NCBI GenBank assembly: GCA_012728725.1
Contig: JAAYEM010000012.1
Span: 1 to 64,000, forward strand
Source: Tissierellia bacterium
GTDB taxonomy: Bacteria > Bacillota > Clostridia > Tissierellales > Tepidimicrobiaceae
DNA: 64,000 nt
Direction of reading: 5' to 3'
Shown here: in pieces, positions 1 to 64,000 of the stretch
How the letters are laid out: every line of letters begins with the position of its first letter
How positions within the stretch are numbered: position 1 is the first letter of the stretch
Position numbers and translations under genes: made by a program
Notes under the pieces: generated by a model
Seen by the model: only the letters and a program-made list of their open reading frames with translations
What the model was told of the DNA's origin: nothing
Database searches by the model: none

Positions 1-63
1 AGTTAACACTCCATCAATAGTTTGATTAATGACTCTAAGTCTAGTTATTTCTTTTTGAGTCAT
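1..63 (-). CDS. Transposase N-terminus (partial), probable ISNCY-type
   Basis: The minus strand has an ATG at 63 preceded by a GAGAGGAG ribosome binding site and reads MTQKEITRLRVINQTIDGVL before running off the window edge. The short start region (M-T-x-K-E-I-x-R-L-x-V-I-x-x-x-I-D-G) resembles the N-terminal helix-turn-helix of ISNCY-type transposases of Clostridia. The family assignment is from memory of the motif and rests on 21 residues only. The direct repeats just upstream look like an IS end, which supports the call. The rest of the element lies outside the window, so it is unknown whether it is intact. Confidence 0.5.
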   Translation of the reverse strand, partial: MTQKEITRLRVINQTIDGVLT

Positions 64-84
64 ATTAAATATCTCCTCTCTCAT

Positions 85-131
85 ATATGACATTTTATCA
101 GAATGAATTTAATATGACATTATCATAGAAT
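85..131. repeat. Tandem direct repeats at the probable IS end
   Basis: Two copies of a motif of the form ATATGACATT(TT)ATCAnnGAAT lie at about 85-104 and 111-131, directly upstream of the transposase start. Repeated TGACATT-type motifs at the terminus are what one expects for transposase binding sites. The exact outer boundary and any target duplication cannot be fixed from one end. Confidence 0.4.
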
Positions 132-154
132 AATAATAAATTTAAAAATTTATC

Positions 155-183
155 TTGCAATTTAGAAAAAATTAATATATAAT
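155..183 (+). promoter_or_regulatory. SigA-type promoter of the trpB T-box leader
   Basis: TTGCAA at 155-160 and TATAAT at 178-183 are separated by 17 bp. The predicted transcription start near 190 lies just upstream of the T-box leader. Confidence 0.65.
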
Positions 184-199
184 ATCTCTTAATAATTTA

Positions 200-470
200 A
201 AAGGGAACTAAATTCTGTGATAAGGAATAGTAGTTAAAATCGATTATCCACAGAGAGCTGAGGGTGGTGAGATCTCAGCGATATAGATTTTAACGAATGG
301 ACCTTTGAGAAGCAGTGCGAAATCCTGGGAGAGTAGCACTCGCCGGAAGCCAACCGTTACCTATGGACAGGACATGTTAGTGTCCCATTAAGAGTGATGC
401 AGTATTGCATAATTTAGGTGGTACCGTGGATTAAACCTTCACCCTAAAACTGGGTGAAGGTTTTTTATAT
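200..470 (+). promoter_or_regulatory. T-box leader, Trp specifier, controlling trpB
   Basis: The leader carries the T-box landmarks in order: the AGAGAG Stem I segment (252-257), a GAATGGACC specifier region, the T-box sequence AGGTGGTACCGTGG at 416-429, and a terminator hairpin (arms about 434-445 and 451-462) followed by TTTTTT. The specifier reads TGG at 298-300, the tryptophan codon, followed by the usual purine. In this family, uncharged tRNA pairs with the specifier and with the T-box and stabilises an antiterminator. This leader should therefore allow trpB transcription only when charged tRNA-Trp is scarce. The codon assignment matches the function of the downstream gene. Confidence 0.93.
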
Positions 471-493
471 AAAAATATAAAGGGGGAAAGAAT

Positions 494-1666
494 ATGGAAA
501 GGTTTAATGGCTATTTTGGAGAATTTGGAGGTGCCTATGTACCAGAAGGATTACAGAAGGCATTAAAGGATTTGGAGGAAATATTTTACAAGTACATTGA
601 TGATGAAGATTTTATAAATGAATTAAACTATTACTCAAAACAATATGTAGGCAGGGAAAATCCCCTATACTTTGCAAGGAGGCTGACTGAGTATGTAGGG
701 GGAGCCAAAATATATCTAAAAAGGGAGGACATTAACCACACAGGATCCCATAAGATAAACAACGCCCTAGGCCAGGCCCTCCTTGCCAAAAGATCTGATA
801 AGAAAAGGATAATTGCAGAAACAGGGGCAGGTCAACATGGAGTAGCTACGGCTACAGTCTGTGCCCTCTTTGGAATGGATTGTACAGTTTATATGGGTGC
901 TGTAGATATGAAAAGGCAGGAACATAATGTATTTAGGATGAAATTATTAGGAGCCAAGGTTGTTCCCGTTACTGAAGGCAATGCCACCTTAAAGGAAGCT
1001 GTTGATAAGGCTTTAGAAGACTATATTGAAAACTATAATGATACCTTCTACCTGCTGGGTTCTGCCGTTGGGCCACATCCTTATCCCATGATAGTGAGGG
1101 AATTCCAAAGTATAATAGGTAAGGAGGCTAAGAGACAGATATTAGAGCAGGAAGGAAGATTACCTGATTATATAATTGCCTGTGTAGGGGGAGGCAGTAA
1201 TGCCATAGGACTTTTCCACCCATTTGTAGAGGATAAAGAGGTAAAAATAATTGGGGTAGAGCCTGGAGGTAAGGGATTAGATTCTAAACATCATGCTGCA
1301 GCAATATCAAAGGGAGAGGTAGGAATATTACATGGTTTTAAATCCTATGCTTTAGATGAATCCAAATACAGCATCCATTCCATTGCAGCAGGCTTGGATT
1401 ATCCTGGAGTTGGACCTGAACACTCTTATTATAAGGCTACTGGTAGGGCTGATTATGTATCCATTACTGATGAAGAGGCCTTGGAGGCATTTTATAAACT
1501 GACCAAATTAGAGGGGATTATCCCAGCACTAGAAAGCTCCCACGCCCTTGCCTATGGTATGAAATTAGCCTCTAGCTTACCAAAGGACAATATAATCATT
1601 GTAAACCTGTCTGGCAGGGGAGACAAGGATGTTAACCAAATAGTGGAGATGGAAAATAATATTTGA
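494..1666 (+). CDS. trpB: Tryptophan synthase beta chain
   Basis: The 390-residue protein is a classic TrpB1, a pyridoxal-phosphate enzyme that condenses indole with L-serine to make tryptophan. Visible signatures are the N-terminal [12 protein letters not shown], the PLP-lysine motif [13 protein letters not shown] around residue 85, GAGQHGVA, the phosphate-binding glycine loop [10 protein letters not shown] and the C-terminal SGRGDKD. The start at 494 follows an AAGGGGGAAAG site. It is the only gene behind a Trp T-box and is followed by its own terminator. No trpA, trpC or other pathway gene lies in the window. In the cell it may salvage indole or partner with a trpA elsewhere; this is inference. 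It stops at TGA, showing that UGA is a normal stop in this genome. Confidence 0.97.
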
Positions 1667-1676
1667 AGAGGAAAAT

Positions 1677-1724
1677 AAAAGGCACCTATTCATATACTAA
1701 TTGGGTAGGTGCCTTTTATTTATG
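1677..1724 (+). terminator. Rho-independent terminator after trpB
   Basis: The arms AAAAGGCACCTA and TAGGTGCCTTTT (about 1677-1688 and 1706-1717) form a hairpin that ends in a T-rich stretch. Confidence 0.85.
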
Positions 1725-1772
1725 TTTTTTTCATATGAAAAGGAGTATAATATAAGGAAAGGGGGTTAGAAA

Positions 1773-3524
1773 GTGAAATTGATCAAAAAAATTAAAAAGA
1801 TATTAATAAGTTTAAAGAATAGTTACAGGAGATTTCCCATAACCATTGCTTTCTCTACAGCATTGGTAATTATGCTAATTGTTTTAGTAGAAAGGGGACC
1901 CAATTTAAGTGCTGAAGCAAGGGAAGCCCTTGAAAGGATCAACATGGTTATTGCTTTGGGTATACCCTTATCCTTATGTATTAAATTGATATTTGAAAAG
2001 AAAAAAATATACAATAAGCTCTACCAAGGATTAGGATATATACTAGGCCTGGGAATTTTAGTCCTATATTATTTTCTAATATTAAAGGAATTAAATATGA
2101 TAAGCATTGTAAGATATATAGGAGTCTCCTTATTTTTATACTTGGCATTTATCTATATACCCTGGATTAATAGGAAAGATGGCTTGGAAGATTATGTAAT
2201 AAAACTATTGTTTGACTTTTTTATTACAGGGGTATATTCTCTAGTACTCTATTTAGGCATATCTGCCATTATTTTTACCATCAACCAATTGTTCAATGCC
2301 AATATACCAGGTAAGTTTTTTTATTATGCCTTTTTGGTGGTGGCAGGGATATTTGCTCCCTCCCTATTTTTAGCCAGGATTCCAGAAATGGATGAGGATC
2401 TAAATAAGGAAGAATATCCCAAATCCTTAAAGGTCCTTTTATTATATATAGTGATTCCACTTATAACCATTTATTCTTCAATCCTATATGCCTATTTTCT
2501 AAAGATAATAATCACTAGGGATTGGCCTCAAGGATTGGTTTCCCATTTAGTATTATGGTATTCCACTATAAGCGTTGCAGTTATCTTTTTTATCACACCC
2601 CTATTAGACCAGAACAAATGGGCTAATAGGTTTAAAAGGTGGTTTCCCAAATACATCATACCCATATTGATAATGATGTTTATATCCATTGGAATCAGGG
2701 TTAGGGCCTACGGGATAACAGAAAACAGATATTTTGTTATAGTTCTAGGATTATGGGTTTTTGGAATAATGCTGTATTTTGGATTCACCAAAAAACTAAA
2801 CAATATAGTAATTCCTGTCTCCCTATCCATAATTGCATTAAATTCAGTATTTGGGCCCCTTAGTTCTTTCTCCATAGCTAAATTGAGCCAAAATAAAAGG
2901 CTGGAAGGTATTTTAATAAGGAATAATATGATAAAAGACAATAGCCTAATTAAGGCACCAGAGGATATATCCTATGATGATAAAGGGGAGATCAGTGCCA
3001 TACTGGATTATTTTAATAGAAATCATTCCTTAAAGGAAGTTAAATACCTACCTGAGAATTTTAAAATAGATGATATGCAGACGGTTTTTGGTTTTCCCTA
3101 TACGGAAAAGAATAAATATAGAAATAAGTATTTTCACTATGCATTAGAGGAAAGGAATAAGGCCCTGGACATAAGTGAATATGATTATTTGTTAAAGGGA
3201 TACAATATAGGCAATGCTATTAAATTGGATGATAATATACTAGTTTCCTATAATGAGGGGGACTTTAAGTTTATAATAAAGGAAGGAGATAATATAATAT
3301 ATGAAGGGGATTTAAATAAATATGGGTTGGAGATAGTGAATAGGAATAAGGAAATAAATTTAGAGACTAAATCCTTAAGTATGGATAATATGACCTTTGT
3401 AGATGAAAACCAAAAGGTCAAGGTCAAATTCATAATAGAATTTATAAGTGGTGAAAGGGGAGGGGATCCAGAGGATATAATTATTAGGGCCATAGATTAT
3501 ACCGTATTAATCCATATTAAATAA
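1773..3524 (+). CDS. DUF4153 family membrane protein
   Basis: This 583-residue protein has a GTG start behind AAAGGGGG. Roughly the first 370 residues hold about ten hydrophobic segments, and the C-terminal 210 residues form a charged soluble region. The layout and sequence match the DUF4153 family of integral membrane proteins, whose function is not established. The C-terminal part contains paired beta-rich stretches, including an N-P-E-N-F-K-I segment and an acidic tail region. It stands between the trpB terminator and msrA and has 22 bases to the msrA start, so it may share a transcript with msrA. The family call comes from overall architecture and is moderately secure. Confidence 0.75.
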
Positions 3525-3546
3525 TCTAGGGAAGGGGATGAATATA

Positions 3547-4023
3547 ATGAAGGAAATAGTATTGGCTGGAGGGTGTTTCTGGGGAGTTGAGGAATATATG
3601 TCCAGGATTGAAGGGGTAGTGGATACAAAAGTAGGCTATGCCAATGGCCATACAGAAAATCCCACCTATGAAGAGGTGTGTACCGATACCACTGGCCATG
3701 CAGAGGCCTGCTATATTAAATTCGATGAAAATATATTGTCCTTAGAGGAACTCCTTAATAGGTTTTGGAGGATAATAGATCCCACCTTAAAGAATAGGCA
3801 GGGGCCAGATGTAGGTAGCCAATACAGGACGGGTATCTATTATATAGATGAAGATGACCTGCCAATTATAATGAAAACCTTTAAAGAGCAGCAAAAGAAA
3901 TATGAAAAGCCTATAGTTACGGAAATAGAACCCTTGAAAGTATTCTATGATGCAGAAGAATACCATCAGGATTATTTGAAGAAGAATCCAGGGGGATACT
4001 GCCATATAGATTTAGATGCTTAA
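3547..4023 (+). CDS. msrA: Peptide methionine-S-sulfoxide reductase
   Basis: MsrA reduces methionine-S-sulfoxide in proteins with a catalytic cysteine. The sequence shows the diagnostic [10 protein letters not shown] motif near the N-terminus, then RTGIYY and a [10 protein letters not shown] segment typical of the family. An ATG at 3538 is also in frame, but the AAGGGG site abuts it directly, whereas the ATG at 3547 has a normal spacing of 9. I therefore prefer 3547 (158 residues). There is no fused MsrB domain. A second methionine-sulfoxide repair enzyme, fRMsr, lies at 46120, so both protein-bound and free methionine sulfoxide appear covered. Confidence 0.95.
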
Positions 4024-4043
4024 TTATATTACAAATATATTAC

Positions 4044-4093
4044 AAATAAGTTCCCTTTTTCGGTGCCTGGCACCAAAAAAGGGAACTTATTTA
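4044..4093. terminator. Convergent terminator containing a REP-like GGTGCCTGGCACC palindrome
   Basis: A long stem, AAATAAGTTCCC with GGGAACTTATTT, is flanked internally by T and A runs and capped by the palindrome GGTGCCTGGCACC at 4062-4074. It lies between convergent msrA and the HAD gene and overlaps the HAD stop codon. It can terminate in both directions. The cap resembles dispersed palindromes seen in clostridial genomes. It occurs once in this window. Confidence 0.7.
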
Positions 4094-4734
4094 AATAGAT
4101 CTTTTATAATATCCAAATTTAATTGATTAAAGTTTTCAACTACTAAATCCGCCTGGGACAGATCTTGTTTTCCTGAGTTAGGATTTTTTAAGCCTATACA
4201 TTTCATACCCGCAGCCTTGGCAGCCATAACTCCATTGGTGGCATCCTCTATTACCAGGCACTCCTTAGGCTCAACCTTCATATTATTAGCGGCAGTTAAA
4301 AAGATCTCTGGATCAGGCTTGCCCTTACTTACATCTTCACCACTTATAATAAAATTAAAATATTTGTCCAGATTAAATCTTTCCACAACGGCATCTACAG
4401 CCTTCCTATTATTAGAGGAGGCTAAGGCCATCTTATAGCCTTTTTCATAGAGCATTAGCATAAATTCCATAAAATTATCAACCAGTTCTATTTCAGGAAT
4501 CTTTTTACAAAACCTTTCCTTTTTAATCTCTATTATTTCTTCTACAGAAGCTTTTAAACTGAATAGTTTTTTATAGCTACTCCACATATGATAATCAGTA
4601 GTGCCTAGAAAGCTTCCGTGCTTTTCTCTAGAAAAATTTCCACCAAATTCTTCTAACAATTCCCTTTCCAATTGAAAGTGTACAGGTTCACTATCGATAA
4701 TAACTCCGTCCATATCAAAAATTACTGCTTTCAA
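4087..4734 (-). CDS. HAD-superfamily phosphatase, beta-phosphoglucomutase-like
   Basis: The 215-residue protein has the HAD subfamily I layout. Motif I is FDMDGVIIDSEPVH at the N-terminus, followed by a helical cap. Motif II is ASSNN near residue 105, and motif III/IV is GKPDPEIF followed by VIEDATNGVMAAKAAGM. These residues give the nucleophile and general-acid aspartates needed for phosphate transfer. Sugar phosphates are common substrates of this subfamily, but the substrate cannot be deduced here. Translation starts at TTG (4734), preceded by AAAGGGGAG. It stands alone, convergent with msrA. Confidence 0.85.
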   Translation of the reverse strand: MKAVIFDMDGVIIDSEPVHFQLERELLEEFGGNFSREKHGSFLGTTDYHMWSSYKKLFSLKASVEEIIEIKKERFCKKIPEIELVDNFMEFMLMLYEKGYKMALASSNNRKAVDAVVERFNLDKYFNFIISGEDVSKGKPDPEIFLTAANNMKVEPKECLVIEDATNGVMAAKAAGMKCIGLKNPNSGKQDLSQADLVVENFNQLNLDIIKDLFK

Positions 4735-4893
4735 AATATCTCCCCTTTATTGATTTGTATATTGTTTTTTTATATAATGGATAATGTTATTTTATAAGGT
4801 CTCCGCCTACTAATATATACTATTATAATTGAGAAGTCAAAATATTATCAATTAGTATAAAAGTTATATTTTTTATTTATAAACCCGCAGGTA

Positions 4894-4941
4894 TTGACAC
4901 TATATATTGAGCTTTGATAATATAATAGGGTCAATATATTG
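4894..4941 (+). promoter_or_regulatory. nrdD promoter with paired NrdR-like boxes
   Basis: TTGACA (4894-4899) and GATAAT (4916-4921), 16 bp apart, form the promoter. Overlapping its spacer is ACACTATATATTGAGC (4897-4912), close to the NrdR-box consensus (about ACACWATATATWGTGT). A second site with core CAATATATTG sits at 4932-4941. The two cores begin at 4900 and 4932, 32 bp or three helical turns apart, which is the arrangement known for NrdR sites upstream of RNR genes. Repression by NrdR-ATP/dATP is therefore expected. The regulator gene is not in this window. Confidence 0.75.
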
Positions 4942-4969
4942 TAAATTTAAGAAACTAGGGGGTAAAGAA

Positions 4970-7297
4970 GTGATTACTAAAATTAGGAAAAGGGATGGTA
5001 GAGAGGTACCTTTTAATATTGAAAAAATTGCAAATGCTATTTTTAAGGCGGCTCAAGCTGCTGGGGGACAGGATTATAATACATCCCTGAAGCTGGCTGA
5101 AGAAGTTACCGTTATATTAAATGATAAATTTAAGGATAGAATTCCAGAAGTGGAAGAGATACAGGATATAGTAGAAAAGGTGCTCATAGAAAATGGACAC
5201 GCTAAAACTGCCAAGGAATACATATTATATAGGGCCGAAAGAACCAGGATCAGGGAAATGAACAATAGATTAATGAGGGTATTTGAAGATTTAACCTTTA
5301 AGGATGCTGAGGATATAGATTTAAAAAGGGAGAATGCAAATATTGATGGCAATACAGCCATGGGGACCATGTTAAAGTATGGTTCTGAAGGTGCAAAACA
5401 ATTCTATGATCTATTTGTACTGAACCCAGCCCATTCCCAGGCTCATAAAAATGGAGACATACATATTCACGATTTAGATTTTCTAACATTAACAACCACC
5501 TGCTGCCAAATAGATATAATTAAATTATTTGAAGGTGGCTTCAGTACAGGCCATGGCTTTTTGCGGGAACCTAAGGATATTCAAAGCTATGCTGCCTTAG
5601 CTTGTATAGCAATACAGTCTAACCAAAATGATCAGCATGGAGGACAAAGTATCCCTAATTTTGATTATGGTATGGCCTTAGGGGTTAGAAAAACCTATAT
5701 TAGAAGCTATAGGGAAAATTTGCGTAAGGCCATAGAGCTGCTTATAGAAGATGTAGACTTAAAGGATAATTTAGACAATATATTTGGAGTACTGGAAAAG
5801 GAATATGGACTAGTTCCCACCATGAGCCATAATGAGGAATATAGGGAAAAGGAAGGGGAATATTTAAATGAGCTTCTCAATAATGATGAATTAGTAAAAA
5901 GGGTCCAAGGATTTGCAGAGAGAAACGCCCTTAAGGATACGGATAGAAGGACCTATCAAGCTATGGAGGCTTTGATTCATAATCTGAATACCATGCATTC
6001 TAGAGCCGGTGCCCAAATTCCCTTCAGCTCCATTAACTATGGTACAGATACATCAGTAGAAGGCAGAATGGTTATGAAGAATTTACTCCTGGCTACAGAG
6101 GCCGGCCTAGGAAATGGAGAGACCCCTATATTTCCTATTCAAATATTTAAGGTAAAGGAAGGAATAAATTATAATGAAGGGGATCCCAACTATGATCTGT
6201 TTAAACTGGCTTGTAGGGTAAGTGCCAAAAGGCTATTCCCCAATTTTTCCTTTATAGATGCGCCCTTTAATCTAAAATATTACAAGGAAGGGAAGCCAGA
6301 AACTGAGATTGCCTATATGGGTTGCAGGACCAGGGTTATAGGTAATGTATATGATCCATCAAGGGAAATAGTAAATGGAAGAGGCAACCTAAGCTTTACT
6401 ACCATAAATTTACCTAGGCTTGGTATTAAAAATAAGGGCAATATGAAAGGCTTTTATGATGATTTGGAAAATACCATGAATTTAGTAATAGAGCAATTGA
6501 TAGAAAGGTTTGAAATACAAGCCAATAAGAGAGTTCATAACTTTCCATTTTTGATGGGTCAAGGGGTGTGGATAGATTCAGATAAATTGAACAACAAGGA
6601 TACCATAAGGGAAGTATTAAAGCATGGTACCTTATCCATTGGTTTCATTGGATTGGCTGAATGCTTAAAGGCTTTAATTGGCTACCACCATGGGGAAAGT
6701 GAAGAAGCTCAAAAATTAGGCCTTGAAATTGTTGGATTTATGAGAAGGAAACTGGATGATATAAGTCAGCAGTATAAGATGAATTTTACTCTGCTAGCCA
6801 CCCCTGCAGAGGGAACTGCAGGCAGGTTTGTAAAGATAGATAGGAATATATTTGGAACTATTGAAGGAGTAACAGATAGGGAGTACTATACCAATAGTTT
6901 CCATGTACCTGTATATCATGAAATTACAGCCTTTGAAAAGATAAGGATAGAGGCCCCATACCATGAATTGACCAATGCTGGCCACATTACCTATGTAGAA
7001 CTAGACGGGGATCCTAGCCAAAATCTCCAAGCCTTTGAGAAGATAGTTAGATTTATGAAGGAATCGGGAATTGGATACGGCTCCATAAACCACCCAGTGG
7101 ATAGGGATCCGGTCTGTGGATATACGGGAATAATAAATGATGTATGTCCTAAATGTGGCAGAACAGAAGGAGATGTAAAATTTGAAAGGATACGTAGGAT
7201 AACTGGATACCTGGTAGGAACTTTAGATAGGTTTAACGACGCCAAGAGGGCTGAAGAAAGGGATAGGGTAAAACATTTTTCCTGTTATCCCAGTTAA
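4970..7297 (+). CDS. nrdD: Anaerobic (class III) ribonucleoside-triphosphate reductase
   Basis: NrdD makes dNTPs from NTPs with a glycyl radical. The N-terminus is an ATP-cone regulatory domain (ITKIRKRDGREVPFN through about residue 90). The catalytic barrel follows. The C-terminus has four zinc-binding cysteines (CGYTG...CPKCG) and a glycyl-radical segment of the form RRITGYLVGTLDRFNDAK, typical of strict-anaerobe NrdD. The frame is open back to 4907, but that lies upstream of the predicted transcription start. The GTG at 4970, preceded by AGGGGG, is the likely start (775 residues). nrdG follows after 11 bases. Confidence 0.97.
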   Translation: MITKIRKRDGREVPFNIEKIANAIFKAAQAAGGQDYNTSLKLAEEVTVILNDKFKDRIPEVEEIQDIVEKVLIENGHAKTAKEYILYRAERTRIREMNNRLMRVFEDLTFKDAEDIDLKRENANIDGNTAMGTMLKYGSEGAKQFYDLFVLNPAHSQAHKNGDIHIHDLDFLTLTTTCCQIDIIKLFEGGFSTGHGFLREPKDIQSYAALACIAIQSNQNDQHGGQSIPNFDYGMALGVRKTYIRSYRENLRKAIELLIEDVDLKDNLDNIFGVLEKEYGLVPTMSHNEEYREKEGEYLNELLNNDELVKRVQGFAERNALKDTDRRTYQAMEALIHNLNTMHSRAGAQIPFSSINYGTDTSVEGRMVMKNLLLATEAGLGNGETPIFPIQIFKVKEGINYNEGDPNYDLFKLACRVSAKRLFPNFSFIDAPFNLKYYKEGKPETEIAYMGCRTRVIGNVYDPSREIVNGRGNLSFTTINLPRLGIKNKGNMKGFYDDLENTMNLVIEQLIERFEIQANKRVHNFPFLMGQGVWIDSDKLNNKDTIREVLKHGTLSIGFIGLAECLKALIGYHHGESEEAQKLGLEIVGFMRRKLDDISQQYKMNFTLLATPAEGTAGRFVKIDRNIFGTIEGVTDREYYTNSFHVPVYHEITAFEKIRIEAPYHELTNAGHITYVELDGDPSQNLQAFEKIVRFMKESGIGYGSINHPVDRDPVCGYTGIINDVCPKCGRTEGDVKFERIRRITGYLVGTLDRFNDAKRAEERDRVKHFSCYPS

Positions 7298-7308
7298 GAG
7301 GTGTTTAT

Positions 7309-7818
7309 ATGGAAGGGCAAATTAAAATAGCTGGAATAGTAAAGGAATCCATAGTAGATGGACCAGGGATTAGGTTTGTAGTATTTACCCAAGGCTGTGT
7401 CCACAATTGTATAGGCTGCCACAACCCAGAAACCCATTCCTTTAGCAATGGATATTATATTGATATAGATGAAATAGTGGAAATGGTAAAAAAGGACCCC
7501 TTATTGGATGGGATAACCTTAAGTGGAGGGGAGCCATTCCATCAGGGAAAGGTATGTGGAATTTTAGCTGAAAGGATTAAGGAGATGGGGCTTAATGTAG
7601 TAACCTATACGGGCTATACCTTTGAAGAAATAATGAATGAAATAGACATAAACCAGGGATGGAGAAGACTCTTATATGCAACGGATATTTTAATAGATGG
7701 AAGGTTTATTTTAGAGGAAAAGAGTTTATTATTGAAATTTAGGGGCTCAAAAAATCAAAGGATTATAGATGTAAAAAAATCCCTGGAAAACAATATGCTT
7801 GTACTTGCAGACATATAA
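7309..7818 (+). CDS. nrdG: Anaerobic RNR-activating radical SAM protein
   Basis: NrdG uses S-adenosylmethionine and a 4Fe-4S cluster to generate the glycyl radical on NrdD. The cluster motif CVHNCIGC (CX3CX2C) is at about residues 30-37, followed by LSGGEPF, the SAM-contacting glycine-rich motif. At 169 residues it is normal for the family. ATG follows AAGAGGTGTTTAT. It is in the nrdDG operon and is followed by a strong terminator. Confidence 0.97.
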   Translation: MEGQIKIAGIVKESIVDGPGIRFVVFTQGCVHNCIGCHNPETHSFSNGYYIDIDEIVEMVKKDPLLDGITLSGGEPFHQGKVCGILAERIKEMGLNVVTYTGYTFEEIMNEIDINQGWRRLLYATDILIDGRFILEEKSLLLKFRGSKNQRIIDVKKSLENNMLVLADI

Positions 7819-7857
7819 TAAAGAAGCATCTGATCACATCAGATGCTTCTTTATTAT
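7817..7857. terminator. Bidirectional terminator between nrdG and the pterin dehydratase gene
   Basis: The arms AATAAAGAAGCATCTGAT and ATCAGATGCTTCTTTATT flank a three-base loop. A-rich and T-rich flanks on either side allow function for both convergent genes. Confidence 0.85.
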
Positions 7858-8183
7858 ATAAGCTTATCAATCTTAGCGGCCAAAATAAAATCATTTTCAT
7901 GGAGGCCGCCAATTTTATGGGTCCACAGGGTTATAATCACCTTTCCCCAGGAGAGAAATATATCAGGATGATGGCCTTCTTCTTCAGCTATATTGCCCAC
8001 CTTATTTGTAAAGTCCAAGGCTTCCTTGAAATTTTTAAATTTAAAGGTCCGTTCTAATTTCTTATTATCTAGTACTTGCCACTCCTGGCTAATGGAGCCT
8101 TTAAGTTCTTCTATTTCCTCTGGGTATAGGGTTGGGGCACCAATGCTGCAGGGTATGCATTTTTTATCTGCTAAATTGCTCAT
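7854..8183 (-). CDS. 4a-hydroxytetrahydrobiopterin dehydratase (PCD family)
   Basis: The 109-residue protein matches pterin-4a-carbinolamine dehydratase: KFKNFKEALDFTNKVG, the active-site EEEGHHPDI segment, and a terminal THKIGGLHENDF stretch. The classical role is recycling the pterin cofactor of aromatic amino-acid hydroxylases. No such hydroxylase is seen here, and in an anaerobe it may act in pterin repair or molybdopterin-related metabolism; that is inference. The start at 8183 is an ATG behind a GTGGTGAG site. The 8184-8410 gap upstream holds promoter-like AT-rich sequence, including TATAAT at 8365-8370 for the next gene. Confidence 0.85.
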   Translation of the reverse strand: MSNLADKKCIPCSIGAPTLYPEEIEELKGSISQEWQVLDNKKLERTFKFKNFKEALDFTNKVGNIAEEEGHHPDIFLSWGKVIITLWTHKIGGLHENDFILAAKIDKLI

Positions 8184-8410
8184 AATCTCACCACACTTTC
8201 AGCTAATTGATTATTTATATAATACCCGCCAGGGTGACAAAATATCATTTGTTTATTATAGTCTTATGATAGGATATATGATAATTTAGCCTTTGTTTTA
8301 ATAATATTATTGGAATAAATCTGGTTTTACTGGACCGATTATATTGTTTAGTGATAAAATCTACTATAATGGGATATTTATAATTAAAGAATAGATTATG
8401 GAGGATAGAT

Positions 8411-8902
8411 ATGATTATAAGGAGAGCAAGGGAAGAAGATTTTAAACAAATGTGGCCAATTTTTAAGGAAGTGGTGAGTAAGGGAGATAGCTATGTATTT
8501 TCACCGGATACAAAAGAGGAAGAGGGTTTTTCCTTTTGGTTTGGTGAAGGCATTACTTCTTATGTGGCCGAAGAAAATAATAAGATATTAGGTATGTATA
8601 AGCTTATAAAGAATCAAAGGGATTTAGGTTCCCATGTGGCCAATGCCTCCTTTATGGTTTCTCCAGATCATCAAGGTAAAGGCATAGGCAAGGCCATGGG
8701 TTTACATTGTTTGCAGGAAGCAAAGAAAGCTGGATTTAAGGCTATTCAATTTAATTTTGTGGTATCTACCAATACCCCTGCAGTTCATCTATGGGAAAGC
8801 TTAGGTTTTAAAATTGTGGGAACATTACCTAAGGCATTTAACCATATGAAATTGGGGCTGGTAGATGCATATGTAATGTATAGATTTTTGGATGATATAT
8901 AG
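8411..8902 (+). CDS. GNAT family N-acetyltransferase
   Basis: This 163-residue GNAT protein has acetyl-CoA-binding motif A, ASFMVSPDHQGKGIGKAMG, near residues 77-95 and the later FNFVVSTNTPAVHLWESLGF (motif B). It starts with the IRRAREEDF pattern typical of the family. The substrate is unknown; it most resembles broad amino-acid or phosphinothricin-type acetyltransferases. It has a TATAAT box 40 bp upstream and a GGAGGATAG site. It is followed by the EF-G-like gene after 56 bases. Confidence 0.85.
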   Translation: MIIRRAREEDFKQMWPIFKEVVSKGDSYVFSPDTKEEEGFSFWFGEGITSYVAEENNKILGMYKLIKNQRDLGSHVANASFMVSPDHQGKGIGKAMGLHCLQEAKKAGFKAIQFNFVVSTNTPAVHLWESLGFKIVGTLPKAFNHMKLGLVDAYVMYRFLDDI

Positions 8903-8958
8903 GTTTTATAGATTGTAAGTAGCAAATATTGAAATAATAAATATATGAGGTGTTTAAT

Positions 8959-10902
8959 TTGAAAAAGACAGTTGGAGTATTGGCTCATGTAGACGCTGGT
9001 AAAACTACCTTTTCGGAACAAATCCTTTTTCATGGCAAGAGCATAAGAAAAAGGGGAAGGGTTGATCATAAAAATGCTTTTTTAGATAGCCATAGTGTAG
9101 AAAGGGATAGGGGTATTACAGTGTTTTCAGACCAGGCTACCTTCCAGTATGAGGGTTCAACCTATTATTTAATAGATACACCAGGCCATGTAGATTTTTC
9201 TTCAGAAATGGAAAGGGCAATAGGGGTAATGGATTATGCTATTATCATTATAAGTGGACCTGAAGGGGTACAAAGCCATACAGAAAGGGTATGGGAGTTA
9301 CTTAATAAACATAAGGTACCAATCTTTTTCTTTATAAATAAGATGGACAGGATAGGGGCAGATATTGATTTAGTATTGGAAGAGATAGGTTCAAAATTGA
9401 CTAAGGACATTTGTTACATTTCTGAATTTTCATTGGCTGGAGATATTCCTGAAGAATTGATTGAATTTATTGCAGAAAGAGATGAATACCTTCTTGAAAG
9501 GTATATTGAGGGAGAATATGATAGGGATTTATGGTTAAACTCCCTGAGAGAACTAATTAAGGAGAATAAGGTATTCCCATGCTTTAGCGGATCTGCATTG
9601 GAGGATGAAGGGGTATTAAACTTTTTGGAAGCCTTTCACCATTTAACCTATACCAATTATTCTGATAAAGGGGAATTTGGTGGTTATGTATATAAGATCC
9701 GCCATGATGAAGAAAATACTAAGATAACCTACATCAAAGCCTTAACTGGCAGCCTAAGGGTAAAAGATGAAATATATTATAATGAAGAAACCTCTGAAAA
9801 GGTTAACCAGATTAGGATTTATAATGGAAATAAGTTTACAAGTGTAGATCAGGTTTTTGCAGGAGACCTATTTGCAGTAACAGGTTTAACCCATGCTAAG
9901 ATAGGGCAGGCTATTGGTACTTTTAAGGAGGATTTCACTTATAATATGGTAGCAACTTTAAAATCTAAGGTTATATTTGATGAGAGTTTAAATGTAAAGG
10001 ATGTTTTAAGTGCTTTGAGAATATTAGAGGCGGAAGACCCTGCCCTAAATGTTGTCTGGGATGAGAATTTTAAACAAATCCATATACATATAATGGGTGT
10101 TATTCAATTGGAAGTATTGAAAAAACTAATGGAAGAAAGGTTTAATATAGAGGTGGATTTTGGTCCCTGCGAAATTCTGTATAAGGAGACTATAGGTAGA
10201 GAGACAATTGGATATGGTCATTTTGAACCATTAGGCCATTATGCAGAAGTCCATCTTAAATTGGAGCCCATGGAGAGGAATAGGGGTATAGTATTTAAAA
10301 GCTTATGTCATACAGATCATCTGTCTATATGGAATCAAAATCTGGTTAAAAGCCATATATTTGAAAGGGAACACCGGGGCATACTAACAGGCTCCCCCCT
10401 TACAGATATTAAAATTACCCTACTAAGGGGCAAAGCCCATTATAAACATACTAGTGGTGGTGATTTTAGGGAAGCCACCTATAGGGCATTAAGGCAAGGC
10501 TTAGAAAAAACTGAAAACATATTACTAGAACCCTATTACAATATTAGGATTGAAGTCCACTTAGACCATATGGGAAGGGTTTTGTCTGATATAGAGAGAT
10601 TAAAGGGTTCTTTTGATACTCCAGAGATTTTAGATAACAAAGTTATTATTAGAGGCAGGGGTCCAGTGGCTACCTTTATGGATTATACAATGGAATTTAC
10701 ATCATTCACTAAAGGGATGGGAAAGATCAATTTAAGTTTTCATGGATATGATATCTGTCACAATCCAGAGGAAGTAATAGAAAGGATAAATTACAATAAA
10801 GATGCTGACCCAGAATATACTTCCAATTCCATATTCTGTTCAAAGGGTAAAAGCTATGTGGTTAAAGGCAGGGAAGGGGAAAAATATATGCATTGTCTGT
10901 AA
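8959..10902 (+). CDS. TetM-like EF-G-family translational GTPase
   Basis: The protein is an EF-G/TetM relative of 647 residues, the length of ribosomal protection proteins and shorter than EF-G. Its GTPase signatures are G1 AHVDAGKTT at residues 8-16, RGIT, DTPGH, NKMD and SGSA, followed by beta-barrel and EF-G domain III-V-like regions (LLEPYYNIRIEV near 525). Known Tet proteins release tetracycline from the ribosome. This protein is divergent from memory of TetM/TetO, especially in domain IV (FTSFTKGMGKINLSFHGYD), and ends in an odd FCSKGKSYVV tail. A resistance role is unproven. The GTG at 8950 lies within the ribosome binding site, so TTG at 8959 is the preferred start. Confidence 0.85.
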   Translation: MKKTVGVLAHVDAGKTTFSEQILFHGKSIRKRGRVDHKNAFLDSHSVERDRGITVFSDQATFQYEGSTYYLIDTPGHVDFSSEMERAIGVMDYAIIIISGPEGVQSHTERVWELLNKHKVPIFFFINKMDRIGADIDLVLEEIGSKLTKDICYISEFSLAGDIPEELIEFIAERDEYLLERYIEGEYDRDLWLNSLRELIKENKVFPCFSGSALEDEGVLNFLEAFHHLTYTNYSDKGEFGGYVYKIRHDEENTKITYIKALTGSLRVKDEIYYNEETSEKVNQIRIYNGNKFTSVDQVFAGDLFAVTGLTHAKIGQAIGTFKEDFTYNMVATLKSKVIFDESLNVKDVLSALRILEAEDPALNVVWDENFKQIHIHIMGVIQLEVLKKLMEERFNIEVDFGPCEILYKETIGRETIGYGHFEPLGHYAEVHLKLEPMERNRGIVFKSLCHTDHLSIWNQNLVKSHIFEREHRGILTGSPLTDIKITLLRGKAHYKHTSGGDFREATYRALRQGLEKTENILLEPYYNIRIEVHLDHMGRVLSDIERLKGSFDTPEILDNKVIIRGRGPVATFMDYTMEFTSFTKGMGKINLSFHGYDICHNPEEVIERINYNKDADPEYTSNSIFCSKGKSYVVKGREGEKYMHCL

Positions 10903-10933
10903 TAAAATAAATTTAATAGGGGGAGTAGAATAA

Positions 10934-11638
10934 ATGCACAAGTATATAGAATTTAAAAATGTGAAAAAGGTTTACAAAATGGGAGATGTAGAGATCAATG
11001 CCTTAAATGGTGTCAATTTTTCCATAGATAAGGGAGAATTGGTCATAATAGTGGGAGCCAGCGGGGCTGGTAAGAGTACCATATTGAATATATTAGGTGG
11101 CATGGATAGGCCTACTTCTGGAGAAATTTATGTAGACAATAAGGAGGTCCACAATCTTTCTGACAGGGAACTTATTACCTACAGGAGGAATGATATAGGC
11201 TTTGTGTTCCAGTTTTATAATCTAGTCCAAAACCTAACTGCCAGGGAGAATTTAGAATTGGCAACCCAAATATCCGATAAGCCCTTAGATATAGATGAGG
11301 TATTGGAGGCTGTGGGATTGAGTCACAGGAAGAACAATTTCCCCTCCCAATTGTCTGGAGGAGAGCAGCAAAGGGTAGCTGTGGCAAGGGCCCTAGCCAA
11401 AAACCCAAAGCTCCTATTATGTGATGAACCTACAGGAGCCTTAGACTATAATACAGGGAAATCCATATTGAAATTGCTGCAGGATACCTGTAGAAGGACT
11501 GGAAAGACGGTGGTTATCATTACCCATAATTTGGCCATTGCCCCTATGGGGGATAAGATAATCAAAGTAAAAAATGGCATCATAGAAAGCCAAATTGTAA
11601 ACCATAATCCTATACCAGTAGAAAGGATTGAATGGTAG
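10934..11638 (+). CDS. ABC transporter ATP-binding protein, MacB/LolD type
   Basis: The ATPase has all its motifs: Walker [10 protein letters not shown] at about residue 40, Q-loop QFYNLV, the signature [15 protein letters not shown], Walker [13 protein letters not shown] and the H-loop THN. The DEPTGALD sequence is typical of the MacB/LolD subclass that works with FtsX-like permeases. Its TAG stop overlaps the ATG of the permease gene by 7 bases, indicating coupled translation. It starts behind AGGGGGAG. Confidence 0.95.
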
Positions 11639-14600
11639 TGAAAAATCCTTTAATAAAAGATATAATACGGGATATAAAAAAATCCTTAGGTAGATTCCTA
11701 TCCATTACAGCAATTATAGCCCTGGGGGTGGCCTTTTTTACTGGGGTTAAGATTGCTCCAGAAGATATGAAAAAGACTGCAGACAAATATTATGATGACT
11801 ATAATCTAATGGATATCCGGATTGTTTCTACCCTAGGTCTTACGGAAGATGATGTGGAAGAAGTTAGCAAAATAGAAGGGGTAGAAAAGGTCCAGGGAGC
11901 TTATACTTTAGATGTTTTGGCGGAATATGATAATCAGGAAGTGGTATTAAAGGTTCACCAGCTTCCAGAGGAAGATGGAATAAACAATATTAGATTATTG
12001 GAGGGTAGGTTGCCGGAAAAACCCTGGGAATGTGTAATAGAAAAGGGGAAAATGGAAAACTTCATAGTTCCCATTGGTTCTACTATAAGACTAGAATCGG
12101 GCAAGGAAGAACCTCTAAGTGACTATCTGGAATATAAGGAATATCAAGTGGTAGGCTGGGTTCAAAGCCCCTATTATTTGTCCTTCCAAAAGGGAAGCAG
12201 CAATATAGGCACAGGTCAGGTTAGATCCTTTATAATGATTCCAAAGGAAAATTTTAAACTGGATTATTATACGGATATATATGTAACTGTAGAAGGGGCC
12301 AAGGAATTGAACTCCTACCATGATGAGTATTTTGACCTTATAGATCCCCTTACAGACCGGATAGAGGAGATAGCCAAAGAGAGGGAAACTATTAGGTATG
12401 AGGAGATAATCCAAGAAGCGGAAGAGGAATTGGAAGAAGGCAAAAGGGAATACTTTGAAAAGAAGGAAGAGGTAGAGAGGGAACTGGCTGATGCCTTGAA
12501 GGAAATAGAAGATGGGAAAGAGGAGATAGCCAAAGGGGAAAGGGAATTGGACAAACAGGAGAGGGATTTCTACAGGAGGATCAGGGAAGGGAAGGAAAAA
12601 TTAGCTAAAGCAGAGGAGGAGCTAGATAAAGGGGAAGAGGAATATAAAAGGGCCTTAAAAAGCTTTGAAGAGAATAAAAAATTAGCAGAAGAAGGATTTA
12701 AAAAGGCCCAGGATGAGATAAAAAGGGCTGAAGAGGGGATGTTAGAATTAGAAGATTCGATAAGGCAAATCCATATGGCCTTGGAAAATCCCCTCCTTCC
12801 TGAGGCAGAAAGGAATAATCTTACCATAGAGCTTGAAAGCTTAAGTAAAATACTGGAAGAAACAAAGGAATCCCTTGAAGCCGGCAAAAGGGAGATGGAA
12901 TCAAAAAGACTTGAACTAATAAAGGGAGAGGAAGAATTAGAAAAAACCAAGGGCTTCCTCCTTGCTACTAGGAAAACCCTTGAAGAAGAAAGAAAAAAAC
13001 TAATGGAGGGGGAGAAAGAAGGCCTAAGGAAAATCCAAAAAGCTAAAAGGGATTTAGAAAAGGCCAAAGAGGAGCTAGCCAAGGGGGAAGAGGAATATTT
13101 AGAGGCCAAAAGGGAAGCGGAGGAAGAATTGGAAAAGGCCTTGAAGGAGATAGAGGATGGAGAAAGGGAGATAAGGGAAATTGAAAAGGGGAAATGGTAT
13201 GTTTTAGATAGGAATAGCCATTACTCCTATGTGGACTATGGAGGAGCTGCAGACAGAATTGATGCCCTATCCCAGGTATTTCCTGTATTTTTTGCCCTGG
13301 TATCAGCCCTGGTTTGCCTAACTACCATGACCAGGATGGTGGATGAGCAGAGGGTAAACATAGGCACATTAAAGGCCTTAGGTTATGATAAAGGGGCCAT
13401 AGCTTTCAAATATATATCTTACGCCTTTTTGGCAACCCTGCTAGGCTGTATTATTGGAATAGCTGTAGGTTTTACCTTATTTCCAAGGGTAATATTTAAT
13501 GCCTATGGGATAATCTATATGCTGCCACCAGTTCAGCTCCATTTTAATAGCTTTTTAGCCCTATCCAGCTCCCTAGTGGCCATTGGCTTGACTACCCTTA
13601 CCAGCTATTTAGCTTGCAGCAATGAATTAAAGGAGACCACAGCAGCCCTCTTAAGGCCTAGGGCTCCAAAAGCAGGGAAGCGAATCCTCCTTGAAAGAAT
13701 ACCTATTATATGGAATAGGTTTAATTTCAGTTGGAAGGTGACCATCAGGAACATATTTAGATATAAACGGAGATTCTTCATGACTGTTTTTGGTATTGCA
13801 GGCTGTACAGCATTGATTTTGGCAGCCTTTGGCATTAGGGATTCTATTAGGAGTGTTGTAGATAGGCAGTTTGGGGAATTGTTTACCTATGATATAACCA
13901 TAGGCTTGGATTCAAAGGGGATTGAATACCTGGAAGATGAAAGGATACTAGGATATGAACTCCTATACAAAGAGATGGGAGAGATAGCTACTAGGTCCAA
14001 TAGCAAGGATATTACCATAATCGTACCAGAGGATAAGGAATTCATTACTAGATATATCCATCTACGAAATAGAAAGGATTTTAATCCTATCCCTATACCA
14101 GAAAAGGGAGTTGTCATTACCGAGCAGGTTACTAGGAGTTTGGGCCTTAAGGTTGGAGATCAGATAATATTTACAAATAGTGAAGATGAAGAGGCCAGGG
14201 CAGAGATCCGGGGAATTACAGAAAACTATGTGGGAAACTATATATACCTGTCTAGGGAATATTATGAGGAAATATTCCAGAAGGAGATAGAATTCAATGA
14301 GGCTATAGGGGAAATAAGGGAGACTAGTGAAGGATTTCAGGATAGGCTTTCCAGGGACTTATTGAATAAGGAAGGTATCCTTAATGTTAGCTTTAATACG
14401 ACTATAAAGGACGATTTTGAGGATACCATATGGAGTTTAAACTATGTGGTATTGGTCATGATATTTTCAGCAGGCGCCCTAGCCTTTGTAGTGTTATACA
14501 ATCTAACCAATGTAAATATATCTGAGAGGATCAGGGAGATTGCCACTATAAAGGTTTTAGGCTTTTATGACCGGGAAGTATCTGCCTATATATACAGGGA

Positions 14601-14838
14601 GAATATAATCTTAACCCTTATAGGTACCCTAGTAGGCCTGGTTATTGGAATATTCCTCCATAGATATATAATGATTACCGTTGAAATGGACAATATAATG
14701 TTTGGCCTGGAATTGGAGCCTAAATCCTACCTTATTTCCATCCTATTGACTATGGGTTTTGCTGCCTTTGTCAACTTTGCCATGTACTATAAATTAAAGA
14801 ATATTGAGATGGTTGAATCCCTAAAGAGCATAGATTAA
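11632..14838 (+). CDS. FtsX-like ABC permease with long internal coiled coil
   Basis: This 1068-residue permease carries two FtsX-type modules in one chain. An N-terminal transmembrane helix (residues 15-35) precedes an extracellular MacB-like domain. Residues about 245-530 are then almost continuously charged Glu/Lys/Arg heptads (KGEEEL-type repeats), a long coiled coil. Three transmembrane segments follow near 545-680, then a second helix-plus-extracellular-domain-plus-three-helix set to the end (KNIEMVESLKSI). In MacB-type systems such proteins transmit ATPase motion across the membrane instead of moving small substrates through a channel. The coiled coil may reach across the cell wall. 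The partner ATPase overlaps by 7 bases. Substrate unknown. Confidence 0.9.
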   Translation: MVVKNPLIKDIIRDIKKSLGRFLSITAIIALGVAFFTGVKIAPEDMKKTADKYYDDYNLMDIRIVSTLGLTEDDVEEVSKIEGVEKVQGAYTLDVLAEYDNQEVVLKVHQLPEEDGINNIRLLEGRLPEKPWECVIEKGKMENFIVPIGSTIRLESGKEEPLSDYLEYKEYQVVGWVQSPYYLSFQKGSSNIGTGQVRSFIMIPKENFKLDYYTDIYVTVEGAKELNSYHDEYFDLIDPLTDRIEEIAKERETIRYEEIIQEAEEELEEGKREYFEKKEEVERELADALKEIEDGKEEIAKGERELDKQERDFYRRIREGKEKLAKAEEELDKGEEEYKRALKSFEENKKLAEEGFKKAQDEIKRAEEGMLELEDSIRQIHMALENPLLPEAERNNLTIELESLSKILEETKESLEAGKREMESKRLELIKGEEELEKTKGFLLATRKTLEEERKKLMEGEKEGLRKIQKAKRDLEKAKEELAKGEEEYLEAKREAEEELEKALKEIEDGEREIREIEKGKWYVLDRNSHYSYVDYGGAADRIDALSQVFPVFFALVSALVCLTTMTRMVDEQRVNIGTLKALGYDKGAIAFKYISYAFLATLLGCIIGIAVGFTLFPRVIFNAYGIIYMLPPVQLHFNSFLALSSSLVAIGLTTLTSYLACSNELKETTAALLRPRAPKAGKRILLERIPIIWNRFNFSWKVTIRNIFRYKRRFFMTVFGIAGCTALILAAFGIRDSIRSVVDRQFGELFTYDITIGLDSKGIEYLEDERILGYELLYKEMGEIATRSNSKDITIIVPEDKEFITRYIHLRNRKDFNPIPIPEKGVVITEQVTRSLGLKVGDQIIFTNSEDEEARAEIRGITENYVGNYIYLSREYYEEIFQKEIEFNEAIGEIRETSEGFQDRLSRDLLNKEGILNVSFNTTIKDDFEDTIWSLNYVVLVMIFSAGALAFVVLYNLTNVNISERIREIATIKVLGFYDREVSAYIYRENIILTLIGTLVGLVIGIFLHRYIMITVEMDNIMFGLELEPKSYLISILLTMGFAAFVNFAMYYKLKNIEMVESLKSID

Positions 14839-14882
14839 AAAAATACTCCCAATTAACTATTTGTTAATGGGAGTATTTTTTA
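14838..14882 (+). terminator. Terminator after the FtsX-like permease gene
   Basis: The arms AAAAAATACTCCCA and GGGAGTATTTTTTA form a stem ending in a T run, directly after the stop codon. Confidence 0.85.
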
Positions 14883-14974
14883 TGAAGGAATTTATTAAAG
14901 TATGTGGAATAGTATTATAGGGTTAAATATGATGGATTTATCATAAAATCCAAGGTATTGGAGATGATTATAAT

Positions 14975-15823
14975 ATGAAAAGGTCCCTATTAATTCTTTT
15001 ATTTTTTTTGTTTGTTAGCTTTCTATTTCCCCCTATAGCCAAGGCAGATATTGGTCCAAAACCCTCCCTAAAGGTAATAGTAAAAAATCCCCCTACAGGG
15101 AGCTACTACCTTGACCTATTGATAGATTATGAGGTATCCTACCCCTACTCCTATATTGATGAAGAAGATGTGGATGATATAAATATGTATAATATATTGA
15201 AAAACTATAATGTTGACGGTTGGCGTCCAGCCTTAGTTACAGGAACAAAAGTCCCCCTATTTGGAAAGATTACAGGGAAGAGGGAAAATGATACCATGAT
15301 CCATACATTTAGCTATTTGGGAGTTCCCGACAGGTTTAAGGTAATAATAGTAGAAGAATCTGGGGAAATAAGTATTTCCAATAATATAATAGAGAGGAAG
15401 GCTTTTGATAGCACAGTATATTTTGATTATGCTACAAAAAGCTTAAGGGAGACTTCCACATTGCTAGCCTATATAAAACAATTCCTTATAACCTATCCTG
15501 CCACCTTAATAGTGGAAGGCTTGATCCTTCTACTATTTGGTCTTAGTTTAAAAAGAAACTGGAAAGCCTTTATGCTTGTAAACTTAATAACCCAAACTTT
15601 ATTGACCTTAACTGTTTTTACTGGTATGTATTTTCAGGGCTCCATGGCTGGATTTTTTTACTATATACCCATTGAAATATTGATTGTGATTGTAGAACTT
15701 AGATTATTTAAAAAGTATTTAGTAGGACATTCCCAGCTACGGAAAAAGGCCTTTGCAATAGTGGCCAATATAATTAGTTTTATAATAGGTATAGTAGCCC
15801 TTATATATGTACCCTATATATGA
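14975..15823 (+). CDS. Uncharacterised secreted-domain membrane protein
   Basis: I do not recognise a named family. The 282-residue protein starts with a signal peptide (MKRSLLILLFFLFVSFLFPP, cleavage likely after AKA). A roughly 130-residue extracytoplasmic domain opens with DIGPKPSLKV and holds GSYYLDLLIDYEVSYPYSY. About four hydrophobic helices follow (residues 165-280). DIGPKPS at the mature N-terminus is a motif I recall from uncharacterised clostridial membrane proteins. It could be a small sensor or transporter accessory. It has an independent start 152 bases after the previous gene's stop, and no partner is evident. Confidence 0.6.
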   Translation: MKRSLLILLFFLFVSFLFPPIAKADIGPKPSLKVIVKNPPTGSYYLDLLIDYEVSYPYSYIDEEDVDDINMYNILKNYNVDGWRPALVTGTKVPLFGKITGKRENDTMIHTFSYLGVPDRFKVIIVEESGEISISNNIIERKAFDSTVYFDYATKSLRETSTLLAYIKQFLITYPATLIVEGLILLLFGLSLKRNWKAFMLVNLITQTLLTLTVFTGMYFQGSMAGFFYYIPIEILIVIVELRLFKKYLVGHSQLRKKAFAIVANIISFIIGIVALIYVPYI

Positions 15824-15955
15824 TTCAATAAATTTATTAAGTAGTTTTTTTATTTTGCATATGGATACTTTGGTTGTATAATAAGTAATAGAGTTGTTAT
15901 ACATAGAAAATGGGTATATATTATATCGTTAAAATAAAAGAAAAGAGGTAGCAAA

Positions 15956-16327
15956 TTGAAAGTGACCAATATAATACTCATCATATTAGGATTTGTATTT
16001 ACGGGGATTGGAATAGTTGGAATCCTAGTTCCAGTATTGCCTACCACACCATTTTTGATACTAGCCTCTGTTTTATTTGCCAAAGGCTCCAATAGATTCG
16101 ACAGATGGTTTAGAAGCACCAAACTCTATAAGGATTATGCTGAGGATTTTATCCGAGATAGGTCTATGACCTTTAAAAGAAAGGCAAAATTAATGGCATT
16201 ATCTGATTTTATGCTAAGCATTCCATTCATAACTGTAGATAAAAAGTATCTTAGACTGTTTATATTGTTGGTAGTAGTTTTAAAATATTACTATTTTATC
16301 TTTAAGATAAAAACTAAAAAAGAATAG
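15956..16327 (+). CDS. DUF454 (YbaN-like) small membrane protein
   Basis: The 123-residue protein has two N-terminal transmembrane helices separated by the conserved G-I-x-G-I-L-V-P-V-L-P-T-T-P-F turn, then a basic FDRWFRSTKLYKDYAEDF region and a C-terminal hydrophobic helix. This is the DUF454/YbaN pattern; its function is unknown. Translation starts at TTG (15956) behind AAGAGGTA. It is convergent with feoB across a short hairpin. Confidence 0.85.
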   Translation: MKVTNIILIILGFVFTGIGIVGILVPVLPTTPFLILASVLFAKGSNRFDRWFRSTKLYKDYAEDFIRDRSMTFKRKAKLMALSDFMLSIPFITVDKKYLRLFILLVVVLKYYYFIFKIKTKKE

Positions 16328-16331
16328 ATAT

Positions 16332-16360
16332 AATCCCTTGGATTTAAATGCCAAGGGATT
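16332..16360. terminator. Hairpin between convergent ybaN-like gene and feoB
   Basis: The arms AATCCCTTGG and CCAAGGGATT flank a nine-base loop between the stop codons of the two convergent genes. The tail is only moderately T-rich, so its strength is uncertain. Confidence 0.6.
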
Positions 16361-16379
16361 TATAAATATTAGATATAAT

Positions 16380-18527
16380 CTAGACTAAAGCAAGGAGCCT
16401 GACACTTTGGGCAAGAATAAAGCATACAATAATCCCTGTAATAGTAGGAACTACAAAGGATATCCAAGCCCATTTCCAACTTTGGGTCTCTTTGCGGATA
16501 GTGAGAAGGGTGGTGCCACAAGGCCAATGATTTAAAGTGAATAACATTGTGCAAACAGCTGTCAGCCAAGTCCAGCCATTGTCAATAAGTAATCCTTTCA
16601 TCTCTGTTAGGCTATCCAACTCTAGCATGGCTCCTTTTGACATATAGCTCATTATTATAATTGGTATAACGATTTCATTGGCTGGCAAACCCAATATAAA
16701 AGCCATTAGGATATAGCCATCCAACCCTAACAAGCGGGCAAAGGGGTCTAAGAATTGGGCTGAGTGGCTTAATAAGGTTATATTGTTAATCCTAATATTG
16801 GCCATGGTCCAGATGATTAAACCTGCAGGGGCAGCTACCATAACTGCACGGCCTAATACGAATAAGGTACGGTCAAATATGGAGCGAACTATGATTCTAC
16901 CAAACTGAGGCTTCCTATAGGGAGGAAGTTCCAGAGTAAAGGAAGAAGGAAGTCCCTTCAAAATTGTTTTTGACAGCAATTTAGATATAATTAATGTAAT
17001 TACAACTCCCAGCACTATAGCAGCAAGTACCGTTAAGCTAGCAGCCAAGGAACGGAATACACCACTAGAACCAGCAAAGAAAATACCTGCCAGGCTAATT
17101 AAAATTGGAAAGCGGCCATTACAGGGTACAAAATTATTTGTAATGGTGGCAATCAGTCTCTCCCTTGGAGAATCAATAATCCTACAAGAAACAACTCCTG
17201 CAGCATTACAGCCAAATCCCATACACATGGTCAAGGCTTGCTTTCCATGGGCACAGGCCTTCTTAAAATAATAATCCAAGTTAAAGGCAACCCTAGGCAA
17301 GTAACCTAAGTCCTCCAATAGGGTAAATAGGGGGAAGAATATGGCCATAGGGGGAAGCATAACCGATACAACCCAGGCCAGGGTCCGGTAAACCCCTAAT
17401 ACTAGAGCATCATGTAACCAAACTGGAGCCTTAATGGATATAAAAAGGTCAGTCAATTTCCCTTCAATCCAGAAGAGGCCCTTAGCTAATATTTCAGAGG
17501 GTAGATTAGCTCCTTCAATGGTAATCCAAAAAATAATACCTAAAAGGGAAATCATTATGGGTATGCCGAATCTTTTGGAAGTTAGTATACTATCTATTTT
17601 CCGATCCAAATCATTGTGATTTTTACTATTAAATGTTACAACTTTTCTACTTATATCCTCTCCAGTCCTTACAATACTGGAAACTATTGAATCCTTTATA
17701 TCTTCTAATTTCATATTCTTCCTTTGAAAATCAGTGTAAATGGATTTTAGTTTATCACCAAGTAATTGGTACTTAGATAGATCAAAATCCATGTAATCCT
17801 TTATGGATTCTAATAATTTAGTATCTCCATCGATTAGGCGGAGGGATACCCATCTGTTGTTAATTTTATTTCCTAATAGTTGATAGACATAAGGCTTTAA
17901 CTTTCCAACAGCCTTTTCAATTACACTATCATATTCAACCTTTTTAGGCTTTGTTTCTATTTCTCCACTGACAAGCTTCTCTATTACATCTTTTAACTCC
18001 TCTAACCCTTGGCCATTTCTAGCTGCACTTCCTACTACAGGAACACCTAACAGTTTTTCTAAATATTTTAAATCAATATCAATATTTTTTCGCCTTGCTT
18101 CATCCATAAGATTTACACATACTATTACCTTATCTGTAATTTCCATTATTTGCAGGACTAGGTTTAGGTTTCTCTCTAAAGAAGTTCCATCGGTAACGAC
18201 TACAGTGGCGTGGGGTTTACCAAAACAGATAAAATCCCTGGCCACCTCTTCTTCAACTGAGTGGGCCAATAGGGAGTAGGTGCCTGGCAAATCTACTAAA
18301 ATATATTGCCTATCATTGTGAATATATTTACCTTGAGCATTGGTGACTGTCTTTCCAGGCCAATTTCCTGTATGCTGCTTAAGCCCTGTCAGGCTGTTGA
18401 ATAGGGTGCTTTTTCCCGTATTGGGGTTGCCTGCCAGGGCTATTACTATATCATCAAAGGATTCTAGCTCAATTTCAAACATTTCCTTTAAAGCACCTAT
18501 GCCAGTGGACTGACTAGTTAAACCCAT
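16380..18527 (-). CDS. feoB: Ferrous iron transporter FeoB
   Basis: FeoB is the GTPase-coupled ferrous iron permease. The N-terminal G domain shows G1 GNPNTGKST (about residue 33), G3 DLPGTYSL, G4 NLMDE and G5 SAARNGQG. Two Gate domains follow, the first with CMGFGCNAAGVVSCRIID and the second near the C-terminus with FILGLPANEIVIPII. At 715 residues it is of ordinary length, with an unusual 25-residue lead before the G domain. ATG at 18527 follows AGAGGTG. feoA lies 22 bases upstream on the same strand. Confidence 0.97.
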   Translation of the reverse strand: MGLTSQSTGIGALKEMFEIELESFDDIVIALAGNPNTGKSTLFNSLTGLKQHTGNWPGKTVTNAQGKYIHNDRQYILVDLPGTYSLLAHSVEEEVARDFICFGKPHATVVVTDGTSLERNLNLVLQIMEITDKVIVCVNLMDEARRKNIDIDLKYLEKLLGVPVVGSAARNGQGLEELKDVIEKLVSGEIETKPKKVEYDSVIEKAVGKLKPYVYQLLGNKINNRWVSLRLIDGDTKLLESIKDYMDFDLSKYQLLGDKLKSIYTDFQRKNMKLEDIKDSIVSSIVRTGEDISRKVVTFNSKNHNDLDRKIDSILTSKRFGIPIMISLLGIIFWITIEGANLPSEILAKGLFWIEGKLTDLFISIKAPVWLHDALVLGVYRTLAWVVSVMLPPMAIFFPLFTLLEDLGYLPRVAFNLDYYFKKACAHGKQALTMCMGFGCNAAGVVSCRIIDSPRERLIATITNNFVPCNGRFPILISLAGIFFAGSSGVFRSLAASLTVLAAIVLGVVITLIISKLLSKTILKGLPSSFTLELPPYRKPQFGRIIVRSIFDRTLFVLGRAVMVAAPAGLIIWTMANIRINNITLLSHSAQFLDPFARLLGLDGYILMAFILGLPANEIVIPIIIMSYMSKGAMLELDSLTEMKGLLIDNGWTWLTAVCTMLFTLNHWPCGTTLLTIRKETQSWKWAWISFVVPTITGIIVCFILAQSVRLLALV

Positions 18528-18549
18528 TAATTACACCTCTCTATTTTAA

Positions 18550-18792
18550 TCATTCAATTAATTCAACGAATATTTGGGAGGCTTCCTCAGAGCGAAGTGC
18601 TATAACAGCCCCTCTAATTTCATAAGCTATAGGATCTCCAGCAGGGCTTTTTTCTACTGGTTTAACAATTGTGTCATGGATTAAACCTAAATCCAACATC
18701 CTTCTACGGATAGGGCCCTTTGAATTTAGTCCTTTTACTTTAGCAAAGGAACCAATTGGAATTTGATTTAATTTATATAGATTTTTTTCCAT
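18550..18792 (-). CDS. feoA: Ferrous iron transport protein A
   Basis: This 80-residue SH3-like protein has the FeoA pattern: a polar start, GSFAKVKGLNSKGPIRRRMLDLGL and a C-terminal GAVIALRSEEASQIFVEL. FeoA is a cytoplasmic partner needed for full FeoB activity. ATG follows GGAGG at a 7-base spacing. It is the first gene of feoAB, divergent from the metalloregulator gene. Confidence 0.95.
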   Translation of the reverse strand: MEKNLYKLNQIPIGSFAKVKGLNSKGPIRRRMLDLGLIHDTIVKPVEKSPAGDPIAYEIRGAVIALRSEEASQIFVELIE

Positions 18793-18856
18793 ATGAAAAC
18801 CTCCATTTATTAATTTTATATACTTTTATATCATAAGTTAGCTATAGGAAACATTA

Positions 18857-18895
18857 TTAGGCATGGATAATAATTAGAATATGCATTAACCTTAA
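18857..18895. promoter_or_regulatory. Candidate DtxR-type operator in the feoA/regulator gap
   Basis: The divergent gap contains TTAGGCAT (18857-18864) facing ATGCATTAACC (18881-18891), an imperfect inverted arrangement of TTAGG-like half sites as used by DtxR/IdeR proteins. The arms need one inserted base to align. The call therefore rests mainly on position. Confidence 0.3.
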
Positions 18896-18932
18896 TTTTT
18901 GTTACTCATAAAATATGGGGAGAGTGAAATAA

Positions 18933-19445
18933 TTGAAAAAGAAGGATGAGTTTTATACGGTAAGGGGTTACAAGATGTTAAATGGGGATAAAAAATTATT
19001 GACTGCCAGTATGGAGGACTATTTGGAGATGATCTATCGGATACATAAGGAAGAAGGTTATGTAAGGATGAATCAGCTAGCAGAAAAATTGAATGTCCGG
19101 CCATCATCGGCTAGCAAAACAGTTCAGAAATTAAATAGTTTAGGAATGGTAGATTATCAAAAATATGGAATAATCAAACTTACAGAAGAGGGTAAAAAGC
19201 TAGGCAGCTTTCTTCTAAAAAGGCATAATATAATAGAAGAATTTTTAAAAAATATAGGCATAAAAGAAATGAGACTAAAGGATACGGAGATGATGGAACA
19301 TGGTATGAGCTTAAGCACCCTACAGAATATCTATATATTAAATAAATTTTTTGCAGATAATCCTGATGTGATGACAAGGTTTGAAGACTATAAGGCTAAA
19401 TATTATGATGAGAGGGATCCTTCAGATTTTCCATTTGATATATAG
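18933..19445 (+). CDS. DtxR/MntR-family metal-dependent repressor
   Basis: The 170-residue protein has the DtxR winged helix (TASMEDYLEMIYRIHKEEGYVRMNQLAEKLNVRPSSASKTVQKL, described at residues 22-65) and a dimerisation/metal region (KRHNIIEEFLKNIGI... EHGMS). Such proteins bind Fe2+ or Mn2+ and repress uptake genes. Divergence from feoAB suggests iron as co-repressor, but MntR-like manganese sensing cannot be excluded. No C-terminal SH3 domain is present. TTG at 18933 follows GGGGAGAG. Confidence 0.88.
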   Translation: MKKKDEFYTVRGYKMLNGDKKLLTASMEDYLEMIYRIHKEEGYVRMNQLAEKLNVRPSSASKTVQKLNSLGMVDYQKYGIIKLTEEGKKLGSFLLKRHNIIEEFLKNIGIKEMRLKDTEMMEHGMSLSTLQNIYILNKFFADNPDVMTRFEDYKAKYYDERDPSDFPFDI

Positions 19446-19467
19446 ACTTCTAAGGAGAAGATATTTT

Positions 19468-19489
19468 GGGCAGGCCTTTAGGCCTGCCC
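19468..19489. terminator. Perfect GC hairpin between convergent genes
   Basis: GGGCAGGCC and GGCCTGCCC flank a TTTA loop. Neither side has a long T tract, so it may block or stabilise transcript ends from either direction. Confidence 0.6.
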
Positions 19490-19523
19490 ATTACTATAAA
19501 AGATATTGTTTCATATTGAATAC

Positions 19524-21575
19524 CTATTTAATTTTAGGGGCTGGCATATCTAGTCCATACTGGTGGAATATTAAACCGGTTACATTACCCTCATCATCCT
19601 TTTCAAAGGTAATTTGGGCATCTACTACCTTATAGAAGTATTCAGTTTCTGACTTAGGGAAAATTTCATATTTATCTTGACCTGTAATTTGAGCATATAA
19701 TCTGTTTTCTTCTTTTGTAATAGTTATAATTACATTAGGGGCCAGTTCATATTCTCCCACATAGGCATCATAGATTTCCGGGTCTACTTCTACTTCCTTT
19801 ACTTCTTCTACTTTTTTACAAGCAAGGGTTATACCAGCTTGTTTAAATACAAGTTCTGTAACTATTCCCTCTTCATTCTCAATAAATTCTATCCGGACAT
19901 CTACTTCTTTGGAAAAAAATCTATTATGTGACAGTGGAAGCAATTGAAAAGCAGCCTGTCCTGTAATTTGAGCATATAATCTATCTTCTATTTTTGTTAT
20001 ATTAATATATGCTCCATCTGTAAATTCATATTTCCCAACATAGGAATCATATATACTGGGATCTTCTATTTCAATTTCCTCTAATATCTCTGGCATTTCA
20101 TAATCCTTATCAAGTACTATGGAAGCCAGGGTGTTTGTTAAAGTTGCTGTGTCATAGCCAACTTTATTTGTAAGGATTATAATAACTAAATCTTCTTCTA
20201 TGAAGCGGGCTATATGTGCAGTGAAGCCTAGAGTATTTCCTCCATGATAAATTAGTTTTCCTATATCCGTATATTGAATCATCCAACCATAACCGTAGCT
20301 TGCTCCTTCTTCAATAGGTATATATTCTGTAAATATCTCATCTAAAGTTTCCTTTGTCACAAGCTTCTCTGTTTTTAAGGCCCTTTCCCATCTATACAAA
20401 TCCTCTACCGTAGAGTACATATTTCCTGCACCATAGGCTTGGGTTAATACAATTTCATCATCTATTGGGTATACTTCTAGGAATCCCACATAAGGGGTGG
20501 CATGGTATACTTGTTTATTTTCAGCCAAATATGTTCCTGTATTAACCATATTTAGAGGTTCCAAAATATTTACCTGTAGATATTCATCAAAGGACATACC
20601 TGTTAATTTTTCCACTATCATACCTAGAAGTACATAATTGGTATTGCTGTATTCAAATTTTTCCCCGGGATTAAATTTTAGAGGCATATCCTTTACCAGA
20701 TCTATTACAAGCATAGGATCCCTATTATCCATATCTATCAAAAAGAATTCATTTAAATTTGTATAATTTTCAAGGCCAGATGTATGGGTTAATAGGTTGT
20801 GGATGGTGATTAGATCTCCATTTGGAAAATCAGGGAAAAATTTTGAAAGCTTATCTTGAATATTCAACAAGCCTTTTTCTTTAAGCTGCATAATAGCCAT
20901 GGCAGTAAACTGTTTTGTAACGGAACCAACTGCAAATTTGGTTTGGGGTATGATTTTGGTGTTTTGCTCAAAGTCTGCCAGGCCATAGCCCTTATTAAGA
21001 AGGATTTCTCCATCCTTGGCTACTAATAGGCTACCGTGGAAATTATGTCTTTTTACCAGGGTTTTCATATATTCATCTAATTCTTCTTGTTTTTCTTTAT
21101 CATTAGATAGGGTAAAATATGCTTCTTTGTTTTCTTTAGGTATATTTATTTTCAATATTTGGTGCTTACCATTCCATCCAACAATTAAATCCAGAGCCTG
21201 GCTAAAGAATTCTACAGGCACAAAGGTTTTACTTTCCTTAAGGATAGGTGGGGTATTTAAATTTATTACATCTCCATTACCATAAACCTTTGCATCACCT
21301 ATCTTAAGTTTAATAGTTTGGGATTCTTTAGAAAGTGTAATGCTCCAATCCCTATTATCCCAAAGGACCTGGTAACCTAATTTTTCACTAATTTCCCGTA
21401 GTGGGCACATTACTTTTCCATTTTCATCTATGTATATTGCATGGTCTAAGGAAACTTCTGCTTCATCTAATAGAAGACTTGGTTTAGGCTGAGAACTTGC
21501 AAATGTAGAAGCGGAAATACTGAGTAATAAGCCTAGGACTAGCACTACTGACATTAATTTCTTTAACCTATTCAT
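19524..21575 (-). CDS. Secreted serine hydrolase: copper-amine-oxidase-like stalk plus beta-lactamase fold plus two C-terminal repeats
   Basis: This 683-residue protein has a signal peptide (residues 1-27). Residues about 38-145 hold a copper-amine-oxidase N-terminal-like (stalk) domain with PLREISEKLGY and FVPVEFFSQAL. A class C beta-lactamase/PBP-like serine hydrolase domain follows, with SVTK (S218), YSNTNY and HGGNTLG as the three active-site motifs. Two tandem repeats, each YDxYVGxYE...RLYAQITGQ, near 500-575 and 595-680, match a DUF3471-type tail. The predicted role is extracellular hydrolysis or transfer on peptides or cell-wall material; the substrate is unknown. ATG follows GAGGGATAAA. 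Confidence 0.88.
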   Translation of the reverse strand: MNRLKKLMSVVLVLGLLLSISASTFASSQPKPSLLLDEAEVSLDHAIYIDENGKVMCPLREISEKLGYQVLWDNRDWSITLSKESQTIKLKIGDAKVYGNGDVINLNTPPILKESKTFVPVEFFSQALDLIVGWNGKHQILKINIPKENKEAYFTLSNDKEKQEELDEYMKTLVKRHNFHGSLLVAKDGEILLNKGYGLADFEQNTKIIPQTKFAVGSVTKQFTAMAIMQLKEKGLLNIQDKLSKFFPDFPNGDLITIHNLLTHTSGLENYTNLNEFFLIDMDNRDPMLVIDLVKDMPLKFNPGEKFEYSNTNYVLLGMIVEKLTGMSFDEYLQVNILEPLNMVNTGTYLAENKQVYHATPYVGFLEVYPIDDEIVLTQAYGAGNMYSTVEDLYRWERALKTEKLVTKETLDEIFTEYIPIEEGASYGYGWMIQYTDIGKLIYHGGNTLGFTAHIARFIEEDLVIIILTNKVGYDTATLTNTLASIVLDKDYEMPEILEEIEIEDPSIYDSYVGKYEFTDGAYINITKIEDRLYAQITGQAAFQLLPLSHNRFFSKEVDVRIEFIENEEGIVTELVFKQAGITLACKKVEEVKEVEVDPEIYDAYVGEYELAPNVIITITKEENRLYAQITGQDKYEIFPKSETEYFYKVVDAQITFEKDDEGNVTGLIFHQYGLDMPAPKIK

Positions 21576-21721
21576 TTTATCCCTCCATTCACTTAATTAA
21601 CCAAAGATTTCCTATGGTTATGCTATAATTATAACATAGGTTTATTTATAAAGAATAAATTATAATTCGATGGAGTTTCTGTTATCCATCTAGGCTGTAT
21701 AAATGGTGAGAGGAAGTTAAC

Positions 21722-21850
21722 ATGAGATGTAGAATATTAATTGAAAGCAAAATGTTAGCAAAAGTTAGTGCCAGATACCAACTCTTAATAAGGAGGCATT
21801 TCTCCCCTTGGAAAAGCACAATAATCATATATTGGAGGGATAGAATATGA
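21722..21850 (+). CDS. Possible small ORF overlapping the flavoprotein gene
   Basis: A 42-codon ORF starts at ATG 21722 behind GAGAGGAAG and ends at a TGA that overlaps the next gene's ATG as ATGA, the hallmark of translational coupling. The peptide is basic (MRCRILIESKMLAKVSARYQ, then LLIRRHF). No family is recognised and the composition does not prove coding. It may be a chance ORF in a 271-base leader. Confidence 0.3.
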   Translation: MRCRILIESKMLAKVSARYQLLIRRHFSPWKSTIIIYWRDRI

Positions 21851-22398
21851 AGATATTAATCCTTACAGGCAGTCCCCATACAAATGGGACCACAGACTTA
21901 TTAGCTGATGAATTTTCAATGGGTGCTATGGAGGCAGGCCATGAGGTGGTTAGGTTTGATACAGCTAAATTAGATATTAAGTCCTGTGATGCTTGTTATC
22001 ATTGCAGAAAAAATGATGGAGAATGTGTATATGATGATGATATGCTTAAAATTTATCCTCATTTGTTAACAGCTGATGCTGTAGCCTTGGTAACCCCCCT
22101 ATATTACTTTGGAATGTCTTCACAGCTTAAAAGGGTTATTGACCGATTTTTTGCTATAAATGCCCAATTACGCAAATCACCTAAAAAATTATTTTTATTG
22201 GCTGCAGGTGGGGATGATGAAGAATGGATAATGGATGGATTGAAGGCCCATTATAAGGCCCTATGCCGCTATTTAAATTGGGAGGAAGCTGGTATGGTAC
22301 TTGCGATAAATTCATATACCAGAGAAGATATTGAAGGTAGCATGTACATAAAAATGGCAAGAAACTTAGGTAGAGAGCTGAGTAATATATGGAAATAG
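21847..22398 (+). CDS. NADPH-dependent FMN reductase-like flavodoxin protein
   Basis: The 183-residue protein has the flavodoxin-fold FMN loop GSPHTNGTTDLL at the N-terminus, a cysteine pair CDACYHCRKNDGEC near residues 48-61, then VTPLYYFGMSSQLKRVIDRF, the family signature. It belongs to the NAD(P)H-dependent FMN reductase / iron-sulfur-flavoprotein-like group. The cysteine set could hold a metal centre, but its spacing is not the Isf motif and this remains open. RBS is GGAGGGATAG. It overlaps the next gene by 10 bases. Confidence 0.85.
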   Translation: MKILILTGSPHTNGTTDLLADEFSMGAMEAGHEVVRFDTAKLDIKSCDACYHCRKNDGECVYDDDMLKIYPHLLTADAVALVTPLYYFGMSSQLKRVIDRFFAINAQLRKSPKKLFLLAAGGDDEEWIMDGLKAHYKALCRYLNWEEAGMVLAINSYTREDIEGSMYIKMARNLGRELSNIWK

Positions 22399-22916
22399 TA
22401 TTATTGGATAGGTCAAAATTTAAAGATTATCCATTAAGATATACCTATACAAGTAAATATTACTATGATGTGGAAGTAGATGATAATGAGTTATTCTCTA
22501 TTAAATTGGTAAAAAAGCCCTTTAAGGAAGAAATATTTAAAAGTTTTACAGGGAGATTATATCAGGATTGGCTTGAAAATCCTTCTGCCTTTGAACTTAG
22601 TGAAGAGGGCAATCCAATAGGCTATTTGGAAATTGATAGGGAAGCCTGGAATAATAGGATAAGAATTACTGAGTTACTGATATTGGAAGGTTATAGAAAT
22701 TTAGGCTATGGGACTATATTGATGGATAAGGCCAAAGATATTGCCAAGAATAGTGGCTTTAGGGAGATAGTTCTTGAAACCCAAAGCTGCAATTATAAAG
22801 CTATAAACTTTTATTTGAAGCATGGATTTAAAGTAAACGGTATAGATTTAAGCTGCTACAGCAATGAGGATATTGACAAAAAGGAAGTAAGGCTTGAAAT
22901 GGCATATAGGCTGTAA
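22389..22916 (+). CDS. GNAT family N-acetyltransferase
   Basis: The GNAT motif A ELLILEGYRNLGYGTILMDKA is at about residues 96-116 of 175, and motif B is LETQSCNYKAINFYLKHGF. Its start lies inside the preceding flavoprotein gene, so the two are probably co-translated and may act on one pathway. Substrate unknown. Confidence 0.8.
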   Translation: MEIVLLDRSKFKDYPLRYTYTSKYYYDVEVDDNELFSIKLVKKPFKEEIFKSFTGRLYQDWLENPSAFELSEEGNPIGYLEIDREAWNNRIRITELLILEGYRNLGYGTILMDKAKDIAKNSGFREIVLETQSCNYKAINFYLKHGFKVNGIDLSCYSNEDIDKKEVRLEMAYRL

Positions 22917-23079
22917 GTAGATTAGGGTTTTTATTAGGAAGGAAACAAGGAAAAAAAGGGTAAAAGAAACTATAAACAAATTGTTAAGCAAAGAGAAAAG
23001 ACCATAATAGATAAATAGTGCCAAATGGGAGGTATCAAACTAAAATGTCAAATAGGGATATAATTTAAGGAGGAGCAGC

Positions 23080-23724
23080 ATGTGGAGCAATTTAGAAAAA
23101 CCTTGGCAATTGGCCTTTAATATGGCTTGGGAAGCATATAAAAGTGGCACAGTACCAATAGGAGCAGTAATTGTAAATACAAAAGGGGATGTGGTTTCTA
23201 CAGGGAGAAATAGAATACTAGATAAGGAAGGTAGTGCACCATTAGCAGGAACAAATATGGCCCATGCAGAAATAGATGCAATGTTTGGTTTAAATGAAAG
23301 AGAACATCCAGATATAAGAAAATACATATTATATACAACTATGGAACCCTGTCCCATGTGCTTTGGAACTATGGTTATGATGAATATAAGAAATATTTGT
23401 TATGCAGCAAGAGATGGATTTGCAGGAGCTACTTTATTAAACGATAAACTGGATTATATTAAGAATAAAAATATAATCATTAAAAGAGGAAATGCAGAAA
23501 TGGAAGCTTTTCAGTTAATATTACAAAGTGTTTATGAATATGAACGCCAACATCCCAAAATAGAAAATCTATTGAATAAATGGAGTAAGATTAATAAATC
23601 CAGTATAGAATATGGAAAAGTATTATTTGAAAGTAGGTATTTTAGAAAAGCTATTGCTGAAAATAAGGGCATAGATAAAATATTTGATGAAGTGATGGAG
23701 GGGTATATTAGTAGATTTATGTGA
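23080..23724 (+). CDS. Nucleoside/cytidine-type deaminase (zinc)
   Basis: The 214-residue protein is a CDA-superfamily deaminase: N-terminal VPIGAVIV, catalytic zinc ligand and proton shuttle in MAHAEIDAMF, and the second zinc motif MEPCPMCFGTMV. These match the tRNA-adenosine, guanine and nucleoside deaminase group. It is longer than TadA (about 150 residues), with a helical C-terminal extension of about 65 residues. I therefore do not call it tadA. RBS is AAGGAGGAG. The preceding 22917-23079 gap shows only AT-rich promoter-like sequence. Confidence 0.82.
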   Translation: MWSNLEKPWQLAFNMAWEAYKSGTVPIGAVIVNTKGDVVSTGRNRILDKEGSAPLAGTNMAHAEIDAMFGLNEREHPDIRKYILYTTMEPCPMCFGTMVMMNIRNICYAARDGFAGATLLNDKLDYIKNKNIIIKRGNAEMEAFQLILQSVYEYERQHPKIENLLNKWSKINKSSIEYGKVLFESRYFRKAIAENKGIDKIFDEVMEGYISRFM

Positions 23725-23755
23725 AGTAAAAGACTAACAAAAAGGGGAGAACAGT

Positions 23756-24297
23756 ATGGATATAAGTTTGTTTCATGAGTTGGAATATGATAATATTTTT
23801 TTAAACCTCTGAGCATAAATGATGCTGAGCAGATTCATAAATATGCTTCAGATGTTGATGTTTCACGTTTTATTGGATGGAGATTAATGCATACCATAGA
23901 TGAAACTAAGGAATTGATTGAAGAAATTCTTAAACGAGAATCAGCAGGTAATCATTATTATGCTTCTGTCGTTTTAAAGTCAACACAAAAAATTATAGGA
24001 ACAGTAATGATTTTTAATATTAATCAAGATGCAAGACATGCCGAGATTGGATATGTTTTTCATAAAGATTACTGGGGACAGGGGTATGGAACAAAATCAG
24101 TTATGTTAATGGTAAAGTTTGCTTTTGAATCTCTAAAGCTACACAAACTTCATGCACGTGTAGTAGATTCTAATATTGGTTCCATTAGGGTATTAGAAAA
24201 GAATGGATTTGAGTTAGAAGGGAGGTTAAAAGATTATTATTTTATAGAAGGAACATATTATGATGGTTTATTCTTTGGGAAAATCCAATGGAAATAA
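23756..24297 (+). pseudogene. Frameshifted GNAT N-acetyltransferase
   Basis: A clear start exists at ATG 23756 behind AAAAGGGGAG, giving MDISLFHELEYDNIF. It then runs into TGA after L-N-L. The downstream frame continues KPLSINDAEQIHKYASDVDV and leads into an intact RimJ/RimL-type GNAT domain (HAEIGYVFHKDYWGQGYGTK; VRVLEKNGFE-like GSIRVLEKNGF). The two frames meet in a run of seven T (23796-23802). One extra T restores one continuous 180-residue protein. The break is real loss, a sequencing error, or phase variation. The intact downstream ORF starts at ATG 23887 but lacks the N-terminal strand. Confidence 0.8.
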
Positions 24298-24439
24298 AAT
24301 TATTATAATAGACTGCCTCAAAGTCCTATGGATGTTTATAGGAAAATATTTTTATATATTAACATTGAAGATTTAGGCATTTTATTATAATCTTAGTGTA
24401 TATAGGATTGAACATTGTTTTAAGCAAAGGATGAATAGT

Positions 24440-26785
24440 ATGCCCAAACAAATCAAAATATCTGTAAGAAATTTAGTGGAGTTTGTACTTCGCTCAGGAG
24501 ATATAGACAATACCTTTGTGGGAAGCACTAGAGCAGTGGAAGGGACAAGGGCCCATCAAAAAGTGCAAAACTCCTATGGGGAAGAATATACTCCAGAGCT
24601 TGTATTAAGTCATATTTTAGAATATGAGGATTTTACAATAGAGGTAGAGGGTAGAGTAGATGGGATTATAAGGATAGATGGAAATATAATAATAGATGAG
24701 ATAAAAAGCACTATGAGGCCCCTAGATGAAATTGATGAAGACTATAATCTACTCCATTGGGCCCAAGGAAAATGTTATGGGTATATGTATGCTAAGGAAA
24801 ATAAGTTAGAGGAACTTAATATCCAGCTTACATATTTTAATATAGAATGGGAAGAGACTAAAAAATTTATTAGAAGTTATACCTTTAAGGAGTTGGAAGA
24901 ATTTTTTCTAGGGTTAATTGAAAAATATGTAGAATGGGCCAATATGACCTTCTATTGGCAACTGCTTAGGGATGAAGCAATAAGGGAACTGACCTTTCCC
25001 TTCAAAAGCTATAGAAAAGGGCAGAGAAAACTGGCTGTTGCTGTTTATCAGACAATATTAAATGGAAAAAACCTTTTCGCCCAGGCTCCAACAGGTATAG
25101 GCAAGACCATATCCACCATATTTCCTTCAATAAAAGCCATAGGGGAAGGGATTGCTAGCAAGGTATTTTATCTAACTGCGAAGACTATTACCAGGGAGGC
25201 AGCTTTAAACTCCATAAAACAGATGGCAGGAAAGGGGCTAAGGCTCAAATCCATTGTTATAACTGCAAAGGAGAAGATATGTTTAAATGAGAATGTTAAA
25301 TGCAATCCTAAGGATTGTCCTTATGCCAAAGGCCATTATGATCGGGTAAATAAGGCCATAATGGATGTATTAAACAATGAGGATATGATGACAAGGGATA
25401 TAGTATTAAAATATGCAGACTTTTATAGGGTATGCCCCTTTGAGTTTTCCCTGGATTTAAGTCTTTGGAGCGATATAATCATTTGTGATTATAATTATGT
25501 ATTCGACCCCAATGTAAGTTTAAAAAGGTTCTTTGAAGGAAGCGGGGATGATTATATATTTTTAATAGATGAGGCCCATAACCTAGTAGACCGTTCCAGG
25601 GATATGTTTTCATCGGAAATTACAAAAGAACCCTTTTTAAAATATAAGAGATTGTTCAAAGAAGAATTCCCCCATATATCAAAGGCCTTTAATAAGTGTA
25701 ATAAAATTATGAATAAAATTAAAAGGGATTATCTTTCCAATGAAAAATTTTACTATCAGAAAGAGGAGATAAGCGATTTATATTCTCCTATAAATAAGCT
25801 TATAAGGGAATTGGAGGAGTGGCTTATAGAGGAAAAGGGCCATGAGTTTTATGAGGAAGTCCAGGAATTATATTTTCAATTATTGAGATTCATAAAGATT
25901 GTAGATTTATATGATGAAAGGTATGTAACCTATGTGGAAGCTGTGGGTAAGGATATTCTATTAAAGCTATTTTGCATAGATCCTTCCCATTTATTAAGTG
26001 AAATATTAAAAAAGGGGAGGGCAGCTATATTCTTCTCTGCCACCTTAACACCCCTTGACTATTATAGGGATCTGTTAGGTGGAGATGAAGAAGATTTCAT
26101 TATTAGATTTCCATCACCCTTTCCTCAGAATAATCTATGCCTCTTAATTGGGGATACCATTTCCACCAAGTATAAGGATAGGGATAAGACCTATTTAGAC
26201 ATAGTAGAATATATTGAAGAATTTATTTCCCAGAAGGGAGGAAACTATTTGATATTCTTTCCTTCCTATGAATATATGGAAAAAATTTATCTATCATTTA
26301 TAGACAGGAATCCAGATATAAAAACTATAATCCAGGAAAGGTCTATGATGGAAGAGGATAGGGAGAAATTTTTAGATAAGTTTTGTCTAAAAAATGAGGA
26401 TACTATGGTGGCCTTCGCAGTACTAGGGGGTATATTTTCAGAAGGAATAGATTTAATAGGGGATAAACTTATTGGTGCTGTAATTGTAGGAGTAGGGCTG
26501 CCTCAGATTTGCTTTGAGAGGAATATAATCAGAGAATATTTTCAATATGAAAATGGCCAGGGCTATGAATATGCCTATATGTATCCAGGAATGAACAAAG
26601 TCCTCCAAGCTGCTGGTAGAGTAATAAGAAGTGAAGAGGATAAAGGAGCAATACTCCTTATAGATGATAGGTTTGCTACTATTAAGTACAAAAGATTATA
26701 TCCAAGGGAATGGTCCCATTATAAGAGGGTTAGGGATTCTAAGGATATAAGGGTAAGATTAATGGAATTTTGGTATATGTATTAA
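24440..26785 (+). CDS. PD-(D/E)XK nuclease fused to XPD/DinG-like Fe-S helicase
   Basis: The first ~170 residues hold a RecB/Cas4-like nuclease core: VEGRVDGI followed by IIDEIKST, the D...ExK catalytic set. The rest is an SF2 helicase: Walker A APTGIGKT near residue 215, four cysteines (CLNENVKCNPKDC ... CPFEF) consistent with an Fe-S cluster, the LIDEAHNL Walker B box, and a C-terminal helicase module with QAAGRVIRSEEDKG. XPD/Rad3/DinG helicases unwind DNA 5' to 3'. The fusion predicts coupled unwinding and cleavage in repair. ATG at 24440 fits the AAAGGA site better than that at 24431. Confidence 0.88.
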   Translation: MPKQIKISVRNLVEFVLRSGDIDNTFVGSTRAVEGTRAHQKVQNSYGEEYTPELVLSHILEYEDFTIEVEGRVDGIIRIDGNIIIDEIKSTMRPLDEIDEDYNLLHWAQGKCYGYMYAKENKLEELNIQLTYFNIEWEETKKFIRSYTFKELEEFFLGLIEKYVEWANMTFYWQLLRDEAIRELTFPFKSYRKGQRKLAVAVYQTILNGKNLFAQAPTGIGKTISTIFPSIKAIGEGIASKVFYLTAKTITREAALNSIKQMAGKGLRLKSIVITAKEKICLNENVKCNPKDCPYAKGHYDRVNKAIMDVLNNEDMMTRDIVLKYADFYRVCPFEFSLDLSLWSDIIICDYNYVFDPNVSLKRFFEGSGDDYIFLIDEAHNLVDRSRDMFSSEITKEPFLKYKRLFKEEFPHISKAFNKCNKIMNKIKRDYLSNEKFYYQKEEISDLYSPINKLIRELEEWLIEEKGHEFYEEVQELYFQLLRFIKIVDLYDERYVTYVEAVGKDILLKLFCIDPSHLLSEILKKGRAAIFFSATLTPLDYYRDLLGGDEEDFIIRFPSPFPQNNLCLLIGDTISTKYKDRDKTYLDIVEYIEEFISQKGGNYLIFFPSYEYMEKIYLSFIDRNPDIKTIIQERSMMEEDREKFLDKFCLKNEDTMVAFAVLGGIFSEGIDLIGDKLIGAVIVGVGLPQICFERNIIREYFQYENGQGYEYAYMYPGMNKVLQAAGRVIRSEEDKGAILLIDDRFATIKYKRLYPREWSHYKRVRDSKDIRVRLMEFWYMY

Positions 26786-26919
26786 TGGTTTATATTCTAT
26801 CTCTTTTAGAGAATGGTTTTCATGGGTTACCAAATATTGAGCTTGTCCTCGGCTTATTTATAAAAACCTCCCCACCTGTTCAAAGAATAGTTTTAATTTT
26901 TTAAATTGGAGGGATTGGA

Positions 26920-27384
26920 TTGAATAGGGTAATTAAAACAATAAATGATCCACAAACAAAATCCAATATAACTGATTTTATATTAAGAAGGCTGCCAGAT
27001 TGGTTTGGAATAGAGGAGGCTATTATAGAATATGTAGACAAAGTAAAGGATACCCTTTTTTATGCAGCCTATTATGATGACAAACCTGTAGGTTTTTTGA
27101 GTTTAAAATTCAATAATGAATATAGCTCTGAAATATACGTTATGGGAATTTTGAAGGAATACCATAATAGGGGAATAGGGAGGGACTTAATCGGTAAAGC
27201 TATAGATTATTCCGTGGAGAATAATTATAAATTTTTAATGGTTAAAACCCTAGGAGATAGTCATCCCGATAAAAACTATAAAGGAACCAGGGAATTTTAT
27301 AGAAAGTTAGGTTTTTATCCCTTAGAAGAAATTGAAGGAATTTGGGGAAATAATCCCTGTCTTATTATGGTAAGGCCTTTGTAG
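26920..27384 (+). CDS. GNAT family N-acetyltransferase
   Basis: The 154-residue GNAT domain has motif A as EIYVMGILKEYHNRGIGRDLIGKA and later GTREFYRKLGFYPLEE. Translation starts at TTG behind GGAGGG. The DSHPDKNYKGTREFY stretch is common in clostridial GNATs of unknown substrate. It lies between the helicase and a broken kinase. Confidence 0.85.
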   Translation: MNRVIKTINDPQTKSNITDFILRRLPDWFGIEEAIIEYVDKVKDTLFYAAYYDDKPVGFLSLKFNNEYSSEIYVMGILKEYHNRGIGRDLIGKAIDYSVENNYKFLMVKTLGDSHPDKNYKGTREFYRKLGFYPLEEIEGIWGNNPCLIMVRPL

Positions 27385-27467
27385 AAGGGATAGAAGCTGG
27401 TAGGATTTTATTTTATGTAAAGAAAAATTTTGTCAGTACTTGTAGCGGAAATAATAGGAGGGTGAAA

Positions 27468-28349
27468 GTGGGTATACTAAAAGGATTTCCCCAAAAGGTT
27501 CAAGAATTTTTGCTGGAGTATTTTGGATTTCCAGTGGCTGTGGAAAAGTTGAAAGGTATAAAAGCTGATGGGGGATGCCACCGGATTAAATTTTCCAATG
27601 CTTCCCTAATAGTAAAGCAAATGGCGGAACCCCAGGAATATTTATTCTATAATGAATGTGCCCGCTTCTTGCAAGAATTCAAAAAACATATTCCCAGCTT
27701 ATATTATTCTTATAGAAAGGAAGACTATTGGATTGTAATAGAGGATGTGGGAAATTTACTTCCAAGGGAAAGATGGTATGCTGATGAGGATTTATTAGAG
27801 GCCTTGTTTAAATTCCATTCTGAAACATGGGGCAAGGGTATGCCATTGAGGAATCATTATTGTCCCGCTTGGAAGGATGAACTTACATATCTTGTTTTGG
27901 AATTGATGCCTGATAAAATTAGCAATTAACTAGAGCCACTTTTATTGGAAATTCAAAGGGAATCCCAACAAATATTTAAACCCTATTGCTGGTTAAATGG
28001 AGATACAAATCCAACTAATTGGGGTATCAGAAAAGATGGTACCATAGTCCTTTTTGATTGGGAAAGGATTAGCTGTGGTTCTCCCGCCATAGATCTAGCT
28101 ATAAGTATGCCTGGATTAGGCACTGCCGACAATTCCCTTGAATCCCTAATATCCAAAAGGTATGTGGCCATGGGGTCTAAACTATCAAATGATTTTCCTT
28201 TCACAGAGCAAAAATTATTTCACCAAATAAAGATTGCAAAAGTCTGGAGTGTGGTTGAATACTTAGGTGAGAATGGGACAAGCCTTGGGAATGAGGTGTT
28301 AAATAATCTATTAGATCAATTGATTGAAAAGGTACGGGGACTGATTTAA
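27468..28349 (+). pseudogene. Aminoglycoside-phosphotransferase-like kinase with internal stop
   Basis: One reading frame is broken by a single TAA at 27927-27929. Before it lies an N-lobe (HRIKFSNASLIVKQM, YWIVIEDVG). After it, in the same frame, lies the catalytic loop WLNGDTNPTNWG with Asp and Asn and the metal-binding FDWERISCG. These are the APH/choline-kinase motifs. The nonsense codon separates the lobes, so a functional kinase would need readthrough or reinitiation. GTG 27468 is preferred because AGGAGG abuts the GTG at 27462. The sequence is otherwise undecayed, so the lesion is recent or an error. Confidence 0.8.
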
Positions 28350-28427
28350 TTAAAGTGAAATTAATATGTAGGGAAATCATAAAAGGATATAGCAATAATA
28401 CTAGGGTAAATTAAAGGGGGAAGCAAA

Positions 28428-28880
28428 TTGAACTATAATCTATATGTAGTAAATGTGGAGGCAGCCATATATAGGGATAACAAATGGCTAATTATAAAGA
28501 GAAGTGAAAAGGAGGAACATGGTCCAGGGCTTTTGACCTTGGTTGGAGGAAAGGTAGAGACCCATGGGGCCCAGGATAGCATTTTAGAAGAGACCTTAAG
28601 AAGGGAGGTAATGGAGGAGGTGGGTATAGAGGTTTCAGAAAAGATCCATTACCTTGAGAGTAAATCCTTTTTAATGGCAGATGGACAGCTAGTTGTAGAT
28701 GTGGTTTTTGTGTGCAAATATAAATCTGGAGAGGCCAGGCCTGTGGCTCCTGAGGAAGTGGGAAAGGTGTATTGGATGACCTGTGAAGAGGTATTAAATA
28801 ATGGTAAGGCTTTCACCTGGCTGAAGGAGACCATCAAAAAAGCTGAGGATTATAGATTAATATTAGAAAGAGGGATATAG
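28428..28880 (+). CDS. Nudix hydrolase
   Basis: The Nudix box is visible as GGKVETHG...LRREVMEEVGIEV near residues 41-70, with an unusual few-residue insertion after the first glycines. Nudix enzymes hydrolyse nucleoside diphosphate-linked substrates; the substrate is unknown. TTG at 28428 follows GGGGGAAG. The stop abuts the ATG of the glutaredoxin gene, so they form an operon. Confidence 0.88.
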   Translation: MNYNLYVVNVEAAIYRDNKWLIIKRSEKEEHGPGLLTLVGGKVETHGAQDSILEETLRREVMEEVGIEVSEKIHYLESKSFLMADGQLVVDVVFVCKYKSGEARPVAPEEVGKVYWMTCEEVLNNGKAFTWLKETIKKAEDYRLILERGI

Positions 28881-29138
28881 ATGGACAATATAATAGTATT
28901 TGGAAGTAAGCTTTGCCCAGATTGTCAACCGGCAAGGGAATATCTTACAGAAAATAATATTGAATTCTTATATTTGGATATTACGGAAAACCTATTATAT
29001 CTAAAGAAATTCTTAAAATACAGGGATGAAAGAAAAGAGTTCCATGAGATAAAAAAAGCAGGTCAAATTGGCATCCCCTGTATAGTCATAAATGATGGAG
29101 AAAGGATTTTATTCGATTATAGGGAATTAGAAGTTTAA
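28881..29138 (+). CDS. Glutaredoxin-like protein, CPDC active site
   Basis: The 85-residue thioredoxin-fold protein has CPDC at residues 12-15 (FGSKLCPDCQPAREYL) and the cis-proline region GIPCIVIN near 64-71. It is about 60% identical by eye, without gaps, to the UGA-containing protein at 38647, whose first active-site position is a UGA. It is therefore the Cys paralogue and the natural comparison for that gene. Its start immediately follows the Nudix stop. Confidence 0.9.
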   Translation: MDNIIVFGSKLCPDCQPAREYLTENNIEFLYLDITENLLYLKKFLKYRDERKEFHEIKKAGQIGIPCIVINDGERILFDYRELEV

Positions 29139-29177
29139 ATGTATTTATTATAGGTAATTAATAGGTAGATAATACTT

Positions 29178-30371
29178 ATGGCAGCAAAGGGGTTGAATGT
29201 AAATATGGATCTAGAAAGGGTAAATAGATTAAAGGATTATGTTCAGGGGGTTTTGGATAATGAAGAAGGAAGGGCACTTTACATTAAATATAAGGAATAT
29301 ATTGATAAGGTAACTCCCCAGGAATGCTTTGAGATATTTACATCAAAACTTGAAAAGGGCTATACTCCCAAGGATGTACTTAAAATACTGGATAAGGTTA
29401 TAAATGTATTTTATAAACCCTTAAGCAATTATTCCTGGGAAAGGCCTAAAGAAGGTAGCTTCCTAGATTTACTTATGAAGGAAAACAAGGCTCTGGAGAA
29501 AAAATTAGGGGAGATAAGAAGGATAATACAAAATAAGGAAGTTGAAGAGAAGAAGGATGAATTATTAGAAAGGGTAAAGGAATTAGAGGAATTTAATGAG
29601 CATTATTTAAAAAAGGAAAATATACTTTTTCCCTATATGGAGAAAAAAATGGATAGATTTAAGGGCCTAACCATTATGTGGTCCTTACATGATGAGGCCA
29701 GGGAGAGTATAAAGAAAGTAATCAATATTTTAGAGTCTGAGGATATGTCCTTAGATGAGTTCAATTATGAAATTGGCAAGCTGTTTTTTACCCTACTGGG
29801 AATAGTAAAAAAGGAAGATCTTATACTATTTCCCGCAGCTATGGAAGTAATAAGTGATGGGGAATGGGAGGAAATGAACTTTCAGAGTATAGAATATGGA
29901 TTTCCTTTTATAAAGAGGCCAGCCCTAGAAGAAAAAGAGGAATTGAATCTATATGGATTTGAGGATAGGAAATTTAAGACTGATACTGGTGAACTCAATT
30001 TTGAACAACTTTTGCTTTTATTAAACACACTACCAGTAGATCTTACCTTTGTAGATGAAAATAATAAAGTAAAATTCTTTACAAGGCCTAAGGACAGGAT
30101 ATTTCCCCGTTCTCCAGCAGTAATTGGCAGGGATGTTGAGAACTGCCATCCTGCAGAAAGCGTCTATTTGGTAAATAAGATAATTGAATCCTTTAGAAAT
30201 GGAAGCCAAGATTCAGCTAAATTTTGGATAGATTATAAGGGGAGGAAGATATTGATCCAATACTTTGCCCTTAGAAATTCAAGGGGAGAATATAAAGGAG
30301 TTTTGGAAGTTAGCCAGGACGTTACTGAAACAAAGGGATTGAGAGGGGAAAAAAGACTATTAGGCTGGTAG
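29178..30371 (+). CDS. DUF438 / hemerythrin-like / PAS protein
   Basis: The 397-residue protein has the order DUF438 (residues 5-75), hemerythrin HHE-like helices (about 90-230, with ENILFPYMEKK, WSLHDEARE and EDLILFPAAME), and a C-terminal PAS-like domain (LPVDLTFVDENNKVKFF ... FWIDYKGRKILIQYFALRN). The HHE histidine/acid residues suggest a di-iron site sensing oxygen or nitric oxide. Its role is unknown. It follows the Nudix-glutaredoxin pair after 39 bases. Confidence 0.88.
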   Translation: MAAKGLNVNMDLERVNRLKDYVQGVLDNEEGRALYIKYKEYIDKVTPQECFEIFTSKLEKGYTPKDVLKILDKVINVFYKPLSNYSWERPKEGSFLDLLMKENKALEKKLGEIRRIIQNKEVEEKKDELLERVKELEEFNEHYLKKENILFPYMEKKMDRFKGLTIMWSLHDEARESIKKVINILESEDMSLDEFNYEIGKLFFTLLGIVKKEDLILFPAAMEVISDGEWEEMNFQSIEYGFPFIKRPALEEKEELNLYGFEDRKFKTDTGELNFEQLLLLLNTLPVDLTFVDENNKVKFFTRPKDRIFPRSPAVIGRDVENCHPAESVYLVNKIIESFRNGSQDSAKFWIDYKGRKILIQYFALRNSRGEYKGVLEVSQDVTETKGLRGEKRLLGW

Positions 30372-30400
30372 CAAATAAGGCAGGAAGGGGCTGAAAATAT

Positions 30401-30426
30401 AAAGCCTATCCTTCCAGATAGGCTTT
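30401..30426. terminator. Terminator between DUF438 gene and livF
   Basis: AAAGCCTATC and GATAGGCTTT flank a six-base loop. The hairpin overlaps the livF stop codon and can serve both convergent genes. Confidence 0.7.
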
Positions 30427-31110
30427 CTTCACCCTATCATCATTTAACAATTCCTTTGCATGGCCTTCCATTTCTATTTCTCCATTCCGTATAATATAGG
30501 CCCTATCTGCTGTTTTTAGTGCTAGATTGGCATTTTGTTCTACCAATAGGATAGTGGTGCCAGTTTCATTGATATCCTTTATTATGGAGAAAATTTCTTT
30601 TACTATAATTGGGGCTAAGCCCATGGAAGGTTCATCTAACAAAAGGAATTTTGGGCGAGCCATCAGGCCTCTACCTATGGCCAACATCTGTTGTTCTCCC
30701 CCAGATAAGGTTCCAGCCAACTGTTCCTTCCTTTCTAATAATCTTGGAAATAGGGAAAATACCATTTCAAAGTCCTTCTTGACTTCACTTTTGTCAGTCC
30801 TAGTATAAGCTCCCATTTCTAAATTTTCCATTACACTCATTTTAGCAAATATCCTTCTTCCCTCGGGAACATGGGATATACCTAATTTAACTATTTCTGG
30901 TGGATTAAGAGATTGGATCTCTTTACCATAAAGTTTTATTTTTCCACTTTCTGGCCTTACAAGGCCAGAGATAGCCTTAAGGGTAGTACTTTTTCCTGCC
31001 CCATTTGCACCAATTAAAGTTACTATTTCCCCTTCTTCAATTTTTAGGCTAAGATTCTTTAATGCATGTATAGCTCCATAGTATACGTTAACATTTTCTA
31101 GTTCTAACAT
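30406..31110 (-). CDS. livF: Branched-chain amino-acid ABC transporter ATPase LivF
   Basis: The 234-residue ATPase has Walker A GANGAGKST, ISGLVRPESG, the signature LSGGEQQMLAIGRGLM, Walker B LLLDEPSMGLAP and EQNANLAL. These match LivF, the second ATPase of the LIV system. Its ATG shares a base with the livG stop, indicating coupling. It is the last gene of livKHMGF. Confidence 0.95.
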   Translation of the reverse strand: MLELENVNVYYGAIHALKNLSLKIEEGEIVTLIGANGAGKSTTLKAISGLVRPESGKIKLYGKEIQSLNPPEIVKLGISHVPEGRRIFAKMSVMENLEMGAYTRTDKSEVKKDFEMVFSLFPRLLERKEQLAGTLSGGEQQMLAIGRGLMARPKFLLLDEPSMGLAPIIVKEIFSIIKDINETGTTILLVEQNANLALKTADRAYIIRNGEIEMEGHAKELLNDDRVKKAYLEG

Positions 31111-31886
31111 TATAATGCCTCCTCACCTAGATAGGCTTTGATAACCCTTTCATTTTTCTGAACTTCCTCTGGAGTTCCAGATGCAACTAAATTACCATAA
31201 TCGAATACGAAAATTCTTTCACATAGATTCATAACCAAGGACATATCGTGCTCAATAAGGATAATTGTAAGATCAAATTCTTTCCTTATCCACTCAATCA
31301 GTTCCTTTAACTCCTTAGTTTCTTGAGGATTCATACCAGCCGCTGGCTCATCCAATAGAAGTAGTTTTGGTTTTGCAGCTAAAGCTCTGGCGATTTCTAG
31401 TTTTCTTTGCTCCCCATAAGGAAGATTTTTTGCCAGCTCATCTTTTTTATCTAATAAATTAAATTTTTCAAGTAGTCTAGTAGCTTCTTCATAAGTTTCC
31501 TTTTCAGTCTTATAATAGGAAGGAAGTCTGAATATAGCAGATGCTATTCCATAATTTAGTCCACTATGGAATCCAATTAAAAGATTATCCATAACTGTCA
31601 TACCATTAAAAAGCCTTATGTTTTGAAAAGTTCTGGAAATACCATAGTGGGTTATCTTGTGGGGTTTCAAATCCTTGGTGGTAACTTTTTTCTTTAAATT
31701 ATAAATTATTTCACCAGAGCTAGGAGTATATAGTCCTGTTAACAGATTGAAAAAGGTTGTTTTTCCTGCACCATTGGGACCTATCAAACCAATTATTTCA
31801 CCATGTTCTATACTTAATGAAATATCATTAACAGCCTTTATTCCTCCAAAATTTTTGGATAGATTATTTATTGTTAACACTGACAT
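31110..31886 (-). CDS. livG: Branched-chain amino-acid ABC transporter ATPase LivG
   Basis: The 258-residue LivG carries Walker A GPNGAGKTTFFNLLTG, ISRTFQNIRLF, an ABC signature variant LPYGEQRKLEIARAL, Walker B LLLDEPAAGMNP and the H-loop EHDMSLVM. The ATG lies inside the end of livM, a 23-base overlap. Confidence 0.95.
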   Translation of the reverse strand: MSVLTINNLSKNFGGIKAVNDISLSIEHGEIIGLIGPNGAGKTTFFNLLTGLYTPSSGEIIYNLKKKVTTKDLKPHKITHYGISRTFQNIRLFNGMTVMDNLLIGFHSGLNYGIASAIFRLPSYYKTEKETYEEATRLLEKFNLLDKKDELAKNLPYGEQRKLEIARALAAKPKLLLLDEPAAGMNPQETKELKELIEWIRKEFDLTIILIEHDMSLVMNLCERIFVFDYGNLVASGTPEEVQKNERVIKAYLGEEAL

Positions 31887-32829
31887 TTAATCTGCCTCCT
31901 TTTTTTTTCAACTCTGGTTTGAATTTAAGTTTAAATTTAAACTCGCTTTTTCCCATTAATCCCATAGGCCTATATACCATAATTCCATATAGGATCAATG
32001 AATAGATGACCATTCTAAGTTCTGGTATATTTTGGAGAAATGTTGATATTACCGATAGAGCAATGGCACCAAGGATGGATCCAGGAATACTACCCATTCC
32101 TCCGAAGACTACAATAACCAATATATCAATGGATTTCATAAATCCGAAGGAGTCAGGCTTTATAAAATAGAAATAATTTGTATAAAGTGAACCAGCCACT
32201 CCAGCAAAGAAGGAACCGATGGCAAAGGCTAATACCTTATAATAGGTAGTATTTACTCCCATAAATTCAGCTGCAATTTCATCTTCTTTTATGCCAGCAC
32301 AGGCCCTACCATGGTAAGATCTATTAAAACGGCTAATAACAACTACCGTAATTACCGTCATTATATAAACCCAGGTCCAATTAGTATATTTGGGAATATC
32401 ATTAAAACCAATGGCTCCACCTATATAATCAGTATTTAGGGCTAGGATTCTTATTATTTCTCCAAAACCAAGGGTAGCAATGGCTAGATAATCACCTTTT
32501 AATCTTAAGGTTGGAATTCCTATTAGAATTCCGGCCAGGGCTGCTATCACCCCTGATGCAAATATAGCTAGGATAAAGGGTAGGCCAAGTTTTGCTGTGA
32601 ATACAGCCGATGTATATGCCCCTATGGACATGAAGGCTGCATGGCCCAAAGAAAATTGACCAGTAAAACCAGTGATTAAGTTTAAACCTACGGCTAATAT
32701 TATATTAATCCCTATTATTATAATATTAAGTTCCAAATATGAATCGATTATGCCTACATTGATTAGAGCTTGAACCAATATATATATAGCTACTATTAAA
32801 CCAATTTTAATAATTTTATCCTTTTTCAC
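31864..32829 (-). CDS. livM: Branched-chain amino-acid ABC transporter permease LivM
   Basis: The 321-residue membrane protein has about eight hydrophobic segments and the LivM motifs NLITGFTGQFSLGHAAFMSIGAY and GAGGSLYT-like region. A basic tail (KFKLKFKPELKKKGG) extends past the last helix. GTG at 32829 follows GGATGTGATG. Confidence 0.93.
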   Translation of the reverse strand: MKKDKIIKIGLIVAIYILVQALINVGIIDSYLELNIIIIGINIILAVGLNLITGFTGQFSLGHAAFMSIGAYTSAVFTAKLGLPFILAIFASGVIAALAGILIGIPTLRLKGDYLAIATLGFGEIIRILALNTDYIGGAIGFNDIPKYTNWTWVYIMTVITVVVISRFNRSYHGRACAGIKEDEIAAEFMGVNTTYYKVLAFAIGSFFAGVAGSLYTNYFYFIKPDSFGFMKSIDILVIVVFGGMGSIPGSILGAIALSVISTFLQNIPELRMVIYSLILYGIMVYRPMGLMGKSEFKFKLKFKPELKKKGGRLNVSVNNK

Positions 32830-32840
32830 ATCATCACATC

Positions 32841-33725
32841 CTATACCTTTTCTTTAATAGTCTTACCTAACAATCCATTTGGCTTAACCAATAGTACTAA
32901 AATCAAAATTCCAAAAGCTACTGCATCCTTAATTATGGAGCCTCCGTAAGCACTTACCATGGTTTCTACCATTCCTAGGAAAAATCCTCCAAACATGGCT
33001 CCTGGGATTATACCAATTCCTCCTAGTACAGCGGCCACAAAAGCTTTCAATCCTGGTACTGTTCCCATTAGGGGATTAATGGTATTATAGTAAACTCCAA
33101 CAAGTACTCCAGCAGCCCCTGCTAAGGCTGATCCAATAGCAAAAGTGAAGGAAATGGTTTTATCTACATCAACCCCCATAAGTTGGGCTGCTTCCCTATC
33201 TAAAGATGCAGCTCTCATTGATTTTCCAATTTTGGTCTTATGAACAATATATTGAAGCCCTACCATTAATAGAACAGTAATTGCAAGGATATAAATATTT
33301 TTTGTATCCAACATAACGTTTCCATTTAGGAAGGTTATTCTGCTGCCTTTTAGAACATTGGGAAATGTCCTTGTTTGTGGTGATACGAAATACATCATGG
33401 TATATTGCAAGAATAGGGATACACTTATTGCTGTAATTAGGGCTGAAATTCTTGTAGAATTCCTTATAGGCTTATAGGCTACCTTCTCTATAATAATTCC
33501 AAGGATACTACAGGTTAGCATAGCCAATAGTAGAGAAGGCAAGAAACCTAAACCAAAAAAGGTTGTTAAAGCATAGCCTACATAGGCTCCCACCATATAT
33601 ATGTCTCCGTGGGCAAAATTGATTAAATTTATAATCCCATATACCATTGTGTAACCTAAGGCTATCAATGCATATATACTTCCTAGAGATATTCCATTTA
33701 TTAATTGTTGAATAATTTGTTCCAT
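32841..33725 (-). CDS. livH: Branched-chain amino-acid ABC transporter permease LivH
   Basis: The 294-residue permease shows the LivH signatures LINGISLGSIYALIALGYTM, INLINFAHGDIYMVGAY and GAALAGAAG-like helices. It is 11 bases upstream of livM and follows a hairpin separating it from the binding-protein gene. ATG follows AAAGGGGTAATGTA. Confidence 0.94.
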   Translation of the reverse strand: MEQIIQQLINGISLGSIYALIALGYTMVYGIINLINFAHGDIYMVGAYVGYALTTFFGLGFLPSLLLAMLTCSILGIIIEKVAYKPIRNSTRISALITAISVSLFLQYTMMYFVSPQTRTFPNVLKGSRITFLNGNVMLDTKNIYILAITVLLMVGLQYIVHKTKIGKSMRAASLDREAAQLMGVDVDKTISFTFAIGSALAGAAGVLVGVYYNTINPLMGTVPGLKAFVAAVLGGIGIIPGAMFGGFFLGMVETMVSAYGGSIIKDAVAFGILILVLLVKPNGLLGKTIKEKV

Positions 33726-33749
33726 ATTACATTACCCCTTTTTAATTTG

Positions 33750-33789
33750 GGATGAGGTCTTAATAGCATATTTTCTTAAGACCTCATCC
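33750..33789 (-). other. Intercistronic hairpin between livK and livH
   Basis: GGATGAGGTCTTAA (33750-33763) and TTAAGACCTCATCC form a 14-bp stem between livK and livH. On the transcribed minus strand no U run follows, so it is better read as an mRNA stabiliser or partial attenuator that would favour binding-protein expression than as a full terminator. Confidence 0.55.
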
Positions 33790-33797
33790 TCTTTTTA

Positions 33798-34970
33798 TTA
33801 TTTTGGATCTAATTTTTTCAAGAAGGTAGGTACTCCATCCTTCATTTCTATAATTGTTATAGATTTGATTGGGTTGTGTTTTTCATCTATGGATATAGTA
33901 CCAGTAACCCCTTTGAAATCCTTAGTAGCTGCCATAGCATCCTTTATCTTTTCAGGATCTGCTTCTCCAGCTCTTTCGATGGCATCCTTCACGAAATAGG
34001 CTAAGTCGTATCCTAAAGCGTTAAAACCATCTGGGTCCTTACCATACTTTTCTTTAAACTTTTTGTTGAATTCAACTACTTCTTCTGCATCATCCATTGA
34101 TGAATAGTGATTTGAATAGTAAACATTGTTTAATGCTTCTTTTCCAGCTATTTCTGTTAGTTTTGGAGATTCATATCCATCAGCACCTAGTATAGGTACG
34201 TCTAATCCTAATTCTCTTGCTTGCCTTACTATCAATCCTACTTCTTCATAATATCCAGGTACAAATAGTACATCTGGGTTAGTTCCCTTAATATTGGTTA
34301 AAACTGCTCTAAAGTCTGTGTCTTTAGCCTGATAGGCTTCCTCAGTTAGTATGCTTCCACCTAATTCTGTAAAAGTCTTTTTGAAAGCTTCTGATAGTCC
34401 CTTAGCATAGTCGCTGGTATTATCCATTAGAACTGCAGCAGTTTTAGCACTTAAATCACCATGGGCAAACTCTGCCATCATAACTCCTTGGAAGGAGTCG
34501 CTGAAACAAGTTTTAAATACATACTCTCTTACATTTCCATCCTTATCTACAGTTATATCGTCAGCTGTTGCAGAGGCAGATACTAGAGGTATTTTATTTT
34601 GCATTGCTGCAGGAATTGCAGCTTTAGTATTTCCTGATGTAGCTGGACCTAATAATACCACTACATTTTCTCTAGTAGCCAATCTAGTTGAAACATTTGC
34701 TGCTTCTGTATCTTCAGATTTGTTATCGATTTTAACTATTTCCACTTGTTTTCCTAATATGCCGCCATTTTCATTTATCTCTTCAAAAGCCATCTCAATA
34801 CCTTCTGTTAGTCCTTGACCATAAGTGGCAACTTGGCCTGATAATTCATAGTTTAATCCAACCCTAATTGTGTCAGAGTCACCTTTACTAGAAGATTGAT
34901 TTGAAGTACATCCTACAAATAGGCTTAGTGACAAGATTAATGATAGCACCATAAATGCAGTTTTCTTCAT
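33798..34970 (-). CDS. livK: Branched-chain amino-acid ABC transporter substrate-binding lipoprotein
   Basis: This is the periplasmic-binding-protein-like receptor of the LIV transporter: a lipoprotein signal (MKKTAFMVLSLILSLSL, lipobox FVGC) followed by the type I binding fold with GLNYELSGQ, GGILGKQVEIVKIDNKSEDTE and GPATSGNTKA. The frame extends to GTG 34988, but ATG 34970 is preceded by AAGGTGG at good spacing and begins a proper signal peptide. It is the first gene behind the Val-type T-box. Confidence 0.95.
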   Translation of the reverse strand: MKKTAFMVLSLILSLSLFVGCTSNQSSSKGDSDTIRVGLNYELSGQVATYGQGLTEGIEMAFEEINENGGILGKQVEIVKIDNKSEDTEAANVSTRLATRENVVVLLGPATSGNTKAAIPAAMQNKIPLVSASATADDITVDKDGNVREYVFKTCFSDSFQGVMMAEFAHGDLSAKTAAVLMDNTSDYAKGLSEAFKKTFTELGGSILTEEAYQAKDTDFRAVLTNIKGTNPDVLFVPGYYEEVGLIVRQARELGLDVPILGADGYESPKLTEIAGKEALNNVYYSNHYSSMDDAEEVVEFNKKFKEKYGKDPDGFNALGYDLAYFVKDAIERAGEADPEKIKDAMAATKDFKGVTGTISIDEKHNPIKSITIIEMKDGVPTFLKKLDPK

Positions 34971-35030
34971 TTTAACCACCTTTCCCACCTCTTATTTTTT
35001 ATTTTTATTTTTATTTCCATTTTGAGTTTT

Positions 35031-35325
35031 AAAAAAGCCTCCACATGTATTAGATACATGTAGAGGCTATTAATAGCGTTACCACTCTACTTCATAATTG
35101 TCTCACGACAATTATCTCACTAGGTTCAGTAGGTTTATCTATATCATATAACCTATCTAAACCTTAGCCTTTTAACGGGGCCTACCGATATAGCCTACTA
35201 AAGTTTCAGCTATATAGCTCCGAAGCGATGGGTAACTATTTTTATCAACGCTGGTTTTCAGCTACCCCAGCTCTCTGTGGTTGATTATAAAATAGTTCCC
35301 TCTTCATCTTCGCTTATATCAGTAT
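35031..35325 (-). promoter_or_regulatory. T-box leader of the liv operon, probable Val specifier
   Basis: On the minus strand the order is AGAGAG Stem I, specifier region ATAGTTACCC, the T-box AGAGTGGTAACGC (35076-35088, a variant of the usual AGGGTGGTACCGCG) and a terminator with arms AGCCTCTACATGTAT and ATACATGTGGAGGCT followed by TTTTTT. By alignment with the other two T-boxes here, the specifier is GTT (valine) at 35236-35234, followed by A. An Ile ATA reading one triplet earlier is less likely. Valine starvation should raise LIV transporter expression. Confidence 0.85.
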
Positions 35326-35375
35326 GAATATGTCAAGAGAGATTGCAATCTCTTTTTTTGGTTAATTTAGAGAAT

Positions 35376-35404
35376 ACTTTATCATGGTAAATTTATTTTG
35401 TCAA
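35376..35404 (-). promoter_or_regulatory. Promoter of the liv T-box leader
   Basis: On the minus strand TTGACA (35404-35399) and TAAAGT (35381-35376) are 17 bp apart. A 16-bp perfect palindrome AGAGATTGCAATCTCT (35338-35353) lies in the early leader. It has a T run on the plus strand, so it could also stop plus-strand transcription. Confidence 0.6.
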
Positions 35405-35423
35405 TACCCTTTTTAAAAAATTT

Positions 35424-36188
35424 TTATGCAATAGATTCTTCGAATCTCCTTCTGTATATATCTAAAAGTTGATCTTCAGTTAAACTTTTGCTTGGTTTAT
35501 CTAATACCACCTTGCCTTTATCCAGCATAATTATCCTGTCAGAATATTCTATGGCATCTCTCATATTGTGTGATATCATTATGGTGGTTATTGAATATTT
35601 TTCTATAAGTTCCTTAGTCTTTTTCATTATGATCCTAGATGTTCTTGGATCCAAGGCTGCTGTATGCTCATCCAGTAGCATCAGGTCAGGATGTTTCATG
35701 GCTGCCATTAACAAGGCTAGGGATTGCCTTTGGCCTCCTGAGAGAAATTTTACTTTAGTATTTAATTTATTTTCCAAGCCTAAATCTATGCTTTCTAAAA
35801 GTTCAATATATCTATCCATATTTTTCCTTTTGATTAACCTTCTTAAGGTAAATTTTTCCCCTTTTTTGTCAGCCAGGGCTATGTTTTCCAAAATGGTTAG
35901 GGAAGGGGATACCCCCATATAGGGATTTTGGTGGACCTTACCTATATAGATAGCCCTTTCTTCCTCCTTCAATTTGGTTACATCTTTACCGTTTAGGATT
36001 ATTTGACCTTGGTCTGGTGAAATGCTTCCCCCTATTAAATTTAACAGAGTGCTCTTTCCGCAGCCATTAGGGCCAATTATTGCAGTACACTTGTTAGCCT
36101 CTATTTGTAAGTTTAAATTGTCAAAGACCTTTATTTCATTTTCCGTGCCAGTGTTAAAACTCTTGGACAGATTGACTATTTTTAGCAT
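35424..36188 (-). CDS. ABC transporter ATPase, TrpZ-like
   Basis: The 254-residue ATPase has Walker A GPNGCGKST, QNPYMGV, the signature LSGGQRQSLALLMAAM and Walker B LLLDEHTAALDP. The DEHTAALDP box is typical of the ATPase of TrpXYZ-type transporters. It overlaps the permease gene by 35 bases. ATG at 36188 follows AAAGGTGG. Its leader places it under the Phe-type T-box. Confidence 0.88.
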   Translation of the reverse strand: MLKIVNLSKSFNTGTENEIKVFDNLNLQIEANKCTAIIGPNGCGKSTLLNLIGGSISPDQGQIILNGKDVTKLKEEERAIYIGKVHQNPYMGVSPSLTILENIALADKKGEKFTLRRLIKRKNMDRYIELLESIDLGLENKLNTKVKFLSGGQRQSLALLMAAMKHPDLMLLDEHTAALDPRTSRIIMKKTKELIEKYSITTIMISHNMRDAIEYSDRIIMLDKGKVVLDKPSKSLTEDQLLDIYRRRFEESIA

Positions 36189-37053
36189 TTCTTAATTCCA
36201 CCTTTCTCTTCCTCAATTCCAATAGATCTGCCATGGAGTTATTGTAGAATATAAAGGCTATTACTATTATGGCAGATATGGCCTTTAAATCTTGAGGATC
36301 TAATCCCAAATCTATAGCGATTCCTCCAATTATCTTATAGATTATTGCCCCTAATATGGCCCTAGTGGTATTTTCTATTTTATGGGAATTTTTCATTATG
36401 GTGTCTCCAATTATGATGGAGGCAAGGGCTACTACAATAATGGAACTGCCCATTGTAATATCTGCAAAACCTTGCATTTGGGCCATTAAGGCTCCGCTTA
36501 ATGCTACCAGTCCATTAGCTAGCATTAGGCCCATGGTCTTATACATATTGCTATTTTTTCCAAGGGATCTAACAAGGGATTCATTATCCCCAGTTGCAAT
36601 TAATAGATAACCAGTTTCAGTTTTCAAGAATAAATCCAATATAATCTTTATAATTAAAACGATTATTACTAGTACCACCAAAGCATTACCTAAATTGAAT
36701 ACGGAATCATAGCTAAATAGGGGTATGTTGGATTTACCATTTATCTTTAAATTTACAGAATACAATATGGTCATGGTTAAAATTCCAGCTAATAGTGGTT
36801 TTATCCTTATTTTAGTAAACAGGACAGAGGTTAATAATCCTGCTAAAGTACCTATACAAAAGGCCATTAAGGTGCTGACTATGGGGTTCATCCCCATGGA
36901 TATAAACTTAGCAAATAAAAAGGCACCGAAGGGAAAGGTTCCCTCCACTGAGAGGTCAGCCATATTTAGTATTTTATAGGATATGACTACCCCCATTGCC
37001 AATATTGCAAATATAAGGCCTTGCTCTATAGACGTTATAATTAATGAATTCAT
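36154..37053 (-). CDS. ABC transporter permease, TrpY-like
   Basis: The 299-residue permease has about nine hydrophobic segments with EQGLIFAILAMGVVISYKIL and the conserved SVEGTFPFGAF segment, which is found in the permease of TrpXYZ-type systems. The C-terminus is basic (LRKRKVELRNAK). It is 36 bases downstream of the binding-protein gene. Confidence 0.88.
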   Translation of the reverse strand: MNSLIITSIEQGLIFAILAMGVVISYKILNMADLSVEGTFPFGAFLFAKFISMGMNPIVSTLMAFCIGTLAGLLTSVLFTKIRIKPLLAGILTMTILYSVNLKINGKSNIPLFSYDSVFNLGNALVVLVIIVLIIKIILDLFLKTETGYLLIATGDNESLVRSLGKNSNMYKTMGLMLANGLVALSGALMAQMQGFADITMGSSIIVVALASIIIGDTIMKNSHKIENTTRAILGAIIYKIIGGIAIDLGLDPQDLKAISAIIVIAFIFYNNSMADLLELRKRKVELRNAKNSQSVQEF

Positions 37054-37089
37054 ACTTCACCCTCCATTCTTTTCTACTTTACCAGACGG

Positions 37090-38073
37090 CTACTCTATAA
37101 TATTGGTGGCTTCCTTAAATAGAGGGAGATTTTCATCTAATCCTAATGCCTTTAAGGTATTTTTATTAAGGGTAATTATGGTATTTTCTGCCAATCCAAC
37201 AGGTATAGATGAAACATCCTTTCCATCTACAAGTATTTCTTTAGCCATTTTTGCCGTTTGCTTTCCTAATTCATAGTAGCTAAGTCCACTTGAGATGAGT
37301 AGGCCACCCCTTACTTGAGTTTCTTCAGCTGATACTGTCACCATATTATTTTCAATTGCAACCCTTGATGTTAATTCCACAGAAGATGCTACCAAATTAT
37401 CTGTAATCATATACAAGGCATCTACCTTTTTTACTATAGATTGAAGGGCTTGTGGTAGTTCATTTACATTGCTCACCCCAAGGGTTACTACCTCTAACCC
37501 TACCTCTGGAGCCAATTCCTTTACTTCCTCTATTTGGATTTCAGAGTTTGGCTCACCAGTGTTGTATAGAATGCCTATGGTATTGATATTGGGATCAATC
37601 TGTTTAAACATCTTTAAATGGTCTTCAATGGGAGCTTTGTCTGAAGTTCCTGTTATATTTCCACCTACATTTTCCCAATCAGCTACTATTTCTGCCTTTA
37701 CCGGATCTGTTACTGCACTAAACAATACTGGAATATCTGTACCATCTGTTGCTTGTTTACAACTTTGGGCTGCTGGTGTTGCTATAGCAAATATTAGGTC
37801 TACCTCATCCTTAACAAATTTTTGAGCTATACTAAGACTAGTTGGGATATCTCCTTGAGCATTTTGATAATCGATTTCAGCTTTTATCCCTAATTCCTTT
37901 AGTCCATCTTCGAAACCTTTTCTGGTGTCATCTAGGGCAGGATGTTCTGCCAATTGGTTAATACCTATTCTAAATACCTTTTCCTCTGAAGTATTATTTA
38001 CTTGGTTATCCTTTGAACTACAGCCTGCTAAAATTAATATGCCTATCAAAATTAATGCTATTATTTTTTTCAT
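37090..38073 (-). CDS. ABC transporter substrate-binding lipoprotein, TrpX-like
   Basis: The 327-residue lipoprotein (lipobox LAGC; MKKIIALILIGIL signal) has the TrpX/ABC_sub_bind fold with GINQLAEHPALDDTRKGFEDG and QKFVKDEVDLIFAIATPAAQ. Such proteins bind aromatic amino acids such as tryptophan. The specifier of the leader argues for phenylalanine here. ATG follows AAGGAGGATGC. Confidence 0.88.
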   Translation of the reverse strand: MKKIIALILIGILILAGCSSKDNQVNNTSEEKVFRIGINQLAEHPALDDTRKGFEDGLKELGIKAEIDYQNAQGDIPTSLSIAQKFVKDEVDLIFAIATPAAQSCKQATDGTDIPVLFSAVTDPVKAEIVADWENVGGNITGTSDKAPIEDHLKMFKQIDPNINTIGILYNTGEPNSEIQIEEVKELAPEVGLEVVTLGVSNVNELPQALQSIVKKVDALYMITDNLVASSVELTSRVAIENNMVTVSAEETQVRGGLLISSGLSYYELGKQTAKMAKEILVDGKDVSSIPVGLAENTIITLNKNTLKALGLDENLPLFKEATNIIE

Positions 38074-38150
38074 TTTTGCATCCTCCTTATATTAGTTAGT
38101 AATATTTATGGTTTAAATAAATTTGGTATAGGATTTTTATAAAGGTTGGT

Positions 38151-38425
38151 AAAAAAAAATCTTTCGTTCCTATAAATATAGTTTTTTAAACTATACTTAT
38201 AGGGACGAAAGATTATTCCGCGGTACCACCCTATTTATGACATAAAGTCATCACTCATTTTCGGACCCAACAGTCCTAGCCCTTGTAACGATGGGCTTTC
38301 GGATTCGTCTACTTGAGTTTACTCGTTGAACGAACCAGCTCAGGAGTGAATATTACATATCCCCTTAATGTTGGCTCTCACCTTACCCAACTCTCTGTGA
38401 TTAAGGTAGGATATCTTTCTCTCCT
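38151..38425 (-). promoter_or_regulatory. T-box leader, probable Phe specifier, of the TrpXYZ-like operon
   Basis: The minus strand has AGAGAGTTGGG Stem I, the T-box AGGGTGGTACCGCGG (38218-38232) and a long terminator stem with arms AATCTTTCGTCCCTATAA and TTATAGGAACGAAAGATT followed by a run of T. The specifier, aligned with the Trp leader, is TTC (phenylalanine) at 38350-38348 followed by ACTCCTGAG. The three T-boxes in the window have the same form around the specifier, which supports the assignment. Confidence 0.88.
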
Positions 38426-38459
38426 TCAGCGCTTTTTTAAATTTTAATATTTAGATAAA

Positions 38460-38488
38460 ATAATAGTACCTAAAAAGAATAATGTCAA
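38460..38488 (-). promoter_or_regulatory. Promoter of the TrpXYZ-like operon
   Basis: On the minus strand TTGACA (38488-38483) and TATTAT (38465-38460) are separated by 17 bp, directly upstream of the T-box leader. Confidence 0.75.
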
Positions 38489-38563
38489 TAGGTTTTTGAA
38501 AAATTTTTTGAAATTTTATAAAAGATTGTAGCCCTTAATTATTGGGCAGCCTATGTCATTGAA

Positions 38564-38592
38564 TTGAAAATCCTTTATCTACATGGTATATT
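38564..38592 (+). promoter_or_regulatory. Promoter of the UGA-containing glutaredoxin gene
   Basis: TTGAAA (38564-38569) and TATATT (38587-38592) are 17 bp apart, about 55 bases before the ATG. The gene therefore appears to have its own promoter. Confidence 0.65.
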
Positions 38593-38646
38593 ATAGTTAT
38601 ATTCCATAATTAGAAAAAGGTTACAAAAGTTATAGGAGGAATTTAA

Positions 38647-38919
38647 ATGAAGGATATTATCGTATTTGGAAGCAAACATTGACCAGCCTGTAGGCCAGCG
38701 AAAGAGTATCTTTCTAAACATAATATAAGGTTTCTCTACTTGGATATTACAGAAAATATGATGAACTTAAAACTATTCTTAAAATATAGGGATAACTATC
38801 CCCAATTCGAAAAAATAAAGGAAGAGGGGAGGGTAGGGCTGCCCTGCATTGTTATAAATAAAGGAGAGGAAATTGTATTCGATTATAAACAGTTAGATAT
38901 TACTCAAATTAATAGATAG
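38647..38919 (+). CDS. Probable selenoprotein: glutaredoxin-like, UGA at the first active-site position
   Basis: The frame from ATG 38647 (after AGGAGG at 38634-38639) gives FGSKH-UGA-PACRPAKEYL and then runs unbroken for 78 codons to TAG at 38919. The UGA (38680-38682) replaces the first Cys of the CxxC motif, giving U-P-A-C. The paralogue at 28881 has CPDC there and is about 60% identical without gaps. UGA is a normal stop elsewhere in this window, for example trpB. Immediately downstream is a hairpin fitting the bacterial SECIS pattern. If selenocysteine is inserted, this is a 90-residue selenoenzyme with a Sec-Cys redox pair. A degraded pseudogene is the alternative, but no other lesion is seen. 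Confidence 0.85.
38700..38714 (+). promoter_or_regulatory. Candidate bacterial SECIS hairpin
   Basis: GAAAGA (38700-38705) pairs perfectly with TCTTTC (38709-38714), leaving a GUA loop with G first. The loop lies 23 nt after the UGA, within the roughly 16-37 nt known for bacterial SECIS elements. This is a sequence match to the family rule, not a tested structure. Confidence 0.65.
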
Positions 38920-39015
38920 GTACCTAATTTTTTTTATTATTCTTTCTAAATATGAAGAAAGTTAGATTTGGTAATAGTAATATAATATTAACCTAAGAGG
39001 AAGATGGAGGTATAA

Positions 39016-40668
39016 ATGAAGGAAACGGTATATATTATAGGACACAAAAATCCTGATTCAGATTCCATATGCTCAGCTATAGCCTATGCAGAATACAAGA
39101 ATGCCAGTGGGGATATCAATGCAATTCCTGCAAGACTAGGGGAAATTAACAGGGAAACAAAATTTATCCTGGATTATTTTGGGGTAGAGACCCCTATGCT
39201 CTTAGAAACTGTAAGGCTTAGTGTGGAAGATTTAAATTTTGACAAAATAGCCCCGATTAGCCCTGAAATATCACTACGAATGGCCTTGGAAATAATGAAG
39301 AAGAATAATTTAAATAGTCTTCCCGTTGTAGATGAAAACGAACAATTAATGGGTATTGTAACCGTATCTGATATAATAGGTTCCTATATAGATGTGTGGG
39401 ATAACAATGTATTGGGCAGTTCGGGAACTTCTATAGATAATATAATAGATACCCTCACCGCTAAAATAATCACCTTGCCAAACAATGCCAGATTCTTTAA
39501 TGGAAAAATTTTAGTATTAGCTATGGAGCCTAAATCTATTAAAGAATATATAGAAGCCAATGATATAGTCATATGTGGTGATAGGAGAGATGCCCAGGAG
39601 CTTGCTATAAACAGCAATATATCTTTAATGATAGTAACTGGCAATGTAAAAATAGATCAACAGATTATTGAGCTTGCTGAGGAAAAGGGGGTTGCCATTT
39701 TATCTACCCCTTATGATACCTTTACAGCTGCTAAATTAATCACCCAGTCCATACCCATAAAGGATGTAATGACCAAGGAAAATTTAGTTACCTTTAGGCT
39801 AGACGATTTAGTGGATAATGTGAAAGAAGCAATGTCCAAAACCAGGTATAGGTCCTATCCAGTAATAGATAGCAGTAATAATAAAGTAGTGGGTTTAATA
39901 TCCAGATACCATTTAATTTCCAGTATGAAGAAGAAGGTCATATTAGTGGATCACAATGAACGGAGCCAATCTGTTGATGGGCTAGAAGAATGCGAAATAC
40001 TGGAAATTATAGATCATCATAGGGTAGCAGATGTGTTTACGGGAAATCCAATATACTTTAGAAATGAGCCAGTAGGTAGCACAGCCACTATAATTGCTTC
40101 TATAATGTTTGAAAATGGCAGAAGGCCTTCGAGGAAAATTGCAGGCATATTGGCAGCGGCTATAATTTCCGATACCCTATTGTTTAGATCTCCCACCTCT
40201 ACTAATACGGATAGGATTATACTAGATAGGCTAGCCAGAATTGCAGATCTAGATGTGGAACAATTTGCTATGGAAATGTTTAAGGCTGGTACTTCCTTGG
40301 CTGGGAAAACTCCCCAAGAGCTATTAAAGGAAGATTTTAAGACCTTTAATATTGAGGAGGAAAAGGTGGGAATAGCCCAGGTATATACCATGGATCCAGA
40401 TAGCTTAGCAGATATGAAGCCTGATCTACTTTCCCTTATGGAGGAAAGAAGAAATCAAGATGGATACTCCATGTTTATGTTGATGTTGACGGATATATTT
40501 AATGAGGCTTCTGAAATGGTAGTAGTAGGGGAGAAAAAGGAATTAGTTGCAAAAGCCTTTGGCAAAAACCTTGTCAATAATTCCTTCTATGCACCAGGGG
40601 TTCTATCTAGAAAGAAGCAGGTGGTACCACCCCTTACAAATATCCTTACATCTCAGGAAGAGATATAG
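39016..40668 (+). CDS. ppaC: Manganese-dependent inorganic pyrophosphatase with CBS and DRTGG domains
   Basis: This family II pyrophosphatase of 550 residues splits pyrophosphate using Mn2+. The N-terminal DHH motif is GHKNPDSDSICSAIAYAEYKN. A regulatory insert of about 250 residues follows (CBS, DRTGG-like, CBS: LNSLPVVDENEQLMGIV and RYRSYPVIDSSNNKVVG). The catalytic part resumes with IDHHRVAD and the C-terminal DHHA2 RKKQ region (SRKKQVVPPL). CBS-DRTGG versions of about this length occur in Clostridium and are inhibited by AMP/ADP. The RBS is AAGATGGAGG. Confidence 0.95.
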   Translation: MKETVYIIGHKNPDSDSICSAIAYAEYKNASGDINAIPARLGEINRETKFILDYFGVETPMLLETVRLSVEDLNFDKIAPISPEISLRMALEIMKKNNLNSLPVVDENEQLMGIVTVSDIIGSYIDVWDNNVLGSSGTSIDNIIDTLTAKIITLPNNARFFNGKILVLAMEPKSIKEYIEANDIVICGDRRDAQELAINSNISLMIVTGNVKIDQQIIELAEEKGVAILSTPYDTFTAAKLITQSIPIKDVMTKENLVTFRLDDLVDNVKEAMSKTRYRSYPVIDSSNNKVVGLISRYHLISSMKKKVILVDHNERSQSVDGLEECEILEIIDHHRVADVFTGNPIYFRNEPVGSTATIIASIMFENGRRPSRKIAGILAAAIISDTLLFRSPTSTNTDRIILDRLARIADLDVEQFAMEMFKAGTSLAGKTPQELLKEDFKTFNIEEEKVGIAQVYTMDPDSLADMKPDLLSLMEERRNQDGYSMFMLMLTDIFNEASEMVVVGEKKELVAKAFGKNLVNNSFYAPGVLSRKKQVVPPLTNILTSQEEI

Positions 40669-40677
40669 TATAAAAGT

Positions 40678-40718
40678 AAAAGAGCTACAATAATTTTAGG
40701 ATTATTGTAGCTCTTTTA
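40678..40718. terminator. Terminator after the pyrophosphatase gene
   Basis: AAAGAGCTACAATAAT and ATTATTGTAGCTCTTT form a long stem with a six-base loop and T-rich tail. It also precedes the stop of the convergent DsbA-like gene. Confidence 0.85.
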
Positions 40719-40720
40719 TA

Positions 40721-41311
40721 TTATCCTAACAAATCTTTCTTAAACCTTTCATAATCTTTCAGAAAGGTTACTTTTTTGCTTTTGTTCACTATAAAGGTGG
40801 GAACAGACTCTATCTGGTACTTATTTGCTAAATTTTCTGCCTCTTCCATTTCCTTATGGTAAGCACCTCTATCAATTGAAGCATTCATTTTCCCTACATC
40901 CATACCTACTGCCAGAGCTATTTCATCAACTATTTCAGGTTTTCCTACATTTTTACCGTATTCAAATATGGTCTTAAAAGCTTCCCTAGCAAATTCATAG
41001 TATTTTCCCTCATCTCTGGCGAACAAAGCTGCCTTGTGTAATCTATTGGTGTTAAACTTTCTAGTTTTGTTGTTATAAATTAGCCCATATTCTGAACCTA
41101 ATCTTTCTATCCTTCTATAGCTCATTTTAATTTGCTCTTCAGGTATTATATCTTTAAGATCTCCTCCTTCAAGGGGATAGTCTGAATCTAATTCATAGGG
41201 AATCCATTCTATATTAAGATCTGAATTTTCCTTTCTCAATCTATCAGCTATAGAAAATCCTATATAACAAAAGGGACAGGCAAAATCTGAGAATATTTCT
41301 ATTTTTGTCAT
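40721..41311 (-). CDS. DsbA-family thioredoxin-fold oxidoreductase (FrnE-like)
   Basis: The 196-residue protein has CPFC at its N-terminus (FSDFACPFCYIG), then a helical insert and the cis-Pro segment ESVPTFIV. These are the DsbA/FrnE signatures of cytoplasmic thiol oxidoreductases, since no signal peptide is present. The frame opens at 41392 but has a poor upstream peptide; ATG 41311 has a GGGGTGATA site and is preferred. Partner unknown. Confidence 0.88.
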   Translation of the reverse strand: MTKIEIFSDFACPFCYIGFSIADRLRKENSDLNIEWIPYELDSDYPLEGGDLKDIIPEEQIKMSYRRIERLGSEYGLIYNNKTRKFNTNRLHKAALFARDEGKYYEFAREAFKTIFEYGKNVGKPEIVDEIALAVGMDVGKMNASIDRGAYHKEMEEAENLANKYQIESVPTFIVNKSKKVTFLKDYERFKKDLLG

Positions 41312-41425
41312 ATTATCACCCCAAATATATTGTATCTTTAAACATACCCAATAGGGCACAATATTAATCTTTGTATATATGAGCCCTTTCATGCCATCTT
41401 TCTTATAAATTATTTAATTACTTTA

Positions 41426-42442
41426 TTATAATTGCAGTAATTTATTCAAAAAGGATCCTGAATTGAAGTCTTCCTCTACAGTTTCTATTAGCTTTGAATC
41501 CTTTACCTTTAATTCTCTATCTATAATATATATAAAATCTAAATCTCTTTTTTCATTTCTATAGGCTTTTAATATATTTTCTAATCTAACAGCCTGATAC
41601 AAAAATTCTTCTATATTATCCCTAGTTACTTGGGCAAATTTTCTCTTCAATACCAACCTGCCATCTGATATAAAGAATAGTTTATATCCGTGGTCTAATT
41701 TTTCTCCCATTAAAAATTTTTTGTTGTTAGTTAGACTGGTATTATTGCTATTATATAAATACCTCAGGCAGGTGAGAAGGTCCCTATAATAAGAAGCCCT
41801 TTCAAACTGTAATAGATGGGAGGCCTCTTTCATATTTTTTTCTATTTGCAACATAAAGCTTTCCATATTCTCCTTTTTAAAAAATATCTCTTTTAGAGAT
41901 TCTCTATTCTCCATGAAATCATTTTTATCCAAGGTGACAGGTAAGGCCTTATAGGTAAATTTATAAAGCCCGGGGTAGCTTTTTATGGGATAAAGGTTCC
42001 TAAGGTAATCCACCAAATTGATAATTATATTTTTATTCCTATAGGGGCCTAAGCAATAGGCTGAGTCTTTATTATGTACTACTGATAGGGAATTATATCT
42101 ATTATAATCTTCTATTTTCAAATATACATACTTATTATCATTTTTAAATTGGGAATTGTATATGGGTTTGACCTTCTTTATCAGGGCACATTCCAATAGC
42201 TGGGCTTCCAAATGGGTATCTGTGACTATAAAGTCAATATCATATATATTGGATACCATTATATTAATTTTATTCCATTTATGGTCAGTGTTAAAATAAG
42301 ATTTCACCCTATTATATAAGGATTTACTCTTTCCTATATATATAATATTTCCCTGGGAATCTTTCATCAGATATATTCCAGGTTTTTGTGGTATGGTTTT
42401 AATTTTATTGATTAAATATTGAGTTCTATCCAATTTAGTCAC
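41426..42442 (-). CDS. UvrC-like protein with GIY-YIG and UVR domains, lacking the C-terminal nuclease half
   Basis: Residues 18-100 are a GIY-YIG nuclease domain (PGIYLMKDSQGNIIYIGKSKSLYNRVKSYF) as in UvrC, where it makes the 3' incision. A UVR-type motif lies near residue 210 (MKEASHLLQFERASYYRDLL), which in UvrC contacts UvrB. The chain ends at 338 residues, with no RNase H-like domain for the 5' cut and no HhH motifs. It is therefore a half-UvrC or Cho-like protein. A GTG start at 42442 is used; the RBS is weak. Function beyond DNA incision is inferred. Confidence 0.85.
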   Translation of the reverse strand: MTKLDRTQYLINKIKTIPQKPGIYLMKDSQGNIIYIGKSKSLYNRVKSYFNTDHKWNKINIMVSNIYDIDFIVTDTHLEAQLLECALIKKVKPIYNSQFKNDNKYVYLKIEDYNRYNSLSVVHNKDSAYCLGPYRNKNIIINLVDYLRNLYPIKSYPGLYKFTYKALPVTLDKNDFMENRESLKEIFFKKENMESFMLQIEKNMKEASHLLQFERASYYRDLLTCLRYLYNSNNTSLTNNKKFLMGEKLDHGYKLFFISDGRLVLKRKFAQVTRDNIEEFLYQAVRLENILKAYRNEKRDLDFIYIIDRELKVKDSKLIETVEEDFNSGSFLNKLLQL

Positions 42443-42517
42443 CAGCCTTGCTAATAGAGGGATATGATTATTTTTTCATATTTAAGGGCTACTGTCAAAC
42501 AAAATGGAGGCAGACCT

Positions 42518-42547
42518 ATAATAATTAGATAAATATCTAATTATTAT
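42518..42547. promoter_or_regulatory. Perfect 14-bp inverted repeat at the MFS-arsR promoter
   Basis: ATAATAATTAGATA (42518-42531) and its exact reverse complement (42534-42547) are separated by AA. The site ends 1 base before the -35 hexamer of the promoter below. It is the obvious operator candidate for the ArsR-type regulator encoded by the same operon. Confidence 0.6.
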
Positions 42548-42548
42548 A

Positions 42549-42577
42549 TTGACATCAAACAAATACTGGCATATACT
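42549..42577 (+). promoter_or_regulatory. Promoter of the MFS-arsR operon
   Basis: TTGACA (42549-42554) and TATACT (42572-42577) are separated by exactly 17 bp. The start is 31 bases before the MFS ATG at 42608. Confidence 0.75.
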
Positions 42578-42607
42578 AAAATTAACTAAACAAATGGAGG
42601 TTGTTTT

Positions 42608-43894
42608 ATGAATATAGATTTGATTAAGGATAGGAATTTTATTCTATTGATACTTGGTAAATTTGTCTCCCTATTGGGAAGTAATATGCAGCAGTTTGCC
42701 CTGTCTCTATATGTACTAGAGATAACTGGTTCTGCTACTATTTTTGCATCCATGCTGTCCATATCCATATTGCCAAGACTGATCTTGTCTCCTATAGCTG
42801 GAGTGTTTGGTGATTGGTTTGATAGGAAGAAGTCCATAGTAATATTAGATTTGCTGAATTCAGTCATAATAGGGGTATTTGCCATAATATTTATGGTAAA
42901 GGGAAGCTTTACCATACCCCTGCTGTATATCCTAGTGATTTTACTGGAAATAACAGAGATATTTTTCAACTCAGCCATGGCTGCTGTTATTCCCAGCATG
43001 GTTGAAAAGGACCAATTGCTAGATGCAAATTCCTTTACCTCTTTAGTTATGAATTTAGGCCAATTACTTGCTCCTTTAATAGGGGCACTTCTATATGAGG
43101 CATTTGGACTTAAGATATTATTAATTATCAATTCCATTAGCTTTTTAATATCGGGTATTAGTGAGATCTTTATAAATATTCCCCAAAAACATAAAAGGCC
43201 AGAAAGGGTGAATTTAAAGTCTTTCAAAACTGATCTAATAGAAGGGATAAAAATTATTAAGAATAACAAATTTATCTATACCATGATTAGTTTAGGAACC
43301 ATAACAAATTTTTCCATATCCCCCCTATTTTCAGTAGGCATGATTTATATGGTTAAAGAAGTACTCAAGGCAACAGATTTTCAGTTTGGTCTATTTGAAA
43401 TGATCCTAGCAGCATCTCTTATAGCTGCACCCATAATCTTTTCTAAGCAAATAAAAAATACTCAAGTAGGGAAACTATGTTATATAAGTTTTATATCCAT
43501 AGGTTTGGCCATACTGATTATGGTACCAATTCCATCAGAGACAATCCTCAACTTATTTGATTCAAATATTGTACCCTATATTTTGTTAATGGCAGTATCC
43601 TTTATGGTAGGTGCTTTGGCGACGGTAGCTAATATTGCTATAGGGACCATATTTGACCAAGTAACCCCCCTTGAATTAATGGGTAGGACAAAAACGGTAT
43701 TCAATCTAGCTGTAACTGTCTTTATTCCTGTGGGGCAAATGATTTTCGGTTTCCTATATGATATAATATCACCAAGCTATGTTATAGCCATAAGTGGAAC
43801 TATAATGATTCTTTCGGTAAAAAAGTACAGGAAATCATTACTTGAGCTAGATGAGCAAAATCCTTTGGTAGGAGTTGGGGTAAATGAGATTTAG
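42608..43894 (+). CDS. MFS transporter, drug-efflux type
   Basis: The 428-residue protein has about twelve hydrophobic segments, and the loop 2 MFS signature GDWFDRKKSI after the second helix. The N-terminus (LGSNMQQFALSLYVLEITGSATIFASM) resembles MFS efflux pumps of the enterobactin/macrolide type. The substrate is unknown. Its ATG follows AAATGGAGG. It overlaps the ArsR regulator gene by 11 bases. Confidence 0.88.
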   Translation: MNIDLIKDRNFILLILGKFVSLLGSNMQQFALSLYVLEITGSATIFASMLSISILPRLILSPIAGVFGDWFDRKKSIVILDLLNSVIIGVFAIIFMVKGSFTIPLLYILVILLEITEIFFNSAMAAVIPSMVEKDQLLDANSFTSLVMNLGQLLAPLIGALLYEAFGLKILLIINSISFLISGISEIFINIPQKHKRPERVNLKSFKTDLIEGIKIIKNNKFIYTMISLGTITNFSISPLFSVGMIYMVKEVLKATDFQFGLFEMILAASLIAAPIIFSKQIKNTQVGKLCYISFISIGLAILIMVPIPSETILNLFDSNIVPYILLMAVSFMVGALATVANIAIGTIFDQVTPLELMGRTKTVFNLAVTVFIPVGQMIFGFLYDIISPSYVIAISGTIMILSVKKYRKSLLELDEQNPLVGVGVNEI

Positions 43895-44984
43895 ATTTTC
43901 TCTAACAGGGAGTAGGATATATGATTTTATACACTTTCCCAGATTATTGTATTATACTCAAGAATATGAGTCCTCTAAGGAATGGCAAAATTATGAGGAA
44001 CTAGTAATGGATGATTATCTAGATCTGGTTAAAAAAGTGGAAGATAGATTAAAGCCTTTTTCCAAAGAAATTGAGATATTTTATATGAAAGATTTATTCA
44101 GTGGCTATGATTTCATAGATCTAATATCTAGAGCTACTGGCCTATTAGGCTATGAAAGGGAAGAGGAGTATTTAGATGTACTACTAACTTTAGATGAGCA
44201 GGAGATCAGAAGGAATATAATCCTTTCCATTTTAATTCAGAATGAGAACTCTTTTTCAGAGGAAACTAGGACTAGGGCAGATGAAATAATAAAAGACAGG
44301 GATGTGATGATCTCCTTTATAAAGGAATTACCTACAGAAGCTGGAATCAAATGGAATTTGTTTTTATTCATAGATGAACCATTAAAGTATACCAAAATAT
44401 ATGTGGGCCTCATGACAAAGCTATTGCCCATATTTAAGGATATATATCTACCCTATGAGGAAGAGGTAAAAAAGTATGGGGAAGAGCTGGTAAGTTTTTT
44501 GAATAAAAAGGGGGCAGAAGGGTTAAGGGAAATAAGCTATTCCATATTGGATGCCAGCATACTGGATAATAAAGAAGTGTATACAATATTGATTTCAGTG
44601 TTCTTTTCCTACACTGTATCCATGGCAGTTACAATGGAGGACAAGTATATAGCCTGGGGCATAGAGATGGAAGAAGCCTTCAAAAAAATGAAGGAGATAA
44701 ATGATAATAAAATAAATGAAAGGGTTCAGGTATTTAAAAATTTGGGAGATAGGACCAGGTATGAGGTACTTAAATTGATTGCATCAGGGGAAACCTCCAC
44801 TAAAGAAATTGCCAATAGGCTAGGGGTAACCAGTGCCACCGTATCCTATCATATAAATAATTTTCTCACATCTAAAGTAATCAAACTGGACAAAAGCAAT
44901 ACTAGATTTGGCTATGTAGTAGACTATGACCTATTAAATGAAATTATAGAGGGATTAAAAGAGGATTTACAATTCCCCACTTAA
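43884..44984 (+). CDS. ArsR-type winged-helix regulator with large N-terminal domain
   Basis: The 366-residue protein carries an ArsR winged helix near the C-terminus (about 287-345): FKNLGDRTRYEVLKLIASGE, TSTKEIANRLGVTSATVSYH. The N-terminal ~280 residues are helical and unlike classic 100-residue ArsR sensors; they probably bind an effector. The overlap with the MFS gene and the palindrome at its promoter suggest autoregulated control of the transporter. No metal-site cysteines are visible in the winged helix. Confidence 0.85.
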   Translation: MRFRFSLTGSRIYDFIHFPRLLYYTQEYESSKEWQNYEELVMDDYLDLVKKVEDRLKPFSKEIEIFYMKDLFSGYDFIDLISRATGLLGYEREEEYLDVLLTLDEQEIRRNIILSILIQNENSFSEETRTRADEIIKDRDVMISFIKELPTEAGIKWNLFLFIDEPLKYTKIYVGLMTKLLPIFKDIYLPYEEEVKKYGEELVSFLNKKGAEGLREISYSILDASILDNKEVYTILISVFFSYTVSMAVTMEDKYIAWGIEMEEAFKKMKEINDNKINERVQVFKNLGDRTRYEVLKLIASGETSTKEIANRLGVTSATVSYHINNFLTSKVIKLDKSNTRFGYVVDYDLLNEIIEGLKEDLQFPT

Positions 44985-45034
44985 GAGGGGGTATTTTCTA
45001 TTGTAGAATTTTTGTTTAAAAAGGAGGAGGCCTA

Positions 45035-45679
45035 ATGGACATTTTTCAAATATTTTATGATAATAGAAATCCGGAACAGGCAGAACAGATGGCCAAATAT
45101 ATGAGGAATATGTTTCCCTTTATTGGCTTAAAAAAGCCTGAAAGGCTGGCATTGGCAAAGGAGTTCTTGAAGCAAAAAGGAAAGGATAAAAAAGTGGACT
45201 GGGATTTTATATTTAAATGCTACCAGCTGCCTGAAAGGGAATTTCAATATTTGGCTGTAGATTATATGGACAAGGTAAGGAAATTATTTACACCAGCTGA
45301 TATGGACAATATAGAAAAGCTACTGACTACAAAATCCTGGTGGGATACTGTAGATGGAATAAATAGGACTGTAGGTCATATAGCCATGAAGTATCCAGAA
45401 GTAAAAGAAGGGAAGATACTAAAATGGATGAAATCTGATAATATTTGGCTAAAGAGGATATCCATTATTTTTCAACTTAAATATAAGGAGAAAACGGATA
45501 CAGAATTTTTGAAAAAGGCCATATTACATAATTCTCAAACCAATGAATTCTTTATAGATAAGGCCATTGGCTGGGCCTTGAGGGAGTATTCTAAGACCAA
45601 TAGGGAGTGGGTTAAAGAATTTATTGAAAATAACAGCTTATCAAAATTGAGCATTAGGGAGGGGAGTAAATATATTTAG
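45035..45679 (+). CDS. DNA alkylation repair protein AlkD-like
   Basis: This 214-residue HEAT-repeat protein shows AlkD patterns: FPFIGLKKPERLALAKEFL, the KSWWDTVDGI motif (W and D around residue 105) and FFIDKAIGWALREYSKTN. AlkD is a base-excision glycosylase removing N3/N7-alkylated purines using a rigid HEAT-like array. RBS is AAGGAGGAGG. Confidence 0.88.
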   Translation: MDIFQIFYDNRNPEQAEQMAKYMRNMFPFIGLKKPERLALAKEFLKQKGKDKKVDWDFIFKCYQLPEREFQYLAVDYMDKVRKLFTPADMDNIEKLLTTKSWWDTVDGINRTVGHIAMKYPEVKEGKILKWMKSDNIWLKRISIIFQLKYKEKTDTEFLKKAILHNSQTNEFFIDKAIGWALREYSKTNREWVKEFIENNSLSKLSIREGSKYI

Positions 45680-45752
45680 AGTTTTTTATTGCTATGGTAT
45701 AATTTTAATTGTAGACTATTTAATTGAAATTATTAGGCTAAGGGGGGCTTAA

Positions 45753-46109
45753 ATGAAAAGGGTATTTTTGCTGTTTTTATTATTGTTGGTTGTATTAGCC
45801 ACAACTGGCTGCGGTAATGACCCTGATGAGGTAATTGGAATCAGGGGAGAGGTAGAGGAAATATATACCGACGAGGAAACCCTAGCTGTTGTAGGAATTT
45901 TAGTAGAAGGGGAAGTTGAAGAAGACACCATGTATGACAGCGCCAATGTTACTATTAATGAAGATACTAAAATATATAGGGGAGAAGAAGAGGTTACCGT
46001 AGATGAATTAGAAGTGGGTATAATAGTAGAGGTAATATTTGATGGACCAGTAGCAGAATCTTATCCTGCACAAGGGACAGCTAAAAAGATAAAAATATTT
46101 GAGGATTAG
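45753..46109 (+). CDS. Small secreted lipoprotein, possible DUF3221-like OB fold
   Basis: The 118-residue protein has a lipoprotein signal (MKRVFLLFLLLLVVLATTGC) followed by acidic beta-rich repeats (IRGEVEEIYTDEETLAVVGILVEG ... VTVDELEVGIIVEV). The pattern of short beta strands resembles OB-fold DUF3221 lipoproteins; this is a weak inference. It lies 10 bases before the fRMsr gene and probably shares its transcript. Confidence 0.75.
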   Translation: MKRVFLLFLLLLVVLATTGCGNDPDEVIGIRGEVEEIYTDEETLAVVGILVEGEVEEDTMYDSANVTINEDTKIYRGEEEVTVDELEVGIIVEVIFDGPVAESYPAQGTAKKIKIFED

Positions 46110-46119
46110 AGGTGTTGCT

Positions 46120-46617
46120 ATGTTTAACTTAGAGCCTATTAAGGATATGAATCAGGAAGAAAGATTGAAGTATATGAACTATTTGCTAAAGGCCCAATTA
46201 AGCTCTGAAAAAGATGAGTTAGCCAACCTCTCCAATGCCACAGCAATTATTGCAGCCTGTGTAGACAGACTAAATTGGGCAGGTTTTTACATACTAAGAG
46301 GAGATGAACTGATTTTAGGACCATTTCAAGGCCTACCAGCCTGCAATAGGATAGAGATAGGCAAGGGGGTATGTGGTACAGCAGTTGCAAGAAGAGAGGT
46401 TCAATTAGTTCCAGATGTACACCAGTTTCCCGGCCACATAGCCTGTGATCCAGCTTCCAATTCTGAATTGGTAATACCCATTATTAAGGATGATACCCTT
46501 TATGGAGTACTAGACCTTGACAGTCCAGAAAAGGGAAGATTTACTGAATTGGAGAAAAAGTATTTTATTGAGTTTGTTGAAATTTTAAATGAGTATATTG
46601 ATTGGAATAATGTTTAA
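46120..46617 (+). CDS. msrC: Free methionine-R-sulfoxide reductase (GAF domain)
   Basis: The 165-residue GAF-domain protein has the fRMsr cysteine pattern: GPFQGLPACNRIEIGKGVCGTA and HIACDPASNSELVIPI. It reduces free methionine-R-sulfoxide. The frame opens at 46099, but ATG 46120 follows AGAGGTGTTGCT. Together with MsrA it completes methionine-oxidation repair. Confidence 0.92.
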   Translation: MFNLEPIKDMNQEERLKYMNYLLKAQLSSEKDELANLSNATAIIAACVDRLNWAGFYILRGDELILGPFQGLPACNRIEIGKGVCGTAVARREVQLVPDVHQFPGHIACDPASNSELVIPIIKDDTLYGVLDLDSPEKGRFTELEKKYFIEFVEILNEYIDWNNV

Positions 46618-46642
46618 AAGGGCCATTCTAGGCCTTTTTTTT
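46616..46642 (+). terminator. Terminator after fRMsr gene
   Basis: A small stem (AAAAGGGCC with GGCCTTTT) followed by eight T. Confidence 0.75.
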
Positions 46643-46813
46643 AATCATAGACTTTTATAATTAATACTTAATGCTGTAGATAGATGATGAAGTGAATCTT
46701 GTGAATTGTAAATTTTAAATTGGGAATTGATATTTTTTAATTTACAAGATGGTTATATTTTGCTAAGGTTTATTACATATTTGCAAAGAAGGTCCTAACA
46801 TATTTATAAAAAA

Positions 46814-47202
46814 TGCCATGGGGAGACAATAACCAGATATTAGTGGTTTGTAAGATCTCCCTACCATGTTATAGTATGGCAAATTGGAAGGCTCTTTTAT
46901 AAAGACAAGCCTCGACTTTGAAAGATTTGTGAAAATATCCGACTAAGGGGAGAAAATTGTTTGGCCGCTTCCTGAGCGTTAGCGAATAAGCGGCCATTTT
47001 CTCCCCGTGTCGTGATATTTTCCAAATCTTGAAACGGAGAGGAGGTCTTTATAAAAGAGCCGAGGACCTTTTGAAAAGCAGGGTGGGAAAGTAGAAGTGA
47101 TCTTCCATTCCCACCCGTATCTCCATTATTGTGTCTCAATGCTTTTCTTTATCAATGAGCCTTCCAATCAGACATGCTTATAAACATGGTAGGGAGATCT
47201 TT
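46814..47202. other. Large structured intergenic element, possible ornate ncRNA or palindromic mobile unit
   Basis: This non-coding region is filled with nested inverted repeats. (A) 19 bp, 46852-46870 pairs with 47183-47201. (B) 12 bp, 46883-46894 pairs with 47157-47168. (C) 17 bp perfect, GGCTCTTTTATAAAGAC (46890-46906) with 47045-47061. (D) 46922-46943 with 47009-47030, nearly perfect. (E) 11 bp and 8 bp, 46947-46970 with 46988-47006. A second hairpin has GGGTGGGAA/TTCCCACCC and GAAAAGCA/TGCTTTTC near 47073-47147. The arm of A also pairs locally with 46817-46826 (CATGGGGAGA), and B and C share GGCTC, so the pairings are alternatives. GC content is above its surroundings. TTGCAA 46781-46786 and TATAAA 46805-46810 (18 bp) is a possible promoter. 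No family is recognised. Confidence 0.7.
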
Positions 47203-47298
47203 ATATGGCCACCTGTTTAATACCTTCTTTATAAATTTGCCAGCAACGGAGATTTTACAATAAAAAATAGTCCTTATAGATTATATTAAAAATTAATA

Positions 47299-47327
47299 TT
47301 GCAATGGGATTAGTAATATGTTATATT
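47299..47327 (+). promoter_or_regulatory. Promoter of nrdJ
   Basis: TTGCAA (47299-47304) and TATATT (47322-47327) are 17 bp apart. A weak NrdR-like stretch, ATAGTATATATAGGAG, lies at 47336-47351. No cobalamin riboswitch features (B12 box) were found in the 280 bases upstream of nrdJ. Confidence 0.65.
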
Positions 47328-47388
47328 GGGCATATATAGTATATATAGGAGAGCAAATATACTACATGTTGTTATGGGAGGGAATTAG

Positions 47389-49521
47389 ATGGTTAAGGTT
47401 GAGAAGCGGGACGGAAGAATAGTAGACTTTGATGGGGAGAAAATAGTAAATGCCATTGGCAAGGCCATGGTAAGGACTGAAAAGGGTTTAGACCAGGAAT
47501 TGGCTAGGAAAATTGCAGATAAGGCCTATGAAGTATTTAAAGAACTAGAGGTAGTACATATAGAGCAAATACAGGACTTTGTAGAGATAGAATTGATGAG
47601 GACTAGGCCAGATGTGGCAAAACTATATATCCTATATAGGGAAGAGCGGGCTAGACTCAGAAAACAAGGTTGGGATATGACAGACCTACAGAGGGATATA
47701 TATGAGCAGAAATATAGATTTGAAAATGAAACTTTTGAAGAGTTTCTAATCAGGGTAAGTGGTGAAAATGACTCTATAAAGAAGGCAATCAAGGACAAAA
47801 AATTTATGCCTGCAGGTAGAATTTTGGCAGGTAGAGGCTTGGATAAGCATGGTAGAAAGATTACCTTGTCAAATTGCTATGTAATGCCTCAGGTTGAAGA
47901 TAATATAGAATCCATATTCGACACAGCCAAATATATGGCAAGGACCTTTTCCTATGGTGGAGGGGTAGGCCTGTCCCTATCTAAATTGAGGCCCAAGGGA
48001 GCCAAGGTAAACAATGCGGCTAATACTACTACTGGTGCTGTATCCTTCATGGACCTTTATTCCCTGGTTACAGGATTGATTGGATTGAAGGGAAGGCGGG
48101 GGGCCTTGATGCTTAATTTAGATTGTAACCATCCCGATATAGAAGATTTTATAGATGTAAAAAATGATCTAGACAGGGTGAGGTATGCTAATATATCGGT
48201 CAATGTTACTGATGATTTTATGGATGCTGTATTAGAGGATAGGGATTATGAACTGTATTTTAAGGTAGAGGCTACTGGAGAGGAGATAAGTAGGAGGATT
48301 AAGGCTAGAGACCTTTTTAGGAAGATAGCCAAAAATAATTGGAATATGGCGGAGCCAGGTGTATTATTTACAGACCGTATTAATTCCTGGCATTTGATGA
48401 GTGAAGATGAGACCTTTGAATTTGCTGGGGTAAATCCCTGTGCAGAGGAGACCCTGCCAGGATTTGGTTCTTGTAATCTATCCTCTATAAACCTAAGCCA
48501 ATTTGTTAGCAATCCTTTTACTAAGGATGCTAAATTTGAATTTGAAGAATTTGGCCAAATGGTAAGGGAAGGAGTAATCTATTTAAATGAAGTATTAGAT
48601 GAAAATATTAATCTACATCCACTAGAAGAGCAGAGAAAGGTGTCTCGTGAATTGAGGCAAATTGGATTAGGCCTTATGGGAATAGCTGATATGTTTATAA
48701 AGATGGGCATAAAATATGGTAGTGAAGAGTGTATTGATCTAATTCATAAAATAGGTAAGGTGTTAGTCAATGAAGCCCTAAGGCAGTCTGCCCTTTTAGC
48801 CAAAGAACATGGCCCCTTCCCCAGGTATAGGGAAGAAGCAGTACTCAAATCCCCCTTCCTCCTATCCAATGCAGATGAAGATGTGCTAGAATTGATTAAA
48901 AAATATGGACTTAGAAATAGCCAGCTTTTGACCATACCGCCAACGGGAAGCATATCTACTTTAATTGGTTGTAGTAACGGTATAGAACCAATTTTCCAAG
49001 TATCTTATACTAGAAAGTCTGAGTCCTTACACCATGAAGATACCTATTATAAGGTATTTACTCCAATTGTAAAGGAATATATGGATAGGTATAATATAAG
49101 TAGAGAAGAAGACCTTCCCGATTATTTTGTAACCGCTTTAGATTTAGATTATAAGAAAAGGATTGATGTACAGGCAGCCTGGCAACAATATATAGATGCC
49201 AGCATATCCTCAACAGTTAACCTACCCAATGAAACTACTGTGGAAGAAATAGAAGAATTATATATATATGCATGGAAAAAAGGGCTAAAAGGTATTACAA
49301 TTTATAGGGATGGATGTGCTCGAGATGGAATACTGATTACTGAAAAGGCTAGATTGACCAAGAGGCAAAGAATTGAAAAACTGCAACAGGAATTAAATGA
49401 GCTATTGGAAGAACATTTAAGAGAACATCCTGATATTTGTCCTATGTGTGGAGGGCCCTTAATCCATAGCGGAGGTTGTTCCGAATGTCAAGACTGTGGT
49501 TACAGTCCATGTTCAGTGTAG
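47389..49521 (+). CDS. nrdJ: Adenosylcobalamin-dependent (class II) ribonucleotide reductase
   Basis: NrdJ makes deoxyribonucleotides using B12. The 710 residues begin with an ATP-cone (VKVEKRDGRIVDFDGEKI), then the catalytic barrel with SNCYVMPQ, GGGVGLSLSKLRPKGA, NPCAEETLPGFGSCNLS (catalytic NxCxE) and PPTGSISTLIGCSNGIEP. The C-terminus has a zinc-ribbon-like tail (CPMCGGPLIHSGGCSECQDCG), usual in NrdJ. ATG follows GGGAGGGAATTAG. It stands alone, with nrdDG 40 kb away. Confidence 0.93.
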   Translation: MVKVEKRDGRIVDFDGEKIVNAIGKAMVRTEKGLDQELARKIADKAYEVFKELEVVHIEQIQDFVEIELMRTRPDVAKLYILYREERARLRKQGWDMTDLQRDIYEQKYRFENETFEEFLIRVSGENDSIKKAIKDKKFMPAGRILAGRGLDKHGRKITLSNCYVMPQVEDNIESIFDTAKYMARTFSYGGGVGLSLSKLRPKGAKVNNAANTTTGAVSFMDLYSLVTGLIGLKGRRGALMLNLDCNHPDIEDFIDVKNDLDRVRYANISVNVTDDFMDAVLEDRDYELYFKVEATGEEISRRIKARDLFRKIAKNNWNMAEPGVLFTDRINSWHLMSEDETFEFAGVNPCAEETLPGFGSCNLSSINLSQFVSNPFTKDAKFEFEEFGQMVREGVIYLNEVLDENINLHPLEEQRKVSRELRQIGLGLMGIADMFIKMGIKYGSEECIDLIHKIGKVLVNEALRQSALLAKEHGPFPRYREEAVLKSPFLLSNADEDVLELIKKYGLRNSQLLTIPPTGSISTLIGCSNGIEPIFQVSYTRKSESLHHEDTYYKVFTPIVKEYMDRYNISREEDLPDYFVTALDLDYKKRIDVQAAWQQYIDASISSTVNLPNETTVEEIEELYIYAWKKGLKGITIYRDGCARDGILITEKARLTKRQRIEKLQQELNELLEEHLREHPDICPMCGGPLIHSGGCSECQDCGYSPCSV

Positions 49522-49527
49522 AATAAG

Positions 49528-49565
49528 AAGGTCAGGCTATTGAATAAAAAATCAGGCCTGACCTT
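49528..49565 (+). terminator. Hairpin after nrdJ
   Basis: AAGGTCAGGC and GCCTGACCTT flank an 18-base loop. It is followed by TTAAATT, so termination is plausible but not strong. Confidence 0.6.
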
Positions 49566-49583
49566 TAAATTGAGGGAGGTAGT

Positions 49584-51005
49584 ATGAATAGCAAATCCAT
49601 AATCCACAAACTTCCTAAGATTGTTAAAGAGGGAAGGAAAATAGCTGAAGAGATCATAAATAGGCCTTTAGACAATACATATTTTCAAAGGGAAAAAATA
49701 ATACCAGGGGGGAAGGAAGAATCTATTAATTCAGGTTCCTTTGATGGATGGATAAATAAATTTTACTATGGGGATAATTTAAAGGTAATTGAAAGCCTAT
49801 TAAAAGAAGGATATGGGGGGAAAATAGACCTTATATATATTGATCCTCCTTTTTTAACAAAGGCCAATTATAAGGGAAAGATTGTCCTGAAAAAAGGGAA
49901 AGAGGAAGAGGTAATAGAATACTTTGCCTATAGGGATGTATGGGAAGAGGGTTTAATTACATATCTTAAAATGCTGTATGTAAGGATATTTTTGATGAGG
50001 GAGCTTTTAAGCCATAAAGGAACCATTTATGTCCACCTGGATTATAGGACTGTCCACTATGTGAAGATATTAATGGATGAAATATTTGGGGAAGAAAATT
50101 TCTTGAATGAGATTATTTGGGCCTACAAATCTGGAGGAGTAAGTCACAAGTATTATTCGAGGAAACATGACAATATTTTGGTATATACTAAGGGGAAGGA
50201 TTACATATTCAATCCCCAGCTTGAAAAATCCTATAACAGGGGTTTAAAGCCCTATAGGTTTAAAGGGGTTAAGGAATACAAAGATGAAATAGGCTGGTAT
50301 ACCTTGGTTAATTTAAAGGATGTTTGGCAGATAGATATGGTGGGCAGGACCTCCAAGGAGAGGATAGGTTATGATACCCAAAAACCTATTAAACTATTGG
50401 AAAGAATAATATTGACATCCTCCAATGAAGATTCCATTGTGGCAGATTTTTATGCAGGTTCTGGAACTACCGGCATTACAGCTGAAATGCACAAGCGAAA
50501 ATGGATTATGGCAGATAAGGGAGCCCTATCCTATACTACAATTAACAATAGATTAATGGAAAACCAATCCTCACCCTATTATATATACAAGGATCCTAGC
50601 AATTCTAAAAGAGCAGGTAAATTAAATATTAAAAATATAGAAATAGTAAAAAATGAAAAGGGAAGAGAGGAATTATATATTGAATTGGGTGGGTATCAAT
50701 TAGATATAGAAAAGATAAATATAAGGGAAAGGTACAGACCTAAAATTGAAGAAGTTTTAAATAGGAATTCCTTAAGCCTAATAGATTTTATAGGGATAGA
50801 TATGGATTATGATGGTAATAATCCCCTAATCCATTGGCAAGACTATAAGGATAAGGACAATATGACTATCCATCCCATTATAAGGCTTGAAATAGGAAAT
50901 ACTGATAATAGGAAAATATATATAAAATATATTGACGTATTTGGGCAGGAAAATTCAATTACATATGAAGTCAATGATGGAAGGCTTGGCTTATATGAAT
51001 ATTAG
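49584..51005 (+). CDS. Orphan beta-class DNA methyltransferase (type III Mod-like)
   Basis: The 473-residue protein has catalytic motif IV DLIYIDPPF near residue 93 and the AdoMet motif I ADFYAGSGTTG near 288. The order IV then I marks the beta class (adenine N6 or cytosine N4). The sequence YYGDNLKVIESLL is typical of type III Mod subunits. No Res, restriction or specificity gene is adjacent. The ~160-residue C-terminal tail is unlike Mod. It may be a solitary methyltransferase. ATG follows GGGAGG. Confidence 0.85.
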   Translation: MNSKSIIHKLPKIVKEGRKIAEEIINRPLDNTYFQREKIIPGGKEESINSGSFDGWINKFYYGDNLKVIESLLKEGYGGKIDLIYIDPPFLTKANYKGKIVLKKGKEEEVIEYFAYRDVWEEGLITYLKMLYVRIFLMRELLSHKGTIYVHLDYRTVHYVKILMDEIFGEENFLNEIIWAYKSGGVSHKYYSRKHDNILVYTKGKDYIFNPQLEKSYNRGLKPYRFKGVKEYKDEIGWYTLVNLKDVWQIDMVGRTSKERIGYDTQKPIKLLERIILTSSNEDSIVADFYAGSGTTGITAEMHKRKWIMADKGALSYTTINNRLMENQSSPYYIYKDPSNSKRAGKLNIKNIEIVKNEKGREELYIELGGYQLDIEKINIRERYRPKIEEVLNRNSLSLIDFIGIDMDYDGNNPLIHWQDYKDKDNMTIHPIIRLEIGNTDNRKIYIKYIDVFGQENSITYEVNDGRLGLYEY

Positions 51006-51127
51006 AAGCAATTTAATCAAAAAATATTTTCCTATTTGAGAATAAAAAAATTAAAAATCCTATATACTTCTTTATCAAAATAGGATATTATTAGCATATA
51101 TAGAAAACCTTTGAGAGGAGAGTAAAT

Positions 51128-51583
51128 ATGGACAATAAGAATAAGGGAAATTGTGACTGTAACCATGACCATGAACATGGAGCTTGTGATTGTGGAAATC
51201 ATGATGAAATGGATATAATCCATCTTACCCTTGAGGATGATTCAGAGTTAGAATGTAGCATACTGGGGACCTTTGAAGTAGCTGATAAGGAGTATATTGC
51301 ACTAGTTCCTCTAGATAGTGAAGAGGCCTATGCCGACCAGGTATTGCTATATAGATATGAAGAAGATGAAGATGGGATAGTTCTAATTAATATCGAAGAT
51401 GAAGAGGAATTTGATAAGGTTATAGAAGCTTTTTATATGTTGTTTGAAGAAATGGATTTAGAAGACGAATACTTTGACTATTACGATGAAGACTATGAAG
51501 AGGGTTTTGATGAAGAATTGGATGAGGAATTTGATGAAGAATTTGATTTTGACTTTGATATAGATTTAGAGGATGAAGAATAA
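51128..51583 (+). CDS. DUF1292 protein with Cys/His-rich head and acidic tail
   Basis: The 151-residue protein has a core (about 30-100) matching DUF1292 (LTLEDDSELECSILGTFEVADKEYIALV). It is preceded by a Cys/His-rich head (CDCNHDHEHGACDCGNHDE) that could bind metal, and followed by a strikingly acidic tail of Asp/Glu/Phe repeats. ATG follows GAGAGGAG. DUF1292 function is unknown. Confidence 0.88.
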   Translation: MDNKNKGNCDCNHDHEHGACDCGNHDEMDIIHLTLEDDSELECSILGTFEVADKEYIALVPLDSEEAYADQVLLYRYEEDEDGIVLINIEDEEEFDKVIEAFYMLFEEMDLEDEYFDYYDEDYEEGFDEELDEEFDEEFDFDFDIDLEDEE

Positions 51584-51653
51584 TCATTAGGCAAGAAGTA
51601 CTTCGACTATTTAGTTGGGGTACTTTCTTTAGTAATTAGGAAAGGATGGTATT

Positions 51654-52955
51654 ATGAGAAAGGAACAGGAATTTGCTTATGATCTCATAGACTTTATAGG
51701 GGCCAGCCCTAGTCCCTACCATACTGTGAGACAGATAGAAGAAATACTGGTTAGGGAAGGATTTAATAAGCTATCCTTCCATGATAGCTGGAAATTGGAA
51801 AAGGAAGGCAAATACTATGTAACAAAAAACTCTTCCGCCATAATTGGATTTGTAATAGGAAGGGGAGAGCTTGAAAGGGATGGCTTTAAACTAATAGGGG
51901 CCCATACGGACACCCCTACTTTCAAGGTTAAACCAAATCCAGAGATAGATGTAGAAGGAAAGTATATTAAATTAAATACGGAAGTATACGGAGGTCCCAT
52001 ATATAGCACTTGGTTTGATAAGCCCCTATCTCTAGCCGGCAGGGTAGCTATTAGAAGTGAAAATCCTATGAAACCTGAAGAATTGCTAATAGATTTTGAG
52101 AAACCTATTTTGATTATACCAAGCCTAGCCATCCATATGAACAGGAAGGTAAATGAAGGGGTGGAAATCAACCCTCAAAAACATACCCTACCCTTATTAT
52201 CCATTATGGACAGGGAAATCAATAAGGATAATTTCCTACTGGAATTGATAGCTGATAAGCTAAAAGTAGATGTAGAGGATATTTTAGATTGTGAACTATT
52301 CCTATACAGTACGGAAAGGGGAGCCTTAATAGGCCTTAATGAGGAGTTTATATCCGTTGGCAAACTAGATGATTTGGCCATGGTCCATGCAGGACTTAAT
52401 GGACTAATAGAAAGTAGTGTAGCCAAGGCCACCAATGTATTGGTCTGCTTTGATAATGAGGAGGTAGGCAGCACCACTAAACAGGGGGCAGCCAGCCCAA
52501 TGCTTAGGACCCTTCTAGAGAGGATTGCCATAGCTTTAGGTAAGAATAGGGAGGATTATTACAGGGCCTTATCCAATTCCTTCCTAATATCGGCAGACAT
52601 GGCCCATGCCCTTCATCCAAACTATACGGAAAAACAGGATTTAACCAATAAGCCTATTATAAACGGGGGACCAACTATTAAGATATCTGCTAGACAATCC
52701 TATACTACAGATAGCGTTTCTTCTGCTGTTTATCAAAGCATATGTAAATCCATTGATGTTCCAGTACAGAAATTTGTAAACAGATCTGATGAAAGGGGAG
52801 GCTCAACCATAGGGCCCATATCATCTACTCAATTGGATATAGCTTCCATAGATGTAGGTAATCCCATCCTTGCTATGCATTCTATAAGGGAACTAGGGGG
52901 AGTGCTAGATCACTATTATATATATAAATCCTTTAAAGAATTTTATAGGATATAG
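51654..52955 (+). CDS. apeB: M18 family aminopeptidase
   Basis: The 433-residue zinc aminopeptidase shows M18 markers: IGAHTDTPTFKVKP at about residue 80, MDREIN, the DNEEVGSTTKQGA acid motif near 265, SADMAHALHPNY, and a terminal IDVGNPILAMHSIRE. It releases N-terminal acidic or neutral residues from peptides. It is a single-gene unit; ATG follows GGAAAGGATGG. Confidence 0.93.
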   Translation: MRKEQEFAYDLIDFIGASPSPYHTVRQIEEILVREGFNKLSFHDSWKLEKEGKYYVTKNSSAIIGFVIGRGELERDGFKLIGAHTDTPTFKVKPNPEIDVEGKYIKLNTEVYGGPIYSTWFDKPLSLAGRVAIRSENPMKPEELLIDFEKPILIIPSLAIHMNRKVNEGVEINPQKHTLPLLSIMDREINKDNFLLELIADKLKVDVEDILDCELFLYSTERGALIGLNEEFISVGKLDDLAMVHAGLNGLIESSVAKATNVLVCFDNEEVGSTTKQGAASPMLRTLLERIAIALGKNREDYYRALSNSFLISADMAHALHPNYTEKQDLTNKPIINGGPTIKISARQSYTTDSVSSAVYQSICKSIDVPVQKFVNRSDERGGSTIGPISSTQLDIASIDVGNPILAMHSIRELGGVLDHYYIYKSFKEFYRI

Positions 52956-53039
52956 GCTCCTTTTCTTTGAAGGCTTAATTATAATAGATTTGCTATAATA
53001 TATAGCTTAGTAACAATAGTAACAGGAGTGATAAATGGA

Positions 53040-53873
53040 ATGTATAAATTAATAGCCATAGATTTGGATGGAACTTTGTTAGACGATAAAAAGAAGATTC
53101 CTAGAGAGAATATAGAAGTAGTAAATCAATTGATCGATATGGGCTATGAGGTGGTAATAGCAACGGGAAGAAGGTATTGGTCAGCAAAGGAGCTTACCAA
53201 GGATATAGATAGATCCATGGTAATACTGGCCAACAATGGAAATGTGGTAAGGCATACCAAGGATGATCAGGTAATTATAAAAAAGTATTTGGATTTAGAG
53301 GATTTTAGAATTGTAATAGAGGAAGGAAGAAAAAGGGGCTTATACCCAATTATCCATGTAGACAATTATGAGGAAGGTATCGATTTAATAATAGAAGTGG
53401 GAAGGGGTAGCGAGAATTATTCCACCTATATAGCTGGATTTGAAGAAAGGTATAAAGAGGTGGAGAATTATTTAGAAATAACTGATGAAAAGATATTGGC
53501 AGTGGTATATGCAGGCTCTAAGAAGGATTTAGATAACTTCCATTTTGATATAAATGAAAAATACCCAAACAGATTTAATTCCCATGTAATGGGGAATATA
53601 AAGATGGCAGAAGCCATGTTGGAGATTATGAATCCTTTAGGCAACAAATGGTTAAGTTTAGTTGAGTATGCCAAGGAAAGGGGTATAGACCAAAAAGAGA
53701 TTATAGCTATTGGGGACGATAACAACGATATCCAGATGATAAAAAATGCTGGCTGTGGAATAGCTATGAAAAATGCCAGTGAAAGAGTAAAAGAAGTGGC
53801 AGATATTATTTCAGAAAAGGACAATAATGAATCTGGAGTAGCCTTTGAATTGAAAAGGGTTCTAAATTTATAG
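53040..53873 (+). CDS. Cof-type HAD phosphatase
   Basis: HAD motif I is IDLDGTLLDDKK, motif II VIATGRRYWSA, and motif IV IAIGDDNNDIQMIKNAGCGIAMKNA, with a C2B-type cap between. These are Cof-like sugar- or FMN-phosphatases; the substrate is unknown. The open frame begins at a GTG (53028) that overlaps the RBS, so ATG 53040 is preferred (277 residues). Confidence 0.9.
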   Translation: MYKLIAIDLDGTLLDDKKKIPRENIEVVNQLIDMGYEVVIATGRRYWSAKELTKDIDRSMVILANNGNVVRHTKDDQVIIKKYLDLEDFRIVIEEGRKRGLYPIIHVDNYEEGIDLIIEVGRGSENYSTYIAGFEERYKEVENYLEITDEKILAVVYAGSKKDLDNFHFDINEKYPNRFNSHVMGNIKMAEAMLEIMNPLGNKWLSLVEYAKERGIDQKEIIAIGDDNNDIQMIKNAGCGIAMKNASERVKEVADIISEKDNNESGVAFELKRVLNL

Positions 53874-53899
53874 GAATATGAGGTAGAAAAGGTGGAAGT

Positions 53900-54853
53900 A
53901 TGGATATAACAGTATACAATGTCTATTCTAAATATCTGAAAGAGAGATTTGGGGAGAAGGTATACAAGCTTCCCATCAGCCTGCCCCTTACCTGCCCCAA
54001 TAGGGATGGCTGTGTAGGTACTGGTGGCTGCATATTTTGTGGAGAAGAAGGGGGTTCTTTTGAAAACCTCCCCAATTTTATTCCTGTAAAGGAGCAGCTT
54101 ATAAGGAATAAGGAATATATTGAAAAAAGGTATAAGGCGAAAAAGTTCATTTCCTATTTTCAAAATTTTACCAACACCTATTTGCCCTTGGAGAAGTTTA
54201 AAAGCTATATAGAGGAATCCATAATAGATGGAATAGTTGGAATTTCCATATCTACAAGGCCTGATGCCATAAATGATAGGTATTTGGACTTTTTAGCTCA
54301 TATAAGGGATAAGTATAATTTAGAAATAACCATTGAACTAGGCCTTCAAACGGTAAATTATCATACCTTAAAGAGGATAAATAGGGGGCATTCTTTGGCG
54401 GAATTTATAGATGGGGTAATCAGGAATAAGAATTATGGGATCAGGACCTGTGCCCATCTGATATTAAACCTTCCATGGGATAACATGGAGGATGTAATTG
54501 AAAATGCTAAAATACTATCTGCCTTAAGGGTAGAGGAAGTAAAACTTCATGCCCTATACATTGTAGCCAATACCCAATTGGGAAGGATGTACCAAAAAGG
54601 AGAGATCAGATTAATATCAAAGGAAGAATACCAGGAGAGGGTAATTACCTTTTTAGAATATTTACATGAGGATATAGTGGTTCAACGGATAATAGGCCGG
54701 GCTCCGGAAGAAAATACCCTATTTGTAAACTGGAATGAAAGCTGGTGGAAGATTAGGGATGAGATAGTTGCCCAAATGGAGGAGAGAAAAACCAAACAGG
54801 GAATAAAGTGTGATTATCTAAATGGCAAAGCATTAAAAAGGTTTAATAATTAA
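53900..54853 (+). CDS. Radical SAM protein, YtqA (TIGR01212) family
   Basis: The 317-residue protein has the family N-terminal cluster motif CPNRDGCVGTGGCIFC near residues 31-46 (rather than CX3CX2C). It also has the radical SAM barrel motifs ISISTRPDAINDRYL and ELGLQTVNYHTLKRINRGHS. The family is widespread in Firmicutes and linked to tRNA modification, but I cannot confirm the reaction. ATG follows AAAAGGTGG. A terminator follows. Confidence 0.9.
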   Translation: MDITVYNVYSKYLKERFGEKVYKLPISLPLTCPNRDGCVGTGGCIFCGEEGGSFENLPNFIPVKEQLIRNKEYIEKRYKAKKFISYFQNFTNTYLPLEKFKSYIEESIIDGIVGISISTRPDAINDRYLDFLAHIRDKYNLEITIELGLQTVNYHTLKRINRGHSLAEFIDGVIRNKNYGIRTCAHLILNLPWDNMEDVIENAKILSALRVEEVKLHALYIVANTQLGRMYQKGEIRLISKEEYQERVITFLEYLHEDIVVQRIIGRAPEENTLFVNWNESWWKIRDEIVAQMEERKTKQGIKCDYLNGKALKRFNN

Positions 54854-54878
54854 AAGGCAGGTTTTAATCCTGCCTTTT
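54852..54878. terminator. Terminator after the ytqA-like gene
   Basis: AAAAGGCAGG and CCTGCCTTTT flank a seven-base loop. It also serves the convergent DUF1540 gene. Confidence 0.8.
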
Positions 54879-54887
54879 GTCTAGCTA

Positions 54888-55070
54888 TTATTGCATAGGG
54901 GGATGGCCTGGTTTAAAGGTAGCACAGTCGGTTTCTTCCGTAGTAGTTGCATTCCTAGGCTTTATCTCTATTTTAGCTGCAGTACAATGGTCTCCTTCTT
55001 TATAATATTGACAAGTATTAACAACACACTTTACTCCCTCAAGGGGTTGGTTAGTTTTATCTACACCCAT
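54888..55070 (-). CDS. DUF1540 protein
   Basis: The 60-residue protein has the DUF1540 cysteine pattern CVVNTCQYYKEGDHCTAAKI...TDCATF, four cysteines likely binding metal. Such small proteins are common in spore-forming and related anaerobes, function unknown. ATG lies behind AAAGGAGATTGTA. Confidence 0.92.
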   Translation of the reverse strand: MGVDKTNQPLEGVKCVVNTCQYYKEGDHCTAAKIEIKPRNATTTEETDCATFKPGHPPMQ

Positions 55071-55198
55071 TACAATCTCCTTTCTATTTTTAATAATATA
55101 TATACTTATTTTGTGTTTTTTTTATCTATTTATTCAGTATAAATTTCAATAATTAATTACAAGGGATTACTATATAATATACTCATGGGAGAGATTTT

Positions 55199-55933
55199 AT
55201 GGATAAAATGGAAAGATTAGACAAAATATTATCAAACCTTGGCTATGGAAGCAGAAAGGATATAAAAAAAATAATAAAAGAGGGCAGGGTTCAGGTAAAT
55301 AAGGAAACCATTAGGGACAATTCTTTTAAGATAAATCCCTATAAGGATAAGATTGAATTAGATGGTGAGGAAATACAATATAGGAAATATATCTATATTA
55401 TGATGAATAAACCAAAGGGACTTGTATCTTCTACCTATGATCCAGCTAATAGGACTGTCCTAGACTTAATAGATAGTAAATATTTGGCCTTCAGTCCCTT
55501 TCCCGTAGGAAGGCTGGATAAGGATACAGAGGGTTTGTTAATACTAAGTAATGATGGTAAACTAGCCCATGAACTGCTATCACCTAAAAAGGGTATAGAA
55601 AAAACCTATTATGTAGAGGTAGAGGGTTTTATAGACCAAAAGTATAAAAGTAAATTTTGCCAGGGGATTGTTTTAGACGATGGTTACAAGACCCTGCCTG
55701 CAAAACTTGAAATACTGGAGCAGGGTTTTTTCTCTAAAGCCCAATTAACCATTATGGAGGGAAAGTTCCACCAGGTGAAGAGGATGTTTCAAGCAATAGG
55801 TATGGAGGTAGTATACCTTAAAAGGATTTCCATGGGAGGATTGAAATTAGATGAAAGTCTAGGTCCAGGAGAATATAGGGAGTTGACGGAAGAAGAAATT
55901 CAATTATTAAAAGAAGAAAAATCAAATATATGA
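55199..55933 (+). CDS. S4-domain pseudouridine synthase, RsuA family
   Basis: The 244-residue protein has an N-terminal S4 RNA-binding domain (RLDKILSNLGYGSRKDIKK), then the RsuA catalytic domain with NKPKGLVSS, the catalytic Asp motif GRLDKDTEGLLILSNDG and the C-terminal FHQVKRMFQAIG. RsuA modifies 16S rRNA; a 23S-specific RluB-like target is not excluded. ATG at 55199 follows GGGAGAG. Confidence 0.92.
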   Translation: MDKMERLDKILSNLGYGSRKDIKKIIKEGRVQVNKETIRDNSFKINPYKDKIELDGEEIQYRKYIYIMMNKPKGLVSSTYDPANRTVLDLIDSKYLAFSPFPVGRLDKDTEGLLILSNDGKLAHELLSPKKGIEKTYYVEVEGFIDQKYKSKFCQGIVLDDGYKTLPAKLEILEQGFFSKAQLTIMEGKFHQVKRMFQAIGMEVVYLKRISMGGLKLDESLGPGEYRELTEEEIQLLKEEKSNI

Positions 55934-55982
55934 TATAATCTATATATCTTATAATAATTATATATTTAGAAAGGTGTTACAA

Positions 55983-56534
55983 GTGCAACAGTATAAATCT
56001 AAAGGTATATTTGAAACTTTTTTTGACAACAGATCTTCCCTCATCATTCAGTATACTAACGGAGACATTTCCAAAAAAGAGTTTTTAGAGTACAATTTTA
56101 ATTTTGTACAGAAGATGAATGTAAAGCCTTTCAGTAAAATAGACAGTTTTGAAAAGGGAATGTATAATTATCAATATTACAATGTACTGGCAAAGTATTA
56201 TACTATGCTAGCTAGAGACATAAGAAGATCAAGGGAACATAATAAGTATTATATCTATTATAAGAATATGGGAAAGGAGTTTTATCATAAAAAGGATAAG
56301 GCTATTTTACAATTATTAAAATATTTAGAGTTTAAAAATGTGGAAGCTTATTTTATCAAGGTTGAATCCAAATCTCTCCAGGATAAATTATATGAAATAG
56401 TATTATTAGATTATAAAGAAGCCATATTCCATTCTAAAAGCTACTGGTTATTAAAAATATTAAGGGAGGAAGGGGTATTTATAGAGGGCAAGAAGAGGTC
56501 TTTAATTGAAGACTATGTCAATGAAAGATATTAG
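55983..56534 (+). CDS. Uncharacterised protein, DUF6648-like
   Basis: I recognise the 183-residue sequence only as a conserved clostridial protein (DUF6648-like). It is helical and basic, with an NYQYYNVLAKYYTMLA stretch and no membrane segment. GTG 55983 is preferred because AAAGGTG overlaps the GTG at 55974. A hairpin with a T run follows. Function is unknown. Confidence 0.65.
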   Translation: MQQYKSKGIFETFFDNRSSLIIQYTNGDISKKEFLEYNFNFVQKMNVKPFSKIDSFEKGMYNYQYYNVLAKYYTMLARDIRRSREHNKYYIYYKNMGKEFYHKKDKAILQLLKYLEFKNVEAYFIKVESKSLQDKLYEIVLLDYKEAIFHSKSYWLLKILREEGVFIEGKKRSLIEDYVNERY

Positions 56535-56564
56535 ATAGTAGCAAAATTGCTACTATCTTTTTTT
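56533..56564 (+). terminator. Terminator after the DUF6648-like gene
   Basis: AGATAGTAGCAA and TTGCTACTATCT form a tight stem followed by seven T. Confidence 0.85.
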
Positions 56565-56642
56565 AATACTGGTAGGAAAGTCCCATATTTATAATAACTT
56601 AGATTAAAGACTTTCCACCACTACTTTCAACAAAAACTTTTA

Positions 56643-57206
56643 TTACTTGGTAAGTATTTTCAAAATATCTTCCATTGAAGAATTTTTCGCAATATCAAAT
56701 TCCCCATATTTTAATTTAGTCTCCAATTTAAGCTCTATAGCTTTTTCAACAAACTCATTTTTATCCTTTACTAATCCATTAGACTCTAGAATTTCACCAA
56801 TCTTTAAGGGTAAAGAACCAGCAGGTATTTTTATCTTAACTATATTATTTGAATCCTCTTCCTGATGGGAACTATTATCATCTATATTATTATCAGCATT
56901 ATTATTTTCATTATTATCATAATTACTATCTATTTTACTATCATTTTCTTCTCCATCTATATTTCCTTCACCATTTTGGTCTACATTATCTCTATCAGCA
57001 TCAGATTCCTCATTTTCTGAAACTTCCTTGTCATTTTCCTCAATACTTGGTGGGGTTTGTCCCAGGGCATATATTGAATCCTTGCCTAACAAGCCGCCTA
57101 TTTTCCAGTTGATAACTAGAGCCACTACTGCTATTACAAGGATCATGACTATGTAATCGGTACTGTCGTACAGGATGTCTTTTACTTTTTCCCAAAAACT
57201 TTTCAT
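56643..57206 (-). CDS. Short MltG/YceG-like membrane protein
   Basis: The 187-residue protein has a single transmembrane helix (DYIVMILVIAVVALVIN), an Asn/Asp/Glu-rich disordered linker, and a C-terminal LysM-like module (IPAGSLPLKIGEILESNGLV ... KYGEFDIAKNSSMEDILKIL) as in the N-terminal domain of MltG. It lacks the catalytic half. Upstream frame from 57251 is discounted because ATG 57206 follows GAGGTGG. The role may be peptidoglycan-related. Confidence 0.75.
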   Translation of the reverse strand: MKSFWEKVKDILYDSTDYIVMILVIAVVALVINWKIGGLLGKDSIYALGQTPPSIEENDKEVSENEESDADRDNVDQNGEGNIDGEENDSKIDSNYDNNENNNADNNIDDNSSHQEEDSNNIVKIKIPAGSLPLKIGEILESNGLVKDKNEFVEKAIELKLETKLKYGEFDIAKNSSMEDILKILTK

Positions 57207-57321
57207 AAGGCCACCTCGCAATATATCAATAGGATAATGAAGATTTAACATTTACATTGTGTATAATATAATTATAGCTAACATAATTATAACACAATAA
57301 TAAAGAAAAGGTGATAAAAGT

Positions 57322-58296
57322 TTGAAAGAGTTAAATATTAGTAAAAATGATAGTGGCCAGCGCCTAGATAGGTTTTTGAAAAAATACCTATCTGAAGCCC
57401 CTCAGAGTTTTATTTATAAGATGATAAGGAAAAAAAATATCAAAGTAAATGGCAAAAAGGCTAAACCAGATACTATAATCCTTGAAGGGGATACCATCCA
57501 CTTGTATTTGGCAGATGAGACCATAGAAAAGTTTAGGCCTAAACCTGGTGTAGTGAAAAGCAGACTGGTTCCCAATATAATATATGAAGACGATAATATA
57601 ATATTGATAAACAAGCCGGTAGGCATCTTATCCCATTCAGCTAACAAGGAATATGGAAACAATATAGTAGATAGCATGATCCATTATCTGGTTGAAAAGG
57701 GAGAATACAATCCAAGGATTGAAAAAACCTTTACTCCGGCTATCTGCAACCGATTGGATAGAAATACTAGTGGCATTATTATAGGGGCTAAAAACTATGA
57801 ATCCCTGAAGGCAATAAATGATGCCATTAAAAGGAGGAAGGTTAAAAGGTATTACAAAACCATAGTGAAGGGGATAGTAAGGGAAGATCAAATCATAGAA
57901 GGCTATTTGGTAAAGGATGAAAATATCAACAGGGTAAAGGTTGTAAACAGGGAAAAGGAAGATTCAAAGAAGATTATAACCCATATAAGGGTTTTAGATA
58001 CTTCCTCATCTTATTCCCTGTTGGAAGTGGAATTGATTACAGGTAGGACCCATCAGATTAGGGCCCATCTAGCCTCTAAAGGGTATCCAATAATTGGGGA
58101 TAACAAGTATGGAGATAAAAAGGTTAACAAGTATTTTAGAGAAGAATATAATTTAGAGAGCCAGTTTCTCCACGGTTACAGGATAGTTTTTTTAGAAATA
58201 GGTGAAGCCTTTAAATATTTAGAGGGCAAGGAATTTACGGCCAAATTAGGTGAAAAATTTTCAAATATTGAGAGGGATCTGTTTAATAGAAATTAA
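57322..58296 (+). CDS. RluA-family pseudouridine synthase
   Basis: The 324-residue enzyme has an N-terminal S4 domain (GQRLDRFLKKYLSEAPQSFIYK), then the RluA core with NRLDRNTSGIIIGAKN (catalytic Asp) and GRTHQIRAHLASKGYPIIGDNKYG. It converts uridine to pseudouridine in rRNA or tRNA. TTG at 57322 follows AAAGGTGATAAAAG. It is followed by the nucleoside kinase gene after 14 bases. Confidence 0.94.
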   Translation: MKELNISKNDSGQRLDRFLKKYLSEAPQSFIYKMIRKKNIKVNGKKAKPDTIILEGDTIHLYLADETIEKFRPKPGVVKSRLVPNIIYEDDNIILINKPVGILSHSANKEYGNNIVDSMIHYLVEKGEYNPRIEKTFTPAICNRLDRNTSGIIIGAKNYESLKAINDAIKRRKVKRYYKTIVKGIVREDQIIEGYLVKDENINRVKVVNREKEDSKKIITHIRVLDTSSSYSLLEVELITGRTHQIRAHLASKGYPIIGDNKYGDKKVNKYFREEYNLESQFLHGYRIVFLEIGEAFKYLEGKEFTAKLGEKFSNIERDLFNRN

Positions 58297-58310
58297 ATGG
58301 GGGGATTTTG

Positions 58311-59975
58311 ATGACTGATAATATAAGGGTATATGTGGAAGGTTTTGGGGAAATGTCTGTAGATAGAGGTTCTACATTAGAAGAATTATCAAAACTGATA
58401 TATAAAGAGGATTACAAAAAATATCTAGGAGCAAGGGTGAATAATGAAATATACCACCTCCATAAGAAGGTAAAGGAAGATATGCATATAAAATTTCTAA
58501 CTTTGAAGGACAAAGATGGCTATAAGATATACGTTAGGACCATATCCGCCGTATTTATTATGGCATGCAGGAAGGTTTTCCCGGAGTATACAGTGGTAAT
58601 AGAACACTCCTTGGGCAAGGGAATCTATGTGGAATTAGAGGAAGAAAAGTCCATCAGCTTTAGCGACATAGAAAAAATAAAGGGGGAGATGAAAAAGATT
58701 ATTGAAGGGGACATCCCTATAATCAGGAAAAAGGTACCTACCCAAGAAGCCCTTCAATTATTTGAAATATATAAGCACCATGACAAGATAAGGCTCCACA
58801 ATACTTTAGATAATGAGGAGATACAAATATATGAAATTGGAGATTATGTAGATGCTTTCCATGGCTACCTAGCCCCTTCCACCGGCTATGTTGATGTATT
58901 CGACCTAAAATACTATTATCCAGGAGCCATTATACTAATCCCTATCAACGATAGCAGCAATGGATTGCCCCAGTTCAAAGAGCAGAAAAAATTGGCTAAA
59001 GTATTTGAGGAGGCCAGCCAATGGGCTAAAATACTGGATTTATCTTATCTAGGCTCCTTAAATGAAAAGATACTCAATAATGATGTAGATGAGGTTATAA
59101 GGGTATCTGAAGCCTTACACGAAAAGAAGATTGCACAGATTGCAGATATGATTTGCCAGGACGATGATATTAATATTATACTAATAGCCGGTCCCTCCTC
59201 ATCGGGTAAGACTACTTTTGCTCAGAGATTGGCAGTCCATTTAAAGGTAAATGGAAAAAGGCCTATAGCCATTTCTGTAGACGATTACTTTGTGGATAGG
59301 GAGAAAACCCCCTTAAATGAAAGGGGAGAATACGATTTTGAATCCATAGAGGCGGTAGATTTAAAAAGGCTCAATGAGGATCTGGTAAGGCTCCTGGAAG
59401 GGGAGGAAATAGAACTGCCTAAATACAATTTTATTACTGGAAAGAGTGAGCAGTCTGGAATAAGGATTAGGGTGGATAAGGACCATCCAATTATAGTGGA
59501 AGGTATCCATGGATTAAATCCACGACTTACCACCTATATACCTGAAAAGAATAAATTTAAGATATATATTTCCGCCTTAACCCAGTTAAATATTGATGCC
59601 CATAATAGGATTTCCACAACGGATACCAGGCTTATTAGAAGGATAGTTAGGGATAATAAATATAGGGGAAACGATGTGTTCAAAACCTTTGAATTATGGC
59701 AAGGGGTAAGGGAAGGGGAAGAGGAGAATATATTTCCATTCCAGGAAGAGGCGGATGTAATGTTTGATTCAGCCCTAGTTTATGAATTATCCGTCCTAAA
59801 AAAATATGTAGTTCCCCTTCTTGAACAGGTAGATAGCAGCTGTATCTATTATTCCGAGTCTAAAAGGCTGTTAAGGTTTTTAAGTTACTTCCTAGACATA
59901 GAAGATGAAAGATGTATACCACCTAATTCAATTTTGAGGGAATTTATAGGTGGTTCAGGTTTTGATATCCATTAG
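58311..59975 (+). CDS. Uridine-kinase-like nucleoside kinase with TGS/tRNA-synthetase-like head
   Basis: The 554-residue protein begins with a TGS-like region and a threonyl-tRNA-synthetase-editing-like domain (to about residue 240). It continues with a P-loop kinase: Walker A AGPSSSGKTTFAQRLA near residue 290 and the uridine-kinase-like DDYFVDREKTP and EGIHGLNPRL. This arrangement is a known clostridial protein class. ATG 58311 is preferred to TTG 58308 by spacing from GGGGGG. Substrate inferred to be a nucleoside. Confidence 0.88.
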   Translation: MTDNIRVYVEGFGEMSVDRGSTLEELSKLIYKEDYKKYLGARVNNEIYHLHKKVKEDMHIKFLTLKDKDGYKIYVRTISAVFIMACRKVFPEYTVVIEHSLGKGIYVELEEEKSISFSDIEKIKGEMKKIIEGDIPIIRKKVPTQEALQLFEIYKHHDKIRLHNTLDNEEIQIYEIGDYVDAFHGYLAPSTGYVDVFDLKYYYPGAIILIPINDSSNGLPQFKEQKKLAKVFEEASQWAKILDLSYLGSLNEKILNNDVDEVIRVSEALHEKKIAQIADMICQDDDINIILIAGPSSSGKTTFAQRLAVHLKVNGKRPIAISVDDYFVDREKTPLNERGEYDFESIEAVDLKRLNEDLVRLLEGEEIELPKYNFITGKSEQSGIRIRVDKDHPIIVEGIHGLNPRLTTYIPEKNKFKIYISALTQLNIDAHNRISTTDTRLIRRIVRDNKYRGNDVFKTFELWQGVREGEEENIFPFQEEADVMFDSALVYELSVLKKYVVPLLEQVDSSCIYYSESKRLLRFLSYFLDIEDERCIPPNSILREFIGGSGFDIH

Positions 59976-59989
59976 ATGGAGGAGAGATT

Positions 59990-60907
59990 ATGGAGAAATT
60001 ACTAGATAGATTAATAGAAAAAAACAGATATTTGACCCAATTTGGCCAGGTGGCCAATTATATACCTGCACTAGAAAAAGCAAATCCTGAAGACATAGGC
60101 ATTTGCCTTATAGATGGAAAGGGTAAGCAATACTGTAGCGGAGCCTACCATAAAAAGTTTTCAATCCAAAGTATATCCAAGGTAATAGCCCTTATGGTAG
60201 CCCTAATGGATAATGGGGAAGAGGGGGTATTTAAAAGGGTGGGGATGGAGCCCACCGATGAGCCCTTCAACTCCTTTTACAAATTAGACCTTCCCCAGGG
60301 AGAAAAACCCGCCAATCCCATGATCAATTCTGGGGCCATAGTGACCACATCCTTGATAAAGGGGGAGGGGGAGGAAAAGGTCAATAGGTTAATTTATATA
60401 TTGAGGAAGATCACCTCTAATCATGATATTACCTATAATGAAGAAGTGTTTTTATCAGAAAAGGAAACAGGTCATAAGAATAGGGCCATAGCCTACCTTT
60501 TAAAGAATAAGGGGCTACTAGAAGGGGAGGTGGAAGAGGTACTAGATGCCTATTTTAAGCAATGTTCCATAGAAATGGATTGTCGAGATCTTGCTAAGGT
60601 AGGCTGGTTTTTAGCCAATAAGGGGAGGATTTTAAAAAGCAAAGAACAAGTATGCAGCGAGGAGATAATAACCACCATTTTGGCCATAATGACCACCTGC
60701 GGCATGTACAATTTTAGCGGTGAATATGCAGTCAGGGTAGGGATACCCTCCAAATCCGGTGTAGCAGGAGGAATACTGGCTGCAGCAGTTAATGGAATGG
60801 GGATAGGGGTATACGGTCCCGCCTTAGACCAATATGGAAACTCAATTGCAGGATATGGAATACTTAAGGATTTGTCTAAGGAATTAAATTTAAATATATT
60901 TTATTAG
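59990..60907 (+). CDS. glsA: Glutaminase
   Basis: The 305-residue enzyme hydrolyses glutamine to glutamate and ammonia. Serine-beta-lactamase-fold markers are FSIQSISKV (SxxK-type, near 58-66), NPMINSGAI (substrate loop), the TCGMYNFSGEYAVRVG segment and KSGVAGGI. It is a normal-length bacterial GlsA. ATG follows GGAGGAGAG at a distance of 14 bases from the previous stop. Confidence 0.95.
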   Translation: MEKLLDRLIEKNRYLTQFGQVANYIPALEKANPEDIGICLIDGKGKQYCSGAYHKKFSIQSISKVIALMVALMDNGEEGVFKRVGMEPTDEPFNSFYKLDLPQGEKPANPMINSGAIVTTSLIKGEGEEKVNRLIYILRKITSNHDITYNEEVFLSEKETGHKNRAIAYLLKNKGLLEGEVEEVLDAYFKQCSIEMDCRDLAKVGWFLANKGRILKSKEQVCSEEIITTILAIMTTCGMYNFSGEYAVRVGIPSKSGVAGGILAAAVNGMGIGVYGPALDQYGNSIAGYGILKDLSKELNLNIFY

Positions 60908-60958
60908 TCTGGACCCTATTTATAGATTTATTATGGGAATAAATAATTTAAATACCGG

Positions 60959-60998
60959 GAAAATTTAGATAGGGGATTTCAACCCTATCTAAATTTTT
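60959..60998 (+). terminator. Terminator between glsA and the nagZ-like gene
   Basis: GAAAATTTAGATAGGG and CCCTATCTAAATTTTT form a long stem with a T run, immediately before the AGGAGGAG site of the next gene. Confidence 0.85.
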
Positions 60999-61014
60999 AG
61001 GAGGAGAGACTCAC

Positions 61015-62262
61015 ATGAAAAAAAGAACATTTATAATAATATCCATAGGAATACTATTTATTTTATCAAGCTGTATATCTAAACCAGATAAGGATTTAGA
61101 TATGGGGAAAAATCATATACAAAATCCTACAGAAGAAAATTTAGAAGAAACAGAAGAAGTAGATGAAGTAGAGGAACTTATAAAAAGCATGACCTTGGAT
61201 GAAAAGATTGGCCAGCTTTTTATATTGGGATTAAACGGAACAGAAATAGATGACCATATTATAAATATGATTGAAAAAAATCATATAGGGGGCCTTATAT
61301 TGTTTAAGTATAATATTTCCCATGAAAAACAGGCTGTTGAGCTACTTAATTCCTTGAAAAAGGCCAATAGGTCCAACCCTGTCCCCTTATTTTTGTCCAT
61401 AGACGAGGAAGGGGGCAGGGTTACCAGGCTCCCTAGTTCCTTTCATAAATTACCAGAAGCTAAAAGGATTGGAGATATAAATGATAGAACAATCTCCTTG
61501 GAATATGGTAGAATATTAGGAGAAAGAGTAAAATCCCTAGGTTTTAACATGAATTTTGCCCCAGTATTAGATATAAATTCCAATCCTCAAAATCCCGTTA
61601 TAGGGGATAGGGCCTTTGGTTCCAATATAGAAAGGGTAGTAGATAATGGTTTACAGGTGATGGAGGGGATAAAATCCAATAATGTAATACCGGTGGTTAA
61701 GCATTTCCCCGGCCATGGAGACACCAGTATGGATTCCCATATAGATATTCCCCTAGTAGATAAGGATATGAAAGAGCTGGAGGAATTGGAACTGGTACCC
61801 TTTGTTGAGGCTATAAAAAATGGAGCAGATGGGATAATGGTAGGCCATATCCTCTTTCCCCAAATAGATAAGGATTACCCTGCCACCCTTTCCTATGAGA
61901 TAATAAATAGCTTGCTCAGGGAAAAATTATCCTATGATGGGGTGGTATTTTCCGACGATATGACCATGGGAGCAATAGTTAAGAACTATAGCCTAGGGGA
62001 GGCAGCGGTGAAATTTTTGAAGGCAGGAGGAGACATACTATTAATATGCCATGGCTATGAAAACCAAATAGAGGTTTTAAATAGGGTAAAGGAGGAAATC
62101 CATAAGGGAAGTATTAGTGAAGAGGAACTGGATGAGAAGGTATACAGGATTATAAAGTTAAAAGAAAAGTATGATATAAAAGACTGGCTGATAGAATCTG
62201 TAGACTTGGAAGAAATCAACTCTAGAACTATGAAACTTTTGAATGAAATTGATAGTAGATAG
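61015..62262 (+). CDS. nagZ: Lipoprotein beta-N-acetylhexosaminidase, GH3 (NagZ-like)
   Basis: The 415-residue protein is a lipoprotein (IGILFILSSC lipobox) with an acidic linker to about residue 55 and a GH3 barrel. NagZ signatures are SIDEEGGRVTRLP and the KHFPGHGDTSMDSH loop with the catalytic His-Asp pair; the nucleophile Asp lies in VFSDDMTMGAI. The enzyme removes GlcNAc from cell-wall muropeptides. ATG follows AGGAGGAG. The ROK kinase gene follows after 24 bases, suggesting sugar recycling. Confidence 0.92.
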   Translation: MKKRTFIIISIGILFILSSCISKPDKDLDMGKNHIQNPTEENLEETEEVDEVEELIKSMTLDEKIGQLFILGLNGTEIDDHIINMIEKNHIGGLILFKYNISHEKQAVELLNSLKKANRSNPVPLFLSIDEEGGRVTRLPSSFHKLPEAKRIGDINDRTISLEYGRILGERVKSLGFNMNFAPVLDINSNPQNPVIGDRAFGSNIERVVDNGLQVMEGIKSNNVIPVVKHFPGHGDTSMDSHIDIPLVDKDMKELEELELVPFVEAIKNGADGIMVGHILFPQIDKDYPATLSYEIINSLLREKLSYDGVVFSDDMTMGAIVKNYSLGEAAVKFLKAGGDILLICHGYENQIEVLNRVKEEIHKGSISEEELDEKVYRIIKLKEKYDIKDWLIESVDLEEINSRTMKLLNEIDSR

Positions 62263-62286
62263 GTAAGGATTATTAAGGAGGATCTT

Positions 62287-63183
62287 ATGAGAAAGGCAAT
62301 AGGTATTGATCTAGGCGGTACTAATATCTGTGGCGGACTTGTGGATGAGGGAGGTAATATCCTTAAAAGGGCAAGTAAAAGGACGGGGACAGGGGGCAGG
62401 AGGGTAGTTCTAGAGAAAATAGCAGACATTATTAATGAGCTAATGGAAGGGGAACCCATAGAGGGAGTAGGCATAGGTTCTCCTGGATTTATAGATGTAG
62501 AAGGGGGACAGGTACTGTCCAATGGTGGCAATATTAAGGGATGGGCATATACAAAGATTAGGGAGGAATTATATTTAGTATTCAAACATTTGCCCGTATT
62601 TATAGAAAATGATGCCAATGTGGCAGCTATATGTGAGGAATGGCTAGGGGCAGCCAAAGGAATGGACAACTTTGTCATGCTAACCTTAGGCACTGGTGTA
62701 GGTGGGGCAATCTATTCAAAGAAGCTAGGCCTATGGCATGGCAGTAACTATCAAGGGGGGGAGCTAGGGCACACCATTCTATATCCCAATGGAAGACCAT
62801 GTATCTGTGGTCAAAGGGGTTGCGTGGAAAGATATGTATCTGGTTTGGCTGTAGAAAGGAACTATCTTGAATTAACGGGGGAAAGGCTGAGGGGAGAGGA
62901 AATATTCAAAAATAGCCTTAGCCAGCCAAAGTGTAAAGAGGTAGTCCACAGATTTGCTATGGATTTAGCTATCCTTTTAATTACCTTAAAAAACATGCTG
63001 GATCCTGCCGGTATTGTAATAGGTGGCGGTGTAATCAATTCCAGATACTACTGGTGGGATTTAATGATAGACCATTATGAAAGAAACTGTAACAACCCTA
63101 CAGGAACTACAATTGTACCAGCTAAATTTTTGAATGATTCAGGGATAATTGGGGCTGCAAAATTGGTGTTTGATAGGGTATAG
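62287..63183 (+). CDS. ROK-family sugar kinase, glucokinase-like
   Basis: The 298-residue protein has the ATP-binding ROK N-terminus IGIDLGGTNICGGLVDE, ENDANVAAICEEWLGAAKG (catalytic Asp), the LGTGVGGAIYS phosphate-binding segment and a zinc cluster region GHTILYPNGRPCICGQRGCVERYVS. Glucokinase or N-acetylsugar kinase activity is plausible; with NagZ upstream, N-acetylglucosamine is attractive but inferred. ATG follows AAGGAGG. Confidence 0.92.
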   Translation: MRKAIGIDLGGTNICGGLVDEGGNILKRASKRTGTGGRRVVLEKIADIINELMEGEPIEGVGIGSPGFIDVEGGQVLSNGGNIKGWAYTKIREELYLVFKHLPVFIENDANVAAICEEWLGAAKGMDNFVMLTLGTGVGGAIYSKKLGLWHGSNYQGGELGHTILYPNGRPCICGQRGCVERYVSGLAVERNYLELTGERLRGEEIFKNSLSQPKCKEVVHRFAMDLAILLITLKNMLDPAGIVIGGGVINSRYYWWDLMIDHYERNCNNPTGTTIVPAKFLNDSGIIGAAKLVFDRV

Positions 63184-63197
63184 AGGAGGATTTAGCC

Positions 63198-64000
63198 TTG
63201 GATAGAATAGTTTACATAGGGCCATATAATAACCATAAAAGTGAAGAATTATTTAATAAAGCCATATCCTATTTAAGAGAAAATAAGGGTGATAGGTTTT
63301 ATTACATATTGCCCAATGGAAGGTTACTTACAAGATATAGAAAGAGGATGATAGAAAAGGTAGGACAAACCTTCCAAATAAACCTGTTTACCTTTGACAA
63401 TATAGTAGACAGGCTATTGGAGGATTATTTTTACATAAACATAGATGGGGAATTGAAGGAAGCCATATTAAGCAATGTAGTAAGTCAATTGACCCAGGAA
63501 GGCAAGGTCAAATATTATAGGGAGGTTGCCTCTAAAAAAGGCTTTATAAAAATCCTATCCAATATAATTGGGGATATAAAAAGATCCTTGATTACTCCTG
63601 AAATCTATCTAGAAAGATGTCCAGATAATCTATTTTTTAAAGAGATAGGAATAATATATAAAGGGTATGAAAGAAAGCTATCAGATTTTGGACTTATAGA
63701 TAAGGAAGGGAGCTTTTTCAAGAGTTTAGCCCTATTAAAAGAGGATAACTCCTTCTTTGATGATTTGGATTTTATTATAATAGATGGTTTCTTTGACTTT
63801 AGACCACAGGAATTGGAATTGTTAAAGGAAATATCCAATACTAAAGTTCCCATGTATATAAATATGCCCTTTAATAGGGATTATAATTTTAATACCTTTA
63901 CTGAAACTTTGACTATTTTAGAGGGATTAGGCTTTAAAATGGAATATGTGGATGAAGGAGAATTATCTTATTTTGAACAGATGGCCAATATCCTATTTAG
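63198..64000 (+). CDS. addB: AddB-like helicase-nuclease subunit (partial)
   Basis: The frame starts at TTG 63198 behind AGAGGAGGA and is cut by the window end at residue 267. It reads LDRIVYIGPYNNHKSEELFN, then YYILPNGRLLTRYRKRMI and LDFIIIDGFFDFRPQELELL, matching the N-terminal inactive-helicase part of AddB, the Chi-recognising subunit of AddAB. The nuclease domain lies beyond the window. Confidence 0.85.
   Translation, partial: MDRIVYIGPYNNHKSEELFNKAISYLRENKGDRFYYILPNGRLLTRYRKRMIEKVGQTFQINLFTFDNIVDRLLEDYFYINIDGELKEAILSNVVSQLTQEGKVKYYREVASKKGFIKILSNIIGDIKRSLITPEIYLERCPDNLFFKEIGIIYKGYERKLSDFGLIDKEGSFFKSLALLKEDNSFFDDLDFIIIDGFFDFRPQELELLKEISNTKVPMYINMPFNRDYNFNTFTETLTILEGLGFKMEYVDEGELSYFEQMANILF

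Follow-up and report, generated by a model that had tools for sequence, protein, structure and literature searches.

The window, that is the whole stretch of DNA analysed here (64 kb), carries on its forward strand a short frame interrupted only once, by a TGA at codon 12, after which 78 sense codons follow up to a TAG. The following features lie at this locus and at that of a related gene about 10 kb away:

28881-29138, + strand: cysteine paralogue, a CPDC glutaredoxin without a SECIS-like hairpin, placed in a clade of its own
38564-38592, + strand: possible promoter, TTGAAA-17-TATATT, its second hexamer preceded by TG (consensus match only)
38634-38639, + strand: ribosome-binding site AGGAGG, 7 nt 5' of the ATG (read from sequence)
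38647-38919, + strand: predicted Sec-glutaredoxin coding sequence, 90 residues, U12-P-A-C15, stop codon TAG
38680-38682, + strand: in-frame UGA, predicted selenocysteine codon 12 (UGA/Cys exchange in 56 UGA and 14 Cys homologues)
38700-38714, + strand: SECIS-like hairpin GAAAGA-GUA-UCUUUC, apical-loop G at 38706
39016-40668, + strand: manganese-dependent inorganic diphosphatase, downstream neighbour

Scored with cysteine in place of U, the product reached 34.4 bits against PF00462 (cut-off 22.9). The UPAC motif at residues 12-15 matches the glutaredoxin active site, and GLP at 64-66 holds the presumed cis-proline. Across 27 homologues of both the Sec and the Cys type, position 12 (U or C), Cys15, Pro66, and Cys67 are invariant. 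Codon 67 (38845-38847) specifies a third cysteine beside the presumed cis-proline (GLPC), and this residue may be redox-active.

A sequence-only reading of this DNA had described the UGA at the first position of UPAC with 78 codons behind it, the AGGAGG site, a perfect hairpin 17 nt after the UGA, and a Cys version at 28881 with about 60% identity, all of which were recovered; the last shares 62% identity over 85 residues with the Sec-glutaredoxin, and its clade is well supported and includes Cys genes from two genomes of the same family. The same reading had called the promoter strong. The best site is a decent match (10 of 12 consensus positions), but a scan of the region found four promoter-like sites near the gene where 4.0 are expected by chance, and consequently no excess.

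The diphosphatase gene is the next gene after the Sec-glutaredoxin in eight genomes, the source genome included; its function is too remote from redox chemistry to point to a partner. On the opposite strand, a T-box leader (124 bits, 38198-38438) precedes an ABC transporter substrate-binding gene (37090-38073, - strand), which therefore probably belongs to an amino-acid-responsive transporter operon. Inspection of the 64-kb window for further hidden UGA genes gave no candidate with a recognisable conserved product.

UGA/cysteine exchange among homologues

The homologue search covered 249 genomes from the order of the source genome and 391 from its class, and the best matches, down to an E-value of about 1e-16, were read at the codon level. 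Position 12 was encoded by UGA in 56 different homologues and by a cysteine codon in 14, and no other residue or stop was found there among these sequences. The exchange has recurred: the best tree topology requires nine changes between Sec and Cys, of which at least five are forced by well-supported branches, their direction not being readable from the tree. SelA scored above its cut-off in 164 of the 249 order genomes, comprising all 41 genomes with a confirmed UGA form and 123 of the 208 others (Fisher P = 5e-9, uncorrected for kinship).

The hairpin downstream of the UGA codon

The hairpin consists of six perfect base pairs closing a 3-nt loop with G in first position. The window gene, when recoded at random with synonymous codons, rarely yields it (P about 0.0005). 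The complete set of six pairs plus the loop G, at the fixed distance, was present in 37 of 44 Sec genes and in none of the eight Cys genes, while Sec genes recoded with the same amino acids and the codon usage of the family gave a mean of 0.11 and a maximum of 2 in 2000 recodings. Codons 18-22 belong to those most strongly conserved at synonymous sites within the gene, with a value of 0.86 at Leu22 as compared to 0.20-0.65 at other leucines. Compensatory changes (AU to GC, AU to CG, and GC to AU) occur at several pairs, and the covariation score of 0.139 exceeds all shuffled alignments (0.076) and all slid versions of the hairpin (at most 0.087); as most hairpin columns are near-invariant, this covariation is carried by few lineages. 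When a covariance model was trained on other species, with the window sequence excluded, its best site in the 64 kb was precisely this hairpin (36.6 bits, E = 1e-8), followed by a site of 15.1 bits.

The folding energy of the isolated 45-nt stretch is not unusual (z = -0.94), and the case for the hairpin therefore rests on conservation rather than on energy. An Rfam scan of the region returned no SECIS family, only the T-box on the opposite strand and chance matches.

A few homologues of family f12 keep the UGA without the exact hairpin, and most of these have a different hairpin in its place, for example UUUCAAG-GAAAAA-CUUGAAA in more distant UGA genes. Distant homologues with UGA and a different downstream hairpin include L058-L061 (genomes G076, G072, G070, and G074); together with their close Cys sisters L078 and L079 from the same genera, they form a good set for the study of Sec/Cys switching. 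In addition, the Cys-type gene L042 (genome G001) retains most of the hairpin at 1693-1722 (- strand; 22.7 bits), perhaps as a remnant of a recent change from Sec to Cys.

Selenium machinery and the reading of UGA

In the source genome, selA, selB, and selD lie adjacent on one contig and score above their NCBIfam equivalog cut-offs. The same contig carries selC, the tRNA for selenocysteine, which was likewise found above cut-off (73.3 bits) and assigned the anticodon TCA by ARAGORN. Two further genes of this genome have in-frame UGA codons at known selenocysteine sites. SelD itself has one at its known Sec site SGUAAKIG (L067:1137-1139, - strand, contig C64), followed by the hairpin UGGCACAA-GUU-UUGUGCCA. 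A 2-Cys peroxiredoxin (L088:1111-1632, + strand, contig C20) has UGA at the peroxidatic site TFVUPTE, retains its resolving cysteine, and shows the 7-bp hairpin CUAUUCU-GGC-AGAAUAG 17 nt 3' of the UGA. One arrangement, a UGA with a downstream hairpin whose 3-nt loop begins with G, is therefore common to the Sec-glutaredoxin, SelD, and the peroxiredoxin.

The sequence-only reading had proposed a selenoprotein and had named beforehand two tests, the presence of selA, selB, selC, and selD and the state of position 12 in homologues. All four genes are present, position 12 shows a clean UGA/Cys exchange free of random stops, and selection on the hairpin is confined to Sec genes, all of which supports the proposal. 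The interval 38647-38919 is accordingly predicted, with a probability of about 0.96, to encode a selenoprotein whose UGA is read as selenocysteine by means of the hairpin.

The best surviving alternative adds to this prediction rather than opposing it: the UGA might act as a regulated stop, with synthesis of the protein restricted to times of ample selenium and the Cys paralogue at 28881 standing in for it during shortage. The presence of this paralogue in the same genome, only 10 kb away, fits such a scheme, and selenium-regulated Cys/Sec pairs are known from other organisms. However, many relatives possess the Sec copy alone and neither gene yielded a regulatory element, which leaves selenium-dependent substitution an unlikely addition. 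A second alternative holds that the UGA arose from a cysteine codon by nonsense mutation, leaving a pseudogene, or by a sequencing or assembly error. Although a single base change turns TGT or TGC into TGA and the draft genome is fragmented into 108 contigs, TGA stands at the same codon in dozens of other species, several of them with single-contig genomes, the frame behind it remains 60-75% identical across homologues, and the hairpin is kept at synonymous positions; the conservation of the UGA in independent genomes led to the rejection of this explanation, whose probability is negligible. Just as improbable is an altered code, in which the UGA would specify tryptophan or be passed by leaky read-through, selenium playing no part: TGA stops are indeed rare in the window (4 of the 50 genes counted, as against 24 TAG and 22 TAA), but the four genes in question gain only 3-17 codons on read-through, the exchange partner at position 12 is always Cys and never Trp, and selABCD are present, with SelA in every genome confirmed to have the UGA form. 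Elsewhere in the window, UGA is an ordinary stop codon, and this behavior together with the Cys exchange was the reason for rejecting an alternative code.

For the selenoprotein reading, known bacterial selenocysteine insertion suggests the following course. Ribosomes would arrive at the UGA of codon 12, where SelB carrying Sec-tRNA(Sec) would be bound by the hairpin 17 nt downstream; selenocysteine would then be inserted and termination avoided.

Predicted function and comparison with known glutaredoxins

The product would be a small thiol:disulfide oxidoreductase of the glutaredoxin fold, in which the selenolate of Sec12 may attack the substrate and Cys15 may resolve the intermediate. A search for glutamate-cysteine ligase, limited to the family PF04262, gave no match in the source genome, which is 92% complete. 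Use of glutathione by the Sec-glutaredoxin is doubtful, and because no PF04262 ligase was found, either the thioredoxin system (thioredoxin reductase and thioredoxin) or a small thiol is the probable, if speculative, electron donor. Genes for thioredoxin and thioredoxin reductase occur together on contig C43. A wider proposal can be made only tentatively, namely that the gene represents an uncatalogued glutaredoxin subfamily of anaerobic Clostridia (Tissierellales and beyond), mostly of the Sec type among the homologues read and probably independent of glutathione, in which the invariant Cys67 might take part in a U12-C15-C67 relay.

None of the NCBIfam models reached its cut-off with the window product. 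The best matches were two models with the glutaredoxin fold, the YruB family TIGR02196 (42.3 bits, below the cut-off of 88.55) and UXX-star family 1, NF041114 (25.2 bits, below the cut-off of 72). The UXX-star motif is UxxT (PMC13188914), in contrast to the UPAC (UxxC) of the window gene. As the sub-branch falls below every NCBIfam cut-off, automatic annotation may well miss this gene, and the entire sub-branch is perhaps absent from annotation. The gene illustrates cleanly how standard gene callers, by stopping at 11 residues, would miss a short selenoprotein. The gene call is useful for annotation, though a specialist is unlikely to be surprised by it. The repeated Sec/Cys exchange and the accompanying loss of the hairpin make the homologues a useful set for studying the gain and loss of selenocysteine.

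Glutaredoxins with a UxxC motif were predicted as selenoproteins with bacterial SECIS elements in Alkaliphilus metalliredigens, Moorella, and Geobacter (Zhang et al., 2006; PMC1794560), and the window gene resembles them in the UxxC motif, in the prediction as a selenoprotein, and in the SECIS-like hairpin. In a 2026 review, the PF00462 UxxC glutaredoxin figures among the known selenoprotein families, with a reference to experimental work (PMC13188914). Among the closest known proteins is cGrx1 of Clostridium (Alkaliphilus) oremlandii OhILAs, a small PF00462 selenoprotein glutaredoxin whose U(C)PxC motif begins with native Sec (PMC7642778; Kim et al., 2011, as cited in PMC13188914). A profile of 27 homologues matched solved glutaredoxin structures, and the cGrx1 entry 7c10 was the best PDB match (E = 1e-8), in an alignment that covers only residues 2-47 of the window product. 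The C-terminal half of the latter (FLKYRD...VGLPCIV), including the invariant Cys67, is not shared with cGrx1. In C. oremlandii, a Sec-containing MsrA is the proposed partner of cGrx1, whereas the MsrA gene of the window (3538-4023) has no in-frame UGA in the matched domain; the Sec-Grx/Sec-MsrA pairing is therefore not directly applicable here. Sec glutaredoxins being an already established family, the predicted product of the window gene joins it as a well-supported member, within a sub-branch for which no curated model exists.
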